Assembly (NCBI GenBank): GCA_014360655.1
Contig: JACIXC010000009.1
Location: 1-64,000 of the forward strand
Length of the DNA stretch: 64,000 bases
Direction: 5' to 3'
Source: Actinomycetota bacterium
GTDB taxonomy: Bacteria > Actinomycetota > Geothermincolia > Geothermincolales > RBG-13-55-18
Shown one piece after another: positions 1 through 64,000 of this stretch. The notes beneath the pieces were generated by a model. That model did no database searches and had not been told where the DNA came from. It worked only from the letters and a program-made list of their open reading frames with translations. The position numbers and the translations under genes are program-made. How positions within the stretch are numbered: position 1 is the first letter of the stretch; each line of letters opens with the position of its first letter.

Positions 1-1
1 G

Positions 2-142
2 CTCAACGAGATCCTTTGCAGATGGAATTACGTGTACAATTACGTGAGACCACACCAGAGCCTGGGTTATCTCACCCCCATGGAGTTCCTGAAGGCGTGG
101 ATGGAGGAGAGCAAGGATAGGGATGGAGTGTTCACCATGTAG
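2..142 (+). CDS. IS transposase, integrase-core C-terminal fragment
   Basis: This is the last 46 codons of a gene that begins before the window. The reading frame gives a tail containing YNYVRPHQSLGYLTPMEFL, the end of the rve/DDE integrase core of IS3- and IS481-type transposases, just after the catalytic Glu. It ends at a TAG at 140-142. The intact element would have lain to the left. I see no clear terminal inverted repeat in the next 150 bases. Family is confident; IS subgroup is not. Confidence 0.75.
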   Translation, partial: LNEILCRWNYVYNYVRPHQSLGYLTPMEFLKAWMEESKDRDGVFTM

Positions 143-299
143 TGAACCAGCACAACCGGCTTGAGGGGTGCGCGCTGTTGGGATATCATATGCCTGTGGC
201 TGAGGCCGGCTGTTGATGGCAAGGATGACGGCAGAGGGGCGGGCGATACCCCCAGTCCTTTGCGAAGAGCCGTTTTCCCGTTGCACGAGGAGGAAGATA

Positions 300-914
300 A
301 TGGAAAGAAGGGAAGAGCTCATCACGCAGATAATCGAGCTGGAATGGGAGATGTTCCGTGCCGTGCCGGCGGAGGAGAGGAGCGCCGTCTGCCAGGAGGA
401 CGAGGAGACCTTCCGCATCGTACGCATCGCGGGCTTCCTGACCTGGTCGGACGCCACCCTGGCCAGCTACCTTCTCGACCTCAAGATGGCCAAGAGCGCG
501 GGACGCAACCTCATGACCGAGAAGTACGCTCTCATGCAGGGGCTCATCAACCCTCCCAACCCGGAACACGACAACATCATCAACCGCATAGTGCGCAAGG
601 AATGCGAGTGGGCCGAGGAATTCCTGCGCAACAACCCGGGGGCCACCCTGGTGAGGCCCATCCATGCCAGCGAGGACGCGTCCGGCGTGGTCTCCTCCGA
701 GACCTACTCCCGCTGCGAGCTGCAAACCTATTCCTCGCGCACCCTGGATTATTACTACTCGGACACCCTGAACATGGCCGCCCGCCGCGAGAACCGCGTC
801 GCCCTCGCCGTGCGCTACATGCAGGCCATGTCGGGGGACCCGCCCGTGGACTGGAGAAACCTCCTGTCGTCGAGCGGGGGAGGCATGAGTGCCGGAGCCG
901 CCGCCTGTACCTGA
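300..914 (+). CDS. DUF4125 family protein
   Basis: A 204-residue soluble protein. The N-terminal stretch ELEWEMFRAV, followed by a cysteine and acidic residues (CQEDEETFRIVR) and later GRNLMTEKYALMQG, is the pattern of the DUF4125 family, whose function is unknown. The ATG at 300 follows GAGGAGGAAG. An earlier TTG at 213 is in frame but has no ribosome site and would add an unconserved extension. It stands alone between the IS remnant and a repeat array. No membrane segment is seen. Family assignment is fairly sure; no role can be given. Confidence 0.8.
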   Translation: MERREELITQIIELEWEMFRAVPAEERSAVCQEDEETFRIVRIAGFLTWSDATLASYLLDLKMAKSAGRNLMTEKYALMQGLINPPNPEHDNIINRIVRKECEWAEEFLRNNPGATLVRPIHASEDASGVVSSETYSRCELQTYSSRTLDYYYSDTLNMAARRENRVALAVRYMQAMSGDPPVDWRNLLSSSGGGMSAGAAACT

Positions 915-1019
915 GCGTGCATGGCGGCCCATAACCGGCAGCGCCAGCCGGCTACCTGCACCCCGGCAGTTTCTTCCAGGTGCCATTGCGCGAGAAACGA
1001 AAAAGTCGGCGCGAAAAAA

Positions 1020-1300
1020 TTCCGTAGGCGCCATCGTGAGGAGCCCCTGGGAAACGTAATCGCGAGGACCGTACGGGAGAACGTCATCACGAAAAGCCCC
1101 CGGGAAACGTACTTGCGAGGAGCATCCCACGAACCGTCAGCGCAAAACCCGCCCGGAAACGTCAGCGCGCTAAGCCTCTGAAGAACATTAGCGCGAAGAT
1201 TCCCCGGGAAACGTGATCGCAAGGAGCGTCCGGGAGAACGTCATCACGAAAACCCCCCGGAAAACGTCATCGCGAGGAGCGGAGCGACGAAGCGATCTCC
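1020..1300. repeat. Degenerate short-repeat array (CCGGGAAACGTCATCGCGAGGAGC type)
   Basis: Eight or more imperfect copies of a unit resembling GGGAAACGTCATCGCGAGGA recur about every 30-40 bases. The last copy runs into GAGGAGCGGAGCGACGAAGCGATCTCC. That end resembles a dispersed 'gcgaggagcg..gacgaagcgatc' repeat common in bacterial genomes, and a diverged copy lies near 24865-24905. Reading frames through it are low-complexity and probably not translated. Confidence 0.65.
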
Positions 1301-1362
1301 TCCGCCTTACAACCCAGGGCACGATTAATGCCCTGACCACATGCCCCCCATACCGGAATCGC

Positions 1363-2178
1363 TCAGAAGGGACGCCCGCGGTCCTTCTGCATGCCGGCGA
1401 AGCTCTTCCCCAGGCCCACGATGCCGAAAAGAAAATCCGTCATCTTGGGCAGCCCGAGGCCGCGCACGAAGGCGGTAAGCCGCATTATCGCCCGCGGCAC
1501 GAAGATCTCCGCCTTGTTCTTCTTCACCGCGTCGACGACGGTGTCCGCCACTTTCTGGGGGTCCACCCAGCCGGTGAGTATGGGCGGCTTGGAGCCCTCG
1601 AACATCCCCGTAGCGATGTAACCGGGGTTGACGATGGTGAAGTTGACCCCGCTACCGCGCAGCTCCTGGCGTATGCAGTCGGTGATGCCGATGAGGGCGA
1701 ACTTGGTGGCGCAGTAGGGTCCCAGGAAAGGGGCCGCCACCTTGCCGGCGACGGAACACATGTTGACCAAGTGGCCGCAGCCGCGCCGCACCATGCCCGG
1801 CACCGCCGCCTGCATCATCCAGACTTGCCCTAGGTAGTTGACGTCGGTGATGCGACGGTAGTGCTCCTCGGGGGTGTCCAGCACCGTCTCGTTCATCGCC
1901 ACGGCGGCGTTGTTTACGAGCACGTCGATGGGGCCCAGCTCCGACTCCACCTGCTCGACCACGCGGAAGCATGCTTCGCGGTCGGAGATGTCCAGGAGGT
2001 AATGGTGGACGTCGTACCCCGCGTCGCGCATCTCGCCGGCGGTCTTCTCCAGCTCCGCGGCGTCGATGTCGGTGATGGCCACGCGCGCCCCCTCGCGGGC
2101 GAAGTTCATGGCTTGCAGTCTGCCCATCCCCCGAGCCGCGCCGGTGATGAGCACCACCTTCCCATTGAGATCCTTCAT
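1363..2178 (-). CDS. SDR family NAD(P)-dependent oxidoreductase
   Basis: A 271-residue classical short-chain dehydrogenase/reductase. It has the Rossmann glycine motif TGAARGMG near residue 13, the NNAA motif, and the catalytic YxxxK as Tyr155 and Lys159 (YCATK). The ATG at 2178 follows GAAGGGGATAAAT; upstream in-frame starts lack a ribosome site. It is divergent from the enoyl-CoA hydratase at 2419, so it may act on a hydroxyacyl or keto intermediate of the same pathway, but its substrate cannot be read from sequence. The C-terminal region is basic and may associate with membranes. Confidence 0.88.
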   Translation of the reverse strand: MKDLNGKVVLITGAARGMGRLQAMNFAREGARVAITDIDAAELEKTAGEMRDAGYDVHHYLLDISDREACFRVVEQVESELGPIDVLVNNAAVAMNETVLDTPEEHYRRITDVNYLGQVWMMQAAVPGMVRRGCGHLVNMCSVAGKVAAPFLGPYCATKFALIGITDCIRQELRGSGVNFTIVNPGYIATGMFEGSKPPILTGWVDPQKVADTVVDAVKKNKAEIFVPRAIMRLTAFVRGLGLPKMTDFLFGIVGLGKSFAGMQKDRGRPF

Positions 2179-2418
2179 ATTTATCCCCTTCCCCCCATCG
2201 CTTTTCTTACCGCAAGTGTACCTTGAGGATCGCTCTTCCACAAACCCCACCCTTACTACGTTATCAGAGGGGCAGATGTCCGGTGAGCTGGTGACCGATA
2301 CACGCCAGGGTACCTCTTGAGGCGCCGAGGGGGATATTGGCCGCGCATACGGGGCGTGCGGATGGTTTGATTATATAATGGTCAGTGGCACCGGTTTCCC
2401 GCCAAGGAGGTTCTCGAG

Positions 2419-3186
2419 ATGATAGATGCGGATGTGATTTACGAAGTGAGGGACAACGTCGCATACATCGTCATAAACCGGGAACGGAAGCGCAACTCCA
2501 TCGGCGGCGATGCGGTCGCTTTGCTCATGAAATATCTGGAAATGGTAGAAAGCGACGACGAGGTCAGGGCCGTTTGCATCACCGGTTCCGGGGACAGGGC
2601 TTTCTGTTCGGGCGCCGACCTGAGCGGCGACGGTGGCGGCGGGAAGGACATGGCCGGAGGCTACGCCGACCTTTTGAAACGCATCGCTGGGTACGCGAAA
2701 CCTACCGTGGCGCGGGTAAACGGCGACTGCCTGGCGGGCGGCATGGGGCTGATGCTCGCTTGCGATATCGCCATCGCTGCTGAGCACGCGAGATTCGGGA
2801 CTCCCGAGGTGAACGTCGGCCTTTTCCCCATGATGGTCGGGGCCCTGATATTCAGGAGTATTCCGCGCAGGAAAGCCATGGAGATGATGCTTCTGGGCGA
2901 GAAGCTGACCGCCGAGGAGGCGCTGGAAATCGGTCTCGTGACCCGCGTGGTCCCCGCCGCTGCGCTGGACGAAGAGGTTTCCGGCGTGCTCAAGATCCTG
3001 GTCTCGAAGAGCCCCATCGGCATGAGGATAGGAAAAACAGCCCTCTATGCCATGGCCGATATGCCGTTCGAGCAGGCGCTCGATTATCTCTCCGAAAAGC
3101 TCATCGAGGTGGCTTCGACCGAAGACGCCATGGAGGGGATCGCGGCGTTCCTGCAGAAACGCGACCCCAAGTTCAGGGGGAGGTAG
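2419..3186 (+). CDS. Enoyl-CoA hydratase/isomerase family protein
   Basis: A 255-residue crotonase-fold protein. The first oxyanion-hole segment is FCSGADLSG and the second is GDCLAGGMGLMLACDIAIAAE, the typical crotonase signature. The glutamate of FGTPEVNVGLFP is at the usual place of a catalytic acid, supporting hydratase or isomerase activity. The start has the strong site AAGGAGG seven to eight bases upstream. It is followed by a 15-base tandem repeat and then the BKACE gene on the same strand. Beta-oxidation-like role likely; exact substrate unknown. Confidence 0.88.
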   Translation: MIDADVIYEVRDNVAYIVINRERKRNSIGGDAVALLMKYLEMVESDDEVRAVCITGSGDRAFCSGADLSGDGGGGKDMAGGYADLLKRIAGYAKPTVARVNGDCLAGGMGLMLACDIAIAAEHARFGTPEVNVGLFPMMVGALIFRSIPRRKAMEMMLLGEKLTAEEALEIGLVTRVVPAAALDEEVSGVLKILVSKSPIGMRIGKTALYAMADMPFEQALDYLSEKLIEVASTEDAMEGIAAFLQKRDPKFRGR

Positions 3187-3199
3187 AGAAGCTTTGAAG

Positions 3200-3244
3200 C
3201 GGATGCCGGGGAGACGGATGCCGGGGAGACGGATGCCGGGGAGC
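3200..3244 (+). repeat. Three tandem copies of a 15-base unit
   Basis: The unit CGGATGCCGGGGAGA occurs at 3200-3214, 3215-3229 and 3230-3244, the last copy differing at its final base. It lies just downstream of the enoyl-CoA hydratase stop codon. No function is evident; it may be a slippage product. Confidence 0.9.
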
Positions 3245-3438
3245 CAGATGTGAGGGAGACGATGTGCTTCACCCCGGCAACGAAATATTCAAGGGGGGAG
3301 GCAGAAACGCCCGATGGGAGGACTCGCAAAGGAATACCGGACAGCATCTCAAGGCTCACGACCCACGGACTGTCGCTTACAGGCCTCGCTTCACCGGTTG
3401 CGACTCACGGGAAAGCATTGCCGTCACGGAGGTTGTAG

Positions 3439-4314
3439 ATGGGCGTGAAGGACAAGATAGTCATCGGAGCGGCGATCACCGGGGTGCTCACCAACCCTGA
3501 GAAGTTCAAGGTTCCTGTCACGCCTGAGCAGATGGCGGACGCGGCGGAGCAGGCGTACAATGCGGGGGCGACCGTGGTCCACTGCCATTTCCGCTCGCAG
3601 GAAGAGGGGCTTGGCTGGTTGCCCACGTGGGAGCTCAAGCCGGTCGGCGAAATCCTGGCCGCCATAAGGGAACGCGTGCCCGAGATGATTGTCAACATGA
3701 GCACGGGCATCGTGGGGGAGGACATCTCCGGCCCCCTCGCGTGCCTGCAGGCCTTCAAGCCGGAGATGGCGGCCCTGAACGCCGGGTCTCTCAACTACCT
3801 GAAGACGCGCAAGGACGGCTCGTGGGCGTGGCCCCCCATACACTTTGACAATCCCGTCCCAAAGATCCGGGGATTCCTGGAGGTCATGCAGGCGAACGGC
3901 ATCGTCCCCGAGTTCGAGTGCTTCGATACCGGCATGGTGAGGTGCATCGGGATGTTCCGGTCCACGGGCATGTTCACGGGGGTTCCTCACGTTTCCCTGG
4001 TCATGGGGGTGGAGAGTGGGATGCCGGCCAGGGCGGACCTTCTGCCCATACTGCTGGACGAATTGCCCGGGGACGCTGTATGGCAGACCATCGCCACGGG
4101 TCCGCATATCGAGAAGGTATGGGAAGTCCATCGCAGGGCGGCGGAACTGGGGGGCAACGTGCGCACCGGCCTCGAGGATACCTTTTACCTCCCCAACGGT
4201 GAACCTGCCCGGGACAACGGACAACTGGTCGAAGCGCTGGTAAGGATAGTCGAGGAAGCCGGCCGGGTCGTGGCCTCGGCGGAGGAGGCGAGAGAGATCC
4301 TCGGTCTCAGGTAG
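3439..4314 (+). CDS. BKACE family (DUF849) beta-keto acid cleavage enzyme
   Basis: A 291-residue TIM-barrel protein of the 3-keto-5-aminohexanoate cleavage (Kce/BKACE, formerly DUF849) family. These metal enzymes condense a beta-keto acid with acetyl-CoA to give an acyl-CoA and acetoacetate. Seen here are an N-terminal KIVIGAAITG, the metal-binding HxH in VVHCHFR, the NMSTG strand, and the FECFDTGM and VMGVESGM motifs. Start ATG follows GGAGGTTGTAG. It is co-oriented with the crotonase upstream; the ligase and bicupin are convergent. The specific beta-keto acid is unknown. Confidence 0.88.
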   Translation: MGVKDKIVIGAAITGVLTNPEKFKVPVTPEQMADAAEQAYNAGATVVHCHFRSQEEGLGWLPTWELKPVGEILAAIRERVPEMIVNMSTGIVGEDISGPLACLQAFKPEMAALNAGSLNYLKTRKDGSWAWPPIHFDNPVPKIRGFLEVMQANGIVPEFECFDTGMVRCIGMFRSTGMFTGVPHVSLVMGVESGMPARADLLPILLDELPGDAVWQTIATGPHIEKVWEVHRRAAELGGNVRTGLEDTFYLPNGEPARDNGQLVEALVRIVEEAGRVVASAEEAREILGLR

Positions 4315-4505
4315 AAGTGAGGGCTTCCGGCAGGGGGCGGCAAGCGGCGATACGCGGAGACGCGCGGCGACCCACAACGCCCCGCGGAACGAGAAACCAC
4401 GTTTACCCTCCCCGGGCGCATGGCCAAGCCTCTTCCCACGAAACGCACCCTCAACTCACGCCTATGCGGGCGCAGGGCACCCTGGCCCTACCGACCAGGA
4501 CGCGC

Positions 4506-6029
4506 CTACTCACCCTGGAAGCGCTCCCTCAGCTCGCGCTTTATCACCTTGCCGGTTTCGTTCTTGGGTATGGCGTCCACGAGCCTGATCGCCTTCGGTA
4601 TCTTGTAGCCGGCGATCTTTCCCCGGCAGAAGTCCCTCACCTCTTCCGTGGAGATGTCCTGTCCCTCCTTCAGGACGATCACCGCGGTGACAGCCTCTCC
4701 CCACTCCGGGTCGGGCAGTCCGATCACCGTGACCTCGGCGATGGCGGGATGCTGCGCGAGGACGCTTTCGACCTCCTGGGGATAGACGTTCTCCCCGCCG
4801 GTCTTGATGAGGTCCTTCTTCCTGTCCACGAAGTAGAGATAACCGTCCTCGTCCAGCCTCCCCAGGTCGCCGGTGTGAAGCCACTCTCCCGTGTACAGGG
4901 CTTCGTTGGCGCCCGGGTTGTTCCAGTAGCGGGCGGTCATCTTCGAGCGGACCATGATCTCGCCCGTCGCGCCGGTGGGGAGCCGCCTGTTCTCTTCATC
5001 CCAGATCTCCAGCTCTATCCCCTCCATCGGCTTGCCGCAGGTGTACGGGTTTGCGAAGGCGACGTCTCCCTTCACGACCGTCACCGGTCCGGTACACTCC
5101 GTCTGCCCCCATATGCCCATGAAATCGCACTGCAGCGTGTCGCAGAGAACCTTGAGCAGTTGCATGGTCCGCGGCCCCATGCCGCCGCCGCTCACGATCA
5201 GGCGCAGCGGGGAGAAGTCCATGCCCTTGTTCACGGCCTTGTCCACCAGCACCAGACCCTGTCCCGCGGAGACCAGCATGGTGATGGTCACCTTTTTCTC
5301 GACCATCAGGTCGGCGATCTCCTCGATGGTCAGCGCTTCGGGCACCACGTTGGCCCCGCCCCTTATCATGGTGGCCCGCGACCTTATCATCCCGGCCTGG
5401 TGAAAGAAGGGCATGATCGCCATGTACACGTCTTTCTCGGTCACCTCCATGGCGTCCGCCGTCAGGTCGTCGACGGTGCTCGACCCTATTTGGTTCTGCA
5501 GGCAGCCCTTCGGCTGCCCCGTGGTCCCGCTTGTGTAGATGAGGAGCACGGGATGGTCCGGTTCGATACGCGGCGGTTTCCGGACCTCCCTCCTGTCTTC
5601 CACCAGCTGGTCGGTGGCAAGATCGGTGCCGTCCACGTTCCCTATCCCCAGGACGGCGCGCAGGCTGGGGCAGCCCGACCTGAGCTCCGGAATCACGGCT
5701 GCATGTGTCTCGTCCACCACCAGGGCGCTCGTCTCGGCGTCGTTCATGGCCCACAGCCATTCCGGGACGACCAGGCGGGTGTTCATGACGTGCAGGATCA
5801 CCCCCACGAGTGACGTCGCGAAGTGATAGGTGAGGTAGTCCATGCGGTTCTTGGAGAGTATGGATATCCTTTCGCCCTTTGCGAAGCCCAGGGATTCCAG
5901 GGCGCCGGCAAGATAACGGACGCGGTCGGCGAAGCGCGCGAAGGAGATCTCCTCGCTCCTGCTGCAGATCGCGACCCGGTCGCCGTACCTGTCCGCCGCC
6001 TTGAACAGCTTTTCGTGCAAAAGATCCAT
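4506..6029 (-). CDS. AMP-dependent acyl-CoA ligase (ANL superfamily)
   Basis: A 507-residue adenylate-forming enzyme expected to make an acyl-AMP and then an acyl-CoA. Motifs in order: the P-loop-like YTSGTTGQPKG near residue 165, WGQTE (A5), YTGEWLHTGDLGRLDEDGYLYFVDRKKD (A7-A8), and the C-terminal lysine in NETGKVIKREL. The length is normal and the enzyme looks intact. AAGGAAG precedes the ATG. It lies 37 bases downstream of the bicupin gene on the same strand, so the two are probably cotranscribed. Substrate not predictable. Confidence 0.9.
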   Translation of the reverse strand: MDLLHEKLFKAADRYGDRVAICSRSEEISFARFADRVRYLAGALESLGFAKGERISILSKNRMDYLTYHFATSLVGVILHVMNTRLVVPEWLWAMNDAETSALVVDETHAAVIPELRSGCPSLRAVLGIGNVDGTDLATDQLVEDRREVRKPPRIEPDHPVLLIYTSGTTGQPKGCLQNQIGSSTVDDLTADAMEVTEKDVYMAIMPFFHQAGMIRSRATMIRGGANVVPEALTIEEIADLMVEKKVTITMLVSAGQGLVLVDKAVNKGMDFSPLRLIVSGGGMGPRTMQLLKVLCDTLQCDFMGIWGQTECTGPVTVVKGDVAFANPYTCGKPMEGIELEIWDEENRRLPTGATGEIMVRSKMTARYWNNPGANEALYTGEWLHTGDLGRLDEDGYLYFVDRKKDLIKTGGENVYPQEVESVLAQHPAIAEVTVIGLPDPEWGEAVTAVIVLKEGQDISTEEVRDFCRGKIAGYKIPKAIRLVDAIPKNETGKVIKRELRERFQGE

Positions 6030-6066
6030 GTGGACTTCCTTCGACGGCCGCGGCGGGCGCGTGCGG

Positions 6067-6804
6067 TCAGCCCAAGGCGTTGCGCGACTCGCCCAGGGGC
6101 GGGGAATAGATGACCAGAAGCTTCAGGCGCGTCGTGATCCCCCCTGCCGTCCCGTGCGGCGTGCCCCTGGGGTAATAGATAAGCAGGGGGTTGTCGCTCC
6201 CCTCCAGCACGTACAGCATCTGCTCGTGCCTGCTGTGGGAATGCCTTTCCGCCCCGCCGCCGCTCTCGATCAACCCCTCGATGATCTCCACGCTTTCGTC
6301 CATGAAGAGGCAGCGGTTCGTCGTCCTGTGATGCCCAGCGGGAGGGTAGGTCGGGATGTCCCCGGGTTTGACGACGCGAACGCCGCCCACGCTCTTGTCG
6401 CGCTCGCCCTGCGCGGAAGGGGCGGTGTCCTCTTTCCCGATGCGAGGTGCGATGTCGAGCAACGTCAGCCGGTCGGAGGTCACGCTAAGCCCGGGCCCCC
6501 AGGCCGTGCCGGGAGGTATGATGAGGAGGTCACCCTTGCCGATACCCGTTTCGGTCCCGCCCTGCCTGAGGGTCGCTTCCCCGTCCAGGACATACTCCAT
6601 CCTGCTCACGTCGCTGATGCCGTATTCCTCCGCGTCGCCGCTCCCTTTTATGACGGTCTGGCCGATCTCGAGATTTTCGCTCCGCAGAAGGTCTTTCCGG
6701 AAGGTCCTCGCGCAGCCGCCCAACAACTTTTCCTCGATGTCGTTTACGAGGATATACCGGGCTTGCTTTTCCGCGGGTTCTTGCTCCCGTTCCATCCGTT
6801 CCAT
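6067..6804 (-). CDS. Two-domain cupin protein
   Basis: A 245-residue soluble protein with two cupin-like halves. The first has MEYVLDGEATL and GKGDLLIIPPGTAWGPG. The second has a fuller metal site with RHSHSRHEQMLYVLEG and GTPHG. This fits the bicupin fold used by dioxygenases, isomerases and sugar-binding proteins, but no activity can be assigned. GGGGAG directly abuts the first ATG, so the ATG at 6795, nine bases beyond, may be the true start. It is the upstream gene of a likely two-gene unit with the acyl-CoA ligase. Confidence 0.75.
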   Translation of the reverse strand: MERMEREQEPAEKQARYILVNDIEEKLLGGCARTFRKDLLRSENLEIGQTVIKGSGDAEEYGISDVSRMEYVLDGEATLRQGGTETGIGKGDLLIIPPGTAWGPGLSVTSDRLTLLDIAPRIGKEDTAPSAQGERDKSVGGVRVVKPGDIPTYPPAGHHRTTNRCLFMDESVEIIEGLIESGGGAERHSHSRHEQMLYVLEGSDNPLLIYYPRGTPHGTAGGITTRLKLLVIYSPPLGESRNALG

Positions 6805-6880
6805 CTCCCCTTGCCCGTCGCTTTCCCGTCCTTACTGGCCGGCAATATGGCTGTTTAAATAGTAATAGCTGGTGGTCGGC

Positions 6881-6988
6881 CGTGCAATGGAACGGGCGAA
6901 AAGCAGGTGAACGCAAGCATGCGTCTGTCGGGTGATTCTGTCCGGGAGGTTGACGTGCAATGGAACAGGCGAAAAGCGGGTAAACGCA
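6881..6988. repeat. Pair of 35-base direct repeats
   Basis: The segments 6881-6915 and 6954-6988 match at 32 of 35 positions and share CGTGCAATGGAAC and GGCGAAAAGC. They lie between the convergent or divergent ends of the bicupin and the VWA gene. Their 73-base periodicity suggests a duplicated intergenic element. Function unknown. Confidence 0.8.
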
Positions 6989-7004
6989 TGTCGGGGACGC
7001 AGGG

Positions 7005-9200
7005 TCAGGCTCCGCGGAGGTGGAGGTAGACCTTGGGGAGCTCGCGGGGGAGGTCCTCCACGCTCCGCACCACCAGATAGCCGTGGGGAGGGAACATGCG
7101 GCGCAGGTAATCGTGGCCGGCGGCGTCGACGGTGACGCAGAAGGGGACGATGTGACCCGCCTCGGCCTCCCGCAGCGCCTGCGCGGTGTCCCGCAGGCCG
7201 TACTCGCGGTCGGTGCGGTCCTCCCCGTAGTCGTGGTCCTGGGGATAGCCGTCGGAGAGCAGGAGCAGCAGCTTCAGCGAGGAGGTCTCCGAGTCCAGCA
7301 GGCGGTGGGCGTGGCGGACGGCGGTGCCCATGCGCGTGCTCTTCATGGGCTTCAGGCTCCCCAGCCGCTTCCAGGCGCCCGCGTCCAGGGGCTCGTCGAA
7401 GGATTTCAGGCGCAGGAACTCCACCCGGTCCCTGCCGTAACCCGAGAACCCGCAGATGGAGTAGCGGTCCCCAAGTTGCTCCAGGGCGCTGGCCATGATG
7501 GCCACGCTGGCCAGCAGCACCTGCAGGACGGTCTCTCCGGCGTGCGCCCCTTCCTTTATCTCGGAGGAGGTGGAGGCGGAGAGGTCCACCAGGAAGAGGG
7601 CGCTCACCTCGCGCGTGACGCGCCGCTTCTCCATGTACAGCTTCTCGGAAGGGGGGAGGCCGCAGCGCAGGGCCACCGTCCTCTCCACCGCCTCCTGGAT
7701 GTCGATCTCCTCCCCCCATTCCAGTTTTTTCCTCCAGGTGCGCTCCTGGTAACGCAGCAGGCGGAACTGACGGGTCACCTCCTGGACCACTTCATCCCAC
7801 CTCTCCAGCAGGCGGCGGGCGGCGTCCTCGTCGCCTTCCCGCGCCCGCAACTGGTAGAGGGTCGCCCAGGCGGGGCGGTAGCAAGCGGAAAGGTAATCCC
7901 ATTCCGGGTAGCGCACGCGCCTCTCCTCGTCCTCCCCGGGCTTTTCCGCGCGGGCTTCGCGCCCCGCTGCCCCGTGCCCGGCGCGCGCGTCATGTCCTTC
8001 CTCCGTTCCCAGCCTCTCGCCCAGCACGTCCTCCCGCAGGAACTCACCCGCTCCCATGGGGATGGACATGGCGCGGAAGTCCAGCCGTAAGAGCTCCTCG
8101 AGCCCGGGCGGGGTCCCCTCGCCGCCCTTCTCCCTGCCCGCCTCCCCGCGCCGGGCCGCGCGCTCTCCGGGACCGCGGAGGAGGTCGTCGGCGAGGAAGG
8201 CCGCATCCAGGTCCAGGGAAACGCCTTCCCCGGGAGCCCTTTCTGCCCAGGCGAGGAGGACGCGGTATGCGGCCAGGGTGGCGGCAAGGGAATCACGCAG
8301 GGATGCGCCGGGAAGCGCCGCCCGCCGGGAGGCTTCCGCGAGCTCGCGGGGATAGCCGCCGCCCACGGGTCCTCCCAGGGGGGCGAGGAGGTCGAAAAAG
8401 AGGTTCCAGAGCATGCAGCGGTGGTCGATGGGTTCCAGGGTGGTGCGCAGGCGCGGCAGGAACCAGGAGAGATCCTCCGCCAGGCCGCGGTAACGTGCGG
8501 CGAGGAAGGAGAGCACGCGGGTCGTTTCGAGGGTGAGGAAGATGTCGGCGGCCAGCACCGGTATGGAAAAACTTCCCAGGAAATGGCGGAGGAAGGCCAT
8601 GGGGTCGCTGCTTCCCAGCCATGGGTGCCCGCGATGCGGCATGGAGGCGTCCTCGAGGGCGGGGCGCTGGAAGGTGCCGGACTCCCACTGGCCCGCCTGC
8701 GCGGCGGCGTAAAGACGGTAAACGGCCCGGTTCTCGGCACGCGCGTCGAAGACGCGCACCAGCGCCGGCAGGAAGATCTCCCGCCCGTTGCTGAAGGGGA
8801 AGGGCCTCCAGGGGTTGGCCAGGAGCGGCGGCGCATCGTGCAGGGGTTTGGCCTGGAGGTACTTCGCGCAGATGCCCTTACCGAAGAGGGAGAGCGGGGC
8901 GCGCGCCGCCTCGTAAGTGACGCCGGCGCCCGTTTCACACGGCGCGCGGCGCGGGTCCGTTTCCCCGCCGGGTACGTGGCGTGGTCCTGCTTTCCCGTCG
9001 CGAGCGCGGCCTGCACCCTCTTTCCCGACGCTCACGCCGGCGTCGTCGCCTCGGCCTGGCGTGTACAGGACCTGGTGAGGAACGACGTGACCGCGGGACG
9101 GGGTGGGGAGGATCATGTCCGGGACGGCACCTTCCTGCTCCGGGACGGACCCGTGCAAGATGTCCGTCGCGTAGAGGGCCAGGTTGAGGGGAGAGGTCAA
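7005..9200 (-). CDS. VWA domain protein, NorD/CbbO-like
   Basis: A 731-residue protein whose last 200 residues form a von Willebrand A domain. The MIDAS core is DLSAST near residue 535, with a later STRMGTA threonine and LLLLSDGYPQD. The long N-terminal region is helical and charged, as in NorD and CbbO. These proteins work with a MoxR AAA+ ATPase to remodel or load metal into a client enzyme. That partner lies immediately upstream (9367-10215). The start is TTG, chosen because AAGGGAG sits six bases upstream. No NO reductase or Rubisco gene is visible, so the client is unknown. Confidence 0.82.
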   Translation of the reverse strand: MTSPLNLALYATDILHGSVPEQEGAVPDMILPTPSRGHVVPHQVLYTPGRGDDAGVSVGKEGAGRARDGKAGPRHVPGGETDPRRAPCETGAGVTYEAARAPLSLFGKGICAKYLQAKPLHDAPPLLANPWRPFPFSNGREIFLPALVRVFDARAENRAVYRLYAAAQAGQWESGTFQRPALEDASMPHRGHPWLGSSDPMAFLRHFLGSFSIPVLAADIFLTLETTRVLSFLAARYRGLAEDLSWFLPRLRTTLEPIDHRCMLWNLFFDLLAPLGGPVGGGYPRELAEASRRAALPGASLRDSLAATLAAYRVLLAWAERAPGEGVSLDLDAAFLADDLLRGPGERAARRGEAGREKGGEGTPPGLEELLRLDFRAMSIPMGAGEFLREDVLGERLGTEEGHDARAGHGAAGREARAEKPGEDEERRVRYPEWDYLSACYRPAWATLYQLRAREGDEDAARRLLERWDEVVQEVTRQFRLLRYQERTWRKKLEWGEEIDIQEAVERTVALRCGLPPSEKLYMEKRRVTREVSALFLVDLSASTSSEIKEGAHAGETVLQVLLASVAIMASALEQLGDRYSICGFSGYGRDRVEFLRLKSFDEPLDAGAWKRLGSLKPMKSTRMGTAVRHAHRLLDSETSSLKLLLLLSDGYPQDHDYGEDRTDREYGLRDTAQALREAEAGHIVPFCVTVDAAGHDYLRRMFPPHGYLVVRSVEDLPRELPKVYLHLRGA

Positions 9201-9221
9201 GGCGCGCTCCCTTCACGCATG

Positions 9222-9268
9222 TTCCGGGACCTCCCGGAAGTGGCCGGCCGCATGGCCTTCATGCGGCC
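9222..9268 (-). other. Two strong hairpins in the AAA-VWA intergenic spacer
   Basis: TTCCGGGA and TCCCGGAA form an 8-base perfect stem with a 2-base loop at 9222-9239. GGCCGCAT and ATGCGGCC form another at 9246-9268. Both lie in the 166-base spacer between the ATPase stop and the VWA start. No T-run follows, so they are more likely mRNA processing or stability elements than terminators. Confidence 0.6.
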
Positions 9269-9366
9269 TCGACAGGCTGAACATGCTCTCTTCCAGATAA
9301 TCCCATATCTTACCGGGCCGTCACGCATCACCGCTGCAGGCATCATGGGCTTACCCGGAGATCATC

Positions 9367-10215
9367 TCAAGGGAAGACCGCCGCCACCAGGTCCCGCAGG
9401 GCCTGTTGCATGACCGGGTCGTCGGAGACCGCCGACACCAGGGCCGTCTCGCAGGCGCGGCGCGGTTCCACCCCCTGGCTGACCAGGCGGGCGGCGTAGA
9501 TGAGCAACCGCGTGGAAGGCCCCTCGTCCATGCCCCGCTCGCCCAGGTTTCGGGCCCGCTCCCCCAGCAGGGCAAGGTCGCGCGCCAGGCCGTCCTCCAC
9601 CCCCGCCTCGCCGGCGATGATGCGCGCCTCCAGGGAGGGGGGAGGGTAGGAGAAGTCGATGGCCGCGAAGCGCTGGCGCGTGCTGATCTTCAGGTCCTTG
9701 AGCATGCTCTGGTAACCCGGGTTGTAGGAGATGACCAGTTGGAAGCGCGGGTGGGCCCGCACCAGGGAGCCCTTCTTCTCCAGGGGGAGCATGCGGCGGT
9801 GGTCGGCCAGGGGGTGGATGAGCACCAGGGTGTCCTTGCGCGCCTCCACCACCTCGTCCAGGTAGCAGATGGCGCCCGCCTTCACCGCCGCCGTCAGCGG
9901 GCCGTCCACCCATACCGTCTCCTCGCCGTGCAGGAGGTAGCGCCCCACCAGGTCCCCGGCGGTGAGGTCCTCGTGACAGGCCACGGTGACCAGGGGCAGG
10001 GGTTCGCCGTCCTCGCTGCCCAGCTTCCAGGCCATGTACTCCAGGAAGCGGGTCTTGCCGCAGCCGGTGGGCCCCTTGAGGGAGACGGGCAGGCGGGCGC
10101 GGTAGGCGGCCCGGAATACCTCCACCTCGTCGCCCACGGGCACGTAGAAGGGCTCCTCCTCGATGACGTGCTCCTCGTAGGCTATCTCGTGCGCCGCACG
10201 CTCCTCGCCCTCCAT
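9367..10215 (-). CDS. MoxR-type AAA+ ATPase, NorQ/CbbQ-like
   Basis: A 282-residue AAA+ ATPase. Walker A is GPTGCGKT near residue 48, Walker B is ICYLDEV near residue 118, and sensor 1 is FQLVISYNPGY. The arrangement YVPVGDEVEVF..AYRARLPVSLKGPTG is typical of NorQ/NirQ/CbbQ proteins. The ATG at 10215 is preceded by GGGAGG; the frame stays open upstream but without a ribosome site. It pairs with the downstream VWA gene to form a metal-enzyme chaperone system (family knowledge). The target enzyme is not in this window. Confidence 0.87.
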   Translation of the reverse strand: MEGEERAAHEIAYEEHVIEEEPFYVPVGDEVEVFRAAYRARLPVSLKGPTGCGKTRFLEYMAWKLGSEDGEPLPLVTVACHEDLTAGDLVGRYLLHGEETVWVDGPLTAAVKAGAICYLDEVVEARKDTLVLIHPLADHRRMLPLEKKGSLVRAHPRFQLVISYNPGYQSMLKDLKISTRQRFAAIDFSYPPPSLEARIIAGEAGVEDGLARDLALLGERARNLGERGMDEGPSTRLLIYAARLVSQGVEPRRACETALVSAVSDDPVMQQALRDLVAAVFP

Positions 10216-10477
10216 CGCGCCTCCCTTCCCGCTTCCGACAGGTCTCGCGTCCGCCTTCCCGCGTGAAAGCGGCCACGAGGATACTCCACGAGGATATTTT
10301 AACAGTTTGCGTAACGCCGTTATCGCACGGCCGGCGCTATATGCCCGGCGGACCTCGCCGCGCTTTGCGGCGTGAGGGCAAGGGTGCCTGGTGAGCGTGA
10401 TCGATTTCACCGACAAAGCATCCTCGCCGCGCTTTGCTGGTGGTGAGTCGAGGGCTATGGAAAAATATTCTTAGGAT

Positions 10478-10553
10478 AATGGAAAAGCCGCTTTAAAGCG
10501 GCTCTCCCACGCTGGACCTTGACGGTCCATCCACCTCCGAACCGTCGGATTGA
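10478..10553 (-). ncRNA. Candidate small structured RNA with terminator hairpin
   Basis: Three consecutive perfect hairpins lie in 64 bases. Read on the minus strand they are TCCGA-CGGT-TCGGA (10549-10536), TGGACC-GTCAA-GGTCCA (10529-10513) and AGCCGC-TTTAAA-GCGGCT (10503-10486). The last is followed by TTTTCC, like an intrinsic terminator. A TATTAT box at 10566-10561 could start a transcript near 10553. I could not match it to a known riboswitch or sRNA class. It might instead be a leader/terminator of an unrecognised unit. Confidence 0.45.
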
Positions 10554-10776
10554 TCTCATGATAATAGCTCTTGAAAGCAATTGAAAAGGGGGATGTCGCC
10601 AATCTACGCATCCGCGCTTCGTGGTGCTTCGTAACGCGTTGGGGGTTCTCGGGCGGAAGGTGCGCTAAGGGCTTGTGCGGCTAAGAGGTTCCCCTATACG
10701 AGAAGGCGCTTTCCGCGAGGAGGGCTGGAGCCCGCGCAAGGACTGTACCCGCGGTAGATCCGACGGAGAGGCGCCG

Positions 10777-10870
10777 CTTCCTGGGGAAAGAGGGGGGAAC
10801 TTCCTGGGGGAAGAGGGGGGAACTTCCTGGGGGAAGAGAGGGGGAACTTCCTGGGGGAAGAGAGGGGGAA
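10777..10870 (+). repeat. Four tandem 23-24-base repeats abutting a -10 box
   Basis: Units beginning CTTCCTGGGG(G/A)AAGAG occur at 10777-10799, 10800-10822, 10823-10846 and 10847-10870. The array ends exactly where TATAAT begins (10871-10876), 40 bases before the DUF169 start. The last unit supplies a weak TTCCTG at -35 spacing of 17. The array may influence promoter strength. Confidence 0.85.
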
Positions 10871-10915
10871 TATAATATGCGCGTGCCGCGCGTGAGTCGA
10901 GAGGGAGGTAGGAAT

Positions 10916-11641
10916 ATGGAAGGGGCGTGGAAGGAAGAGCTGGCGGGGCTGGTTGCGCTGCTGGGCCTGGAGCACAGGCCGGTGGCGGTGACCTTCACCA
11001 ACGACGAGGTGGAGGGCGGCGAGTCGGTCAAGAAGGAAAGGATATCTTTCTGCTCCGCTCTCAAGCGGGCGGCGGCGGGAGAGGCCTTCATCATCGACCG
11101 GGAAACCTCCGCATGTCCCGGGGGGTCCTGGCATTGCGGTCTGGCCGAGCCCCCCTCCGGGGAACGCAGGCGCTTCCTGCAGGACTTCCTCACCCGGGGC
11201 GAGAAGCTCACCCACTCCATCGTCAGCTTCCACCGCATGCAGGCCCTGGGATCGCCGCCTCCCACGGGGCTCTCCGAGCGGGTGGTCATGGGGCCGGGTG
11301 AGGAGGCGGAGATCCGCCCCGACCTGGTGGTCTTCCTCTGCAACGGCGAGCAGGCCTGCCGCCTCATAACCCTTGACCATTACTGGGACGGCATTCCGCC
11401 GCGGGTGGAGCTCACGGGAGCCCTCTGCCACGCCGCCATCGCCTACCCCGTGGTCACCGGGCGCACCAACGTCACCTTCGGGGACTGGACGGCCCGGCGC
11501 ATGCAGAAATACCCGGCGGATGTGGTCTTCGTGACCGTGCCTTACGAGAGAATGGCCAACCTGGTGGCCGCCGTCCCGAGGTGCTCGGCGGGCAACGCGC
11601 CCCTGGAGGTCCCGAGGGAGATAGAGGAGCACCTCGCTTGA
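10916..11641 (+). CDS. DUF169 family protein
   Basis: A 241-residue protein of the DUF169 family. The hallmarks are an N-terminal LGLEHRPVAVTFT, a cysteine-containing ISFCSALKRA, a second cysteine cluster in SACPGGSWHCG, and GALCHAAIAYPVVTGRTNVTFGDWTAR near the C terminus. Such proteins are found mainly in anaerobes and archaea, and no activity is established. Conserved cysteines hint at a metal or redox role (inference). GGGAGGTAGGAAT precedes the ATG at 10916; an upstream GTG-type start at 10877 would overlap the promoter. Confidence 0.85.
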   Translation: MEGAWKEELAGLVALLGLEHRPVAVTFTNDEVEGGESVKKERISFCSALKRAAAGEAFIIDRETSACPGGSWHCGLAEPPSGERRRFLQDFLTRGEKLTHSIVSFHRMQALGSPPPTGLSERVVMGPGEEAEIRPDLVVFLCNGEQACRLITLDHYWDGIPPRVELTGALCHAAIAYPVVTGRTNVTFGDWTARRMQKYPADVVFVTVPYERMANLVAAVPRCSAGNAPLEVPREIEEHLA

Positions 11642-11942
11642 AGGGGGTATGGCGGCGAGGAGTTCGAGCGAATGCAGCCCCCGCGCCGTAGCGGCGCCTT
11701 GCATGGCCCGGCGAGGGCTGACGCGGCAAAGTGGTAAAATATTCCATAATATAGCAAAGAGATAACGGGTGAAGTCAACCGCTGGCGAAAACGCGGTGGG
11801 ACGGGAGAGACAAACGCTGGGGGCGACAAGGCGAAAACGCTTTCAAGAAAAAGGAAAAAACCGGGGGCGAAGAAACGAAAGCGCGTTCAGGCAAGGGGAT
11901 AAACGCCGCTGGCGAAAACGCAAGAATACGGGAGGGATGGTC

Positions 11943-12440
11943 GTGGAACTGACGCCGCAGCAGTTGGAGGAACTGCGCCTGGGAGCCTTTACCGCCATCG
12001 ACGGGCTTTGGTTCCTGGAGGTGGAGTCCAGGTACGGGTTCGAGGAAGCCCTGGAGGCCGATCTCGAGGTGTGGAAGAAGTATGGCCTGGTCATCCTCAG
12101 GCGCATGGCCAGGATGCTGGGCATCGAGCTCGATCCCAAGAACCCTCCCGACCTCCCCACCGTGAACTTCCTCCTGGAGACCATCTCCCTCATCGACGGC
12201 AGCGAGTGTCAGGGAGAGGTCACGCCTGAAGGAGAGATCCTCTTCCGCGTGCGGCGCTGCTCCTGGTGGGAAAACCTGCGCAACTCGGGGCGGCATGACC
12301 TCGTCCCCTGCGAGCACATCGACGAGGTCATCTACCGTCACTGGCTGCAGGCCCTCGATCCCGGCCTGGACTTCGAGATCACCCGCTCCCTTCCCCGGGG
12401 AGACGCCTGTTGCGAGTGGGTAATAAAAAGGCGCGCGTGA
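11943..12440 (+). CDS. DUF6125-like / ATC-hydrolase-related protein
   Basis: A 165-residue protein. The sequence FTAIDGLWFLEVESRYGFEEALEADLEVW is the hallmark N-terminal helix pair of DUF6125. The C-terminal half, with WWENLRNSG and LPRGDACCEWVI, resembles L-2-amino-thiazoline-4-carboxylate hydrolase relatives. GTG at 11943 is chosen because GGAGGG ends six bases before it, while the ATG at 11937 directly abuts that site. The 170 bases upstream hold repeats of CGCTGGCGAAAACGC and look non-coding. Function unknown; CoA- or radical-enzyme context is common in relatives (inference). Confidence 0.7.
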   Translation: MELTPQQLEELRLGAFTAIDGLWFLEVESRYGFEEALEADLEVWKKYGLVILRRMARMLGIELDPKNPPDLPTVNFLLETISLIDGSECQGEVTPEGEILFRVRRCSWWENLRNSGRHDLVPCEHIDEVIYRHWLQALDPGLDFEITRSLPRGDACCEWVIKRRA

Positions 12441-12879
12441 AGCTGCTCCGAAGAACATCGCAAATCCCCACAACGCCCCACCAAGGCACCGTAACGCCCT
12501 GAAAACGGCGAACGTCTTCCACGACAGACCCGAGGACAACCCGAAAAACGGGCTGCCGCCCCACAACCCTCCCCGCCGGTGCAGGCAGGCTTCCGTGCCC
12601 GTGATATCGGAAAGGGGCGCGCAACGTAACGAGAAGCCGCAGGGCCGCAAGACCCGCAACGTCACAAAAATCCGCAACATACGTGTAACCCTTGCATCCC
12701 CGCCGTGTTTACGGGTGCAAAGGCCGGGGTTGCATGGATGGTGCACGCGGCTTGGCGCGCGTGGCGTGCAGCATCCCCCGGCGGTTCAGGCAAGGATTCC
12801 GGAGACAAGAAGAGAGAAGATCCTGCGTGTTTGCATGTCGGCAAGCGCCGTAGGGCGCAGAGGGAAAGGAGGTAAGCCT
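12441..12879. other. Intergenic region, no convincing gene
   Basis: About 440 bases between the DUF6125 gene and the acyl-AMP ligase. It contains phrases such as CGTAACG, CCGCAACGTCAC and CCGAAGAACATCGC that look like eroded members of the repeat family seen at 1020-1300. It also has a weak stem around CCTTGCA...TGCAAAGG. I see no ORF with a ribosome site. Confidence 0.5.
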
Positions 12880-14565
12880 ATGAGGAGAATCGACAACGTG
12901 TGGCGGGGTATCGAGGCCGGCGTGTCCCGTTCTCGGCGGGGCTTGATCATATTGGAGGAAGAGGGAGAGAGGGTTTACCGTCCACGGGAGCTGGTCGCAG
13001 CCGCGAAGAGGACCGCGTGCGGGCTGACGAAGGCGGGCGTGGCGCCCGGGGACCGCGTGGGCATCATGGCCCAGACCACGCCCGAGAGCGTGCTCACCTT
13101 CCTGGGGTGCTGGGCCATGGGGGCGGTGGCGGTACCCCTCCCCCTGCCCATGCGCGCGGTGGATCCCCGCTCCTTCATGGAACAGAGCCGCAGGCGCCTG
13201 GAGAAGGTCGGGGCGGAGGTGCTCGCCCTGCCCGGCGAATTCCTTCCCCTGGTGGAGGAGATGGGCGAGGGCTTCCGGCTGCTGGCCATGGAGGAGCTGC
13301 AGGTGAAGGGGGACGCGCCTGAAAGCCCCGCCGCAAAGGAGGACATCGCCCTGGTGCAGTTCACCTCGGGGTCGACCAGCGAGCCCCGGGGTGTCATCCT
13401 CACCCACGGGAACATCCTGGCCAACGCCGCGGCCATAGCCGGCAAGCTCGCCGTCAGCAACCGCGATACGGTGGTCTCCTGGATGCCCCTATACCACGAC
13501 ATGGGCCTCATCGGTTTCCTCATCACCGCGCTGAGCGCCTCCTGCACCCTGGTGCTCATGTCCCCGCAGCGCTTCGTGGCCGATCCCTCCCGGTGGCTGC
13601 GCGCGGTGAGCGATTACCGGGCCACCATCACCGGCGGTCCCAACTTCGCCTTCGCCCTCTCCGCGCGCGTGCTGCGTTCCGGCAGGGCGGAAGGCCTGGA
13701 CCTTTCCAGCCTGCGCCTGGCCCTGAACGGCGCCGAGCCCATAGACCCCGCGGTGCTGGACGATTTCGTGGCGGCGGGCGCTCCCTACGGACTGCGCCCG
13801 GAGGTCCCCTATCCCGTGTACGGACTGGCGGAGGCCACCCTTGCGGTGACCTTCCCGGAGCCCGGAAGCAGATACCGTGTGGACTACGTGTCACGCTGCG
13901 CCATCGAGGATGAGTGCATGGCGCTGCCGTGCGAGCCCGGGAGCGCGGACGCGCGCGGCCTGGTCTCCCTGGGCACGCCCCTCTCCGGCCTCGAGGTGCG
14001 TATCAACCGCGACGACGGGTCCCCCGCCGGGGAGCGCGAGGTGGGGGAGGTGTGCGTGCGCGGCGCCTCCCTCATGCAGGGATACTGGGGCGACGCGGCG
14101 GCCACGGCGGAGACGCTGCGCGGCGGCTGGCTGCATACCGGCGACCTCGGCTACCTGGCGGATGGGCAGCTGCACCTGGTGGGTCGCATCAAGGACATGG
14201 TGATCATCGGGGGGCGCAACCTCTTTCCCGAGGACGTGGAGCGCTGCGCCGAGCGCGTGGAGGGCGTGCGCAAGGGCAACGCGGTGGCCTTCGGCATCAC
14301 CACCTCCCGCGGACGCGAGCGCCTGGTGCTGGTGGGGGAGACGCGCCTCTCCTGCCCCCACGCGGCCCGCGAGGCGGCACAGGCCGTGTCCTCGGTGGTG
14401 CGGGAAACCATAGGGGTGCCCGTACGCGAGGTGGTGCTGGTGCCGGCCGGTACCTTGCCAAAGACTTCCAGTGGCAAGAAGAGGCGCTTCCTCTGCCGCG
14501 AGCTTTACCTGAGCGAGAGGTTGCAGCCCGTCGCGCGCAGCGGCGCGCCCGTGTCGGCCAACTGA
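12880..14565 (+). CDS. Fatty acyl-AMP ligase-like adenylating enzyme
   Basis: A 561-residue ANL enzyme. FTSGSTSEPRGVILTH near residue 163, WMPLYHDMGLIG, ALNGAEPI, YGLAEATLAVTFPEP near 314, LHTGDLGYLADGQLHLVGRIKDMVIIGGRNLFPEDVE near 419-445, and the C-terminal lysine in LPKTSSGKKRR are all present. YHDMGLIG and GLAEAT are typical of fatty acyl-AMP ligases of the FadD32/FAAL group, which hand acyl-AMP to a carrier protein rather than to CoA. No PKS or carrier protein is adjacent. AAAGGAGG precedes the ATG at 12880 by eight bases. Confidence 0.85.
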   Translation: MRRIDNVWRGIEAGVSRSRRGLIILEEEGERVYRPRELVAAAKRTACGLTKAGVAPGDRVGIMAQTTPESVLTFLGCWAMGAVAVPLPLPMRAVDPRSFMEQSRRRLEKVGAEVLALPGEFLPLVEEMGEGFRLLAMEELQVKGDAPESPAAKEDIALVQFTSGSTSEPRGVILTHGNILANAAAIAGKLAVSNRDTVVSWMPLYHDMGLIGFLITALSASCTLVLMSPQRFVADPSRWLRAVSDYRATITGGPNFAFALSARVLRSGRAEGLDLSSLRLALNGAEPIDPAVLDDFVAAGAPYGLRPEVPYPVYGLAEATLAVTFPEPGSRYRVDYVSRCAIEDECMALPCEPGSADARGLVSLGTPLSGLEVRINRDDGSPAGEREVGEVCVRGASLMQGYWGDAAATAETLRGGWLHTGDLGYLADGQLHLVGRIKDMVIIGGRNLFPEDVERCAERVEGVRKGNAVAFGITTSRGRERLVLVGETRLSCPHAAREAAQAVSSVVRETIGVPVREVVLVPAGTLPKTSSGKKRRFLCRELYLSERLQPVARSGAPVSAN

Positions 14566-14591
14566 AGGCGGCGCCCCGGAGGCATGACCCC

Positions 14592-15677
14592 TCAGGGCTG
14601 GAGGTAGCGCACGAAGGAATCCAGCTTGCCGATGTCCTGCAGGATGCGCAGGCCCATTTCCGTCATGTTCCGGGGCGGCACCACCGCATCCTCCCTCTTG
14701 CGCAGGGACAGGGCCCGGTTTGGGCAGCCGGTGACGCAGAGCCCGCAGCCGATGCAGCGTTCCCCGTCCACCGCCGCCATATCCTCGACGATGCTCAGGG
14801 CTCCCACCGGGCACCTCTCGTCGGCGCATATGCCGCAACCGGTGCAGAGCTCGCCGTCGCAATCCGGAACGTACCCCGAGGAGGTGAAGACGTTGGGGTT
14901 GCCCCACTCCAGGGCGGTGCGCAGCAACCCGCAGCAGCAGGGGCAACAGTTGCAGACGAATGTCAGGCGCTCCTGCACGTTGTTCACCTGGTGCACCAGC
15001 CCCGCCTCGTCGAACTCGCGCAGCTTCTCCTTCATCTCCTCCTTCGTCAGGTAGCGGCCGAAGTCCCTCTCCACCAGGTAGGTGCAGGTCTCGTCGAAGA
15101 GCATGCAGGCCTCGCGGGGGGCATCGCATTTCTGCTCCAGCTCGCGGCAGGCACAGCGGGCGATACCCACCACCTCCGCTTCATCTATCATGTCGTAGAC
15201 CTTGTCGTAGGGGAGCACGCCCGGCTCGCTTTCCACCTCCTCCTGGATGGGGATGATGCGGGAGAAGGCGGTGGAAGGGGTACCGAAGCCCTTGGCGAGC
15301 TTGGGGAGATAGCTCTTCCAGAGGGAATCCATCCTGGCGCGCGTCTCCTCGTCCAGCCCCTTCATGTAGGGGAACTCGAAGATGCCGGGCATCACCGGCA
15401 GCAGGGCGTAGCCCCAGGCCCCGTCCTTCTCGCGCGCGAAGACCACTCCCTTGTCGGCCAGGGACTCCAGGCGCTCCTTCGCCTCCGCCGGGTCCACTCC
15501 AGCGCGGCGGGCCACGTCCTCCACGGGGAAGGGCCGGAAGCCCAGTCCCAGGGCCACCCTGGCCTCCTCCTCGGTGAAGTAGGTGCGCAGTATCTCCATG
15601 ATCTCCGGGGCCGGAACGCAGCCCGCGGGGTGCTGGTCCAGGAGCTCGCGCAGCTTCTCGTAGACGTTCTCTGGCAT
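14592..15677 (-). CDS. Multi-cluster 4Fe-4S protein, copy A
   Basis: A 361-residue protein. The N-terminal third looks like a winged-helix (FRPFPVEDVARRAGVDPAEAKERLESLADKG). A cysteine region follows (RCACRELEQKCDAPREACM), then the dense CNCCPCCCG, then a C-terminal dicluster ferredoxin domain with CTGCGICADERCP and CIGCGLCVTGCP. It likely carries several iron-sulfur clusters and relays or senses electrons in the cytoplasm (inference). ATG at 15677 follows AGGAGG. It is 32 bases downstream of the TetR gene and paralogous to the gene at 16396, so all three likely form one operon. Confidence 0.82.
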   Translation of the reverse strand: MPENVYEKLRELLDQHPAGCVPAPEIMEILRTYFTEEEARVALGLGFRPFPVEDVARRAGVDPAEAKERLESLADKGVVFAREKDGAWGYALLPVMPGIFEFPYMKGLDEETRARMDSLWKSYLPKLAKGFGTPSTAFSRIIPIQEEVESEPGVLPYDKVYDMIDEAEVVGIARCACRELEQKCDAPREACMLFDETCTYLVERDFGRYLTKEEMKEKLREFDEAGLVHQVNNVQERLTFVCNCCPCCCGLLRTALEWGNPNVFTSSGYVPDCDGELCTGCGICADERCPVGALSIVEDMAAVDGERCIGCGLCVTGCPNRALSLRKREDAVVPPRNMTEMGLRILQDIGKLDSFVRYLQP

Positions 15678-15709
15678 TTGCCAACCTCCTACCTTGTATC
15701 GCATGGTAC

Positions 15710-16384
15710 TTATCGCCCGGCGGGTTCCTCGCGCGCTTCCCCGGGGGGCCGGGACCCGGAGAGCATCTGGAAGTGCTTCAGGATGAGGGAGATGCTGTTG
15801 CGCATGGGTCCCGGGTCCATGGCAACCTTGCTCAACATGATCCCCCCCTCCAGCGCGCTCACCGCGAAGTCCGCGTAGGCGGCGCTGTCGAAGTCGCGGG
15901 GCAACTCGCCCGCTTCCTTCATCTCCTCCAGCGCGGAGGCGATGAGACGCGACCAGTCACGGAAGGCGCGGGCGATAGCCTCCCTGAATCCGGGGTTGGT
16001 GTTGCTGGTCTCCAGCGCCAGGTTTCCCAGTATGCAGCCGCGGGAGCAGTCCGCCGCCTCCACGATGGACTGCACCTCCCGGAGCATGGCCTCGATGCGG
16101 CCTGAGGGGGTGAGCTCGCGGCGCTCGAGGGCTTCCCGCAGGCGCCCCAGGATGAAGGAGGAGGCGTTCTCGATCACCGCGTATCCCAGCTCCTCCTTGG
16201 ATTTGAAGTGGAAATAGAAGCTCCCCTTGGTGATGCCCGCCGCCTGGATGACGTCATCGATGGTGGTGCGCGCGTAACCCTTGGCGTAGATGAGCAGGGT
16301 CGCGTGCCCCACGATGCGCTGCCGCGTGCGCTCGCCCTTCGACACCCGTCCCTCGACCGGCGAGGATCTGGTAGCAGTTTCCAT
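15710..16384 (-). CDS. TetR/AcrR family transcriptional regulator
   Basis: A 224-residue repressor. The N-terminal helix-turn-helix is TTIDDVIQAAGITKGSFYFHFKSKEELGYAVIE, after GERTRQRIVGHATLLIYAKGY. The ligand domain carries the TetR_C-type CSRGCILGNLALE motif. GGGGAG precedes the ATG at 16384. It sits between two paralogous ferredoxin-like genes, 11 bases after the stop of the upstream one. It probably represses the operon from the palindrome at 17533-17546. The inducer is unknown, perhaps an acyl-CoA as in many relatives (inference). Confidence 0.9.
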   Translation of the reverse strand: METATRSSPVEGRVSKGERTRQRIVGHATLLIYAKGYARTTIDDVIQAAGITKGSFYFHFKSKEELGYAVIENASSFILGRLREALERRELTPSGRIEAMLREVQSIVEAADCSRGCILGNLALETSNTNPGFREAIARAFRDWSRLIASALEEMKEAGELPRDFDSAAYADFAVSALEGGIMLSKVAMDPGPMRNSISLILKHFQMLSGSRPPGEAREEPAGR

Positions 16385-16395
16385 TTCTCCCCGTG

Positions 16396-17466
16396 TCAGC
16401 CTTTCATGCGCGCCGCGATGAAGCTCTGCAGGTCGGGAGGCGGGGCGGCCTGCTCGCGCACGGACAGGCGTATGGCGTCTCCCGCCTCGCAGGTGGGGGT
16501 GCACACCCCGCATCCGATGCAGGTCTCCTCGTCCACCCGGGCAATTCCTTCCACTACCTCTACGGCCTTCACCGGGCATCTCTCCTCGCAGGTCCCGCAT
16601 CCGATGCAGGTCTCCCCGTCCACCCGGGCCACGTAATTGGAGCGGGACATGGTGGGGAGCCCCCGGGTGAGCTTCGCCCGGAAGAAGGCGCAGCAGCAGG
16701 GGCAGCAATTGCAGATGGTGTGCAGCAGCCCGTTCACGTTGTCGCAGACGTGCACCAGCCCCTCCTCCGTGGCGTCGCGCAGCATGCGCAAGGCCTCTTC
16801 CCTGTCGAGGGAACGGGCCTTTCCCGACTCCACCAGGTAGCGTCCCAGGGTGCCGAAGTGCATGCACCGCTCAGTGGGATGATCGCATCCCTCGCCCACG
16901 TACCTGGCCATCTGGCGGCAGGGGCAATGGCCCACCGCGAAGAAATCCACCTTCTCCAGCATCTGCGCCAGCGCGTCGTAGGGTAGGACCTGGCTCTCGT
17001 CGCGCAGGGACTCGCTTACGGGGACGACCCTGATGAGAGGCACGCCCCTCGCCAGCTCCTCTCCGAATTCCGCGTCGATGTAGTCCTTCCACAGGCCGGC
17101 AAGCCTGCGCTTCTCGGGGGTGTCCACGCCGTCAAGGAAGGGCACCTCCGCGAAACCCACTATGCTGGGCAGCAGGCGGAAGACCCTTTCCTGCCCGGGT
17201 ATCTGCACGGTGAGCACCGTGCCCCGCCTCGCCATGCTCATGAGGATCTCTTCCAGGCGGTCGGCTTTCTCCGGGAGTGTTTCCTGCACCTGGGAGAGGG
17301 TCCTGTTCTCGTAGATGGCCAGCTTGAGGGCCACCTCCGCCTCCTCCCCCGGATAGAGTATCTTCAGGATCTCTAGGAGGTGGGGGGACATGGGGGCCCC
17401 GTTGATGGCCCGGTCCAGGTGCTGGGCAAGTTGATGATAGATGCTCTCGTGACTGTCCTCGTGCAT
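16396..17466 (-). CDS. Multi-cluster 4Fe-4S protein, copy B
   Basis: A 356-residue paralogue of the protein at 14592-15677, in the same order of parts. There is a helical N-terminal region with a wHTH-like segment, then CPCRQMARYVGEGCDHPTERCM, then CNCCPCCCAFF, then two ferredoxin motifs, CIGCGTCEERCP and CIGCGVCTPTCEAGD. The last motif has one residue more than the canonical spacing. AAAGGAG precedes the ATG. It is the first gene of the TetR operon and starts about 65 bases from the putative operator. Likely an electron-transfer or cluster-sensing partner. Confidence 0.82.
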   Translation of the reverse strand: MHEDSHESIYHQLAQHLDRAINGAPMSPHLLEILKILYPGEEAEVALKLAIYENRTLSQVQETLPEKADRLEEILMSMARRGTVLTVQIPGQERVFRLLPSIVGFAEVPFLDGVDTPEKRRLAGLWKDYIDAEFGEELARGVPLIRVVPVSESLRDESQVLPYDALAQMLEKVDFFAVGHCPCRQMARYVGEGCDHPTERCMHFGTLGRYLVESGKARSLDREEALRMLRDATEEGLVHVCDNVNGLLHTICNCCPCCCAFFRAKLTRGLPTMSRSNYVARVDGETCIGCGTCEERCPVKAVEVVEGIARVDEETCIGCGVCTPTCEAGDAIRLSVREQAAPPPDLQSFIAARMKG

Positions 17467-17532
17467 GGCTTTCTCCTTTGATCATCCGCTCTGGTTTTCC
17501 GCCGCCTGACCGATCCGTTTAATATATAATGT

Positions 17533-17546
17533 ACCAACCGGTCGGT
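17533..17546 (-). promoter_or_regulatory. TetR-type operator
   Basis: ACCAACCGGTCGGT is a 14-base palindrome with one mismatch, matching the ACCGACCGGTCGGT sites bound by many TetR proteins. AT-rich promoter-like sequence surrounds it (AATATATAAT at 17521-17530 and TTAATAATAA on the other side). It precedes the ferredoxin-TetR-ferredoxin operon, which suggests autoregulation. Confidence 0.75.
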
Positions 17547-17596
17547 TTTTTAATAATAAGAGAAGACCTTCCCGGCGTCAAGCTTCTTTTCCACCA

Positions 17597-17806
17597 GGGT
17601 GGACCGCGGCCGAGGGATACGACGCTTATTCCTCCTTCAGGGTGGGGCACGGCCAAGGGATGTGACGTGTATTCGTCCGTAAGGGTAAAAGGCCGAGAGA
17701 TTCGACGCTTATTCCTCCGTTGGGGTGGGCCACGACTGATGGATTTGACGTCTTTTCCTCCCTCGGAGCGGCCACGGCCAAGGGAAGTGACGCGATCTCC
17801 GGCCTT
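17597..17806. repeat. Five degenerate ~42-base repeats
   Basis: Units resembling GGGTGGGCCACGGCCAAGGG followed by ATTCGACGCTTATTCCTCC recur at about 17597, 17640, 17683, 17722 and 17764. Each is 39-43 bases and only partly conserved. They fill the gap between the TetR operon promoter and the end of the SDR gene. Any ORF through them lacks a ribosome site. Confidence 0.7.
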
Positions 17807-17864
17807 CGCTTAGGCCTCGCCCATATGCTGCTGGTCCGGCATTGCGGGAGGAGGGCGAAGGCCC

Positions 17865-18734
17865 TCAGCAGGCCTGGGTCGCCCGGTGGAGGTGCAGGCG
17901 GCGAAGGCGGTCGTAAAGGCGGGCCACGGCCACCCCTGACGAGGAGGCCAGCCGCGGGAAGAAACGCCGGTAGAGGTACATGAGGCGGGAGGGAAAGCCG
18001 GGGATGACCAGGAAGCGCCCTTTCTCCACCCCTTTCAGGGTGCGTGCGGCTATCTTCTCCGGGCTGCTGCTGAAGAGCTCCAGGAGGCGGGAGACGAACC
18101 GCCACCCTCGGAACCGTATGGGGAGGTCTTTCACGGGATGCGCCCGGGACATGGGCGTGTTCACATAGCCGGGGCAGACCAGGGTCACCCCTATGCCCTG
18201 TGACTTGAGGTCGTAGTATAAGACCTCGCTCATGCCGGTGACCGCGAACTTGCTGGCGCAGTAAGCGGAGAGCCCCGGCATGGGCACCAGCCCGTCGATG
18301 GACCCGATGTTCACGATGTGACCGGCGCCCCTTTCGAGCAGGTCGGGGAGGAAGGTCTCGACCACGTTCACCGTGCCCATGAGGTTGACGCCGATGATGC
18401 GGTTCCACTCCTCGAGGTCGGTGGCGGAAGCGTGGGCCACAAGGGTGACGCCGGCGCAGTTTATCAGCATGTCGGGCACCAGGCCCTTTGCCCGCAACTG
18501 CTCCCGCAGGCCTTTCACGGCGGCTGACCCGGTGACATCCACCTCGAAGCCTTGGACCTGGAGGCCTTGCGCGCGCAGCTCGCGCAGCGCACCTTGCAGG
18601 GCGTCGGGATCCCTGTCCACCAGCAGCGGTACCGTTCCCCTGGCGGCAAGCGCGCGGGCGATGGCCAGCCCGATGCCGCTGGCCCCACCGGTTACCAGTG
18701 CCAGTTTCCCGTCCCACTCGTACTCGTTGCCCAT
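17865..18734 (-). CDS. SDR family NAD(P)-dependent oxidoreductase
   Basis: A 289-residue classical SDR with TGGASGIG near residue 16, NCAG, and the YxxxK pair Tyr158 and Lys162 (YCASK). The C-terminal 60 residues contain aromatic and arginine-rich helices (PSRLMYLYRRFFPRL), as in SDRs acting on lipophilic substrates. GGGAGAGGACATC precedes the ATG at 18734. The real promoter is about 190 bases upstream at 18921-18949, leaving a long leader. Substrate unknown. Confidence 0.87.
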   Translation of the reverse strand: MGNEYEWDGKLALVTGGASGIGLAIARALAARGTVPLLVDRDPDALQGALRELRAQGLQVQGFEVDVTGSAAVKGLREQLRAKGLVPDMLINCAGVTLVAHASATDLEEWNRIIGVNLMGTVNVVETFLPDLLERGAGHIVNIGSIDGLVPMPGLSAYCASKFAVTGMSEVLYYDLKSQGIGVTLVCPGYVNTPMSRAHPVKDLPIRFRGWRFVSRLLELFSSSPEKIAARTLKGVEKGRFLVIPGFPSRLMYLYRRFFPRLASSSGVAVARLYDRLRRLHLHRATQAC

Positions 18735-18920
18735 GATGTCCTCTCCCTCTTGCTCGACGCCGAGATTCCGTCTTCCGCCGACGGCGCCATGCGAACCGCT
18801 TGGTTTTCCATCCGTAGCGAGCACGTGCGCGGGCGTGCTTTCCCTTCCGCCTGTAGGCCGTAGGGGCGTTCTCGCGGGGTTCGCCCTCGCTAGCGGACGG
18901 ACCCCTAGCTCGCCATGCAA

Positions 18921-18957
18921 AGTATAATTGAAAATAGAAAAGTTTGCAAGATGCAAA
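18921..18957 (-). promoter_or_regulatory. Sigma-A-type promoter with overlapping palindrome
   Basis: On the minus strand TTGCAA (18949-18944), a 17-base spacer and TATACT (18926-18921) make a good promoter for the SDR gene. The perfect inverted repeat TTTGCA-AGA-TGCAAA at 18943-18957 covers the -35 box and looks like a repressor site. Confidence 0.65.
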
Positions 18958-18967
18958 TATTATAAAA

Positions 18968-19136
18968 GGGGTCACATCTTCGATCTTCGGGTCGGTTACG
19001 CTTTTCGCCCGATTTACCCTATAACCCTATTCCTCCCGCCATCGCCCCGCAATGACGGGGGGGGGTTCAGCTTGTTGTTGTTTAACCCAGTTTAACCTGG
19101 TTCGGCGTCGCGGCCGAATACCGAAGATGTGACCCC
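18968..19136. mobile_element. 169-base element with 23-base imperfect inverted ends
   Basis: GGGGTCACATCTTCG at the left (18968) and CGAAGATGTGACCCC at the right (ending 19136) bracket a non-coding segment. The full 23-base ends differ at three positions. Ends of this kind often flank REP-associated (Y1) transposase genes; no transposase is present here, so this may be a MITE or solo remnant. Inside are the near-repeats TTTAACCCAG and TTTAACCTGG. Confidence 0.5.
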
Positions 19137-19164
19137 ATCAGGACCCCATCAGCGCCATCAGCGA

Positions 19165-20181
19165 TTACTGGATCTTCACCACCGCGCGGCCCTTGGACTG
19201 CTTGGCGAGGAGAAGCTTTATCCTTTCCTCGACCTCCTCCAGGGTTATCTCGGAAGAGAGCTCCTCCAGGTTGTCGAGCTTCCAGTCGCCCGCCAGCTTT
19301 TCCCACACCTTGAGGCGCAGGTCCATGGGGCATTCCACCGAGTCCACCCCCAGCAGGCTCACGCCGCGCAGGATGAAGGGATAGACGTTGAGGTTCAGCT
19401 CGTGCCCGGCGGCGTTACCGCAGGTGGTCACCACCCCGCCGTAGGCGGCGGACTTCACCACCGTGGCCAGGACGTTGCCGCCCACGGTGTCCACGGCGCC
19501 CGGCCAGATCCCCTTCAGCAGGAGCTTCCCCGAGGTGTCGTCCACCTCGGAGGCGGGGATGACGCGCGCGGCGCCCAGCTCCAGGAGTTTCTTCTCGTAG
19601 TCCGCGAACTCCGCCTCGTCCAGGAGGCCGGCGGCCGCCACCACGTTGTAGCCCAGCTTGGCCAGGATGCGCATGGCGAGGCTCCCCACGCCGCCGGTGG
19701 CGCCGGTCACCAGCACCTCGCCCACCTCCGGCTTTACTCCCGCCTCGGTGAGCTTCCACACGGAGAGGGCGGCCGTGAAACCCGCCGTCCCGTAGATCAT
19801 GGACTCCCGCAGCGTCAGGCCCTGCGGCAGCTTCACCACCCAGGAGGCGGGGACGCGTATGTACTCGGCAAGCCCGCCCGAGGTGTTCATGCCCAGGTCA
19901 TATCCGGTGACCAGCACCTCGTCCCCCGGACCGAAGTCGGGACTGGCACTTTCTTCCACCACGCCCGCCGCGTCGATGCCCGGCGTGTGAGGGTAGTTCC
20001 TGGTGACCCCGCGGTTGCCGTTGGCGGACAGGGCGTCCTTGTAATTCACCGAACTGTAGTGGACCCGGATGAGGACGTCTCCCGCGGGCAGTTCGTCGAT
20101 GTCCTTCTCCTCCAGGCTGCGCGTGAAAACCCCGTCCTCTCCCTCGCGCACCACCAGCGCCTTGAAAGACCTGCTTCCCAT
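19165..20181 (-). CDS. YhdH/AcuI-type NADPH quinone/acrylyl-CoA reductase
   Basis: A 338-residue zinc-independent medium-chain reductase. FKALVV at the N terminus, VHYSSVNYKDALSANG, PGIDAAGVV, and the nucleotide-binding TGATGGVGSLAMRILAKLGY are typical of the YhdH/AcuI branch, which reduces acrylyl-CoA or related enoyl compounds with NADPH. Zinc-ligand cysteines are absent. GGAGGG precedes the ATG at 20181; the frame upstream is unlikely to be translated. It stands alone. Reaction by family only. Confidence 0.85.
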   Translation of the reverse strand: MGSRSFKALVVREGEDGVFTRSLEEKDIDELPAGDVLIRVHYSSVNYKDALSANGNRGVTRNYPHTPGIDAAGVVEESASPDFGPGDEVLVTGYDLGMNTSGGLAEYIRVPASWVVKLPQGLTLRESMIYGTAGFTAALSVWKLTEAGVKPEVGEVLVTGATGGVGSLAMRILAKLGYNVVAAAGLLDEAEFADYEKKLLELGAARVIPASEVDDTSGKLLLKGIWPGAVDTVGGNVLATVVKSAAYGGVVTTCGNAAGHELNLNVYPFILRGVSLLGVDSVECPMDLRLKVWEKLAGDWKLDNLEELSSEITLEEVEERIKLLLAKQSKGRAVVKIQ

Positions 20182-20734
20182 CTCAACCCTCCGTTCCGCG
20201 TCATATGGTATTATCTGGTATCGGGCCGTACCGCCACGCCTTGCTCCCGCGGCTCGCCGGTCGTGCCCTTCCGTCCGAAAGCCATAAACATTATCCATCA
20301 ACGCCCCGCGGTGGTCAAAACCACCGGCATGCCCCGCATCCGGATGCTTGCGTGGCGGCCAGGGGTGGGTTCCTCCCCGGGGCGGGTTTCTCTTGAGACG
20401 GGGTTACCAGAACGACCGAAAAGACCCGAAAGACAGTGGCGCCCAGAAATACCGGGGATGTCATCCGGTATATGCGGGGAAGCCGTTCCGTGTTCCCGCG
20501 GGGAGTTTCCGCGGTCGGGCGCCAGGCGGGGATCGTCCGCTTCCCGGCGATGCCCGAGCAGGCGGCGCGGGAGATGCCGTCATCGCCTTGCCCGTCCTTG
20601 CGCTCCAACTATAAAGGGAGGTGGCTCGGGTGAAGGAAGATGCCGGAGATCACCTTCAGGGTTGAGAGCAGGAGATACCTCGCTTTCCATGGCGCCCCGC
20701 TCCTTTATTCCATGATGCGGAAAGGCCATGAAAA
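20182..20734. other. Intergenic region, no gene seen
   Basis: About 550 bases between divergent genes. ATACCGG..CCGGTAT (arms at 20449-20455 and 20465-20471) is a possible operator or small hairpin. Other reading frames have no ribosome site and low-complexity composition. The promoter of the downstream operon begins at 20735. Confidence 0.5.
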
Positions 20735-20764
20735 TTGACATTGGCCCGTTTCCCCACATATGAT
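20735..20764 (+). promoter_or_regulatory. Consensus promoter of the GlpA-like operon
   Basis: TTGACA (20735-20740), an 18-base spacer and TATGAT (20759-20764) lie 36 bases before the ATG of the FAD oxidoreductase. The ribosome site GGGAGGGAGG follows at 20790-20800. Confidence 0.75.
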
Positions 20765-20800
20765 AACCGCGTGGATGGCCATGCCTGAAGGGGAGGGAGG

Positions 20801-22282
20801 ATGTCCTACACGGAGACGGAGGTGCTCATCGTCGGGGCGGGCATCCTGGGGGCGGCTACCGCTCGCGAGCTCTCAAAGTATCGCGTGGATGTCACCCTGG
20901 TGGAGAAGAACGTCGACGTGGGGTGGGGGATAACCAAGGCCAACGTGGGCGTGGTCAACCAGGGCAAGGATACGCTCGAGTTCCGGCCCGAATACCACCG
21001 CAGCCATCTCCTCTGGCGTTCGCTTTCCATGATGGAGTCCCTGTGCGCGGAGCTCGACGTCCCCTTCCGCAAGGTGGGGGGCTGGGAGATGTGCTGGGAC
21101 ATGGAGATGAAGGGGAAGCTGGACAAGCTGGCCCGGCGCACGGAGAGCCTGGGGCTGGGGAAGGACCGCTTCTACTGGTACCCCGAACTCAAGGAGATGG
21201 AGCCCAACGTCTCCCCGAGAATCCTGGGAGGCCTTCACGACCCGGACATCGCGGTGGTCAACCCCGTTTACCTCACCCAGGCACTGGTGGAGAACGCCTG
21301 CCGCAACGGGGTCCACCTCATGCTGGACACCGAGGTGCTGGACATCAGGCCCGGACACCACTACTTCGAGGTGACCACCACGCGCGGAGATTTCCGGGCT
21401 CGCTACGTCGTCAACGCCGCCGGCGAGAGGGTGGACAAGGTCGCCGCCATGGTCGACGCGGACGATTTCGTGCTCTTCCCCGTCAAGGGTTACGTGGGCG
21501 TGCTGGACCGCCGCTGCGAGGGGCTGGTGAACGGCCTGGTAAGCGTGCTCCCCGAGGAGCCGGGAGACATGAACATCGTGGTCCCCACCGTGGAGGGAAA
21601 CCTGCTCTTCGGTATCCAGCTGCAGATCAACCGCCGGGGTGACCATTCCACCACGGAGAGGATGGCCCGCAGGGCGCTGGAGAACGCGCGGCGGCTGGTC
21701 CCAGACATCTCGGAAAGCGACGTGATCAACGCCTTCTGCGGTTTCCTCATGCTCCGCAACTACGAGATCGGCTGGCACGAGTGCGAGGTGGGGATGTCCC
21801 GCCGCGTCCCACGCTTCATAAACATGACCATCGGGTATCCCGGGGTGAGCGCGAGCCCCGGGGCGGCGGCGGAGGTGGTCGAGATCCTGCAAAAGGACGG
21901 CCTCAAGCTGGAGCCCAACCCCAAGTTCGACCCTCACCGCAGGGGAATACCGGATTTCAGCCGCCTCTCGGACAGGGAGCGCCGGGAGCTCATCCGCAGG
22001 GATCCCCGCTACGGGCACGTGGTATGCCGCTGCGAGACGGTCACCGAGGGGGAGATATTGGAGGCGATACGCAGGGGAGCCACCACCCTGGACGGGGTCA
22101 AGCACCGCGTGCGCGCGGGGATGGGCAGGTGCCAGGGCGGGTTCTGCGGCCCCCGGGTCACGCGCATCCTGGCGCGCGAGCTCGGCATCCCGGAAAGCGA
22201 GGTGACCAAGAAGGGCGGGGACTCCACCCACCTCTCCCTCCGGGTCAAGGAGATCCTCGAGAAGGGACGGGACGATGGCTGA
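20801..22282 (+). CDS. FAD-dependent oxidoreductase with BFD-like [2Fe-2S] domain (GlpA-like)
   Basis: A 493-residue flavoprotein related to anaerobic glycerol-3-phosphate dehydrogenase subunit A. VLIVGAGILGAATARELS at residues 5-22 is the FAD-binding Rossmann motif and FCGFLMLRNYE lies in the DAO domain. The C-terminal segment VVCRCETVTEGEIL..CQGGFCGPRV is a BFD-type [2Fe-2S] domain with four cysteines. It is the first gene of a four-gene operon and overlaps the next gene by eight bases. The substrate may be glycerol-3-phosphate or another 2-hydroxy acid; a glycerol kinase lies 30 kb away at 54001. Confidence 0.85.
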   Translation: MSYTETEVLIVGAGILGAATARELSKYRVDVTLVEKNVDVGWGITKANVGVVNQGKDTLEFRPEYHRSHLLWRSLSMMESLCAELDVPFRKVGGWEMCWDMEMKGKLDKLARRTESLGLGKDRFYWYPELKEMEPNVSPRILGGLHDPDIAVVNPVYLTQALVENACRNGVHLMLDTEVLDIRPGHHYFEVTTTRGDFRARYVVNAAGERVDKVAAMVDADDFVLFPVKGYVGVLDRRCEGLVNGLVSVLPEEPGDMNIVVPTVEGNLLFGIQLQINRRGDHSTTERMARRALENARRLVPDISESDVINAFCGFLMLRNYEIGWHECEVGMSRRVPRFINMTIGYPGVSASPGAAAEVVEILQKDGLKLEPNPKFDPHRRGIPDFSRLSDRERRELIRRDPRYGHVVCRCETVTEGEILEAIRRGATTLDGVKHRVRAGMGRCQGGFCGPRVTRILARELGIPESEVTKKGGDSTHLSLRVKEILEKGRDDG

Positions 22283-23528
22283 GAAGATCGACGTCGCGGT
22301 CATCGGCGCCGGGCCCGCAGGGCTGGCGGCGGCCATCGCCGCCCGGGAGCAGGGGGCGGAAAAGGTGGTGATCATCGAGAGGTCGGAAAGGCTGGGGGGC
22401 CTGCTCCCCCAGTGCATCCACAACGGGTTCGGCCTTCTTTACTTCGGCGAGGACATGACGGGGCCCGAATACGAGAGGGTTTTCATCCGGCGGGCGGAGA
22501 AGGCGGGCGTGGAGGCCAGGCTGGAGACGATGGTGCTGGACATCACGGCCGGGCGGGAGATCACGGCCGCGAGCAGCCGCCACGGCTACACGAAGTTCAA
22601 GGCGGGCGCTGTGGTGCTGGCCATGGGATGCCGCGAGAAGGCCAGGGGAGCCCTGGGCATCCCCGGCGGCAGGCCTTCCGGCGTGATGACCGCCGGGACC
22701 TGCCAGCGCTACGTGAACATCGACGGTTATATCCCGGGCAGGAGGTTCGTCATCCTGGGCTCGGGCGACATAGGGATGATCATGGCCCGCCGCCTCACCC
22801 TGGAGGGCGCCCGGGTGGAGGCGGTGGTGGAGATCATGCCCTGGTCGGGCGGGCTCATCCGCAACGAGGTGCAGTGCCTGCACGACTTCGGGATACCGCT
22901 GCTCCTGGAGCACACGGTCACCTTCGTGCACGGCGAGAGCAGGATAAGCGGGGTCACCGTCGCCCGGGTGGACGCGGAGAGGCGGCCCGTGCGGGGCACG
23001 GAAAGGTTCATACCCTGCGATTGCCTGCTCCTCTCCGCGGGGCTTATCCCGGAGAACGAGCTTTCCCTGAAGGCCGGCGTGGAGCTCGACCCGGTCACCG
23101 GGGGCCCGGTGGTGGACGAGAACCGCCAGACCAGGGCTCCCGGCATCTTCGCCGGCGGGAACGTGGTGCAGGTGCACGACCTGGTGGACTGGGTGAGCTG
23201 GGAGGCCGAGGCCGCCGGACGCGCCGCCGCCCGTTTCGCAGATAAGGGAAAGCTGCCCTTCGCGGGGAAGATCAGGGTGAGCGCGGGGGAAAACGTGAAG
23301 TACGTGGTGCCGCAGTACATTTCCGGGAAGGAGGACGTGACCCTGCACCTGCGCGTTGCGCGGCCGGGCCGCAAGGCGTCGCTGAGGCTCGGCGGCAAAG
23401 CCTGGAAGCGTTTCCGCTCCGTGCGGCCCAGCGAGATGATCATAGAAGAGGTGCCGTATGGTAAAATATCCCAGTTAATCCGCGACGGGGAGCTGCGCGT
23501 GGACTGTGATATCGGGGAGGAGGCCTGA
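22275..23528 (+). CDS. NAD(P)/FAD-dependent oxidoreductase (second flavoprotein subunit)
   Basis: A 417-residue protein with two dinucleotide-binding motifs, AVIGAGPAGLAAAIAA at the N terminus and FVILGSGDIGMIMARRL near residue 158. The CREKARG and TAGTCQRYVN segments are typical of the HcnB/GlpA-type flavoproteins paired with DUF1667 proteins. It overlaps the upstream gene and ends one base before the DUF1667 gene, so translation is coupled. It probably passes electrons between the dehydrogenase flavin and a nicotinamide or iron-sulfur partner (inference). Confidence 0.85.
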   Translation: MAEKIDVAVIGAGPAGLAAAIAAREQGAEKVVIIERSERLGGLLPQCIHNGFGLLYFGEDMTGPEYERVFIRRAEKAGVEARLETMVLDITAGREITAASSRHGYTKFKAGAVVLAMGCREKARGALGIPGGRPSGVMTAGTCQRYVNIDGYIPGRRFVILGSGDIGMIMARRLTLEGARVEAVVEIMPWSGGLIRNEVQCLHDFGIPLLLEHTVTFVHGESRISGVTVARVDAERRPVRGTERFIPCDCLLLSAGLIPENELSLKAGVELDPVTGGPVVDENRQTRAPGIFAGGNVVQVHDLVDWVSWEAEAAGRAAARFADKGKLPFAGKIRVSAGENVKYVVPQYISGKEDVTLHLRVARPGRKASLRLGGKAWKRFRSVRPSEMIIEEVPYGKISQLIRDGELRVDCDIGEEA

Positions 23529-23897
23529 ATGGCCGCGAGCGAGACGGTGATCTGCATCGGTTGCCCCCTCGGCTGCCGCGTGACCGTGGTCCTGGATAAG
23601 AAGGGAGGCGTCACGCGCATCAAGGGAGCGCAGTGCAGGCAGGGCGAGAGGTACGTGCTCAAGGAACTGAGGGAGCCGGTGCGCACCCTGACCACCACCG
23701 TGCGTACTGTGGACGAGGGCTTCCCGCTGCTTCCGGTGCGCACCTCGCGCCCCGTGCTCAAGACCCTCATGGCCGATATCATGCGCGAGACGGCGAGGCT
23801 GCGGGTGAAGCCCCCCGTGCGCTGCGGGAAGGTGATCGTCTCCGACGTGGCGGGCAGCGGCGCGGACCTGGTGGCCACGACGGACTGGAAGGGCTAG
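23529..23897 (+). CDS. DUF1667 domain protein
   Basis: A 122-residue protein with an N-terminal cysteine motif, CIGCPLGC, plus a later cysteine in GAQCRQGERY and RCGK near the end. This is the DUF1667 family, routinely encoded after GlpA/GlpB-like flavoproteins and thought to be an iron-sulfur electron-transfer subunit. The ATG directly follows the upstream stop codon and uses the site GGGGAGGAGG. The conserved order supports one complex. Confidence 0.87.
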   Translation: MAASETVICIGCPLGCRVTVVLDKKGGVTRIKGAQCRQGERYVLKELREPVRTLTTTVRTVDEGFPLLPVRTSRPVLKTLMADIMRETARLRVKPPVRCGKVIVSDVAGSGADLVATTDWKG

Positions 23898-24821
23898 GTG
23901 GAGGCAAGGGTGGAAGCGCCGGGCGGGAACGAGCTGAACGAGATAGACGTGGTGACCCTGGAGCTGGCGCGCCGCGGCCTGCGGGCGGCGGAGAGGGTGG
24001 CGGGCAAGCTCATCGGTTGGCCATGCAGCATCGTGGTGGTGGACAGGGCGGGAGCCGTCATAGCCGGGCACCGCATGGAGGGAGCCCCACCCGCCACCTT
24101 CGACATAGCGGTGGAAAAAGCGTGGACCGCGGCCACCTTCCTGGCGCCCACCCTCATGCTGGGGCGCATGACGGACCCCCGCACCGCCCTCGCCCCCCTT
24201 GACCAGCTGCCGCTGGGGCATCACGGCATGGGGTTGCAGTTCAAGCACAAGGGGAGGCTGACCACCATCATGGGGGGCATACCCATCCGGGACAAGGAGA
24301 TGAAGGTCATCGGCGGAGTGGGGACCAGCGGGACGCCTTCCGCCCAGGACGACAACACCGTCAGCCAGCGCTGCTGGTCCGCCATGTACGACGAGGAGGA
24401 CCCCCCTCCCAGTGAACTGGAAAGATATTCCAGGGTGGTGGAGGCGGCCCTGGCGGCGGCGGAGAGGTCGGGGTTGCTGGTGAGTGTTTGCCTCACGGAC
24501 CCCGAGGGCTGGCCGCGCGTCATCTACCGCATGGACGGGGCCCTCGTCCCCACCGCGGAGCTGGCCAGGGACAAGGCATGGACGGCGGCCGCCTTCCGCA
24601 TGCCCAGCGCCGAGGCCGCTTCCTTCGGGAGGAAAGACGTGCCGGGGTGGGGCATCCCCACCTCGGGATGGAACGAGAGGTTCTGCCCCGTGCCGGGGGG
24701 CATGCCCATACTGGATGGCGACGGACGTGCGCTGGGCGCGGTAGGCGTCGCCGGCGGCACCCCGGCACAGGATGTGCGCATCGCGCGCGAGGCGGTCAGG
24801 ACGGCCCTCTCCGCGTGGTGA
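23898..24821 (+). CDS. Tandem GlcG/HbpS-type (DUF336) protein
   Basis: A 307-residue protein made of two GlcG/HbpS-like domains. The first runs to about residue 160 (LELARRGLRAAERVAGK..GGIPIRD..VGTSGTPSAQDD) and the second covers the remainder (VVEAALAAAERSG..GGMPILDGDGRALGAVGVAGGTPAQD). GlcG/HbpS proteins bind heme or act as cofactor-binding accessory proteins; single-domain forms of about 140 residues are usual, so the fused pair is uncommon. The GTG start is immediately after the DUF1667 stop. A GTG at 23910 is a possible alternative. Confidence 0.82.
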   Translation: MEARVEAPGGNELNEIDVVTLELARRGLRAAERVAGKLIGWPCSIVVVDRAGAVIAGHRMEGAPPATFDIAVEKAWTAATFLAPTLMLGRMTDPRTALAPLDQLPLGHHGMGLQFKHKGRLTTIMGGIPIRDKEMKVIGGVGTSGTPSAQDDNTVSQRCWSAMYDEEDPPPSELERYSRVVEAALAAAERSGLLVSVCLTDPEGWPRVIYRMDGALVPTAELARDKAWTAAAFRMPSAEAASFGRKDVPGWGIPTSGWNERFCPVPGGMPILDGDGRALGAVGVAGGTPAQDVRIAREAVRTALSAW

Positions 24822-24943
24822 ACCCGCTGGCGTCATACGGCGTCAGCGCGAGAGCCCCCGCAAATATCATCCAGAGGAGCGGAGGGGCGAAGCGATCCCC
24901 TCCGCACTACATCGCCCCGGCCACGGAGTGACCCCTGGTTCCT

Positions 24944-26506
24944 CTACGCGGGAGACCTTTCCTGCTCCTGTGCCGCGAACCGCTTGCGCAGCTCCTCCTT
25001 CATGATTTTCCCCGTGAGGGTGCGGGTCACCTCTTCCACGAAGGAGATCTTCTTGGGTATCTTGTAGCGCGCCAGCTTCCCATCGCAGAAGGCCTCCATC
25101 TCCTCCATGGTGATGGGGTCGTTGGGGTCCTTCAGGAGGATTATGGCGTGGCCCACCTCGCCCCACTTCTCGTCCGGCATGCCGATGACGGCCACGTCCT
25201 GTATCTTCGGGTGCTCGCCAAGCACCTTCTCCACCTCGGCGGGGTAGATATTCTCGCCGCCGCTTATGATCATGTCCTTCTTGCGGTCCACCACGTAGAT
25301 GTAGCCGTCCTCGTCCACCGTGGCCAGGTCCCCGTAGTGGAACCACCCGTCCTTCATGGCCTCCGCCGTCTCCTCGGGCATGTTCCAGTAGCCCAGCATG
25401 ACGTAGGGGCCGCGCGTGCATATCTCGCCTATCTCCCCGGAGCCGGGGACCACCTCCGTCCCGTCCTCCTTGAGCACCTTCACCTCGGCGTGGGTCATGG
25501 GCAGCCCAGCGCTTCCCAGCTTCTCCATGCTGTGGCAGGCGAGGATGATGGAGGTCTCCGTGCACCCGAAGACCTGCACGATGTAGGGCGGGTTTATCTT
25601 GTCCCTTATCCTCTCCAGCAGCTCCCGGGAGGCCGGCGCGCCCCCGATGCCCACTCCCTTGAGGGAGCTCAGGTCATACTTGTCGAAGTCGGGCACGTCG
25701 AGCATCATCTGCAGCATGGTGGGAACAGCCCCGAAGTGGGTGACCCTGTATTCGTGGATGAGGCGCAGGGCGTCGTCGGGCGTGAAGAACTTGGGCACGA
25801 TGGCCGTTCCGCCGTTGTAGAGGGTGGGCACGCAGATGATGTTCAGCCCCCCGGAGTGGAAGAGGGGTATGGAGACCAGGGACACGGCGTCCAGGTTGAA
25901 CTGCAGCTCCAGGGAGTCGTTGAAGGTGTTCCAGAAGGTCTTGCGATGGGGGAGGACCGCTCCCTTGGGCCTTCCCGTGGTCCCCGAGGTGTACATGATG
26001 AGCTGGGGATCCTCCAGGTCCGGCGGGTCGGGTACCACGGGTTCCCCGTCTCCAAACCGGTTGATCCACTCCTCGTAGGGGAGGGCGAATTCGGGCACCG
26101 GCTCACCCACCGTGGCCAGGACCTCGATGGGCTTCTTGTACATCTGCAGCAGCTCGGCGATGACGGGATTGAACTCGAAGTGGAAGTACAGGGCCCTGGG
26201 TTCGGTGTCCTCGAAGATCTCGTTCAGCTCCCGCGCCGTGAGGCGGAAGTTCAGGGGGATGAAGATGAAGCCCGTCTTGGCGCAGGCGAAGTACACCTCC
26301 ATGAACTCGATGCAGTTGAAGAAGAGCGCGGCCACGCGGTCCCCCTTCTTCAGCCCCGCCTCGAGCAGGCCGTTGGCCACGCGGTTGACGCGCTGGTTGA
26401 GCTCCTTATAGGTAAGGCTCTTCTCCCCACTGATGAGGGCCGTCTTGTTCTCCAAGACGAAGTGCGTCGCCGCCTTCAGGGGCCATTTTCCGACGTTCAA
26501 TGGCAT
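24944..26506 (-). CDS. Acyl-CoA synthetase (long/medium-chain fatty acid CoA ligase-like)
   Basis: A 520-residue ANL ligase. YTSGTTGRPKGAV near residue 174, VFGCTETS near 312, WFHYGDLATVDEDGYIYVVDRKKDMIISGGENIYPAEVE and a C-terminal LTGKIMKEELRK lysine are all present. It resembles fatty-acyl-CoA synthetases of beta-oxidizing organisms. The site AGGAGGTGA lies six bases before the ATG at 26506. The promoter at 26689-26717 carries a perfect palindrome, suggesting control by an acyl-responsive repressor. It is a monocistronic unit convergent with the GlcG operon. Confidence 0.9.
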   Translation of the reverse strand: MPLNVGKWPLKAATHFVLENKTALISGEKSLTYKELNQRVNRVANGLLEAGLKKGDRVAALFFNCIEFMEVYFACAKTGFIFIPLNFRLTARELNEIFEDTEPRALYFHFEFNPVIAELLQMYKKPIEVLATVGEPVPEFALPYEEWINRFGDGEPVVPDPPDLEDPQLIMYTSGTTGRPKGAVLPHRKTFWNTFNDSLELQFNLDAVSLVSIPLFHSGGLNIICVPTLYNGGTAIVPKFFTPDDALRLIHEYRVTHFGAVPTMLQMMLDVPDFDKYDLSSLKGVGIGGAPASRELLERIRDKINPPYIVQVFGCTETSIILACHSMEKLGSAGLPMTHAEVKVLKEDGTEVVPGSGEIGEICTRGPYVMLGYWNMPEETAEAMKDGWFHYGDLATVDEDGYIYVVDRKKDMIISGGENIYPAEVEKVLGEHPKIQDVAVIGMPDEKWGEVGHAIILLKDPNDPITMEEMEAFCDGKLARYKIPKKISFVEEVTRTLTGKIMKEELRKRFAAQEQERSPA

Positions 26507-26688
26507 CGCTTTCACCTCCTGGGTTTCCGGAAACCACCCTTGCTCTCTTTTAAGGGGCCGACCAATGCGGAGTGGTGTGCTTGGTGCCGGAAACGTAGTG
26601 CTGCTGTGCCGGGAACGGACTGCAGCCGTGCAGCGTTGCATGGTGCCGTCAGTGGAACGCCATCCGCATCGACCGACCGATGGGTTAG

Positions 26689-26717
26689 ATTATAATGTAA
26701 AGTTTACATTAAGTAAA
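26689..26717 (-). promoter_or_regulatory. Promoter whose spacer is a perfect 19-base palindrome
   Basis: On the minus strand TTTACT (26717-26712), a 17-base spacer and TATAAT (26694-26689) drive the acyl-CoA synthetase. The palindrome TAATGTAAA-G-TTTACATTA spans 26693-26711, filling the spacer. Bound protein would block RNA polymerase, as FadR- or TetR-type repressors of fatty acid genes do (inference). Confidence 0.75.
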
Positions 26718-26903
26718 CATGCTTTTACATGGGAAAACGTTCAAGCATCCCCTTCCCGGAGACCGCGGGTGACGCAGCCTTCGCGAGACCACTCAAAACG
26801 GGCTCCCGGATGACCGATGTATGAAAAGCCGAGTACGGGAGCCCGTTGCCGGTTGCGTTTTCACGCAGCGGGGGAGCGAGGAGAGGAAGAAGGAGCCGTA
26901 ACG

Positions 26904-28202
26904 GTGGACATACTATTCCTGTGCAAGACGTTGCCCCACGAAAAGGTCATCGGGGGCCCCATCCTGGTGTACAACCGCGTGCGCCTACTCTCACGCCGCC
27001 ATCGCGTGTCCCTGCTCTGCTTCGTGTCCGAAGAGGAGCGTGCGTACGAGGACACCGTGGCGCGCTTCTGCCTCGATTACCGCGGCGTTCCCATGCCGGG
27101 CCCGCGCCCCGCCTGGCGCAAGGCGCGGGACTTCCTCTTCTCGCCAGTTCCCATATATTTCCTGAACGCCTATTCGCCGGACATGTACGCAGCGCTGCGC
27201 GAGATGGCGCAGCGGCATCGCTACGACGTGGTGGTCTCCGAGTATTCCGCCGTGGCGCAATACCTCTTCCGTAACCCGGACCTCGCGGGCGTGAAGCGGG
27301 TGATGTCCGTGCACGAATGTTACTACCTGGCGCGGCGCAAGGCCTGGCGGGTGCAGAGGTTCTCCCGCGAGGGGCTATCCGCCCTCTTCAACCTGAAGGG
27401 GCTGCGGAGGTTCGAGTTCGCCATGTACGCCGACGCCGACCTCGTGCTGACCCTGACCCCCGAGGGGAAGCAGGAACTGCTGGACATCCGCCCGGACCTC
27501 AGGATAGAGGTGGTCCCGCACGGCGTGGACGTGGAGCGTTTCTGCCCCTCCGGGGAATGCGAGCGCGAGCAGGCGGTCATGTTCCTCGGGAATTACCCCC
27601 ACGACCCCAACCGTGACGCCGTGCTCTGGTTCCACGAGAGGATATGGCCGCTGGTGAAGGAGAAATTGCCGGGCGCACGTTTCTACGTGGTGGGGAAGGA
27701 TCCCACGCCGGATCTCCTGGAGCTGGCGCGGCGCGACCCCTCGGTGGTGGTCACGGGCACGGTTGACGACGTGCGCCCTTACTTTGAGCGGAGCAAGGTC
27801 TTCGTGAACCCCGTGCGCATCGGGGGCGGATTCCGGGGCAAACTACTGGAGGCCATGTCCATGGGCCTGCCCATAGTGACCACGTCCCTGGGAGCGGAGG
27901 GCGTGGAGGCGAGGGAGGGCGCGGACATGTTCGTCACCGACACGCCGGAGGAGTTCGCCGCCGCCGTGGTGCGCCTGCTGTGCGACGACGGACTGTGCGA
28001 GATGCTGGGGGAGAGCGCCCGCCGCCTGGCGGAGGAGCGCTTCTCCTGGGAGAAGGGGGTGGAACGGTTGGAGCGGGTGCTGCTGGACCTGGTTGAAGGG
28101 GGCCGCCAGACAACGGGGGACCCTTTATCGTCGGAAACCATCGCCGTGACGGCCGGGATCGGCAAACGAAAGGTATCGGGATCCAGGAAAGGCTGCCGGT
28201 GA
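26904..28202 (+). CDS. Glycosyltransferase family 4 (GT-B)
   Basis: A 432-residue cytoplasmic glycosyltransferase. The N-terminal acceptor domain begins VDILFLCKTLPHEKVIGGP. The donor domain has VVPHGVDVERF, MFLGNYPHDPNRDA, VVVTGTVDDVRPYF and the GT4 signature FRGKLLEAMSMGLPIVTTSLGAEGVEA. GTG at 26904 is preferred, with AGGAG eight bases upstream, over an ATG at 26817. It resembles transferases of sugar chains on lipids or surface glycans. It is monocistronic with an acidic or basic tail that is not conserved. Confidence 0.87.
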   Translation: MDILFLCKTLPHEKVIGGPILVYNRVRLLSRRHRVSLLCFVSEEERAYEDTVARFCLDYRGVPMPGPRPAWRKARDFLFSPVPIYFLNAYSPDMYAALREMAQRHRYDVVVSEYSAVAQYLFRNPDLAGVKRVMSVHECYYLARRKAWRVQRFSREGLSALFNLKGLRRFEFAMYADADLVLTLTPEGKQELLDIRPDLRIEVVPHGVDVERFCPSGECEREQAVMFLGNYPHDPNRDAVLWFHERIWPLVKEKLPGARFYVVGKDPTPDLLELARRDPSVVVTGTVDDVRPYFERSKVFVNPVRIGGGFRGKLLEAMSMGLPIVTTSLGAEGVEAREGADMFVTDTPEEFAAAVVRLLCDDGLCEMLGESARRLAEERFSWEKGVERLERVLLDLVEGGRQTTGDPLSSETIAVTAGIGKRKVSGSRKGCR

Positions 28203-28294
28203 CGGGCCTCTCTTCTCGAACCGCCAGCCATCGGACGACACGGGCAATGACGGCAGACCGGGCGAGTAGCAACGCGGTGAACCGGCGCACTTTC

Positions 28295-28324
28295 TTGACA
28301 GTCCAAGGCCCTCGCCGTTATCAT
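28295..28324 (+). promoter_or_regulatory. Promoter upstream of the RND exporter
   Basis: TTGACA (28295-28300), an 18-base spacer and TATCAT (28319-28324) form a near-consensus promoter. The exporter starts about 340 bases downstream, leaving an unusually long leader with no known riboswitch motif that I recognise. Confidence 0.6.
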
Positions 28325-28548
28325 GGCCCCATAATTATTTGATAAAGGTAAAGATTGAATAATGCAAGGATAATCGGTGAAAGGCCGGCGCCGTTGCCGC
28401 GCGCAGCATCCCGTGCCGGGTGCCACCAGGGGGGCGCCTGGAGATGGTGCGGTAGGGTGAGTGTTGATGTCGTCCACGGGCGGTAGATAGAGACCGGGTG
28501 TCCGCCGGGATGATGCGTATTCCCGGATGAGTGGCTCCTAAGGGAGCA

Positions 28549-28680
28549 GTGAGCGCGGAAGATGCGGAGGCGGCGCAGGGTTCGCCGGTGGAGCCACCCG
28601 CGGCGATGCGCGAGGACGGAGAAGGCGATGAAAGGGAGACAGGCGGTAACATGACGACGACAGGGAGATGCCCATGCTGA
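28549..28680 (+). CDS. Possible 43-residue acidic peptide
   Basis: GTG at 28549, close behind AAGGGAG, opens a frame encoding an acidic, low-complexity peptide ending GRCPC. Its TGA (28678-28680) overlaps the exporter start by seven bases, so it could couple translation to the exporter. It has no recognised domain and the ribosome-site spacing is short (three bases). It may only be leader sequence. Confidence 0.2.
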   Translation: MSAEDAEAAQGSPVEPPAAMREDGEGDERETGGNMTTTGRCPC

Positions 28681-31166
28681 AGATCTTCACCTTTCTCGCT
28701 GCCCAGTCGGAGAAACGGCCCTGGCTGGTGGTGCTGGTGATCGCGCTGATCACCGCCTTCCTGCTGGCTGGCCTCCCGCGCCTGCAGACCGAGCTCAGCC
28801 AGGAGGCCATGATGCCCCAGGGCTACGAGTCCATACAAGCCCTTAACGATGTCAACGATATCTTCGGCGGCGTGTCCTACGAGACCGTGCTGGTGACCGC
28901 GGAGGACGTCACCGACCCCGAGATGGTGAGGGCGTTGTGGGGGATAAGTCCCGAGGCAATGGTGGAGGCGGGTTTCAAGGAAGGAGAGGTCTTGGGCGTC
29001 GAGACCTACCTCGATTTCCTGAAGTACCAGCTGCCGGAGATGTTGAAGGCGGCGGGAATGGAGATGCCCGTCGATCTTGCCTCCGTAGACGACGCCGTCA
29101 TCGAGCAGTTCATGGCCTTCTACCTCGACCCGGACCCGGACTCCCCCCTCCTTGACATGATGGCGGGCTTCGCCGGCACAAGCCTCTCCCCCGAGATGAA
29201 GTCCCGGTTCGTCGAGGTCTTCAAAGCCAACAGCGAACACGTCAAGGACGCTTCGGTCAGGGGGGAGGACGGCGCCTACACCGCCACCCTGGTAAGATTC
29301 CAGGTCAACCCGGACCTCAGCGAGAAGGACCAGGTCAACCTGGGGAAACGCTTCAAGGATTACCTCCCCCGGCAGTTCGAGGGCGTCGAGGGAGCGCGTA
29401 TCTATGTGTATGGCAACGCCTCCATGCAGATGGAGGCCGAGGAGTTCATGCAGAAGGAGACGAGGAAGCTGATGACCATCGCGCTCCTCTTCATCATGCT
29501 CATCCTCTACCTCACCTTCCGGCGCGTCTCCGACATCGGGCTCCCCCTCCTGATCATCCTCGTCGCCATCTTCTGGCTAGTCGGGCTCATGGGATGGGTG
29601 GGCATCACCTACAGCACCATGAGCGTGGCCATCATGCCCCTCATGATGGGCATAAACATCGCCTACGTGATCCACATCCTCAGCCGCTATTACGAGGAGA
29701 GGGAGGAGGGCCTGGACGTGGACCTCTCCGCCACCACCTCCATCAAGACGGTGGGGATAGCGGTGTTCCTCACCGCCATCACCACCGTGTTCGGCTTCTC
29801 CTCATTCATGATCACCGACATACCGCCCATGCGGGACTTCGGCCTGCTGTGCATGCTGGGCATCGCCTTCAGCTTTTTCCTCTCCCTCACCCTGCTCCCG
29901 GCCATCGTGGTCATCAGGGACCGCCGCAAGGGGGAGGAGAAGCTGGACGCGCACCTGGAGAAGATGCGCTCGCGGCGCCGCGATGCCCGTTACGGCATGT
30001 TCATCGACCGCATGCTGGTGAGGATGGCCATGGTGGCGGAGCGCCATCACTGGGCGGTGGCGGTGACGACCCTGGCCCTGCTGGCCGTCGCGCTCTTCTC
30101 ACTCTTCAACGTGGAGACGGGGGCGGACATGAGGAAGATGATGCCCAGGGACATGCCCAGCATGGCGGCGCACGACGAGATAACGGAGATCTTCGGGCCC
30201 CAGCAGAGCGACATCATCCTGGTGGAGGCTCCCGCAGGAAGTAATATCTACCAACCGGAGAACCTCGCCGCCCTGCTGGAAATGGAGGATGCCATCGTCC
30301 GGGACGCTCGCAATGATCCCGGGAACAAAAACTTCTTCAGCCGCGAGGGCGTCAGCTCCATCGCCGACTACATCCTCGCGGAGACGCCTGACAGCAGGCT
30401 TCCCGAGACGTTGCAGGGCGTGGAGGAGATCGTCGCCAGGCTCAAGCAGCGCATGCCCCTGGGCTCGCTGGTGAAGGAGGAGGGTGCGGAAAGCGCGGGG
30501 GTGGCCACCACCGCCATGGTGATGCTGAAATCCGGTTTCTCGGAGAAAGAGGACGAGTTCATCGTGAAGCGGGATATCATGCGGGAGCACGCCGCGGTCG
30601 CGAGCGCGCAGACGGGCCTGCGCCTGCGCGCCACGGGCATCACCGTGCTCATCGCCGACCTGCTGGACAACATCGTCCCCACCCAGATCAAGACCTCGGG
30701 CCTGGCCCTGCTTCTCTGCATGCTCGTGCTCATAGCGGTCTTCAGGTCCTTGGCCTACGGTATCGTCACCCTGGTGGTGGTGGTGTGCGGGGTCATAGCG
30801 GAGCTGATCTTCCTGTACGTCATCGGCTGGCCCCTGGACATCATGACGGTGATGGTGGCTTCGCTGGTCATAGGGGCGGGCATCGACTTCGGCATCCACG
30901 TCACCCACCGTTTCCGCGAGGAGCTGCACGCGAGCCGGCTCTCCCTGGAGGATGCCGTCAGGGAGACGGTGAAGAACGTGGGCCGGGCGCTGGTCGCCGC
31001 CGCCCTCACCACCGCGGGCGTCTTCGCTATCCTCGGCTTCTCTAACATGGGGATCCTGCAGAGGTTCGGCTGGACCACCACCGTGGGGCTCACGGGAGCC
31101 CTCTTCGGGGCCATCCTGGTGCTCCCCAGCATGCTGGCCATCGTCGCCAAGCGGCGCAGGGACTGA
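28674..31166 (+). CDS. RND/MMPL family transporter (HAE3-like)
   Basis: An 830-residue inner-membrane exporter. The first helix (WLVVLVIALITAFLLAGLP) is followed by a large extracytoplasmic loop, then five or six helices (LMTIALLFIMLILYL..LTLLPAIVVI), and the pattern repeats in the second half (TLALLAVALFSLF..LVLPSMLAIVA). The repeats GINIAYVIHILSRYYEE and GAGIDFGIHVTHRFREE are the paired TM4 segments that carry proton-relay residues. It matches the HAE3/COG1033 group thought to move hydrophobic molecules such as hopanoids. GGGAG is six bases before the ATG at 28674, preferred over 28668. Confidence 0.88.
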   Translation: MLKIFTFLAAQSEKRPWLVVLVIALITAFLLAGLPRLQTELSQEAMMPQGYESIQALNDVNDIFGGVSYETVLVTAEDVTDPEMVRALWGISPEAMVEAGFKEGEVLGVETYLDFLKYQLPEMLKAAGMEMPVDLASVDDAVIEQFMAFYLDPDPDSPLLDMMAGFAGTSLSPEMKSRFVEVFKANSEHVKDASVRGEDGAYTATLVRFQVNPDLSEKDQVNLGKRFKDYLPRQFEGVEGARIYVYGNASMQMEAEEFMQKETRKLMTIALLFIMLILYLTFRRVSDIGLPLLIILVAIFWLVGLMGWVGITYSTMSVAIMPLMMGINIAYVIHILSRYYEEREEGLDVDLSATTSIKTVGIAVFLTAITTVFGFSSFMITDIPPMRDFGLLCMLGIAFSFFLSLTLLPAIVVIRDRRKGEEKLDAHLEKMRSRRRDARYGMFIDRMLVRMAMVAERHHWAVAVTTLALLAVALFSLFNVETGADMRKMMPRDMPSMAAHDEITEIFGPQQSDIILVEAPAGSNIYQPENLAALLEMEDAIVRDARNDPGNKNFFSREGVSSIADYILAETPDSRLPETLQGVEEIVARLKQRMPLGSLVKEEGAESAGVATTAMVMLKSGFSEKEDEFIVKRDIMREHAAVASAQTGLRLRATGITVLIADLLDNIVPTQIKTSGLALLLCMLVLIAVFRSLAYGIVTLVVVVCGVIAELIFLYVIGWPLDIMTVMVASLVIGAGIDFGIHVTHRFREELHASRLSLEDAVRETVKNVGRALVAAALTTAGVFAILGFSNMGILQRFGWTTTVGLTGALFGAILVLPSMLAIVAKRRRD

Positions 31167-31245
31167 TCCCGGACAGGGCTGTGCGTTATTGCCGCATCCC
31201 CGCGTGGCCCCTTGCGTGTCCCTGCTGACGCTCCTGGAGCAGGCC

Positions 31246-32055
31246 TCATCGCAGGTCCTCGCGGAGGACCTCCAGCACGTAGGCCAGGAACTCCGGCCCG
31301 TAGCCCTGCTCGGCGTGGCCGAAGGGGCGGAAGGTCTTCAGGCGGCAGTGGTCACCGGCGGCCTTTTGCAGCTCGTAGGCCTGTTCCACCTCGAAGACGT
31401 AGTCGTCCTCTCCGTGGATGATGGTCAGGGGCTGGGGAGCGACCAGGTGCGCCACCTGGGCCGGCGTTTCCTGTTTTTTCCATGAAGCGTCCACCTTGAC
31501 CCCGTAGCGAGCGCCCGCGATCGCCCTGCCCACGGGGTTGCCCATGAGGGCGCGGATGAGCCTGGCGCCCGGCGCCCGGCAGGTGCGCAGGTCCGCGGGC
31601 GCGCTCACCACGATGGCGGAATCCAGCCCCCGGTAGAGGGCGGCGTACCTGATGACCACCACCCCGCCCATGGAGAAACCCAGCGCCGCCAGGGCTTCGT
31701 TGCCGTCCTCGCGGGCCATCTCCACCACCGCCTTGAGGTCCAGCACCTCCCGGTATCCGAAGGTGGAGCGTCCCGGGGAGAGGCCGTGGCCACGGAAGTC
31801 GAAGGTGTACACGGTATATTCAAGGGACAGGTCCTGGGCCAAGGCCACGAAGTCGCGGATGTTCTTGTTCCCCCCGAAGCCGTGGCAGAGCACCACGCCT
31901 CGCCCGGGAGGTCGGCCCAGGCGCAGGGTGTCCAGGTAGGCACCGTCCTCGCTCTGCACCACACGCCGCAGGGTGGGCACGGTGTAGGCGGCGAACATCA
32001 CACCCCGGGGCAGGTCCCGGTTCACCTCGGTATCCATACCCTTGTCCATACCCAT
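31246..32055 (-). CDS. Alpha/beta hydrolase
   Basis: A 269-residue serine hydrolase. VVLCHGFGGNK supplies the oxyanion hole, GFSMGG carries the nucleophilic serine, HGEDDYVFEVE the acid, and FGHAEQG the histidine. There is no signal peptide. TATAAT stands directly before the first ATG on the minus strand, so transcription should begin at about the third codon (second ATG). This suggests a leaderless mRNA, and no ribosome site is seen. Substrate unknown. Confidence 0.85.
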   Translation of the reverse strand: MGMDKGMDTEVNRDLPRGVMFAAYTVPTLRRVVQSEDGAYLDTLRLGRPPGRGVVLCHGFGGNKNIRDFVALAQDLSLEYTVYTFDFRGHGLSPGRSTFGYREVLDLKAVVEMAREDGNEALAALGFSMGGVVVIRYAALYRGLDSAIVVSAPADLRTCRAPGARLIRALMGNPVGRAIAGARYGVKVDASWKKQETPAQVAHLVAPQPLTIIHGEDDYVFEVEQAYELQKAAGDHCRLKTFRPFGHAEQGYGPEFLAYVLEVLREDLR

Positions 32056-32249
32056 ATTATATGAGGTCTACAGGAGATCGACCCGCGGGATAGCGCGGCA
32101 TTACCATGCACCACGACACATTCATTTTTTTCCTTTCGCGCCCGATATTCTTTAACGGACCAAGGCCAGGGGAATTTCCGCGTCTGTCGGCGGGAAGACT
32201 TTCCGGGCGGCGCCCGGACGGCAGGCGGCGAGGGCAAGGAGCAAGAGCA

Positions 32250-32930
32250 TTGAGCGGTAAGGCGGAGGACGAGGTCCGGGACAGCGAGATGCCGCGACCG
32301 GGCCTGTTGGCCAGGCTGCACGGGGAATGGATAGAGGTCCTGGCCGCCATACTACTGGCGCTGGCAACGGTGACCTCGGCCTGGAGCGCTTACCAGGCCG
32401 CCCGCTGGAGAAGCCAGGAGTCCATGGCTTTCAGCCAGGCCAACGCCGCAAGGGTGCACGCGGCCGAGGCGGATGATCTCGCGGACACGGAGATGGATAT
32501 CGACGTCGAGATGTTTCTCGATTACCTGAAGGCCTTGCGGGCGGGGGAGGCGGAGACGGTCCGACTCTACGAGGAACACCTCTTCCGCGAGGAGTTGAAA
32601 CGCGCCGTCCAGGCCTGGAAAGCCACCGATCCCCTGAACAACCCGGATGCGCCCACGAACCCCTTCATGATGCCGGAATACGGGAACGCGAACCGCGAGG
32701 AGGCACGCAGGCTGGAGGGTGAGGCACGGGCCAGGACAGAGGAGGCACAGGAGGCTATCCGTAATTCCGATTTCTACGTCCTGCTCACGGTGCTTTTCGC
32801 CGCCGTGCTCTTCTTCGCCGGCATCTGCACCAAGCTGAAGGCCGAGGGCTTGAGAATCACCGTTTTGTTCATGGGAATCGCCCTTTTCCTGGGCACTCTT
32901 ATCGTCATGTGCCTCCAACCCGTACAGTGA
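32250..32930 (+). CDS. Membrane protein with three predicted helices
   Basis: A 226-residue protein of unknown family. One helix lies at about residues 27-45 (VLAAILLALATVTSAWSAY). An acidic, helical coiled region of roughly 100 residues follows, then two helices near the end (FYVLLTVLFAAVLFFAGICT and ITVLFMGIALFLGTLIVMC). Similar small proteins annotated as DUF4337-like occur in many phyla. TTG at 32250 is chosen because AAGGAG lies eight bases upstream; earlier in-frame sequence is low quality. No operon partner. Confidence 0.65.
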   Translation: MSGKAEDEVRDSEMPRPGLLARLHGEWIEVLAAILLALATVTSAWSAYQAARWRSQESMAFSQANAARVHAAEADDLADTEMDIDVEMFLDYLKALRAGEAETVRLYEEHLFREELKRAVQAWKATDPLNNPDAPTNPFMMPEYGNANREEARRLEGEARARTEEAQEAIRNSDFYVLLTVLFAAVLFFAGICTKLKAEGLRITVLFMGIALFLGTLIVMCLQPVQ

Positions 32931-33139
32931 CCGCTCAGATTTCGGGATGGTGGCCGGACCCCTGCGCGTGAACGGTTTGCCCCGGCGTGGCGCCGGCCGT
33001 GCCACGGTATCGTGCCGTTTTAGTGGATGCCGTATCGCTTCGGTAGGCGGTTTTAGGGATTGCTCTTGTAGGGAGGGCGCACGGTATGAAAGAATATCCC
33101 TGGTCCGCCCGCCGGGCGGCTCAAGGAGGCGATAAACGT

Positions 33140-33787
33140 ATGCTGGTCGATCTGCACGTCCACACGATATCCTCGCCATGCTCCCACATAGACCCCAGGG
33201 GGCTCATCGTGGTCGCCAGGAAGATAGGGCTGGACGCGGTGTGCGTCACCGAGCACGAGGAGATGGAAGGGGCCGAGGAGGCCTGGCGGCTGGGTAGGGA
33301 GATGGGCTTTCCCGTGCTGCGGGGGGTGGAGGTGTACACCGAGTTCGGGGACATGCTGGTTTTCGGCCTCTTCCGCTCCCGCTTCCCCTGGCAGACGCCC
33401 TTCGAGGAACTCTGGCGCATGGTCAGGGAGGCGGGAGGGATAATCATCCCCGCGCATCCCTGTCGCAGCGACCGCGGTTTTCACGAGAGGATGGGACGGG
33501 AGAAGGCGGAATACCTCCTGCGCAGCATCGACGCCCTGGAGGTCAAGAACGGCGGGAACACAGAGGAGGCCAACCTGCTCGCCGGGGAGATCGCCTCCCG
33601 CTACGGCCTGCCCGGCGTGGGAGGGAGCGACGCGCATTTCCCCATGCAGGTGGGACGATGCCTCACCGTCTTCGAGCGCGATATCGAGGACGAGGAAGAC
33701 CTGGTGCGCGAGATAAGGGCGGGGAGGTGTCGCGCCGCATACGCCGGCGAGGTGGAGGAAGTGAACCTCTCCCGCGCGTGGAGGTAG
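33140..33787 (+). CDS. PHP domain phosphoesterase-like protein, copy 1
   Basis: A 215-residue PHP-superfamily protein. The metal-site motifs are DLHVHT near residue 4, VTEHEEM, GVEVYTEFGDMLVF, IIPAHPCR, and the C-terminal GGSDAH. The family hydrolyses phosphate esters using two or three metal ions; relatives act on nucleotides or serve as polymerase proofreading domains. AAGGAGG precedes the ATG at 33140. Its stop is two bases before the next PHP gene, so they form a duplicated pair. Substrate unknown. Confidence 0.85.
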   Translation: MLVDLHVHTISSPCSHIDPRGLIVVARKIGLDAVCVTEHEEMEGAEEAWRLGREMGFPVLRGVEVYTEFGDMLVFGLFRSRFPWQTPFEELWRMVREAGGIIIPAHPCRSDRGFHERMGREKAEYLLRSIDALEVKNGGNTEEANLLAGEIASRYGLPGVGGSDAHFPMQVGRCLTVFERDIEDEEDLVREIRAGRCRAAYAGEVEEVNLSRAWR

Positions 33788-33789
33788 CC

Positions 33790-34422
33790 GTGATCGTCGA
33801 CCTGCACATCCATACCAACCTGGGCTCCCTCTGTTCCCAACTCGCTCCCGACGAGCTGCTTGAGCGCGTGCGCGAGCTGGGCATCGACGCCATATGCGTC
33901 ACCGACCACCATTCCCACCGCGGCGCGGACAAGATGATAGCCTATGCCGCAGGTAGCGGATATCCCGTCTTCCGTGGCGTGGAGATCTATACCAACTTCG
34001 GGGACATGCTGGTCTTCGGCATGAAGCGGGAAACCAGGTACCACCTTACCACTTTCTGGGAACTGGTGGAGATGGCGGAGGCCGATGGGGCGGTGATCAT
34101 CCCCGCCCATCCCTGCCGGGGGTGGGACCCCAAGCACGGCCACCGCCACGAATTCCCGCGTGAGATAGCGCGGCACGTCGTAGCCCTGGAGACGCATAAC
34201 GGCGCAAACAAGGAACGCAGCAACCGGCAGGCCCAGGAACTCGCCGCGCAATGGGGTGTGCCCGGTACGGGCGGCAGCGATGCCCATGCCGTATGGCAGG
34301 TGGGCAAGTGCGTGACCGTCTTCGAGCGCTGGATAACGAGCGAGGAAGACCTCCTGCGGGAATTGCGGGAGGGCAGGTTCTACGGGGCATATCTCGAGGA
34401 GCTGCGGCGCGAAGCCGGATAA
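33790..34422 (+). CDS. PHP domain phosphoesterase-like protein, copy 2
   Basis: A 210-residue paralogue of the preceding gene with the same motifs: DLHIHTN, VTDHHSH, GVEIYTNFGDMLVFG, IIPAHPCRGW and GGSDAHA. The glycine- and histidine-containing GWDPKHGHRHEF insert differs from copy 1. GTG start at 33790 follows GGAGG, which lies in the end of copy 1, so translation is coupled. The tandem pair may form a heteromer or have divided specificities (inference). Confidence 0.85.
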   Translation: MIVDLHIHTNLGSLCSQLAPDELLERVRELGIDAICVTDHHSHRGADKMIAYAAGSGYPVFRGVEIYTNFGDMLVFGMKRETRYHLTTFWELVEMAEADGAVIIPAHPCRGWDPKHGHRHEFPREIARHVVALETHNGANKERSNRQAQELAAQWGVPGTGGSDAHAVWQVGKCVTVFERWITSEEDLLRELREGRFYGAYLEELRREAG

Positions 34423-34567
34423 GGGTGGGATGGATGACGGGGGGCATCCTGCGGGCCGGCGGTCGGCCGGCGGGCGCACACGGGGAGCTGCGGCGCGAAG
34501 AGGAAAGAAGAGAGGCCGACCGGATGAATGGAAAGCGGGCCGTTTCCGGAGGGCCCCGGAAAACGCG

Positions 34568-35482
34568 TCAGGCTTTCCTCAACCCCGACTTCCGTATGGC
34601 CGCGACGACGTTTTCCGCCCCGCAGGCGTTCATGAAGTGCACGCCCCCCAGGCCCGGCAGTTCCCGCAGGGCGCGCGCCGCATCGGCGGCCATGGACGCG
34701 CCCTCGGCCGCCGGGCGGGCAGACGACGCGAGCCTTTCCAGGACCGATTCCGGGATGCGCACGCCCGGCAGGCTGTCCGCGAGCTTGCGCGCCGTGCGCG
34801 GGTTTCCCAGGACAAGGACTCCCGCCAGCAGGGGACGGCCGCCGAGAAGGTGACGCGCCTCCTCCCACCACGATGCGAAGGCGGCGACGTCGCAGACGGG
34901 CTGCGTGACCAAGAAATCCGCACCGGCTTCCAGTTTTTTCCTTAGCCTTTCCATCTCGTCCGGACCTGCCTGGGGGTCGACGGCGGCGCCGATGAGGAAG
35001 GGGGCGTTTCCCCGCAGGGGGCTCCCGTCCACCAGGCGGCCCTCGTCTCGCATGTCGCGGGCCATGGCGATACACGCGATGCTGTCCAGGCAGCGCACGT
35101 CCTCGGCCTGCGGGCACGACCCCAACGCGGCAGGGTCTCCCCCCAGGATGAGGAGGTTTACTATGCCCAGGGCAGCCGCGCCCAGAAGCTCGCCCTGCAG
35201 GGCAAGGCGGTTGGAGCGGATGCATACCACCTGCAAGACCGGCTCCACTCCCAGCGCGTGGCGGAGGTGAATGCAGGCGGCCAGGCTGCTCATGCGGGGG
35301 CGCGCGCCGGGCGCCTCGGTGACGAAGAGGGCGTCCGTCCAGTCCAGCAGCAACGCGGCTTCACTGTCAAAAGGTTCCAGGTCACTTCCCCGCGGGGGAT
35401 GCAGGTCGCAGGTGACGGCGAAGCGGCCTTCGCGCAGCGCGCTAGCCAGTCGCGAGGATGAGGGGGAGGGGAACCCGTCCAC
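34568..35482 (-). CDS. Methylenetetrahydrofolate reductase-like protein
   Basis: A 304-residue TIM-barrel protein resembling the MTHFR catalytic domain. FAVTCDLHPPRGSD is the N-terminal strand, CIRSNRLALQGELLGAAALGIVNLLILGGD the folate/flavin strand region, and DFLVTQPVCD the late strand. MTHFR reduces methylene- to methyl-tetrahydrofolate with FAD. Here the GTG start follows the upstream gene's stop by nine bases, implying translational coupling. No other one-carbon gene is next to it. Fairly sure of fold, less of reaction. Confidence 0.75.
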   Translation of the reverse strand: MDGFPSPSSSRLASALREGRFAVTCDLHPPRGSDLEPFDSEAALLLDWTDALFVTEAPGARPRMSSLAACIHLRHALGVEPVLQVVCIRSNRLALQGELLGAAALGIVNLLILGGDPAALGSCPQAEDVRCLDSIACIAMARDMRDEGRLVDGSPLRGNAPFLIGAAVDPQAGPDEMERLRKKLEAGADFLVTQPVCDVAAFASWWEEARHLLGGRPLLAGVLVLGNPRTARKLADSLPGVRIPESVLERLASSARPAAEGASMAADAARALRELPGLGGVHFMNACGAENVVAAIRKSGLRKA

Positions 35483-35491
35483 GTCGGCGTT

Positions 35492-35998
35492 TCACTTGAC
35501 CCTGGTGATGCGGAAACGGCAGCGCTCATCCCCGCGGGGGAGGGCTTCCAGGACCTCGATCCTGAAGTCCGCCCCCAGGTGGGAGACCAGCCCCTTGAAC
35601 TCGTGCTGCGAGCAGCTCTCCTCGCAGTTTATCCCTATGTGCTTGAAGTACCAGTCGTACCAGGGATCCCTTCGGATGGTAAGGTACCCGACGTCGCCGT
35701 CCAGCTCCGCGTAGATCTGTTTCAGCTTGGGGAGGTAGGCCAGGGACTCGTTGTTGAGCAGGAGGAGCAGCTTCAATGCGTCCTCCACCGTGGGCTGCAG
35801 GCGGTAGACCCTGACCAGGCGCTTGCCGGCGCTCCATCCCACCCCGTGCATGGCCGCGTTGACCAGTTCCTGCAGCTGCTGCTTGCTCAGGTGGGAACCC
35901 GCGTACTCGGCGATGTCGTTGAAGACGCCCATGAGCGCGGCGTAGAGGGTGCGGTACTTGTCGTCCACGGACATGGCGGGGCAGACGAGCATCTCCAT
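35492..35998 (-). CDS. Unknown protein upstream of MTHFR-like gene
   Basis: A 168-residue soluble protein I do not recognise. It has a helical N-terminal half and a C-terminal half with GINCEESCSQHEF and LPRGDERCRFRI. The cysteine pattern and the DERCRFRI end resemble V4R or ATC-hydrolase-type small-molecule domains, as does the DUF6125 protein at 11943 (weak similarity). AGGAGGTGATC precedes the ATG. It shares an operon with the MTHFR-like gene, so a folate or cofactor role is possible. Confidence 0.6.
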   Translation of the reverse strand: MEMLVCPAMSVDDKYRTLYAALMGVFNDIAEYAGSHLSKQQLQELVNAAMHGVGWSAGKRLVRVYRLQPTVEDALKLLLLLNNESLAYLPKLKQIYAELDGDVGYLTIRRDPWYDWYFKHIGINCEESCSQHEFKGLVSHLGADFRIEVLEALPRGDERCRFRITRVK

Positions 35999-36131
35999 GC
36001 GATCACCTCCTGGAGTCCAATTTTAACACGCTTCAGCCCCAGGGGACCCGGTGATGTGGACGCGGAGGTCGTGCGAAGGTGAAAGCAGGCGTTATACGGG
36101 CCGCGGAGGACGTTTCCTAGAGGAACTTGTT

Positions 36132-37181
36132 TCAGTACCGGGTGATGTGCTGTTCGCAGAGGCCGAAGAGGTCCTTCACCTCCACCTCCTCGCCGGCTCC
36201 GCCCAGCCTTCCGCGGAAGAGGCCGAAGGGCTGGTGGAAGTCGGAGAGCAGGGGGCCGACGTGGATCCTCTGCGCCCTTTCCCCCTGGGGAGAGAAGGAG
36301 ACGTCGACCGCCCCGTCCGTGGTCTTCACGAACCACGGCCCGAGGATGTCCGCCTCGCTGTAGCCGAAACGTGCCGCGCCCGTGAGATGGATCTTCCCGT
36401 CGATCCAGAAGCAGTTCTCGCTGTAGGTCTCGTCGTCCGCGATGTTGTTCTGGCAGAGATTCGCGGCGATGAGCCTGCCGTCTTCCGCGTAACCCGCGAA
36501 GGTCATCCACCTCCAGAAGCTGCGGTAGGGATAGAAGGCCTTCTGCTCGTCGAGCAGGCACACGTCGCGGCCGGGGTCGAGCTCGATGACCTCGTCGCCA
36601 ACGGTGATCGCTCCCTCCACCGGGCAGGCGGCCTTGTGCGTGTAGAGCGGGCGGTTGGCGGAGAAGGGGCTCACCACCACCAGTGGCTGGAAGCGGCCGA
36701 GGTCCTCGAGCATGCGGAACTCGCCCCGTATTGACGGCAGGCCGCGTCCGGGGGCGGCGTCCATGCGCACGCGGTGGTAGCCCTCCTCGAGGTTGTTCTC
36801 CACGTGCAGGGAATAGCCACGCGCTGTGAAGGAGCATTCCCCCCTCCAGGTGGTCTCCGCCAGCCTGGCCCTGCCCCCCGGAGCCTGCCGGGCGTGTTCG
36901 GCCATGCGTCCGCTGGCGCGGTCGAAGTGGTAGATGAAGGAGACGGCCATGAACTTGGCGTCGAAGATGACCATGCCCAGGTAATGGTCCGGGTGTATGA
37001 CCCCGAAGTGCTGCCATTCCTTGAGCCGGAAGCGCACCAGGGAGCGGGGCAAGTGAAGGCGGGCGCCGAATATTTCCGCCTCCGCCAGCCCCAGCTCGCG
37101 GAAGGGTTCCTCGAAAGCGCCGAAGTCGACCACGCGGCCGTCCACCACAAGGCGCCGAGGGGTCTTCTTTATGGTCCTCAT
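36132..37181 (-). CDS. DUF2804 family protein
   Basis: A 349-residue protein of the DUF2804 family. Recognisable pieces are RLKEWQHFGVIHPDHYLGMVIFDAKF, the central YTHKAACPVEGAITVGD, the strand-rich GYAEDGRLIAANLCQNN, and ARFGYSEADILGPWFVKTTDGAVDVSF. The fold is predicted lipocalin-like or AttH-like from the beta-rich pattern (inference). Relatives occur widely in bacteria without a known role. The ATG at 37181 follows GGAGGG. It is 60 bases downstream of a small gene at 37242. Confidence 0.82.
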   Translation of the reverse strand: MRTIKKTPRRLVVDGRVVDFGAFEEPFRELGLAEAEIFGARLHLPRSLVRFRLKEWQHFGVIHPDHYLGMVIFDAKFMAVSFIYHFDRASGRMAEHARQAPGGRARLAETTWRGECSFTARGYSLHVENNLEEGYHRVRMDAAPGRGLPSIRGEFRMLEDLGRFQPLVVVSPFSANRPLYTHKAACPVEGAITVGDEVIELDPGRDVCLLDEQKAFYPYRSFWRWMTFAGYAEDGRLIAANLCQNNIADDETYSENCFWIDGKIHLTGAARFGYSEADILGPWFVKTTDGAVDVSFSPQGERAQRIHVGPLLSDFHQPFGLFRGRLGGAGEEVEVKDLFGLCEQHITRY

Positions 37182-37241
37182 GATAAACCCTCCTCGCATT
37201 GCCCGCGAGTGCACTTGCCTGTCGTGCTCACCATCATGTGG

Positions 37242-37421
37242 TTACTTCTTCCTCCACAAGTCGTCCTTCGCCCTTTCCTCCGCCTCTTCCGTCGTGCGAC
37301 CCACGCCCTTGCCCCATTTACCATCCCTCTTGTTCTTGACCCATACCTTCTTACCCCCGGCGGGGCCGGGCCCTTCGTACTTCTCGAAGATCCCTTTTCC
37401 GCTGTCATACCTCTTGGCCAT
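37242..37421 (-). CDS. 59-residue basic protein
   Basis: A short gene encoding a highly charged, basic, soluble protein beginning MAKRYDSGKGIFEKYEG and containing GKGVGRTTEEAEERAKDD near the end. AGGAG lies nine bases before the ATG. It has no cysteines, membrane segment or signal. The pattern of lysine-rich strand plus helix is like small DUF2188-type proteins, but that is only a resemblance. It probably begins the operon with DUF2804. Confidence 0.55.
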   Translation of the reverse strand: MAKRYDSGKGIFEKYEGPGPAGGKKVWVKNKRDGKWGKGVGRTTEEAEERAKDDLWRKK

Positions 37422-37618
37422 ATGCTGCAGCTCCTCTTGCCTGTTCCACGCACCCCTTCCTATATTGCGTTATCATCTCGGCGGGCGCAATCCTCCCTTT
37501 GCGGAGGCCTCTTTCCCTTGTGCGTTTCCATCCCCTGCCCGTTGTGGATAGAATAAGGGGGGCGAAGACAAAGAGGGAAAACCGGGAAAAGGTTCCTCGC
37601 GCGATAAGGAGGGAAGGG

Positions 37619-38629
37619 ATGATCACCGCTTTTCAGCACGTGGGCATGGGAGTGCGCGACACCGGAAGCACCTACAGGTTTTACCGCGACCTCATGGGTT
37701 TCCGCGTCAAGCTGAGCGACCAGACCAGCTACCTGGAGGAGATGGCCCCCATCGTCGGGGCCCTGGTGGAGATGCGGGCCCTCATGGCCATGAACGCCAA
37801 CGGGGGAGGGGCCATCGAGCTTATCGAGCACACCTCCACCCGTCCCATGGAGCCGTCGCAGCCGGTGGAGTGGGGGGATATCGGTTACCTGGAGCTGGGA
37901 CTCAAGGCCTTTCAGCTGGAGGCGCTCTACCTGGATCTGAAGAACAGGGGGGTGGAGTTCCTCACCCCTGTACGCAGCATGGAGCTCAGCACGGGAGGGC
38001 AGCAGCGTTATGCCTACCTGCGTGACCCCGAGGGCCTCCTCGTACAGTTGGTGGAGGAGCCGGGGGGGAAGAAGCCGGCCGTCGGGGGCGTGCGGCATGT
38101 GGCCATCGGGGTGAGGGACATGGAACGGTCGCGCCGCTTCTATCGGGAGGTGCTGGGCTTCGAGAGGACCATCCACGAGTTCAAGGGCCGCATCCCGGAG
38201 ATGGACGAGGTGACCGGCGGCAAGGAGATGGAGATGGTCATCCTGCAGCACGTGCCGGAAGGCGAGAGCGCGCTGCCCCTGCTGGAGACCGCCATAATCA
38301 AGCTGGTGCAGACCCCGGGATACCAGGGGAGGTATATCTACGAGGGGAGAAGGTGGGGCGACGTAGGCCTCATGGAGATGGCATTCGACGTGAGCGACCT
38401 CTCGCAGACCGTGAACGGTTTGCTTGCCAGGGGGGCCGAGCTCTACCATCCTCCCACGCGCGTGGACATGGGATCCGGGACAAGGGGCTCCTTCGCCTAC
38501 ATAAAGGACCCGGATGGGAATGTCGTGGAGATGGTGGAGGTGGAGAAGGTGCTGCATGCCTCCCCGCGTCTCATGAAATACGCCATGGTGTGGCTCATAA
38601 AGGCAGGCGTCAAGCTGCGCATCTTCTGA
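37619..38629 (+). CDS. Two-domain VOC (glyoxalase-fold) protein
   Basis: A 336-residue protein with two vicinal-oxygen-chelate domains. Domain 1 begins FQHVGMGVRDTGSTYRFYRDLMGF and domain 2 VRHVAIGVRDMERSRRFYREVLGF. Each has a metal histidine at its start and a glutamate near its end (LLVQLVEEPG, VVEMVEVEK). The family includes glyoxalase I, epimerases and extradiol dioxygenases, so the activity cannot be specified. GGAGGG precedes the ATG at 37619. It is followed by the FmdE-like gene on the same strand. Confidence 0.83.
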   Translation: MITAFQHVGMGVRDTGSTYRFYRDLMGFRVKLSDQTSYLEEMAPIVGALVEMRALMAMNANGGGAIELIEHTSTRPMEPSQPVEWGDIGYLELGLKAFQLEALYLDLKNRGVEFLTPVRSMELSTGGQQRYAYLRDPEGLLVQLVEEPGGKKPAVGGVRHVAIGVRDMERSRRFYREVLGFERTIHEFKGRIPEMDEVTGGKEMEMVILQHVPEGESALPLLETAIIKLVQTPGYQGRYIYEGRRWGDVGLMEMAFDVSDLSQTVNGLLARGAELYHPPTRVDMGSGTRGSFAYIKDPDGNVVEMVEVEKVLHASPRLMKYAMVWLIKAGVKLRIF

Positions 38630-38693
38630 AACGTATCCTTGGGCCGCATCCTGGGGTCGGACCGCTGATATGTCCGGGGAAGGAGGAACGGGA

Positions 38694-39260
38694 ATGGATA
38701 TACCCGAGGATCTTCAGGCTGCGGCTGAGTTCCACGGGCACCTGTGCCCGGGGCTGGCCATCGGGTACCGGGCGACCAAGGCTGCCCTGGGGATGATGGG
38801 CATCACGCGTTCGGGCGACGAGGAGCTGGTCTGCGTGGTGGAAAACGACTCTTGCAGCGTGGACGCGGTGCAGTTCCTCGCGGGTTGCACTTTCGGGAAA
38901 GGCAACCTCGTTTTCCGTGACTACGGAAAGCAGGTCTTCACCTTCGCCTCTCGCGAGCGTCCCGGAAGGGCCGTGCGGGTCAGCCTCAAGGCGGGCGCGC
39001 TGGCGCCGGGCGGCGAGGAAGTGGACCCCGCGCGCAGGAGGGAGCAGGCCATGGAACGCCTCCTCGGCGCGCCACTCGAGGAGCTCTTCCGCGTGGACGA
39101 GATCGACTTTCAACTGCCGCAGGAGGCCGTCATTCATCCCTCCATCCCCTGCGAGAGGTGCGGCGAGCCCACCATGGAGACCAGGCTGGTGGAGGTGGAG
39201 GGGCGGCGCCTCTGCCTTCCTTGCTCCAAGGGGGAACACCCCCTTTACCCTCCGCAGTAG
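38694..39260 (+). CDS. FmdE family protein
   Basis: A 188-residue protein of the formylmethanofuran dehydrogenase subunit E (FmdE) family. AEFHGHLCPGLAIGYRA carries the conserved His and Cys, VENDSCSVDAVQFLAGCTFGKGNL is the second metal-site segment, and CERCGEPTME..CLPC is a C-terminal zinc ribbon. In non-methanogens these proteins occur with molybdenum/tungsten or selenium cofactor genes. AAGGAGG precedes the ATG at 38694. A class V aminotransferase lies convergent downstream. Role not established. Confidence 0.86.
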   Translation: MDIPEDLQAAAEFHGHLCPGLAIGYRATKAALGMMGITRSGDEELVCVVENDSCSVDAVQFLAGCTFGKGNLVFRDYGKQVFTFASRERPGRAVRVSLKAGALAPGGEEVDPARRREQAMERLLGAPLEELFRVDEIDFQLPQEAVIHPSIPCERCGEPTMETRLVEVEGRRLCLPCSKGEHPLYPPQ

Positions 39261-39373
39261 CAACACCTTGGGGTCGCACCTCGGACTTTGCCTTTGGCAA
39301 CACCCTGGTGCCCGACTCCACGCGCTGCCTTATTGGTTCCCCGGGCTGGACGGGCGCAGGGGAGAGACGACGA

Positions 39374-40534
39374 TCAACGGCGGATGGACGAGGAGATTTC
39401 CTGGAGAGCACGGAGGAGGGCGTCGACGTCCTCGGGGGTGTTCAGGTAACTGAAGCTCGCACGCACCACGCCCCCGCGCAGGGTGCCCAGTGTGCGATGG
39501 GAAAGAGGGGAGCAGTGAAGGCCGGAGCGTACGCATATCCCGTACTCGTCGTCCAGGAGGGAAGCCAGCTCAGACGAGGTGAGACCGCTGAGGTTGAAGG
39601 AGACGATACCAACGCGTTCCTCCCATGAACGCGGACCGTAGAAGGTTACCCCGGGTATCTCGTCGAAGCCCTCCAGAAGTATTCCCGTGAGCTCCTCCTC
39701 GTGTCTCCGGATCTCCTTCAGGCCGAGCTCGAGGACGAATTCCACGCCGGCGCGCAATCCCGCCAGTCCATGGCCGTTGAGCGTGCCGCTCTCGTAGCGG
39801 TCGGGCAGGAAATCCGGCTGCACGGAACTCTCGGAGCGGCTTCCGGTACCTCCGTAGGAAAGCGGTTCCATCTCCCATCCGGGGGCGATGTACAGTCCGC
39901 CCGTCCCCTGGGGGCCGAAGAGCTCCTTGTGGCCGGTGAAGGCGAGGTGGGTGATGCCCATCGATTCGGGGTTGATCTCGACGCGCCCCGCCGTCTGCGC
40001 GGCATCGAGCAGGAAGGCCACACCGCGTGCGGCCGCGATCTCCGCCATGTCCGCGACGGGAAGGAGATTCCCCACGACGTTGGAGGCATGCGTGCAGGCG
40101 AGGAGGCGCGTGGAGGGCGAAAAGGCCTCTTCCAGGCGCTTCAAGTCCAGGCGGCCGTCCTCCTCGCAGTCAACGATGGTGTAGGTGGCGAGACCATCTC
40201 GCCTCATGGCTTCGAGTGGTCTCCAGATGGAATTATGTTCCAGCGAGGTGATGACGGCGTGCCCCCCCTCCCTGAGCAAGCCCTGGATTGCCGTGTTCAA
40301 CGCCTCCGTCGCGTTCTTTGTGAAGACGACGCGCGAGGGGTCGCTCACGGAGAAGAGTTTGCATATGGCCTCCCTGGCCCGCAGCACCTCGCGACCGGAT
40401 TCCAGGCTGCGGTGGTGTCCGCTGCGGCCCGGGTTGCCGCCCACCTCGCGGGCGAAGCGGTCCATGGCTTCGTAGACGGTTTCCGGCTTGGGATAGGTGG
40501 TAGCCGCGTTGTCCAGGTAAATATCTCCGCCCAA
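39374..40534 (-). CDS. Class V PLP aminotransferase, cysteine desulfurase-like
   Basis: A 386-residue PLP enzyme. YLDNAATTYPKPE is the N-terminal signature, SLEHNS lies in the cofactor-binding region, DAAQTAG is the aspartate stretch, and GHKELFGPQGTG carries the Schiff-base lysine. Near the C terminus, CVRSGLHCSPLSH supplies the active-site cysteine expected of a desulfurase. It matches the EF2568-type group (TIGR01977) that often occurs with selenium-dependent molybdenum hydroxylase genes. The start is TTG behind GGAGGGAGCC. Confidence 0.85.
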   Translation of the reverse strand: MGGDIYLDNAATTYPKPETVYEAMDRFAREVGGNPGRSGHHRSLESGREVLRAREAICKLFSVSDPSRVVFTKNATEALNTAIQGLLREGGHAVITSLEHNSIWRPLEAMRRDGLATYTIVDCEEDGRLDLKRLEEAFSPSTRLLACTHASNVVGNLLPVADMAEIAAARGVAFLLDAAQTAGRVEINPESMGITHLAFTGHKELFGPQGTGGLYIAPGWEMEPLSYGGTGSRSESSVQPDFLPDRYESGTLNGHGLAGLRAGVEFVLELGLKEIRRHEEELTGILLEGFDEIPGVTFYGPRSWEERVGIVSFNLSGLTSSELASLLDDEYGICVRSGLHCSPLSHRTLGTLRGGVVRASFSYLNTPEDVDALLRALQEISSSIRR

Positions 40535-40676
40535 GGCTCCCTCCTCGCCTTTTTGTCCCTTTGAATGGCTTTAAGGCAGCATAATGATATCACTTTATTA
40601 TGAGGGCCATGGGTAACACCTCGGGTAGGGTGTTGGGTGGCCGGGACGGGGCTCGTGCTCGCTTCACGGCGCTCTT

Positions 40677-40998
40677 TTCTTCTTCCGGCGGCCGGGCCGC
40701 CGGGTAACGGTCTCGCTCGCAGGCTCGCTGCGACCGACCCGGTCGTTCCCGGCCTCAGTTGGGTGCGTATCCGCCCTACTTCCGGCCCGGGGCCTCAGGG
40801 TAACGGTCTCGCTCGGCGCCGCGTATCTTTCTCATAAATCCGGAACGTTGGGTAAGGCGTCCTCGCTGCGACCGACCCTGTAGTTCCCCGGGCTGGTTGG
40901 GTGCGTATATGTTCTTCTTCCGGCGGCCGGGCCGCCGGGTAACGGTCTCGCTCGCAGGCTTGCTGCGACCGACCCGGTCGTTCCCGGCCTCAGTTGGG
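40677..40998. repeat. 87-base direct repeat pair with a degenerate copy between
   Basis: The segments 40677-40763 and 40912-40998 are identical except for one base. Between them, 40792-40910 holds a diverged copy of the same elements (CGGTCTCGCTC, CTCGCTGCGACCGACC, GGTTGGGTGCGTAT). Each starts with a C/T tract and GGCGGCCGGGCCGCC, which can fold into a hairpin. It lies in the 700-base region between the desulfurase and the SLH gene, with no ORF that I can support. Confidence 0.85.
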
Positions 40999-41243
40999 CA
41001 GTAAAAAGGAGGGCGCTTGCGATGTCGCTCGCCTTACCCCCGGTCCCGGCTTGATCATGGGTTGATCGATCCAAAAGGTGGGATAGTGTGAAATCAACGG
41101 GCATAATGGGGAATGAAACCGTGCGGAGCATTCAAGAAAAGAAGGGGCGGAGACGATTTATCAATGGCGAGGGAAAATGATGGCGAGCCAAGAACGGAAG
41201 CCAGGTCGGTAAGGCAATAGGAACCACGAGGGAAAACGAGAAA

Positions 41244-43628
41244 ATGCAAAGCGTCAGAAAAGCCTATATAAGGAAAATAATGGCGTCTGCAACGGTGGCG
41301 GCGCTCGTGTTCTCGTTTCTGCTGGCGCAGGTGGGGGTGGTGGCGGCCCAGCCTTCCTTCAACGACATAGGCTCGCAACCCGCGGAGATACAGCAGGCCA
41401 TCGAGTACTCCTTCCAGAAGGGTTACATGCAGGGATATCCCGACGGGAGTTTCCGCCCCGCCGACGGCACCACCCGCCTGGACTGCGCGCGTGCCCTGGT
41501 CTGCGTCTTCCGCCATGCGGGGGAGAGCCCCGACCCCTCCATCACCTTCACCGACCTCCCATCCTCGGATCCCGGTTTCACGTGGGCCAACCTGGCGGTC
41601 AAGTACGGCCTCATGGACAGGCTGCCCGACGGTTCCTTCCAGCCCTACCAGGCGGTCTCCTTCGAGCGGGTGGCGCTTGGGGTCACGGCGGGCAAGGGCC
41701 TGAACGACGTGGCGCAGAACGTGAACGCGCTCACCGGCGGCAACCCTTACTACTCCGGGGCCATGACCGTCTTCATGGACCTACACCTTAAATACCGCTA
41801 CAGCAAGGTATGGCCGGGCCAACCCTATCCCCGGGGCGAGATGGCCTTCACGCTTTACCGCCTGGACAACCTGGAGAGCTGGAGGACGTGGTACCTGCGC
41901 GATTCCTTCAGCGCCGCCCGCTGCAGGCTTCCCGCCGCCTCGGAGGGGCAGCGGCGGGCGGTCGGCTACGGCTTCGAGAGGCTGGGGTGCCCCTACGTCT
42001 ACGGGGGGGAGAGGGAATCGGAAGGAGGATTCGACTGCTCGGGCTTCATCTATAACACACTCTCCATGCGCATGGGCTATCCCATGATGAGGGTGGCCGA
42101 CGACCAGGCGCGGGACGAGCGCTATCTCTATGTCTCCCGGGAGGCCCTGGAGCCCGGCGACGCCATCTTCTTCTACGAGAACGCGAACGACGCTCCCTCG
42201 GGATACATAGGGCACGCGGGGATGTACGTGGGAAATGGGATTTTCATCCATTCCACGGGCTCCAACGCCGGCGTCAGTTTCGACTGCCTCGACAACAACG
42301 ACTACTGGAGGACCCATTTCGCCTGGGGGAGGAGGGTGGTCGGCGGGCCCTACAAGGATAACTTCGACACTTGGCTGGTCATATACAACCCCCATGCGCA
42401 GCAACAGCCGGTGGAGGTGAGATACCTGCGCCCCGACAAGGGGCCCGAGTCCAGGAATTACCTGCTGGCTCCCCACAGCCGCTTCACCATCGCCGTGGAC
42501 AGCCTCTTCCCCTACGACGAGGTATCCATGGAGGTGCGCTCGCCCGCCCCGGGGGTGATCGCCGAGCGCGCCGTGTACTTCAACTACCAGGGCTGGGCAG
42601 ACGGTGGACATGCCAGCACGGGCATGACACAACCGACCCAGCAGGGATATTTCGCGGAGGGGTACACGGGGAGCGGGTTTCACACCTGGCTCTGTTTCGT
42701 TAATCCCAGCGACGCGCAGGCGACGGTGGAGGTGAGTTACCTCCGGGAGGGAGGGCCCCCCGTGGTGTGCACCTATAACCTGGCGCCGCAACGCCGCTTC
42801 ACCGTGCTGGTCAACGCGGTGCCCGGCCTGCCGGCGGGTAACGTGGGCATCAGTTACCGCTCCCTGAACGGGGTCGCGGTGGCGGCTGAGCGCGTCATGT
42901 ATTTCAATTACCAGGGCAGGCGGGACGGACACTGCACGGCCGCGCTCACGCAGACCTCCACCCGGCTCTACCTTGCGGAGGGATATACCGGGGGCGCTTT
43001 CGATACCTGGATATGCCTCGCCAACCCCAACGCGGAGGCGGCGGAGGTGGAGGTCACCTACCTGGTGCAGGGCGGGACGAACGTGAGCCGGAAGCTCTGG
43101 GTGGAGGGACGCTCCCGCCTCACCGTCAACGCCGAGAACGATGTCCCGGACCGCTCCTTCGGCGTTTCCATCGCGTCCCTCAACGGGGTGGGCATCATCG
43201 CCGAGCGCGCCATGTACTTCAACTACCGGGGCCGCCAGGGAGGGCATTGCTCCGCGGCGGTTTCCCGTCCCGCTACCCGGCAGTACCTGGCGGAAGGGTA
43301 CACCGGCGGGGATTTCGACACCTGGATATGCCTGGCCAACCCCAACGCGGAGGCGGCGACGGCCCGCGTGGTCTTCTCGCGGGAAGACGGATCCGAGGTG
43401 ACGCTGGACGCGTATCTGCCCGCCCTTTCCCGCGTCAGCGTGTGCGCCAACGACGTGCCGGGGCTGGGGAAATGCTCCTTCGCCACGCGGGTGGAATGCA
43501 CGCTGCCGCTCTTCGTCGAGAGGTCGGTCTATTTCGTCTATAAGAACCGCGCCGGCGGCACCAACTGCAGCGCCCAGGAGAGTCCCCAGGAACGCACCTT
43601 CTTCGCGGAGGGCTACACCGGCGGTTGA
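41244..43628 (+). CDS. Surface protein: SLH domains, NlpC/P60 peptidase and beta-rich repeats
   Basis: A 794-residue exported protein. A signal peptide ends near residue 35 (VVAAQ). Two or three SLH motifs (GYMQGYPDGSFRP, GLMDRLPDGSFQP) at 40-165 would anchor it to cell-wall polymer. An NlpC/P60 domain has Cys265 (FDCSG), His324 (GHAG) and His336. Four or more repeats of about 105 residues follow, each with AEGYTGG.FDTWICLANPN and AERVMYFNYQG. It ends in AEGYTGG, partway into another repeat. It likely remodels or binds the envelope. The ribosome site is weak. Confidence 0.85.
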   Translation: MQSVRKAYIRKIMASATVAALVFSFLLAQVGVVAAQPSFNDIGSQPAEIQQAIEYSFQKGYMQGYPDGSFRPADGTTRLDCARALVCVFRHAGESPDPSITFTDLPSSDPGFTWANLAVKYGLMDRLPDGSFQPYQAVSFERVALGVTAGKGLNDVAQNVNALTGGNPYYSGAMTVFMDLHLKYRYSKVWPGQPYPRGEMAFTLYRLDNLESWRTWYLRDSFSAARCRLPAASEGQRRAVGYGFERLGCPYVYGGERESEGGFDCSGFIYNTLSMRMGYPMMRVADDQARDERYLYVSREALEPGDAIFFYENANDAPSGYIGHAGMYVGNGIFIHSTGSNAGVSFDCLDNNDYWRTHFAWGRRVVGGPYKDNFDTWLVIYNPHAQQQPVEVRYLRPDKGPESRNYLLAPHSRFTIAVDSLFPYDEVSMEVRSPAPGVIAERAVYFNYQGWADGGHASTGMTQPTQQGYFAEGYTGSGFHTWLCFVNPSDAQATVEVSYLREGGPPVVCTYNLAPQRRFTVLVNAVPGLPAGNVGISYRSLNGVAVAAERVMYFNYQGRRDGHCTAALTQTSTRLYLAEGYTGGAFDTWICLANPNAEAAEVEVTYLVQGGTNVSRKLWVEGRSRLTVNAENDVPDRSFGVSIASLNGVGIIAERAMYFNYRGRQGGHCSAAVSRPATRQYLAEGYTGGDFDTWICLANPNAEAATARVVFSREDGSEVTLDAYLPALSRVSVCANDVPGLGKCSFATRVECTLPLFVERSVYFVYKNRAGGTNCSAQESPQERTFFAEGYTGG

Positions 43629-43972
43629 GTCCGCGCGGTTACGAGAAGACGCTTCCACGAACGCCGTGGAACACCCGACGCCCGGCCTTGCCGGGTTCCT
43701 ATCACCGCTTGCACGAAAAGAACGTATCGCCTCTCCCTGTGACGGGGCGGTGAGCACTCCTGTCCCCGCTTATAAGGGAAGAACCGTGCCGCGGGGATGG
43801 CGGCTCGCCCTGGTGCCACGTGAAGCCCGTTCCCGGCTCCGCCCTTCTCGTCGGCGCTGCGAAAAAAGGTTAGAATCGTACTTGTGTCAAGGGTGAGAAG
43901 CGGGCGAAGCCGCGGGGTTGCGCCGGGGCGGGACCAGCGCCTTCGCGTCGATTCCCTGGAGGTGTGTGATAG
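43629..43972. other. Intergenic region, no gene seen
   Basis: About 340 bases. TAGAAT at 43870-43875 may be a -10 box for the aldolase-like gene but lacks a good -35. The GGAGGT ribosome site of the next gene is at the end. I see no terminator for the surface protein gene. Confidence 0.4.
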
Positions 43973-44731
43973 ATGTCCACGGGAAAGCAGTTGCGGATGG
44001 GTCGCATCCTGGGTGAGGACGGCAGGGCGCTCGTGGTGGCCATGGACCAGGGGGCGGTCGCCGGCTCCATGGCCTACCTGGAGGAACCGCTGCGCGCCAT
44101 CCGGGCGGTGGCGGAGGGCTCGCCGGATTCCCTTGTTTTGACCAGGGGCATGCTCAAGCACGGCTGGGAGGCCATTCCCCCGCGTGTGGGCATGGTCATG
44201 CGCATCAGCGGCGGCTTTACCGTGCTCGAGGGGGCTCGTGAATTCAGGGACCGCGTCATCACCGGGGTTGAGGAGGCCCTGCGCTGGGGAGCGGACGGCG
44301 TGGTGGCCGCCGTGAAGTTCGGCCACGAGCTGGAGGGAGAGTTCATACAGGCCGTGTCGGCGGTCGCCGACGCCTGCGACAGGTGGGGAATGCCCCTGCT
44401 CATAGAGGCCATGGTGGCCCTGCGGGGAAGCGCCGGCCTCTCCGAGGAGGAGGCCCTGGCCGTGGCGGCGCGGGCGGCGGCCGAGCTGGGGGCGGACCTG
44501 GTGCAGTTGCGCTATCCCGCCAAGGGGGGAAGCCTGGTGGAGGCGATCCGTGGCTGCCCGGTCCCCGTGCTGGTACAGTGCGGGGACGCCGTGGACGAAG
44601 ACGCGGTCTTGGGCACGGTGAAAAGCGCCGTGGAGGATGGAGCTGCGGGCGTGGCGCTGGGACGCAACGCCTGGCAGCGGGACGATCCCGCGCCGTTCAT
44701 GCGAAGGGTGCACGCGGCCCTGGGGAGGTGA
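43973..44731 (+). CDS. DhnA/FbaB-type class I aldolase-like protein
   Basis: A 252-residue TIM-barrel protein of the DeoC/LacD/FbaB group (class I fructose-bisphosphate aldolase and ADH-synthase relatives). ALVVAMDQGAVAGS at strand 1, WGADGVVAAVKFGHE and WGMPLLIEAM are typical. In the family the Schiff-base lysine lies in a (A/G)D..VK..Y motif; here the segment reads ADLVQLRYPAK, with Gln178 at that place and Lys184 six residues on. Activity may therefore differ. GGAGGT precedes the ATG. The HELGH gene follows 26 bases later. Confidence 0.78.
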   Translation: MSTGKQLRMGRILGEDGRALVVAMDQGAVAGSMAYLEEPLRAIRAVAEGSPDSLVLTRGMLKHGWEAIPPRVGMVMRISGGFTVLEGAREFRDRVITGVEEALRWGADGVVAAVKFGHELEGEFIQAVSAVADACDRWGMPLLIEAMVALRGSAGLSEEEALAVAARAAAELGADLVQLRYPAKGGSLVEAIRGCPVPVLVQCGDAVDEDAVLGTVKSAVEDGAAGVALGRNAWQRDDPAPFMRRVHAALGR

Positions 44732-44757
44732 GGGCCCCGGCCTGAGCCGGCCCGGAC

Positions 44758-45138
44758 ATGAGGGAAGATATCGGCCGCGACGATTTTCGCGAACTGGTAG
44801 AGGAAGCCCTGGAAGGGTTTCCCTCCGATTTCAGGAAACTCCTGGAAAACCTGGCCGTGGTGGTCGAGGACATCGCCTCGCCCCGGGACGCCCGCCTGGC
44901 CGGCGTGGACCACCCCATGCAGCTCCTGGGATTGTACGTGGGGGTGCCGTACACGCAGTGGGGCAGGGAGCGCTACGCGCGCCCGCCCGACGTGATCAGG
45001 ATCTACCGGCTTCCCATCCTGGCCGCGTTGCGGCCCGGGGAAGACGTGCGGGATAGGGTCCGCCGCGTGGTCCTGCACGAGCTGGGGCACCGCGCCGGGA
45101 TGGGGGAGGAGCGCCTGCGCGAGCTGGGCATGTATTGA
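44758..45138 (+). CDS. Small metallopeptidase family protein (zincin-like, PF06262 type)
   Basis: A 126-residue protein. VLHELGHRAGM is the zinc-binding HExxH motif, and the N-terminal acidic helix FRELVEEALEGFPSDFRKLLENLAVVVED is typical of the short 'metallopeptidase family protein' group common in actinobacteria. No signal peptide. It follows the aldolase-like gene closely and ends at a likely terminator. Substrate unknown. Confidence 0.85.
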   Translation: MREDIGRDDFRELVEEALEGFPSDFRKLLENLAVVVEDIASPRDARLAGVDHPMQLLGLYVGVPYTQWGRERYARPPDVIRIYRLPILAALRPGEDVRDRVRRVVLHELGHRAGMGEERLRELGMY

Positions 45139-45172
45139 ACCTTCCTGCGGCCCGTAAGAAGGCCGGGAGCAA

Positions 45173-45201
45173 AGGTGCCGCGGGGAAGGCGCCTGGTTTT
45201 T
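45173..45201 (+). terminator. Intrinsic terminator
   Basis: AGGTGCC and GGCGCCT pair around an 8-base loop, followed by GG and five T residues. It ends the aldolase-metallopeptidase unit and lies between convergent genes. Confidence 0.65.
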
Positions 45202-45206
45202 GCCGT

Positions 45207-45956
45207 TCAGTTGTCGGCGAAGGCGGAGAGAGCCGCTCCCAGCGCCCCCACCAGCTGCGGGTTTTCGGGCACCAGCAGCGGCAGGCCCAGCCTCTCTTCC
45301 AGCAGGGCACGCAGGCAGGGGTTGTTGGCCACCCCGCCGGCGAAAACCAGTTCCCGCTGCACGCCCACCCTCTTGAGCAGGGCGGAGGCGCGGTCGCATA
45401 TGGCCTCGTGCAGGCCGCGGGCGATGAGGGGGCGCGGGGTGCCGCGGGCGATGAGGCCGGTGACCTCCGATTCCGCGAAGACGGTGCACATGCTGGAGAT
45501 CTTCACCTCTCCCTCCGCCTGCAGCGCGGTCTTCCCCATCTCCTCGAGCGACAGGCCCAGGGCGGCGGCCATGACCTCGAGGAATTTCCCCGTCCCCGCG
45601 GCGCAGCGGTCGTTCATCTGGAAGTCCACGACCTTGCCGCCCGGTCCCACGGAGATGGCCTTGGTGTCCTGCCCACCTATGTCCAGTATGGTGCGCACAT
45701 CAGGAAAAATATGGTAACAACCCAGGGCGAAGGCCTTGATCTCGGTGATCACCCTGTCCGCGAAATTGGCCTGGGCCAGGTGCCGGCCGTAACCGGTGGC
45801 TACCAGGAGGTCGTACTCGTGTTGCGCCAGCAGGCGCCGGCACTGCTCCAGGGGATCGAAGGTGGTGTCAACCACCTCGCTTGTGAGGACCTCGCCGCCG
45901 TCCATCGCAACGAAGCCGATGGTGCGCGATCCTATGTCCAGTCCGGCTACGGCCAT
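45207..45956 (-). CDS. Acyl-CoA dehydratase activase (BcrAD/BadFG family ATPase)
   Basis: A 249-residue ASKHA-fold ATPase. AGLDIGSRTIGFVAMD is the phosphate-binding loop, LDIGGQDTKAI the second loop, NDRCAAGTGKFLEVMA and KISSMCTVFAESEV supply the two cysteines that bridge a [4Fe-4S] cluster between subunits, and VFAGGVANNP is the adenosine motif. It couples ATP hydrolysis to a low-potential electron delivered to a dehydratase or double-cubane enzyme, here the gene just upstream at 46209. ATG at 45956 follows AGGAGG by five bases. Confidence 0.92.
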   Translation of the reverse strand: MAVAGLDIGSRTIGFVAMDGGEVLTSEVVDTTFDPLEQCRRLLAQHEYDLLVATGYGRHLAQANFADRVITEIKAFALGCYHIFPDVRTILDIGGQDTKAISVGPGGKVVDFQMNDRCAAGTGKFLEVMAAALGLSLEEMGKTALQAEGEVKISSMCTVFAESEVTGLIARGTPRPLIARGLHEAICDRASALLKRVGVQRELVFAGGVANNPCLRALLEERLGLPLLVPENPQLVGALGAALSAFADN

Positions 45957-46208
45957 CCCCACCTCCTGCGCGTAGTGACCCGTTTCCCGGTAACCTTAGT
46001 TTCCACGTCGCTTCCGTGTATGCATCGGGAATATGCGCTGGGAACCTGTTACCGCTTTCCCCGCGGTTTACTCCGGCATATCCCTTAACGGCATCAATGT
46101 ATACGAACCGCCCTGCCCGTGCAATCCCGCGAACCTGGAGATCGGACGCCCGTGGTTAGAGGAGAAGATCCCGGGGAGGGCGCGGGCCACTCCCCGGGAG
46201 CAACGATT

Positions 46209-47495
46209 TCATACCGGCCTTTTCGTCTCCACCATCTCGATGAGCGCCTGCACCCGGGTGGTGAGCTGCCCCACGTCCTCGGAGCTGTAGTCGGTTTCCA
46301 GGTAGAGGAAGGGTACGCGTTCCTTCTCCAGCTCCTGCTGCACGCGGAAGGCCTCCACCGTGTAGGGATCGCAGAACTGCAGCGCGTAATAGATAACGGC
46401 GTCTATGTCGTAGTCGCGCACCAGCTCCCGGATGTGTTCCAGCCTCTCACGGTTGGGGGTGAAGACCGCGCAGTCTATCTCGAGGTAGCGGTCCGCGATG
46501 GCGTCCAGCATCCCCTCCAGGTCCGCGGCGGCCTCGTCCACGAGGTGGCGGAAATAGCGTATGCCGGTGCACATCTCGTCCATGGCCACCAGCCCCCCGG
46601 AGGTCTCTATGATGGTGGGCACCTTCCAGTTCGGGATGGCCATGGGGCAGCCGGAGAGGAGGATGCGCGGGCGGTGAGAGCCGCCGATGGAGATGCCCTG
46701 GTCCCTTCTCTCCTCCAGCTCGTCGCAGAGGGCGTTGACCTTCTCCGCCAGGCGCACCGGGTCGTCGTAGAAGGCGATCTGGTTGATGAGGAGCGCGTCC
46801 CTGCCGGAGATCACCGGCGGGTCGCACTTGCGCAGCTCGGCGAGGCGCAGCAGGGCCTTGCGCTTTTCGTTGATCACGCGCGCTGCGTTACGCAGCGACT
46901 CCTCGTCGATCTTTTTACCCGCGACCTCCTCTAGGCGCGCCGCCAGCCTCCGGACCTCCTCGCGCCAGAGGCGGCGGTCTGCCTCGTCCTTGCGCTGCGG
47001 CAGCTCCATGGTATGCACCGGCTGGAACTGGTCGAGTATCTCGTAGTATTTCTTCTTGCCGTCGCAGGTGGTCTCGCCCACCAGCAGGTCGCAGGATTCT
47101 ATGTACGGGCATACCTTGGCCAGCTTGAAGCCCAGGGAGGACTTGATGAGGGCGCAGAGGTTGCGCGGGAGGTACTGCTCCGCCGCTTCCTCCGCCACCT
47201 GCGCCCCGGCACAGAGGCCCACGCAGACGCCACCCGCGGCGAGGATCAGTTCCTCGGGCACGTAGGTGCAGAAGGTGCCCACCACGATGCCCCCGGCCGC
47301 GCGGTGGTCCACGAGCTCCTTGATGCGCAGGCCGTGCACCTCCGAGAAGACGAAGTCGAAGTACTGCATCCCCTCGGGGCGGTTCTCCTGGCCCAGGATG
47401 GATTCCTGGTAAAGGGGCGGCAGTACCTCCAGGAGCCCGTCGTGGGCGGCGAGGTCCAAGCCCAGCTTCTCCCACATCTCACGGTAGTCTGCCAT
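46209..47495 (-). CDS. Double-cubane-cluster-type anaerobic reductase (2-hydroxyacyl-CoA dehydratase family)
   Basis: A 428-residue HgdB/FldC-type iron-sulfur protein. GTFCTYVPEELILAAGG, CPYIESCDLLVGETTCDGKKKYYE, LLSGCPMA and ALQFCDPY carry the conserved cysteines. CDGKKKYYE and the single-subunit-plus-activase layout match the double-cubane-cluster protein group, which reduces small molecules at very low potential (family knowledge), rather than two-subunit 2-hydroxyacyl-CoA dehydratases. AGGAGGTAAGGA precedes the ATG. Its natural substrate is unknown. The activase is 250 bases downstream and DUF3343 is upstream. Confidence 0.85.
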   Translation of the reverse strand: MADYREMWEKLGLDLAAHDGLLEVLPPLYQESILGQENRPEGMQYFDFVFSEVHGLRIKELVDHRAAGGIVVGTFCTYVPEELILAAGGVCVGLCAGAQVAEEAAEQYLPRNLCALIKSSLGFKLAKVCPYIESCDLLVGETTCDGKKKYYEILDQFQPVHTMELPQRKDEADRRLWREEVRRLAARLEEVAGKKIDEESLRNAARVINEKRKALLRLAELRKCDPPVISGRDALLINQIAFYDDPVRLAEKVNALCDELEERRDQGISIGGSHRPRILLSGCPMAIPNWKVPTIIETSGGLVAMDEMCTGIRYFRHLVDEAAADLEGMLDAIADRYLEIDCAVFTPNRERLEHIRELVRDYDIDAVIYYALQFCDPYTVEAFRVQQELEKERVPFLYLETDYSSEDVGQLTTRVQALIEMVETKRPV

Positions 47496-47548
47496 TCCTT
47501 ACCTCCTTTTCCCGTTCATGTTCTTGCTTGACCGATAAGGGGGCCTTG

Positions 47549-47678
47549 CGCCTTTTCGGTGTGCCGGCCGCTCGCTGCAGGCCGGACCCCGGGAGCGGCC
47601 CGTGCAACCGCTATGGTTTGCTCGCCTTAAGCTACGGCTTGCTCACCTTTTCCGTGTGCCGGCCTTTCGCCGCAAGCC
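47549..47678. repeat. Two 35-base imperfect direct repeats
   Basis: 47549-47583 and 47644-47678 share CCTTTTC.GTGTGCCGGCC and CGC.GCA.GCC, matching at about 29 of 35 positions. They sit between the DUF3343 and double-cubane genes. Purpose unknown. Confidence 0.65.
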
Positions 47679-47737
47679 GCCGCGCTGCCCGGGCCCTTGA
47701 GCCTGGTCCCTGCCGTCCGTTAAACGGCCGCAGCCGT

Positions 47738-48040
47738 TCACCCGACCTCTTTGTCCTCGCGCTCTTCCCGTTCACCGGCGGGCTCCCCTCCCGCTCCTCC
47801 CGCCCAGCGGCTGCGGTAGGGCTCGACCCCGGCAACCGCTACTCCCGCCGCCTCGAGGGCCTCCCGTATTCCGGCGGCGTCGGCGGGATTTATGCGCAGG
47901 GAGATGCCGCAATCGACGCTGAACTCGCGCGGTGTGTTTATGACCGCATACCCGATGCCCATGTGTTTGAGCACCTTCTCGGCGCTCAGGGCATGGTGTG
48001 TAGAGTGGAAGAGCACCACGTAACAGTTAAAATCATTCAT
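47738..48040 (-). CDS. DUF3343 domain protein
   Basis: A 100-residue protein of the DUF3343 family, a TusA/YedF-like small fold proposed to carry sulfur or selenium. YVVLFHSTHHALSAEKVLKHMG is the first half and the CGISLRI cysteine motif is conserved. It occurs next to double-cubane reductase/activase genes and class V desulfurases in many anaerobes, as here (the desulfurase is at 39374). There is no ribosome site: TATACC is two bases before the ATG, so the mRNA may be leaderless. The C-terminal tail is acidic and disordered. Confidence 0.83.
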   Translation of the reverse strand: MNDFNCYVVLFHSTHHALSAEKVLKHMGIGYAVINTPREFSVDCGISLRINPADAAGIREALEAAGVAVAGVEPYRSRWAGGAGGEPAGEREEREDKEVG

Positions 48041-48425
48041 AAGGTATATTTATTTAATCTATCGATTACCTTAATGAAGGATAATAACGCACAACCCTCG
48101 CGGAGGCAATTCGGGGCCTCGTGCGGGATCACACGCCGCCGTACGTGATTGCAGGCGATCAAACGCATTGCGCGTTTTCTCTTGACGGAAACGCGGGACG
48201 GCATCGCCGCCCGCCGGCATAGGACCCGGAGATCTCCGCCCGTGACGCCATTCTGCCGGTGACGCCGCGGAGGCCACCTTCCGTGAGAAGCGGTTTGTCT
48301 CATGGTTTCCTGAGCACGCGGGCCTTTAACCTCCAATTCGCCGCTCTTGCTCTGCCGGTATGCGTGGGACAGCGAAGGGATGCCGTTTCTGCCAGTGAAA
48401 AGATATAAAAGAAAGGTTGTTATCA
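48041..48425. other. Intergenic region, no gene seen
   Basis: About 385 bases without a supported ORF. AT-rich sequence at 48041-48070 is the upstream region of DUF3343. TTGACGG at 48192 and CGATCAAACGCATTGCGCG have no partner that makes a clear promoter or terminator. Confidence 0.4.
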
Positions 48426-48454
48426 TTGACAACGATGTTTCACTATCATACTAT
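48426..48454 (+). promoter_or_regulatory. Strong promoter for the 51-residue peptide, with an overlapping inverted repeat
   Basis: TTGACA (48426-48431), a 17-base spacer and TACTAT (48449-48454) precede the peptide gene by 36 bases. GTTGT..ACAAC (48416-48420 and 48429-48433) brackets the -35 box and may bind a regulator such as the downstream XRE protein (inference). Confidence 0.65.
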
Positions 48455-48489
48455 AGAGAAGGATAAAGTTTTCTTATATAGGAACGGTG

Positions 48490-48645
48490 ATGAAATTGTT
48501 GAGCGACCGGGATATCGAGAGATGGTACCTGGGGCTTCCCTTTCTCGAGGAAGAGGAAGGCGAGGCGGAGGTAGCCGCGCTCCCCTTCCTGAGCGAAGAG
48601 GAGATCGAGCGCCTGGCGCTGGGCTTGCCGCTCGTGGCGGCCTGA
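48490..48645 (+). CDS. 51-residue peptide with an internally repeated LSxxxIERxxLGLP motif
   Basis: A small gene not resembling any family I know. The protein begins MKLLSDRDIERWYLGLPFL. After an acidic linker it repeats the motif as LSEEEIERLALGLPLV, so 16 residues are duplicated with high similarity. It is acidic, soluble, with a hydrophobic end to each repeat, and could form a small helical hairpin. GGAACGGTG precedes the ATG. It has its own promoter (48426) and a terminator (48676), so it is probably expressed. It lies upstream of an XRE-cupin regulator and a heliorhodopsin. Confidence 0.6.
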   Translation: MKLLSDRDIERWYLGLPFLEEEEGEAEVAALPFLSEEEIERLALGLPLVAA

Positions 48646-48675
48646 GCGGCGGCATCTGGAGAAAAGGGTGAGCCG

Positions 48676-48711
48676 GGCGCGGTGGCGCAGGGGAAGCGCC
48701 GCGCGCCTTTT
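48676..48711 (+). terminator. Intrinsic terminator after the 51-residue peptide
   Basis: GGCGCG..GGCGC and GCGCC.CGCGCC form a long GC-rich stem with a 7-base loop, followed by TTTT at 48708-48711. It separates the peptide gene from the XRE regulator. A second small hairpin, CGTTGC..GCAACG, lies at 48740-48759. Confidence 0.7.
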
Positions 48712-48948
48712 GGGCTGCGTTTTTACGTACGATGAACATCGTTGCGAAAAACAGCAACGCATTTACAGGATAGGGAAAATCACGAGGGATGTTGAGGAAG
48801 CGGGCGTCACGGCCGGATGGGATGGCGCTTGCATCATATGCAGGGCATGTATCAGGATAATATAAAGCTTGCGGGAGAGAGGACTGCGCCCTTACAAGAA
48901 ACCGGCCCACTTTCCAGGGACTGAAAAGGGGAATAAAAGGAGCGCGTC

Positions 48949-49485
48949 ATGGAGGAGATCGGTGCCAGGCTGCGTGAAGTGAGGAACGCCAGGAAGCTTT
49001 CCATCCGCAAGGTCTCCGAGGCCACCGGTTTCTCCGTCTCCTTCTTGAGCAGGCTGGAGACGGGCAAGAGCAGCATCACCGTCAAGAATCTCCTGAAGCT
49101 GCTGCAGTATTACGGGGTGACCCTCGCGGACATCTTTTCGGATGCGGCCGGGAGGAAAATTACCTTTCGCAGGGAGGACAGGAAGAGAGTCGACAGCCCC
49201 GGCGAAGTGACCCTGGAACTGCTCGTAGACGAGCCCGGCATCGCCATGGAAAGCCTGCTGGGCACCTTCCAGGCGCGCGCCAAATACAAGGATCGTATAG
49301 AGCACGGAGGTGAGGAGTTCGCCATGGTGCTCAAGGGCGAATTCCGCTTCGAGCTCGGCGATACTGCTCACCACCTCAGGGAGGGGGATTGCGTCTATTT
49401 CCAGGGCGAGCTGCCGCACAATTGGGAGAACCTCACGGACGGGGAGGGATGCCTGCTCATGGTCATGACTCCCCCGAGCGTATGA
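48949..49485 (+). CDS. XRE family regulator with C-terminal cupin domain
   Basis: A 178-residue DNA-binding protein. The helix-turn-helix lies at residues 5-60 (IGARLREVRNARKLSIRKVSEATGFSVSFLSRLETGKSSI). A cupin at 100-175 has EHGGEEFAMVLKGEFRFEL and the metal/ligand histidine in GELPHNWEN. Such regulators sense small molecules and often control adjacent catabolic or stress genes. AAAGGAG precedes the ATG. It is 386 bases upstream of the heliorhodopsin gene, on the same strand, and downstream of the peptide gene. The regulon is unknown. Confidence 0.88.
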   Translation: MEEIGARLREVRNARKLSIRKVSEATGFSVSFLSRLETGKSSITVKNLLKLLQYYGVTLADIFSDAAGRKITFRREDRKRVDSPGEVTLELLVDEPGIAMESLLGTFQARAKYKDRIEHGGEEFAMVLKGEFRFELGDTAHHLREGDCVYFQGELPHNWENLTDGEGCLLMVMTPPSV

Positions 49486-49871
49486 TGCGTGTTCCTTCGG
49501 AGTGACCGCCTGTCTCGCGCGGATCGCAAGGGTTGATCTCGACGCTCTTCCTGCATCACCCGGCACACCCTTACACCACCCGGCACACACCGATATTCCC
49601 CATACAGCCCGACCATCGCACCCAAGCGCCTCGGCCGACGGTCGCGTTTCACGCGGAACAGGCCGGTTCCGGCCATACCCTTGCCGGGTCGCGGATCCGT
49701 CGCGCGCGGGCGGTCACGCCGCTCGGAAAACGCGCCCCCGCACCACCAGTCGTCCCGTACACGGGGGTCGCGGCAGTTTCCGCGCGCCCCTTGATCCGCG
49801 GCATGTTTAGTGCCGGCGGGAGAAGGCAAAAATAGGAAACAACCGTATCGTTCAGGGGAGAGGAGGCAGAG
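49486..49871. other. Intergenic region upstream of the heliorhodopsin gene
   Basis: About 385 bases. CACCCGGCACAC occurs twice, 18-20 bases apart near 49557-49585. I see no convincing promoter for the heliorhodopsin gene, and no ORF with a ribosome site. Confidence 0.4.
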
Positions 49872-50681
49872 ATGGCGGAGGAGATAGTCGCCGAGAGCAC
49901 CGGTGCGGGAGCAGCGGAGGAACCTTACAGGAAGCTCCGTATCTACAACGGGGTGATGGCCGTTTTCCACCTCGTGCAGGGTTTGCTCATGCTCGCCCTT
50001 AGCAACGATTTCTCGCTGCCGGTGACCACCAACTACCTAAAGGCCGACCCGGCGGATTTCAGCGGGCCGAGCATGCCCAGCGTGGTGGGCCACCTGAGGA
50101 TCGGGCCCCTGGTGGCCGCCTTCCTCTTCATGAGCGCCCTGGCTCATTTCCTGCTCACCCTGCCGCGCATCTACGAGTGGTACGTGCGCAACCTGAAGAA
50201 GGGGGCAAACTACGCCCGCTGGGTGGAATATTCTTTCAGCGCCTCGCTCATGATCGTGATCATCGCCATGCTCTCCGGCGTCTACGACCTGAGCACCCTA
50301 ATCCTCCTCTTCTTCATGAACATGATGATGATCCTCTTCGGGTGGATGATGGAGCTGCACAACCAGAGCACCGAGAAGACCAACTGGACTTCCTTCTACT
50401 TCGGCTGCCTGGCGGGGATCATCCCCTGGGTGGTGATCGCCCTCTACTTCTTCTCCGCGGTGTCCCGCCCGGAAGCCGGGGTGCCTACCTTCGTCTATTT
50501 CATCCTCCCCATCCTCTTCGTCTTCTTCAACTGCTTCGCCGTCAACATGGTCCTGCAGTACAGGAAGGTGGGTAAGTGGCGGGATTATCTCTTCGGCGAG
50601 AAGGTCTACATCCTGCTCAGCCTGCTGGCCAAGTCCGCCCTGGCCTGGCAGGTCTTCGGCGGCACTCTGCGCGGGTCGTGA
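49872..50681 (+). CDS. Heliorhodopsin
   Basis: A 269-residue protein with seven predicted membrane helices. Helix C contains RWVEYSFSASLMIVIIAMLSGVYDL, with Glu119 as the Schiff-base counterion position and the SFSAS serines of the heliorhodopsin pocket. Helix G contains LLAKSALAWQVFGGTL, with Lys254 as the retinal attachment. The segment is distinct from type-1 rhodopsins. Heliorhodopsins occur in monoderm bacteria, archaea and viruses, have an inverted membrane orientation, and no settled role. GAGGAGG precedes the ATG. No retinal-synthesis gene is visible here. Confidence 0.92.
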   Translation: MAEEIVAESTGAGAAEEPYRKLRIYNGVMAVFHLVQGLLMLALSNDFSLPVTTNYLKADPADFSGPSMPSVVGHLRIGPLVAAFLFMSALAHFLLTLPRIYEWYVRNLKKGANYARWVEYSFSASLMIVIIAMLSGVYDLSTLILLFFMNMMMILFGWMMELHNQSTEKTNWTSFYFGCLAGIIPWVVIALYFFSAVSRPEAGVPTFVYFILPILFVFFNCFAVNMVLQYRKVGKWRDYLFGEKVYILLSLLAKSALAWQVFGGTLRGS

Positions 50682-50961
50682 CGGGCGCAGGGTTAAGGCG
50701 GCGTGATGAGTTCACCCGCCAGGGACCCGGTCGGCGAAGGGACGGCCCCACACCCTTTTCCGCCGCGGAGCCGCCGATCGCCTTTGCGCGGAGCTGCTCG
50801 GGCGTCAGCGTGCCCGGCCGCGCATACCATCCCCGCGCCGGCCTTTTCTCCGCGGGAGGGTTATCGCACTGGTGAGGAGGACAGCGGGCCGCGCGCGAGG
50901 CAAGGCGCGGAAACACCACCGCTCTCCTCTGCGTGCGTGGGCATGGCACGAATCGAGGTGC

Positions 50962-50993
50962 TAATTAAGGGAGGGACGCGCCGCGTCCCTCCC
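50962..50993 (-). terminator. Intrinsic terminator of the BNR/TIG gene
   Basis: A perfect 10-base stem, GGGAGGGACG and CGTCCCTCCC with a 5-base loop (50969-50993), is followed on the minus strand by TTAATTAG. It is 25 bases after the stop of the BNR/TIG gene. The remaining 50682-50961 region holds no gene I can support. Confidence 0.65.
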
Positions 50994-51017
50994 GAAGGTG
51001 CCCTTGCCAGCCCGTTC

Positions 51018-52749
51018 TCAATCCCTACCGCGCCGACCCTTCGGCCTGCGCAGGCGGCGCGAGCCCGCCAGGGAGAGGATCCCCAGCGAGATGCCCAGCA
51101 TGAGCAGGGCCGTCCCGCTTCCCGACCCGCAGGGTGACACCACGGTGAACCCGCCATTGAGCCAGCTCTCCGTTCCGTCCGGGTTCGATACAACAACGTC
51201 GTAGAGGCCGGGGGCCGCACCCATGAGGTTGAGGGTGCAGTGGATCCGTTCCTGCGTCATAACGTTCACGTTGGAAGCATTGATCACCGTGGAGCCCTTC
51301 ACCAGCATCACCCTGGCCCCTGGGAGAAACCCGGTCCCCGTGACGGTCACGTTATGGAACGGGTTGAACTGGTAGCCTCTCGTCGGGTAGATGCTCTCGA
51401 CGCTGAGGGCGATGTTCTTGTAAGTGAAGACGAGGGGGTCGGAGGTCCCGCCCGGCGTGGTGACGTAGACGGACACTTGGGCGAAGGGGCTGCCGATCGC
51501 GGGGGCTGCGCACACGATCTCGTTTTCGGACCAGGAGACGATGCCGGCGCGCAGGAGTCCGAAGGTCACGAAGCCGTGCGCGGACGAGGTGCCGAAACCG
51601 CTGCCGGTCAGGGTCACCGTCTCCCCGTCCCTGCCCGTATCGGGCGACAGGGTGTCCAGGACCGGATCCTCCCCCAGGTAGCCCCCGCTGGTGGTATGCA
51701 GGATGGTCCCGGAGGTCCCCACCGCCCAGGCGATGTCCCCGTCAACGGCGCTTATGTCGAGCATGACCACGTCGGTCGGGATGGTTTGCTGCTGGCACCA
51801 GCTCAGGCCCCCGTTTTCGGTGCGGGCGATCTTTACGTTGGGGTTTGCGTTTCCGCCCACCATCCAGATGTCATTTGCGTCGAACATGATGGCGCCGCCG
51901 GGATACGCCGTCATGCTGCATTCGAGGGTGTAGAAGAGATTGGGGTTCTGCCAGCTTGACCCCCCGTCGGCGGTCTTCATGCAGCACGGGGCGAACATGG
52001 GCGGAAAACCGTCGTAGACCCTGAAGACGCCCCAGGCCATGGCATTCTGCCCGTCGCAGGCGGCGATGCACAACCAGTTCTTGTCCGCGGGTCCGGCGGG
52101 TGCCCAGTTTTTGCCGCCGTCGGTGGTCCTGAGGACCACTCCGGCGTTGCCCTGGAAGGGACTTTCGCCGCCCGCCGCCCATGCTGTAAGGTCATCCACG
52201 GCGGAAATGGAGAATATGGCGTACGCGTGGCCAGAGACCTGGTGCTCCCAGGTACCGCCGTCGTCCGCGGTCTTCATGATGAAACCGCCCGACCCGACGC
52301 CCGTGGCGCCCGCCACCCAGCAGGTCTTATCGTCGAGGGCGGCGATGTCGTGCACGGTTGAGCTCTCGGGGATCATCGCCGCTTCCCAGGTTTTGCCGCC
52401 GTCCTCGGTGTGCAGGAGGTTACCCCCCTCGCCCCCCACCCAGGCTTCATCGACGCTCACCGCCGAGACGGCGTTGAGCTGCGAGGTGACTCCCGCGTCC
52501 AGCGTCTTCCAGGTGGTACCGCCGTCGGTGGTGCGCAGGACGGTACCTGCGGCTCCCACCGCCCAGGCGGTATTGTGATCGACGGCGGAAACGGAGCGCA
52601 GGTCCTCCTCGGTTCCCGATTCCTGTTCCTGCCACCCGTTCCGTTCGCCGTCCCGCGAAAGCGCCCCCGCGGCGGTCGGGGGCGGCAAGGGCGAGGGAGG
52701 CCAGCAGGCAGAGGAGAAGAAACACGGAAAACAGCCTGAGAAGTCTCAT
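51018..52749 (-). CDS. Exported BNR-repeat/TIG protein, frameshifted near its N terminus
   Basis: The body (52688-51018, 556 residues) has Ycf48-like BNR/WD repeats (AVDHNTAWAVGAAGTVLRTTDGGTTW and at least six more) to about residue 340. Two IPT/TIG domains follow, then PCGSGSGTALLMLGISLGILSLAGSRRLRR, a cysteine-glycine motif, membrane helix and basic tail like a sorting signal. The signal peptide (MRLLRLFSVFLLLCLLASLALAA, ATG at 52749 behind GGGGGTGAGAAC) is in another frame. Removing one C from the five-C run at 52682-52678 would join them. It may be a sequence error or a real inactivation. Confidence 0.78.
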
Positions 52750-52794
52750 GTTCTCACCCCCATGTGCTACCGGGACCATCCGAAGATCTAGTAG

Positions 52795-52824
52795 ATAATA
52801 GCACGCGTGAAGTGATGTTATCAA
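52795..52824 (-). promoter_or_regulatory. Promoter of the BNR/TIG gene
   Basis: On the minus strand TTGATA (52824-52819), an 18-base spacer and TATTAT (52800-52795) lie about 46 bases before the ATG at 52749, whose own ribosome site is GGGGGTGAGA. This supports the upstream start and so the frameshift interpretation. Confidence 0.65.
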
Positions 52825-53071
52825 CGCTCAGGTTATTAAGTGCATCATAAGGTCTTTGTGAGTGGGCGCGTAAGCGACGACGCGGCGATCTCCCCGGGGA
52901 AGGCGCGTCGCTGGCGGAAGCGCACCCCCCGGCACGGGGACAGGGCACGCTCTATGGCTTGCGGATGACCGGGCGCTCACGCATCGCCGGGAATGATTGC
53001 CGTTTCCCCGGCCCCGTACATGCATATTGCCGCGCTTCCCCGCTCCCGGGCGCAGGGCGTCGCGCCCGCCC

Positions 53072-53821
53072 TCAGGAGAGGCGCCTGATAAACTCCACGC
53101 AACGCCTGATGATGAGCTCCCTGTCGTGATCCAGGGTGGCCACGTGGTAGGAGTTCTCCAGCCACACCAGCTCCTTGTCCGTGGAGCTCACGTGCTCCAG
53201 CAGGTAGGGGCCGTTGGTAGGCGGCACCACGTGGTCCTCCCGGGAGGTGAAGATCAGTATGGGGGCGGTGATGCGCGGCAGGTCGCGCCTGGTGATCCTC
53301 ATGAGCTCGTAGAGCTCGGCGGCGGCGCGCACGGGCACCTTGTCGTAACACGATTCCTTCACCGAGGGGTCCTTGATGTCGCTCCCCACCCCGGGGATGG
53401 TTTTCAGGAAATACTTGGCTACCGGGGTCAGGGGCAGCAGGGGATTGAGCCTGGCCACCGCCGCGTTGATGGGCATGAGGCCGGCCACCTCCGCCGCGTA
53501 TTTCTCGCCCAGCCAGCAGGTTATGGTCCCCCCCATGGAGAGCCCGGTGACGAAGACCTTCTCGCAGCGGCCCTTGAGGTCCCGCAGGGCCTTCTCGGCC
53601 TCGCCGGTCCATTCCTCCCATGTGCGGCGGCCCATGTCCTCCACGGAGGTGCCGTGCCCGGGAAGGCGGGGACCCGCAACGGTGAACCCCGCCTCGGCCA
53701 GTCCCTCCCCCAGGGGTCGCATGCTCTGGGTGCAGCCCGTGAAGCCATGCACCACCAGCACCCCCGTCTTCCCTCCTTCGAAGAAGAACGGTCGCGCGTC
53801 CTCCCAAACTTCCTCCGCCAT
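53072..53821 (-). CDS. Carboxylesterase/monoacylglycerol lipase-like alpha/beta hydrolase
   Basis: A 249-residue hydrolase resembling the Est30/carboxylesterase group. VLVVHGFTGCTQSMRPLGEGLAEAGFTVAGPRLPGHGTS is the N-terminal core, GLSMGGT the nucleophile elbow, SREDHVV the acid, and NSYHVATLDHD the histidine. Group members cleave short acyl esters or monoglycerides. AGGAGGTCGTC precedes the ATG. It stands near the glycerol kinase gene, which fits use of acylglycerols (inference). Confidence 0.87.
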   Translation of the reverse strand: MAEEVWEDARPFFFEGGKTGVLVVHGFTGCTQSMRPLGEGLAEAGFTVAGPRLPGHGTSVEDMGRRTWEEWTGEAEKALRDLKGRCEKVFVTGLSMGGTITCWLGEKYAAEVAGLMPINAAVARLNPLLPLTPVAKYFLKTIPGVGSDIKDPSVKESCYDKVPVRAAAELYELMRITRRDLPRITAPILIFTSREDHVVPPTNGPYLLEHVSSTDKELVWLENSYHVATLDHDRELIIRRCVEFIRRLS

Positions 53822-54000
53822 GACGACCTCCTTCCTGTTCCCCGCCGGAAGCGGCTACCTTTTCCGCTGAGGCCGGGAAGACCTTCCCGTGCGTGTTCCC
53901 GCCCCGCGTTGCCGTTATTTGGAAGATCATGAGCGGAAGCGCGATGGCCGGTGAACCCCGCGGCTGAGGGAGAAGGGAAATTGCGGGCCGGGACGCACCC

Positions 54001-55518
54001 TCAGCAGCTTTCTCCCTCGACCCCTTCCTCCAGCGCCCAGCCCAGGCTGCGCTCCACCGCGCGCTTCCAGTCGCGCCGCATGGCGCGCACCCTTTCCGCC
54101 GCGGCGGGGTCGGGAAGCGCCTCGCGGTCCACCCGCCAGCGCTCCTCTATCTCTTCCAGGTCTTTCCATATCCCCACCGCCAGCCCGGCCAGCAGCGCGG
54201 CGCCCAGCGAGGTCGTCTCGGAGACGACGGGGCGGCGCACGGGAACCCCCAGGAGGTCGGCCTGGTACTGCAGGAGCATGTCCATGACGCTGGCGCCGCC
54301 GTCCACCCGCAGTTCCTTGAGGGTGACCCCCGTCTCTTCCGCCATGGCCTCCACCACGTCCGCCGTCTGCAGGGCCATGGACTCTATCACCGCGCGCGCC
54401 ACGTGCGCGCGGCCGGTGCCGCGGGTCATGCCGATGAGCAGGGCCCGTGCCCGGGGGTCCCAGTAGGGCGCGCCCAGGCCCACGAAGGCGGGGACGAAGT
54501 ACACGCCGCCCGTGTCCTCCACGGAGGCGGCCAACTCGTCCACCTCGGAGACCTCGGAGATGATGCCCAGCCCGTCGCGCAGCCAGTTCACCGCCGCGCC
54601 GGTGATGAAGATGGAGCCCTCCAGGGCGTAGGTCACCTCCCCTCCGATGCTCCAGGCCACGGTGGTCAGCATTCCCTTCCCGGAGAGGCGCGGCTCGCCT
54701 CCGATGTTCATGAGCACGAAACTCCCCGTGCCGTAGGTGTTCTTGGTCATGCCGGGGCGGAAGCACGCCTGGCCGAAGAGGGCCGCCTGCTGGTCCCCGG
54801 CGATGCCCGCCACCGGGGCACCGATGCCCAGGAAGGCGTCCGGGTCCGTCTCCCCGAAGACGCCGCTCGATCCCCTCACCTCGGGCAGCATGGAGGCGGG
54901 CACGCCGCACGCCCGCGCCAGTTCCTCGTCCCAGGCGAGGTCGTGGATGTTGAAGAGCAGGGTGCGGCTGGCGTTGGAGACGTCGGTGGCATGTACGCGC
55001 CCCCCGGTGAGACGGAAGAGCAGCCAGGAATCGATGGTACCGAAGCACAGTTCCCCGGCCTCCGCGCGGCGCGCGACGTCGGGCTCGTTCTCCATGACCC
55101 AGGTCAGCTTGCTCCCCGAGAAGTAGGGATCGAGGACCAGGCCCGTCTTGCGGTGGAAGGTGTCGCCCAGGCCCTTCTCCCGGAAACGGCGGCAGATGTC
55201 GGCGCTGCGCCTACACTGCCAGACTATAGCCCTGCGCACCGGCTTTCCCGTCTCGCGCTCCCAGATGACGGTGGTCTCCCTCTGGTTGGTGATGCCGACG
55301 GCGGCCACGTCCCGCGGCGCGGCGCCGGCCTCCCGCAGCGCCCGCCGCGCCGCCTCACGCGTGCATTCCCAGATCTCCTCGGCGTCGTGCTCCACCCACC
55401 CGGGGCGGGGGAAGTGCTGCGTGAACTCGAGGGAGGAGCTGGAAAGGGGCTTCTGGTCGCGGTCGAAGCACATGCACTTGGTCCCGGTGGTCCCCTGGTC
55501 GATGGCCAGAACGATCAT
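54001..55518 (-). CDS. glpK: Glycerol kinase
   Basis: A 505-residue FGGY-family kinase. [18 protein letters not shown] is the N-terminal phosphate loop, [30 protein letters not shown] and [14 protein letters not shown] are glycerol kinase motifs, followed by [13 protein letters not shown] and [19 protein letters not shown]. It phosphorylates glycerol to glycerol-3-phosphate. The GlpA/GlpB-like flavoproteins at 20801-23528 could oxidise the product. The ATG at 55518 overlaps no neighbour, and the PaaK-like gene ends 13 bases upstream, suggesting one transcript. Confidence 0.93.
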
Positions 55519-55530
55519 GGCGGCTCCGTC

Positions 55531-57120
55531 CTACTCCTCGCCCTCACCTTCCTCCACCGCCAGCGTGATCTGGTCGGCGTCCGGTTCCCGTTCCCGGGCG
55601 CCCTCCACGCGGGCTTCACCCTCCCCGCCCTCCCGGCCTGCTTGCGGCCGCAGGTCCAGGAAGCGCTTCTCGCGCCCCTTGGTCTCCAGCCCGAGCCTCT
55701 GCAGCAGGCGCTGCAGGCTGTGGAAGACGATGCGGGTGGGAGCGACCTCCACCTCGCGTTGCAGCAGTTCGTATAGCTCCCTTTCCAGGTATTTCTTGGA
55801 AATTCCCTCGGCGGGGGCGATGTGCAGGTAGAGCTCGTCCAGGTCGTAGGGGTCGTCGTTGTGCTTGCGTATCTCCAGCTGCCATTCAAGGACGTCCTTG
55901 TGCCCGGAGAGAAGGGGATAGAACGCGTTGAGGTCCACCAGGGTGCCCTTCAGCTTGGTCAGCTCGAACTCCTTGTAATCGGAGGAACGGTTGATCTCCA
56001 GTCCCAGCCGCGGCAGGGAACGGCCGCAGTAGGGGCAGGGGTCATGCCTTATGCCCCCTTTCACCAGGTCGCCCGTGCGGAAGCGGAGGAGGACGCTTCC
56101 CCTCCATTCCAGGCTGGTGTAGACGATCTCGCCGTCCTCGCCGTCGCCGAGCCTCACGCCGCTATCGGGATCGATTATCTCGATGACCTCCATGTCTGGA
56201 AAAAGATGGTAGCCGGAGCTCTCCTCGCGGGAAAGCGCGGCCTCGCGGCACTCGCTCCAGGCGATGCGGCCCTCTGTGAACCCGTAGGTGGAGATCACCG
56301 CCGGCCTTTCCGCCCCCAGCTTCTCAAGCAGCTCGAGCATCTTGCCCTTCAGGCCCTCGGGGAGGCGGTCGCCTCCCAGGACCAGGGTTTGCAGGCGGGA
56401 GAGGTCGCGTCCCTCGCGCGCCGCCAGGCGCAGGAGGTGATAGGCGTAGCTGGGGGTGGCCGTGAGCACCGTGGCCCGCAGCCGCTCCAGGGCGTCCAGG
56501 ATGCGCTGCGTGCCCAGGATGCGCCCTCCGCCCGTGTGCAGGGCGGGGATGCCCACCTCCTCGGCTGCGTAGTAGGTCATCCAGAAGGCGAGGTGGGGCG
56601 CGAAGGGGAAGGCGTTCACCACCATGTCCTCGCGGCTGAGGCCGGCGAGCTCGAAGATCCTCCTGCCCGCCTCACGCATGCGCCGCAGGTCGTAACGGGT
56701 ATAGAGGATGGGAGTGGGAAGGGCGGTGCGGCCCACGGTGAAATGATAGTGCACGGGCAGGAATTCCCTGTCCAGGTATTCACCGTAGGCTCTCTTGCCC
56801 TGCGTGATGCGCATCAGGCGGTGCTTCAGCCGCACGGTCCCGCGGGGGCTCATCTTCTGGAGGTCGGGCTGCAGCACGAGGTTGAAGGGTATTTCCGGGT
56901 TCTCGGGGAGGGGTGCGATGTCCGCCTTGGTGGTGAAGGGGATGCAGGAGAGATCGCGCAGGGTCCTGATCACCCCGGGCTTGATGCGATTGTAATCGAA
57001 GAGTTCGCGGTAATAGGGGCTGAACGGGTACACCAGCTCGTGGATGTAGCGCACCAGGTGCTGCTCCTGGGCCGCCAGGTATTGCTTCGGCGGCAGGTGG
57101 TCCCATAGCGTTTTTCTCAT
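55531..57120 (-). CDS. Phenylacetate-CoA ligase-like (PaaK family) adenylating enzyme
   Basis: A 529-residue protein. The N-terminal LVRYIHELVYPFSPYYRELFDYNRIKPGVIRTLRDLSCIPFTTKADI is typical of the PaaK/coenzyme F390 synthetase group. GYHLFPDMEVIEIIDP, LLRFRTGDLVKGG and the zinc-like CPYCGRSLPRLGLEI follow. A short acidic tail is atypical. The usual glycine-rich SSGTTG segment is not clear in the expected place, so activity is uncertain. GGAGG is ten bases before the ATG at 57120. It precedes glpK on the same strand. Confidence 0.78.
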   Translation of the reverse strand: MRKTLWDHLPPKQYLAAQEQHLVRYIHELVYPFSPYYRELFDYNRIKPGVIRTLRDLSCIPFTTKADIAPLPENPEIPFNLVLQPDLQKMSPRGTVRLKHRLMRITQGKRAYGEYLDREFLPVHYHFTVGRTALPTPILYTRYDLRRMREAGRRIFELAGLSREDMVVNAFPFAPHLAFWMTYYAAEEVGIPALHTGGGRILGTQRILDALERLRATVLTATPSYAYHLLRLAAREGRDLSRLQTLVLGGDRLPEGLKGKMLELLEKLGAERPAVISTYGFTEGRIAWSECREAALSREESSGYHLFPDMEVIEIIDPDSGVRLGDGEDGEIVYTSLEWRGSVLLRFRTGDLVKGGIRHDPCPYCGRSLPRLGLEINRSSDYKEFELTKLKGTLVDLNAFYPLLSGHKDVLEWQLEIRKHNDDPYDLDELYLHIAPAEGISKKYLERELYELLQREVEVAPTRIVFHSLQRLLQRLGLETKGREKRFLDLRPQAGREGGEGEARVEGAREREPDADQITLAVEEGEGEE

Positions 57121-57494
57121 GGCATCGATTCCTCCCCTTGCAGTCGCTTTCCGTGGCAGGGCGGAGACGCGACGCCTCCTCCGCTCACTGTCCTTTCTCC
57201 GCTCTCCATCCTGATTAACGATACTATCATGAAAGGGCTGCGGGGCGAAGGCCGGCACTCCCGGTCGGCGTCGGGCGGGTATGCGGCGCGCGCAGGGGCG
57301 ACGGGGGATGCGCCGGCATGTCGCCCCGGGGAGGTCGACCGGGGCTGTATAGCGGAAGCGTGTATCGGGAGAGGGATCGGGGGGAGGCGTTCCGCCTCCC
57401 CCCGGTAGAACCGTTTGCCGCAGCGGCGGCCGGTTTCCGTTCCTGTTTTGCGCCCGTACGCCCCGCGCCCCGTGGTACGGGACGGGGGCCGTCG

Positions 57495-57545
57495 TCAGCA
57501 GCCCTCGGAGCAATGGGCCACGCGCGGGACCATGAAGCGCTTCAT
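57495..57545 (-). CDS. Possible 16-residue peptide MKRFMVPRVAHCSEGC
   Basis: ATG at 57545 follows a strong site, GGGAGGAGG, and opens a 16-codon frame ending TGA. The peptide is basic at the N terminus and carries cysteines at positions 12 and 16. It could be a leader, a regulatory uORF or a small modified-peptide precursor, but no maturation gene is next to it. Length is too short for a confident call. The next 375 bases to the PaaK-like start show no other gene. Confidence 0.3.
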   Translation of the reverse strand: MKRFMVPRVAHCSEGC

Positions 57546-57655
57546 GTGCACACCTCCTCCCGTTCGCCATCCCTGTCTTCGACTCTCTTCCGGGCCAGGT
57601 TCTCGTTTCACGCCGTGCTGTGATGTGTAGGCGCTAATACGAAGACCTTCAACGG

Positions 57656-58087
57656 CTAAGATAGCTTGTAACATATCTCGCAGTCCCCCACCACGCCGTT
57701 CTTGCGCACCTCGCGCAGCGTGGCCTTTTCCCCCGCCACGCGCGAGAGGGAGAAGAGCCCGGTGGGCACGATGGGGCACAGGGTAGGCCCACCTTCGCGG
57801 CGGAGCTCCTCGTTGCCGTGGCAGATGTGGCATCCCTTGACCTCTATGGAGAGTTCCCCGTCATTCCCGTGCACGCTCACGCTTTCGCTGAAGCGGAGGT
57901 CGTTCCGCAGGTAATCCTCGAAAGCGCGGTTGAAATCCTCGCCCCGCAAGACGCCCCCCGCGCGTGCCTTGAAATCTCCCGCCCACACAGAACCGATGCG
58001 GGACTTCACCTTCTCCAGCTCACCGGAGACGGATTTCACTACAGCGCGATGGTATTTCTTGAAAAATTCCCTGTCCAACTGTGCCAT
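57656..58087 (-). CDS. Cysteine-rich V4R-like protein
   Basis: A 143-residue protein. A helical N-terminal half is followed by GCHICHGNEELRREGGPTLCPIVPTGLFSL and GDCEICYKL, a four- to five-cysteine pattern like the C-terminal end of V4R (4-vinyl reductase) domains, which bind small molecules or iron-sulfur clusters. Not recognised beyond that. GAAGGAT precedes the ATG at 58087. It is 170 bases downstream of the small ferredoxin gene and likely in its operon. Confidence 0.62.
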   Translation of the reverse strand: MAQLDREFFKKYHRAVVKSVSGELEKVKSRIGSVWAGDFKARAGGVLRGEDFNRAFEDYLRNDLRFSESVSVHGNDGELSIEVKGCHICHGNEELRREGGPTLCPIVPTGLFSLSRVAGEKATLREVRKNGVVGDCEICYKLS

Positions 58088-58257
58088 ATCCTTCCTGCCT
58101 CCTTCCCGTTCCTTTCGCTTACCATGCCGGTCACGTGCCGCTGCCGGCCACGTGCCGCTGCCGGTCCCGGCAGTTCGTTCCCAGCCCTCGTCACCTTTCC
58201 GCCCTCCGCGCCGGCCATATCTTCTCGGGTCTTTCTGCGGTGGCCCTTTCGCCCGCC

Positions 58258-58479
58258 TTACACCATCCTCACCGCTCCGAGGTCGCAGGCGTGGGAGCAG
58301 TTGCCGCACAGGCGGCACTTCTCGAAGTCGATGCCTACGCGACAGGTATCTCCGGAACCCCGCTCCGCCTTTATGACCTGGAAGGCCCCATGGGGACAGA
58401 GGCGAGCCGCCTTGCACTCCTCGCATCTCTCCGCTATGTCGCATCTTTCCCTGTCTATCCAGGGCATCTTCGTGCGCAT
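58258..58479 (-). CDS. Small ferredoxin-like 4Fe-4S protein
   Basis: A 73-residue protein. Near the N terminus CDIAERCEECKAARLCP gives one irregular cluster motif, and CRLCGNCSHAC a standard CxxCxxCxxxC. Two clusters are likely, although the first spacing is unusual. ATG at 58479 follows GGAGG by eight bases; an ATG at 58494 lies inside the operator. The small size and partner gene suggest an electron carrier for a V4R-like or reductase protein. Confidence 0.8.
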   Translation of the reverse strand: MRTKMPWIDRERCDIAERCEECKAARLCPHGAFQVIKAERGSGDTCRVGIDFEKCRLCGNCSHACDLGAVRMV

Positions 58480-58492
58480 GCACCTCACCTCC

Positions 58493-58508
58493 ATACCCTT
58501 AGGGGTAT
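58493..58508 (-). promoter_or_regulatory. CsoR/CstR-like operator
   Basis: ATACCC-TTAG-GGGTAT is an inverted repeat just before the ferredoxin start, beside TAATAT on the minus strand. Its ATACCC..GGGTAT form resembles operators of the CsoR family (copper, persulfide or other sensors). No csoR-type gene is in the window, so the assignment rests on the site alone. Confidence 0.5.
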
Positions 58509-58668
58509 ATTAACGGGAGATGTCTCGCGCCCGCGATGATCCAGGTCATACCGCGCCTCTCGCGCGCCTTTCCCGTGGGCCCATGTGGTAAAAGGGCGCG
58601 AGGTTTATTTGCGGTGAAAATGTGGTATGCTTATATACAGTTGAAAATCGAATGTTTGCTGAGGAAAC

Positions 58669-58740
58669 CAGCTCCCGAGGATAAGCGAGATTGCGGGGAT
58701 CTCCGCGGCATAGGCAGTATCAGGCTTTTCTCGGGAGCTG
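58669..58740. other. Long inverted repeat, possible structured RNA
   Basis: CAGCTCCCGAG (58669-58679) and CTCGGGAGCTG (58730-58740) are perfectly complementary 11-base arms around a 50-base loop that contains an inner GCGG..CCGC stem (58693-58706). It lies between the alcohol dehydrogenase stop (58932) and the ferredoxin start (58479), in a 450-base gap with no supported ORF. A shorter hairpin, ACCGCC..GGCGGT, is near 58790-58803. Strand unknown. Confidence 0.5.
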
Positions 58741-58931
58741 CTCCATTTTACCATCGCATGGCGGTCCGTCAAGGAGATTTTTTAAACCACCGCCGGGCGG
58801 TAGGTCAAGGATATTTCTCAACTTTCCCCTGGCTTCCTCCCTTGGCTTCTTGCACCGCCTTCTTGCAACTGCTTCTTTCACGACCCAACCCTCAGATCCT
58901 TTTCGCACTCTCTCTTTCCGCACTCTCTCCG

Positions 58932-60086
58932 CTAGGTGAAGGCCTGGCGCAGCACCCCCACCAGGTCCTCGAGAACGGTGTCCCTGGGATTGGAGGAGCG
59001 CAGGCGCGTGTTCAGGAAGGCCTCGGCGGAGAGCGCTTCCACGCTTGACGGCGGCACTCCCGTTTCGGAGAGGCTCTTCGGCAGGGGGAGCAGGGAGAGC
59101 AGGCCCTCCACCGCCTCCACCGCCTTTTCCGCGGCTCGCGGGGCGGAAAGGCCGCCCACGTCCATGCCCATCGCCATGGCCAGCTCCCGGTAGAGCTCCG
59201 GACAGCTCTCCAGGTTGAAGCGCATGACGTGGGGAAGGAGCAGCGCGTTCGCCTTGCCGTGGGGGATTCCGAAATGGGAGCCCAGGGCGTGAGCCAGGGC
59301 ATGGGACAACCCCAGGCCCGAGGTGGTGAAGGCCATGCCGGCGAGGAAAGCGGCCAGGGACATGCCGTGCCTGGCCTCGCGGTCGCTCCCGTCCTGGCAG
59401 GCCCGCTCCAGGTGGGCGAAGATGAGCCGCACCGCCTGCAGGGAGAGCGCCCGCGTCGCTTCCCAAGACCTCCTGGCGACGTATGATTCCACCGCATGGG
59501 TGAGCGCGTCCATGCCGGTGGCCGCCGTCAGCTCCGGGGTCATGGAGTAGGTGAGCTCGGGATCGATCACCGCCAGCAAGGGGTAGAGGTACTGGCTTAC
59601 CAGGGACATCTTCTGGCGTCGCTTCCCACCCGTGATCACCGCAACCCAGGTGACCTCGCTTCCCGTGCCCGCGGTGGTGGGGATGCAGATGAGCGGCTTG
59701 CCGCGCCGCGGTATGCGTCCCGTGCCCTCCCAGGAGCTGACGTCGCCCTCGTTGTTGAGCCTGGCGGCTATGACCTTCGCCGCGTCCATGGGGCTGCCGC
59801 CCCCCAAGCCGATGACGAAGTCGCACCCGTTTTCGCGGGCCACGGCCACTCCCCGCTCCACCGTTTCCACCCCGGGATCGCTTTCCACCTCCGGGAAGAA
59901 GGTCACCGCGATACCTTCCGCGCCGAGCATGTCCTGCAAGATCTGTACCGCGGGAAGTTGCGAGGTGGGACCGCCCCCCGTCACCAGCAGGGCGTGCTTC
60001 CCGAAGCTCTTCACGAAGTGGCGTATCTCCGGCAGGGAGCCCTCCCCGAAGACCACCTGCACCGGAAAGCGGAAGGTCAGGACCAT
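58932..60086 (-). CDS. Iron-containing alcohol dehydrogenase
   Basis: A 384-residue enzyme of the Fe-ADH family. GGGSPMDAAKVIA binds NAD(P), PTTAGTGSEV is conserved, and metal ligands are in GMDALTHAVESYVA and HALGSHFGIPHG. The family reduces aldehydes or oxidises alcohols with NAD(P)H; substrate is not predictable. AGGAGG is ten bases before the ATG. It appears monocistronic, divergent from the sensor kinase across a 360-base gap. Confidence 0.9.
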   Translation of the reverse strand: MVLTFRFPVQVVFGEGSLPEIRHFVKSFGKHALLVTGGGPTSQLPAVQILQDMLGAEGIAVTFFPEVESDPGVETVERGVAVARENGCDFVIGLGGGSPMDAAKVIAARLNNEGDVSSWEGTGRIPRRGKPLICIPTTAGTGSEVTWVAVITGGKRRQKMSLVSQYLYPLLAVIDPELTYSMTPELTAATGMDALTHAVESYVARRSWEATRALSLQAVRLIFAHLERACQDGSDREARHGMSLAAFLAGMAFTTSGLGLSHALAHALGSHFGIPHGKANALLLPHVMRFNLESCPELYRELAMAMGMDVGGLSAPRAAEKAVEAVEGLLSLLPLPKSLSETGVPPSSVEALSAEAFLNTRLRSSNPRDTVLEDLVGVLRQAFT

Positions 60087-60449
60087 GCCTCCATCACCTC
60101 CTGCCGATGTGGGAATTTATCGACTTGCGCAGGGCATAAGTTTAGGCGGCTCGCTGCGGCCCGCGAGGGTGCTCGGGGGGACGCCAACCGGGGCTGCGCG
60201 GGGAGAGGGCACGGGGCTCCCGGCGTCGCGCCCGTGCACCCCGCCGGGGGTGGCGCGGGAGACCGCGGCCGCCGGGGCGCCGTGGGGAAGGTTCACGCCG
60301 CGCGCCCCTCGAATATTTTATGCGAAGCCCCGGTCACCGGCTTTCCCCGTGTTCCGCGGACGGAAGGGATGCCGTCTACGTGGAGCAGGGGCAGGTTGAA
60401 GCGAGGAGACGCCTACGTTCCGCCGCGGATCAGGAAAGGAGCAGGCGCG
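60087..60449. other. Intergenic region, no gene seen
   Basis: About 360 bases between divergent genes. It is GC-rich with several CGGGG runs. I see no consensus promoter or palindrome. The AAAGGAG ribosome site of the sensor kinase lies at its end. Confidence 0.4.
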
Positions 60450-62834
60450 ATGAAGGAAAGGGAAGGCGGGTCAGCCCTCCACGCCTCCCTTCTCCTCGAT
60501 GGAGAGGAACGCATACTGGAGGGGAACCGCGACGCCGAGGTCTTCCTGGAGAAACCCCTCGAGCAGGTGCGCAAGGTCCCGCTGCAGCAGGCTAATCCAT
60601 CCCTCCACGCGGCGTTGAAGGAGCTGCTGGCCAAGACACGGCGGGGACGCGGGGTGGAGGATTACGCGCTGGCCTACAAGGTGGGAAAACGCCTCATGCG
60701 CCTTAACATCTCCATAGCGCCCTACCCCCTCGAGGCCCTGGGCGCGACGGGAAGCCTGGTCACCATCACCACCCCGGGCCCGAGATACGTTCCGGAGAAG
60801 CGCGAGCCCGTCGCGGCGGAGGGAGCGCCGCCGCCCGTAAAGGCGGTGAAGGGCGACATCCGGGAGTTCCTGGACGGCCTGCCCGAGCCGGCTTTCCTTC
60901 TCGACCGGGAGTCCGTATGCGTCTACGTCAACCAGGCCATGTGCGATGCGGTGGGCCACGGGGAGGAGGATCTCCTGGGGCGCCCGCTCTCGTTCTTCCT
61001 TGCCAGGGAGAAGGCGAAGAAGGCGCTGGATTACCTGCCGGAGGCGGTGCACGCGGCTCCCTGGAGGGGAGAGCTCGAGTTCAGCCGCGAGGACGGCTCC
61101 ACCTCCTTCGTCGCCGTGACGGTGAGTTTCCTGGGCGAGGGGGAGGAAGCCCTGCTGCTGGGGCTGGGGAGGGAATGCACCGCCGAGGCCAGGATAAACA
61201 GGGAGCGCGATGGCGAGCTGAAGCGGGTCTGGAGCCTCCTCGAGGATGCCGAGGCGGCGCTGGTATGCTTCACGCCCGACCTCCGCGTCACCCTGATCAG
61301 CCACTCCGCGGAGGAGTTGCTCCGCACCACGAGGGACAGGGCCATAGGCACCCCGCTGCCCGACCTTTTCCCCGCCGCGGCCAGGGAAGAGGTGGCCGCC
61401 CTGCTGCAGCGCGTGGTCGCGGGCGAGAGGGTGGAAGGCGTCGAGTTGAGAATAGGGGAGAGGAAGGAGGTCAGGGTCCTCTCCCTGCAGGGAAAGCCCG
61501 CCCGCGAGGCGCGGGGAAGGAAGCGGGAGTTCATGCTCCTCGTCAGGGAGGTGACCGGGGAGGACTCCGCGGTCACGGCCATGGAGGGACTCCTCGAGGA
61601 ATCGCGCCGCAGGGAGAGGATTCTCGGGGCGGCGGTGCGCAGCACGGGGGTGGACGATTTCCTGGAGGGCTGCCTCGCGCTCCTGGAGGAGGAGCTCGCC
61701 TGCACCTCCTCCGCCGCCTTCCTGGTAGAGGAGGGGAGCGCGTCCCTGCGGGCCTGGCGCAACCTCTCCGGGGAGGAGCGGGGGGTCCTGCGGGCGCTGG
61801 GGTTGCGCCCGGGCTACGCGCGTGTATGCCAGGGGCTGCGCGTGCTTACCGTCACCGTACGGGGAGGAGTGCCCCGCGAGGGATGGGACGAGGTCATATC
61901 CTGCGTGGAGAAACCGGACGCGCTCGTCCCCGTCCTGCGGGAGAGGAGGTGGCGTTCCCTCACGGTGATCCCGCTGCGCGGGGGGGAAGGGGTCGCGGGA
62001 TTCTTCGTCCTGGCGGACTGCGATGCGGAGAAGACGGCGGGGGTCGGCGAGCATTCCCTTGCCTCCATGGGGGAGACGGCGGCAGGCGTCCTTGCTTCCC
62101 TCCAGGAAAGAATTTCCAGGGAAGAGGAGGAGAAGGAGGCGGGTGGCGGCGGCGCACCGGGGACCGGGACGGCGGCACCCCAAGATCCCCGGGAGGATGT
62201 TGCCGAGCCCGCGGGCACCGGAGCCGCGGGCGCCCTCGCGGAGGCGCGGGATCTCGAGGCCGCACGCGAGGAGCACGACTACTTCGAGATAGCGCGCCGC
62301 CTGAAGGGTCACGAGGAAGCGGTGGACGCCCTGCCGCTGTGGTCGCAGGAAGCGCCCGACAGGGCGGTCCCCTCGGCCCGCGGCATCGACCTCGGCGCAC
62401 TGCTCGTGGACCTCAAGGAATATTATTCCAGGAGAAGACCGGGAAGCAACATCTTCCTCGAGCTGGACGAGGACATCCCCCTCGTCCATACCGATAAGAA
62501 GATGCTGAGGGAGGCCCTCATGTGCCTGCTGGACAACGCCCTGAAGTTCTCCCCGCGGGGTTCCCCGGTGATCCTGGGGGCGGAGCGCTGGGGCGACGAG
62601 GTCCTCCTGCGCGTGGAGGATCAGGGCCCGGGCATCCCGCCGGAGGTGGTGAGGCAGGTCATGCAGGAGGGCGGGGGCGGAGAGGGTCGCGGGAGGCGGG
62701 CCAAGAGCCTCGTGGTATGCAGGGATTTCGTCAAGGCCATGGGCGGCGAGCTCACCCTGAAGGGAAAGGGGGGCGAGGGGACCACCGCCTACATAAGGTT
62801 GCGCCTCCTGCCTTTCTTGCGCGATGTGAGATGA
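60450..62834 (+). CDS. PAS-domain sensor with HATPase domain, no visible H-box
   Basis: A 794-residue cytoplasmic sensor. Three PAS-like segments lie in the first half (LDGLPEPAFLLDRESVCVYVNQAMCDAVG near 140-240, CFTPDLRVTLISHSAEELLRTT near 270-330, GAF-like 390-560). Then a low-complexity linker, and a HATPase_c domain with N box LREALMCLLDNALKFSP, G1 VEDQGPGIP and G2-like GRGRRAKSLVV..GG. I find no typical HisKA histidine box before it. It may autophosphorylate differently or act as a non-kinase sensor. Its stop overlaps the flavoprotein start (ATGA). Confidence 0.82.
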   Translation: MKEREGGSALHASLLLDGEERILEGNRDAEVFLEKPLEQVRKVPLQQANPSLHAALKELLAKTRRGRGVEDYALAYKVGKRLMRLNISIAPYPLEALGATGSLVTITTPGPRYVPEKREPVAAEGAPPPVKAVKGDIREFLDGLPEPAFLLDRESVCVYVNQAMCDAVGHGEEDLLGRPLSFFLAREKAKKALDYLPEAVHAAPWRGELEFSREDGSTSFVAVTVSFLGEGEEALLLGLGRECTAEARINRERDGELKRVWSLLEDAEAALVCFTPDLRVTLISHSAEELLRTTRDRAIGTPLPDLFPAAAREEVAALLQRVVAGERVEGVELRIGERKEVRVLSLQGKPAREARGRKREFMLLVREVTGEDSAVTAMEGLLEESRRRERILGAAVRSTGVDDFLEGCLALLEEELACTSSAAFLVEEGSASLRAWRNLSGEERGVLRALGLRPGYARVCQGLRVLTVTVRGGVPREGWDEVISCVEKPDALVPVLRERRWRSLTVIPLRGGEGVAGFFVLADCDAEKTAGVGEHSLASMGETAAGVLASLQERISREEEEKEAGGGGAPGTGTAAPQDPREDVAEPAGTGAAGALAEARDLEAAREEHDYFEIARRLKGHEEAVDALPLWSQEAPDRAVPSARGIDLGALLVDLKEYYSRRRPGSNIFLELDEDIPLVHTDKKMLREALMCLLDNALKFSPRGSPVILGAERWGDEVLLRVEDQGPGIPPEVVRQVMQEGGGGEGRGRRAKSLVVCRDFVKAMGGELTLKGKGGEGTTAYIRLRLLPFLRDVR

Positions 62835-63517
62835 AAGATGCGCCTGAATACCCACGGGTTAAGGTCCTGGGCATAAGCGGAAGCCCCGTGAAGGGCGGGA
62901 ACGTGGAGGAATTGTTGCGCGCCTCCCTGCGCGCGCAGGAAGACGTTCCCGGCGTGGAGTGGGAGCTGCTCAGCCTGGCGGAGCTGCGCGTGGAGGACTG
63001 CGCGCACTGCAACTGGTGCCTGCGCAAGCAGGGCGGCGGGCGCAGGTGCTCCCGCGACGACGACCTGGCCGCCGTCTACCCCAGGGTGGAGGAGTGTGAC
63101 GCCCTCATCCTGGCCACCCCGGTCTATTTCGGCCGCCTCTCCGGGTACCTGGCCGCCTTCATAGACCGCATGCGCGTTTACGTGCACGGCAACGAGACCG
63201 CGGGGATGCTGCGCAACAAGGTCGGCGGATCCCTGGCCGTGGCCTGGTTCCGCATGGCCGGCCTGGAGATGGCCCTGCTCTCCGTCAACCAGTTCTTCTA
63301 CGCCGTGAACATGGTCATCGCCGCCCCCGACCTCGGTCTGCAGGGCGGCTCGGCCTTCTCCAGCCTGGAAGGGAGCGGGAAGAGGGAGGGTGGGGACAGG
63401 CTGCTGGTCCTGCATGACGAGCTGGGGATGGCCAGCGCAGCCTCCACCGTCTCCCGGGCGGTGGAGCTGGCGCGGCTGCTCAAGGCGGGCAGGGAGGCGC
63501 TGGGCGCTTCCCGCTGA
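62831..63517 (+). CDS. Flavodoxin-fold iron-sulfur flavoprotein (NADPH-dependent FMN reductase family)
   Basis: A 228-residue FMN protein. VLGISGSPVKGGNVEELL is the FMN phosphate loop, CAHCNWCLRKQGGGRRCSRDDD is the cysteine motif of iron-sulfur flavoproteins (ISF), and ATPVYFGRLSGYLAAFIDRM the isoalloxazine loop. ISFs transfer electrons from ferredoxin to small acceptors or reduce oxygen species. The ATG overlaps the kinase stop codon by two bases, so translation is coupled. The link to the sensor suggests redox control of the kinase (inference). Confidence 0.87.
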   Translation: MKDAPEYPRVKVLGISGSPVKGGNVEELLRASLRAQEDVPGVEWELLSLAELRVEDCAHCNWCLRKQGGGRRCSRDDDLAAVYPRVEECDALILATPVYFGRLSGYLAAFIDRMRVYVHGNETAGMLRNKVGGSLAVAWFRMAGLEMALLSVNQFFYAVNMVIAAPDLGLQGGSAFSSLEGSGKREGGDRLLVLHDELGMASAASTVSRAVELARLLKAGREALGASR

Positions 63518-63529
63518 CGACTGGCCCGC

Positions 63530-64000
63530 TCAGCAGGCCGGCATGATCTCGAGCTGCAGGTGGCCGTCGCGCTCCACGACGCCGCCCGTCGCGAAATCCA
63601 CGGGATGGGCGAAGAGGGGGCCGGAAAAGACGAAGGTGTGGAACTCGCCCCCCTCGCCGGATGGATCGACGCCCGCGGCCTCCAGATCGCGCAGGGCGGA
63701 GAGGTCCAGCACCCTCCCCAGCCAGTCCCTGGAAAGATATTCCATGCGAACGGAAATGATGACGGCCCGGTAGCCGAGGTTCACGAACTCCGTCACCAGC
63801 CCGCGGCGCTCCTGCCCCCAGAGGGGCAGTAGCGGCTCGATGCCCAGTTCCCCGCACACCCTCTCCACCCAGACGCGGTGCTCGGCGAGGTCGATGTCGC
63901 CGAAGACCCCGGCGGACACGCCATGCCCGCGCATGCGCCCCACCTCCTCCTTGAACGCCGCCTCGTATCCTTCCCAGGTGGCGCTGCCGAAGCGGATGGG
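63530..64000 (-). CDS. Dph6-related ATP pyrophosphatase, 3' part
   Basis: The gene enters from the right edge; 156 residues are visible. RFGSATWEGYEAAFKEEVGRMRGHGVSAGVFGDIDLAEHRVWVERVCGELGI and GEGGEFHTFV are typical of the diphthine-ammonia ligase-like (Dph6/MJ0570) PP-loop family. The N-terminal ATP-binding loop would lie beyond the window. In bacteria these proteins are thought to amidate or activate other substrates; B12-transport neighbours are common in some groups. It is convergent with the flavoprotein gene. Confidence 0.82.
   Translation of the reverse strand, partial: PIRFGSATWEGYEAAFKEEVGRMRGHGVSAGVFGDIDLAEHRVWVERVCGELGIEPLLPLWGQERRGLVTEFVNLGYRAVIISVRMEYLSRDWLGRVLDLSALRDLEAAGVDPSGEGGEFHTFVFSGPLFAHPVDFATGGVVERDGHLQLEIMPAC

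Follow-up and report, generated by a model that had tools for sequence, protein, structure and literature searches.

A heliorhodopsin gene conserved in an anaerobic actinomycetotal lineage without detectable retinal-synthesis genes

The heliorhodopsin locus

Heliorhodopsins (HeRs), or type-3 rhodopsins, are inverted retinal-binding light-sensor proteins. The stretch of actinomycetotal DNA analysed here, a 64,000-nucleotide piece of one contig to which we refer as the window, carries an open reading frame of 269 amino acids that begins with ATG, as read from the sequence, and is preceded by a Shine–Dalgarno-like element (Table 1). An XRE-cupin regulator gene lies 386 nt upstream on the same strand. 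The opposite strand carries, further upstream, genes whose order is conserved; they encode a double-cubane reductase, an acyl-CoA dehydratase activase and a small Se/S carrier-like protein. Also on that strand, on the other side of HeR, a gene encodes a beta-propeller (YCF48/BNR-like) protein that has a TIG domain and ends in an anchor-like C-terminal tail; it evolves fast (dN/dS 0.37-0.52), and the label 'photosystem II assembly factor' would mislead in this host.

Table 1. Positions of the features discussed; those without a locus prefix (L) or genome prefix (G) are positions of the window.
Feature	Location	Strand	Basis or remark
Double-cubane reductase, activase, Se/S carrier-like protein	45207-48040	-	
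XRE-cupin regulator, 5' neighbour, probably no operon partner	48949-49485	+	HTH_3 and Cupin_2
Shine–Dalgarno-like GAGGAGG, 5 nt 5' of ATG	49860-49866	+	direct sequence reading
Heliorhodopsin gene, 269 aa	49872-50681	+	PF18761 E=7.1e-102; NF038020 353 bits; TaHeR E=1e-82; AF2 and Foldseek
His33 (48C12 H23), Schiff-base-cavity histidine	49968-49970	+	alignment; Leu in 10/22 class relatives
His92 (48C12 H80), Schiff-base-cavity histidine	50145-50147	+	alignment; Leu in the same 10 relatives
Arg116, cavity arginine (TaHeR R105, 48C12 R104)	50217-50219	+	invariant in class
Glu119, Schiff-base counterion (TaHeR E108, 48C12 E107)	50226-50228	+	alignment; invariant in 22/22 class HeRs
Glu243, partner of cavity arginine (TaHeR E227)	50598-50600	+	invariant in class
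Ser250, TM7 SxxxK motif	50619-50621	+	alignment; invariant
Lys254, retinal-attachment lysine (TaHeR K238, 48C12 K241)	50631-50633	+	alignment; invariant
Beta-propeller protein	51018-52688	-	
Photolyase of the window genome (G000, contig C15)	L126:315-1688	-	
PF03013 glycosylase 3' of HeR	L105:8333-8680, L103:8180-8533, L109:6782-7162	-	three photolyase-negative genomes
HeR of Leu/Leu form (G004, G008, G010, G012, G014, G017, G019, G024, G027, G029)	L091, L094, L096, L097, L099, L101, L104, L106, L107, L109		
Decayed HeR remnant of G015	L102 about 1905-2300		
Broken HeR of G091	G091:C10:97012-97723		

In the bacterial family to which the genome belongs, the gene order activase, double-cubane reductase, Se/S carrier-like protein, HeR, hydrolase, glycerol kinase and AMP-binding ligase is conserved, and HeR keeps its position in most loci. 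The XRE-cupin gene sits within this generally conserved block; of the 14 family loci with HeR, 10 have the regulator directly 5' of it. As an operon partner it is a weak candidate: the gaps range from 72 to 516 nt, and no match to it was obtained in G001 (same genus), G002, G003 or G007. Thus, the statement in the preliminary description that the regulator precedes HeR on the same strand is correct, but a functional link is not borne out, given the 386-nt gap and the lack of a match in the same-genus genome. No tight operon partner was found at any of the family loci compared, where HeR stands alone.

The gene product is a bona fide, intact HeR, as the preliminary description had proposed. It matches the Pfam family PF18761 (Heliorhodopsin) with 340 bits against a cut-off of 26.7 bits, residues 22-266 covering the complete 242-position model, and scores 353 bits against the NCBIfam HeR equivalog NF038020 (cut-off 100 bits). 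Among solved structures, TaHeR is the nearest (PDB entry 6is6, E=1.2e-82, 56% identity), and 48C12 is also matched (E ~1e-66, 47% identity). An AlphaFold2 (AF2) model with an input of 37 HeRs (pLDDT 87.6) has seven transmembrane helices and the loops typical of HeRs, with AB-loop β-strands E48-53 and E70-76 and the BC helix H98-109. In Foldseek comparisons the model reaches a TM score of 0.84-0.90 against TaHeR (6is6) and the top ten matches are HeR structures throughout; type-1 rhodopsins rank after them, with query-normalised TM scores of about 0.6 or lower. A better match to a non-rhodopsin seven-helix family, which had been named as a possible objection, does not emerge: the sole other Pfam match, ABA_GPCR, lies below its cut-off.

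The residues expected of a retinal protein are in place. Glu119 and Lys254 align with Glu108 and Lys238 of TaHeR, and the feared loss of either was not seen. A TM7 SxxxK motif marks HeRs, and the window protein has it with the Schiff-base lysine (S250-LLA-K254); its TM3 Glu-counterion motif (Glu119, Ser123, Ile130) is an ESI variant of ESL. Assignment to the type-1 microbial rhodopsins fails, as these are recognized by TM7 DxxxK and an Asp counterion, where the window protein has Ser250 and Glu119. The published cavity and pocket residues Arg116, Tyr120, Phe219, Glu243, Ser250 and Trp259 are all found, and these six, together with Glu119 and Lys254, are invariant across 22 HeRs of the class. 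At the level of the alignment, this shows an ordinary member of the family with an intact Lys/Glu/His/Arg cavity. The predicted cytoplasmic segments (N-terminus, BC, DE and FG) hold about 11 Lys/Arg residues versus 4 outside, a positive-inside count that would favour an N-terminus inside and a C-terminus outside the cell.

Anaerobic host, retinal supply and selection

The genome had been called anaerobic-looking from the window, and at the genome level (2.97 Mb, 99.96% complete) the host is confirmed as an anaerobe. Neither a haem-copper oxidase (COX1) nor a cytochrome bd oxidase was found in it, CdhC of the acetyl-CoA synthase complex is encoded, and the double-cubane reductase and its activase lie inside the window itself. 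The homologues of its HeR with 71-89% identity belong to 'Candidatus Solincola' and other Actinomycetota MAGs.

The search for retinal-synthesis genes that the preliminary description had suggested detected no Blh/BCD, phytoene synthase or RPE65-type gene. Phytoene synthase (PSY) and the RPE65-type oxygenase were each found in 0/29 genomes (the window genome and class relatives), and BCD/Blh in none of 31 class genomes, the window genome included. As positive controls, the PSY and RPE65 searches matched known genomes and the BCD family was found in two relatives from the phylum. Since there is no phytoene synthase, no carotenoid is expected for cleavage, and de novo production of retinal by the known routes would therefore be unlikely in this host. 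The sole sampled HeR genome that also carries Blh (BCD) is G091, in which HeR is broken across two reading frames.

Nevertheless, the opsin is maintained despite the lack of a visible chromophore source in the host, as follows from its selection and its family-wide presence. HeR is present in 14/15 genomes of the family and 23/31 of the class. In G011, the one family genome that lacks it, the adjacent XRE-cupin gene found no match either, so an assembly gap is possible there. Pairwise dN/dS of HeR within the family is 0.09-0.17, the same range as for housekeeping neighbours, and these codon comparisons show strong purifying selection on the window opsin. What relaxed selection looks like is shown by G015 of the same order, whose HeR remnant carries an internal deletion, shifted frames and a replaced Lys codon.

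A light sensor in an anaerobe had been described as unexpected. A HeR does lie in an anaerobic genome, but 'unexpected' is an overstatement in view of its spread through the family and the class and of published cases. HeRs of strictly anaerobic Firmicutes have been reported (PMC8612252), HeR genes have been described from Bathyarchaeota whose retinal pathway is not complete (PMC7110647), and for the TaHeR host, reported to lack retinal synthesis, uptake of external retinal via a membrane fenestration has been proposed (PMC9385722). The window gene therefore adds to a known kind.

Two forms of the Schiff-base cavity

In 48C12, His23 and His80 are regarded as the proton-accepting pair, and their mutation slows the photocycle (PMC9726877). 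The window protein has both histidines. In the class alignment, both are replaced by leucine in 10 of the 22 HeRs and a single replacement does not occur (0/22); sampled HeRs from outside the class retain both, except that of G057 (Leu/His). Two further cavity positions co-vary with the Leu/Leu form, with A89G and S123T in 8/10. We found no mention of natural His23/His80 variants in the openly accessible literature, a scope outside which the main subfamily survey (Kovalev 2020) lies.

A HeR tree that leaves out these cavity columns needs two His-to-Leu changes. A single inherited Leu/Leu clade costs 39.8 log-likelihood units and is thus disfavoured, yet the AU test does not reject it (p=0.079). 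In the tree of neighbouring genes, the His/His genome G006 is nested among the Leu/Leu genomes G012 and G014, and therefore either a third change took place or the gene was replaced. The Leu/Leu form probably has at least two origins or has spread by gene replacement. It does not track photolyase, which is present in 4/10 Leu/Leu versus 7/12 His/His genomes.

UV repair, possible role and known systems

The window genome encodes a photolyase, on another contig than HeR. This enzyme appears to be class II-like; its same-genus orthologue scores 529 bits (E=1e-158) against TIGR00591 phr2, just below the cut-off of 550. Across a phylum-wide sample of 96 genomes, whose kinship is not fully corrected for, photolyase (PF00875) occurs in 22/36 genomes with HeR and 10/60 without (Fisher p=1.4e-5). 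Within the class the counts are 11/23 and 0/8 (p=0.028), and stratification by family gives a CMH p of 0.0016. In addition, three genomes, all photolyase-negative (G021, G026 and G029), have a PF03013 pyrimidine-dimer glycosylase gene 12-28 nt 3' of HeR on the same strand; the G026 copy matches PF03013 with E=1e-25, and the copies of the other two genomes cluster with it as homologues. A Trichococcus HeR (TfHeR) has been reported to bind and stimulate a class II CPD photolyase (PMC9769723). Owing to the photolyase co-occurrence and the adjoining glycosylases, light-linked UV defence can be put to the test as a role of HeR, and DNA repair is its best-supported specific output on what is circumstantial evidence. 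Sunlit habitat alone could produce the association with photolyase, and against a UV role stand the relatives RBG_16 and SURF_21 (loci L035 and L036), which keep intact HeRs without photolyase and whose names suggest a dark aquifer or deep-mine origin. Physical coupling of HeR to photolyase is unsupported in the window family, where HeR lacks a close operon partner and the photolyase gene lies on a separate contig.

Strong purifying selection combined with the lack of detected retinal-synthesis genes makes it likeliest that HeR is a photosensor whose retinal is scavenged. We give a probability of roughly 0.6 to such a non-pumping sensor whose output aids in coping with light or UV damage. The protein would sit in the membrane as a canonical HeR, with its N-terminus predicted to be cytoplasmic and its C-terminus extracellular. 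The opsin would take up retinal or an analogue that phototrophs or aerobes nearby produce, in line with the proposal for the TaHeR host; no gene for retinal uptake was identified. Upon isomerization by light, a proton would leave the Schiff base via Glu119 to the cavity of His33 and His92. Changes in the positively charged cytoplasmic face would then act on a partner protein, with no ions being pumped. As the weaker part of the scheme, the output in this lineage may help an oxygen-sensitive cell to handle light, most plausibly UV-damaged DNA.

A retinal-binding sensor could instead address something other than repair, such as transporters, metabolism or a two-component partner. Such a 'promiscuous' HeR is conceivable, if on balance doubtful. 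The published partners are diverse (PMC8612252): OcHeR pairs with an ABC transporter (PMC11109279) and AbHeR with glutamine synthetase (PMC9529153). In G016, G027, G048 and G074, the ATPase and permease of an ABC transporter are encoded as a pair close to HeR, and HeR is alone at the family loci. Nevertheless, the family has no conserved partner, and the association with UV repair is the sole cross-genome signal that was tested and found.

Two further readings depart from a conventional retinal sensor. The first, which we consider unlikely, is that HeR has been repurposed in this carotenoid-less class: the Leu/Leu proteins would run a photocycle without the His acceptor pair, signal by another route or even work without retinal, with the window protein as their His/His counterpart at that locus. 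The second, which is quite improbable, is a light-independent role as a membrane, pH or ligand sensor, with the opsin kept without chromophore. The lack of detected retinal-synthesis genes in the class genomes searched, the intact HeRs in MAGs whose names point to dark subsurface sites and the ten relatives without either cavity histidine would all fit it; however, Lys254, Glu119 and the aromatic pocket of Tyr120 and Phe219 are invariant in 22/22, a pattern difficult to account for unless a chromophore is bound as a Schiff base. Finally, a non-functional passenger, recently acquired or decaying as the broken copy in G015 and the class members without HeR might suggest, is rejected by the low dN/dS, and its presence in nearly all family genomes at a mostly conserved position makes it very improbable.

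The function of HeRs is unsettled, and here a class of anaerobes keeps an opsin under strong selection without a visible retinal pathway. HeRs of both the His/His and the Leu/Leu kind occupy one genomic slot and offer a natural comparison for asking whether retinal is scavenged and whether signalling depends on the proton path through His23/His80, and the link to UV-repair genes supplies a specific function for testing.

The scavenged-retinal sensor has relatives among known systems. The MORN-HeRs of strictly anaerobic Firmicutes (PMC8612252) likewise occur in anaerobic monoderms, but the window HeR has no N-terminal MORN repeats. The genome of Trichococcus flocculiformis (PMC9769723) also encodes both HeR and a class II-type photolyase; there the two share an operon, whereas in the window genome they lie on different contigs. 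48C12 (6su3, 6su4, 6uh3) comes from a freshwater actinobacterium and not from an anaerobe without a detectable retinal pathway, yet its E107, K241, S237, H23, H80, Y108, F206 and W246 are conserved in the window protein. TaHeR (6is6, 7u55), from the Thermoplasmatales archaeon SG8-52-1, differs in its archaeal host, in its AB loop and in an Asn where the window HeR has a 48C12-like Ile154. It is nevertheless the closest counterpart in structure, with H23, H82, R105, E108, E227 and K238 all conserved in the window HeR, and its host shares the reported lack of retinal synthesis (PMC9385722).
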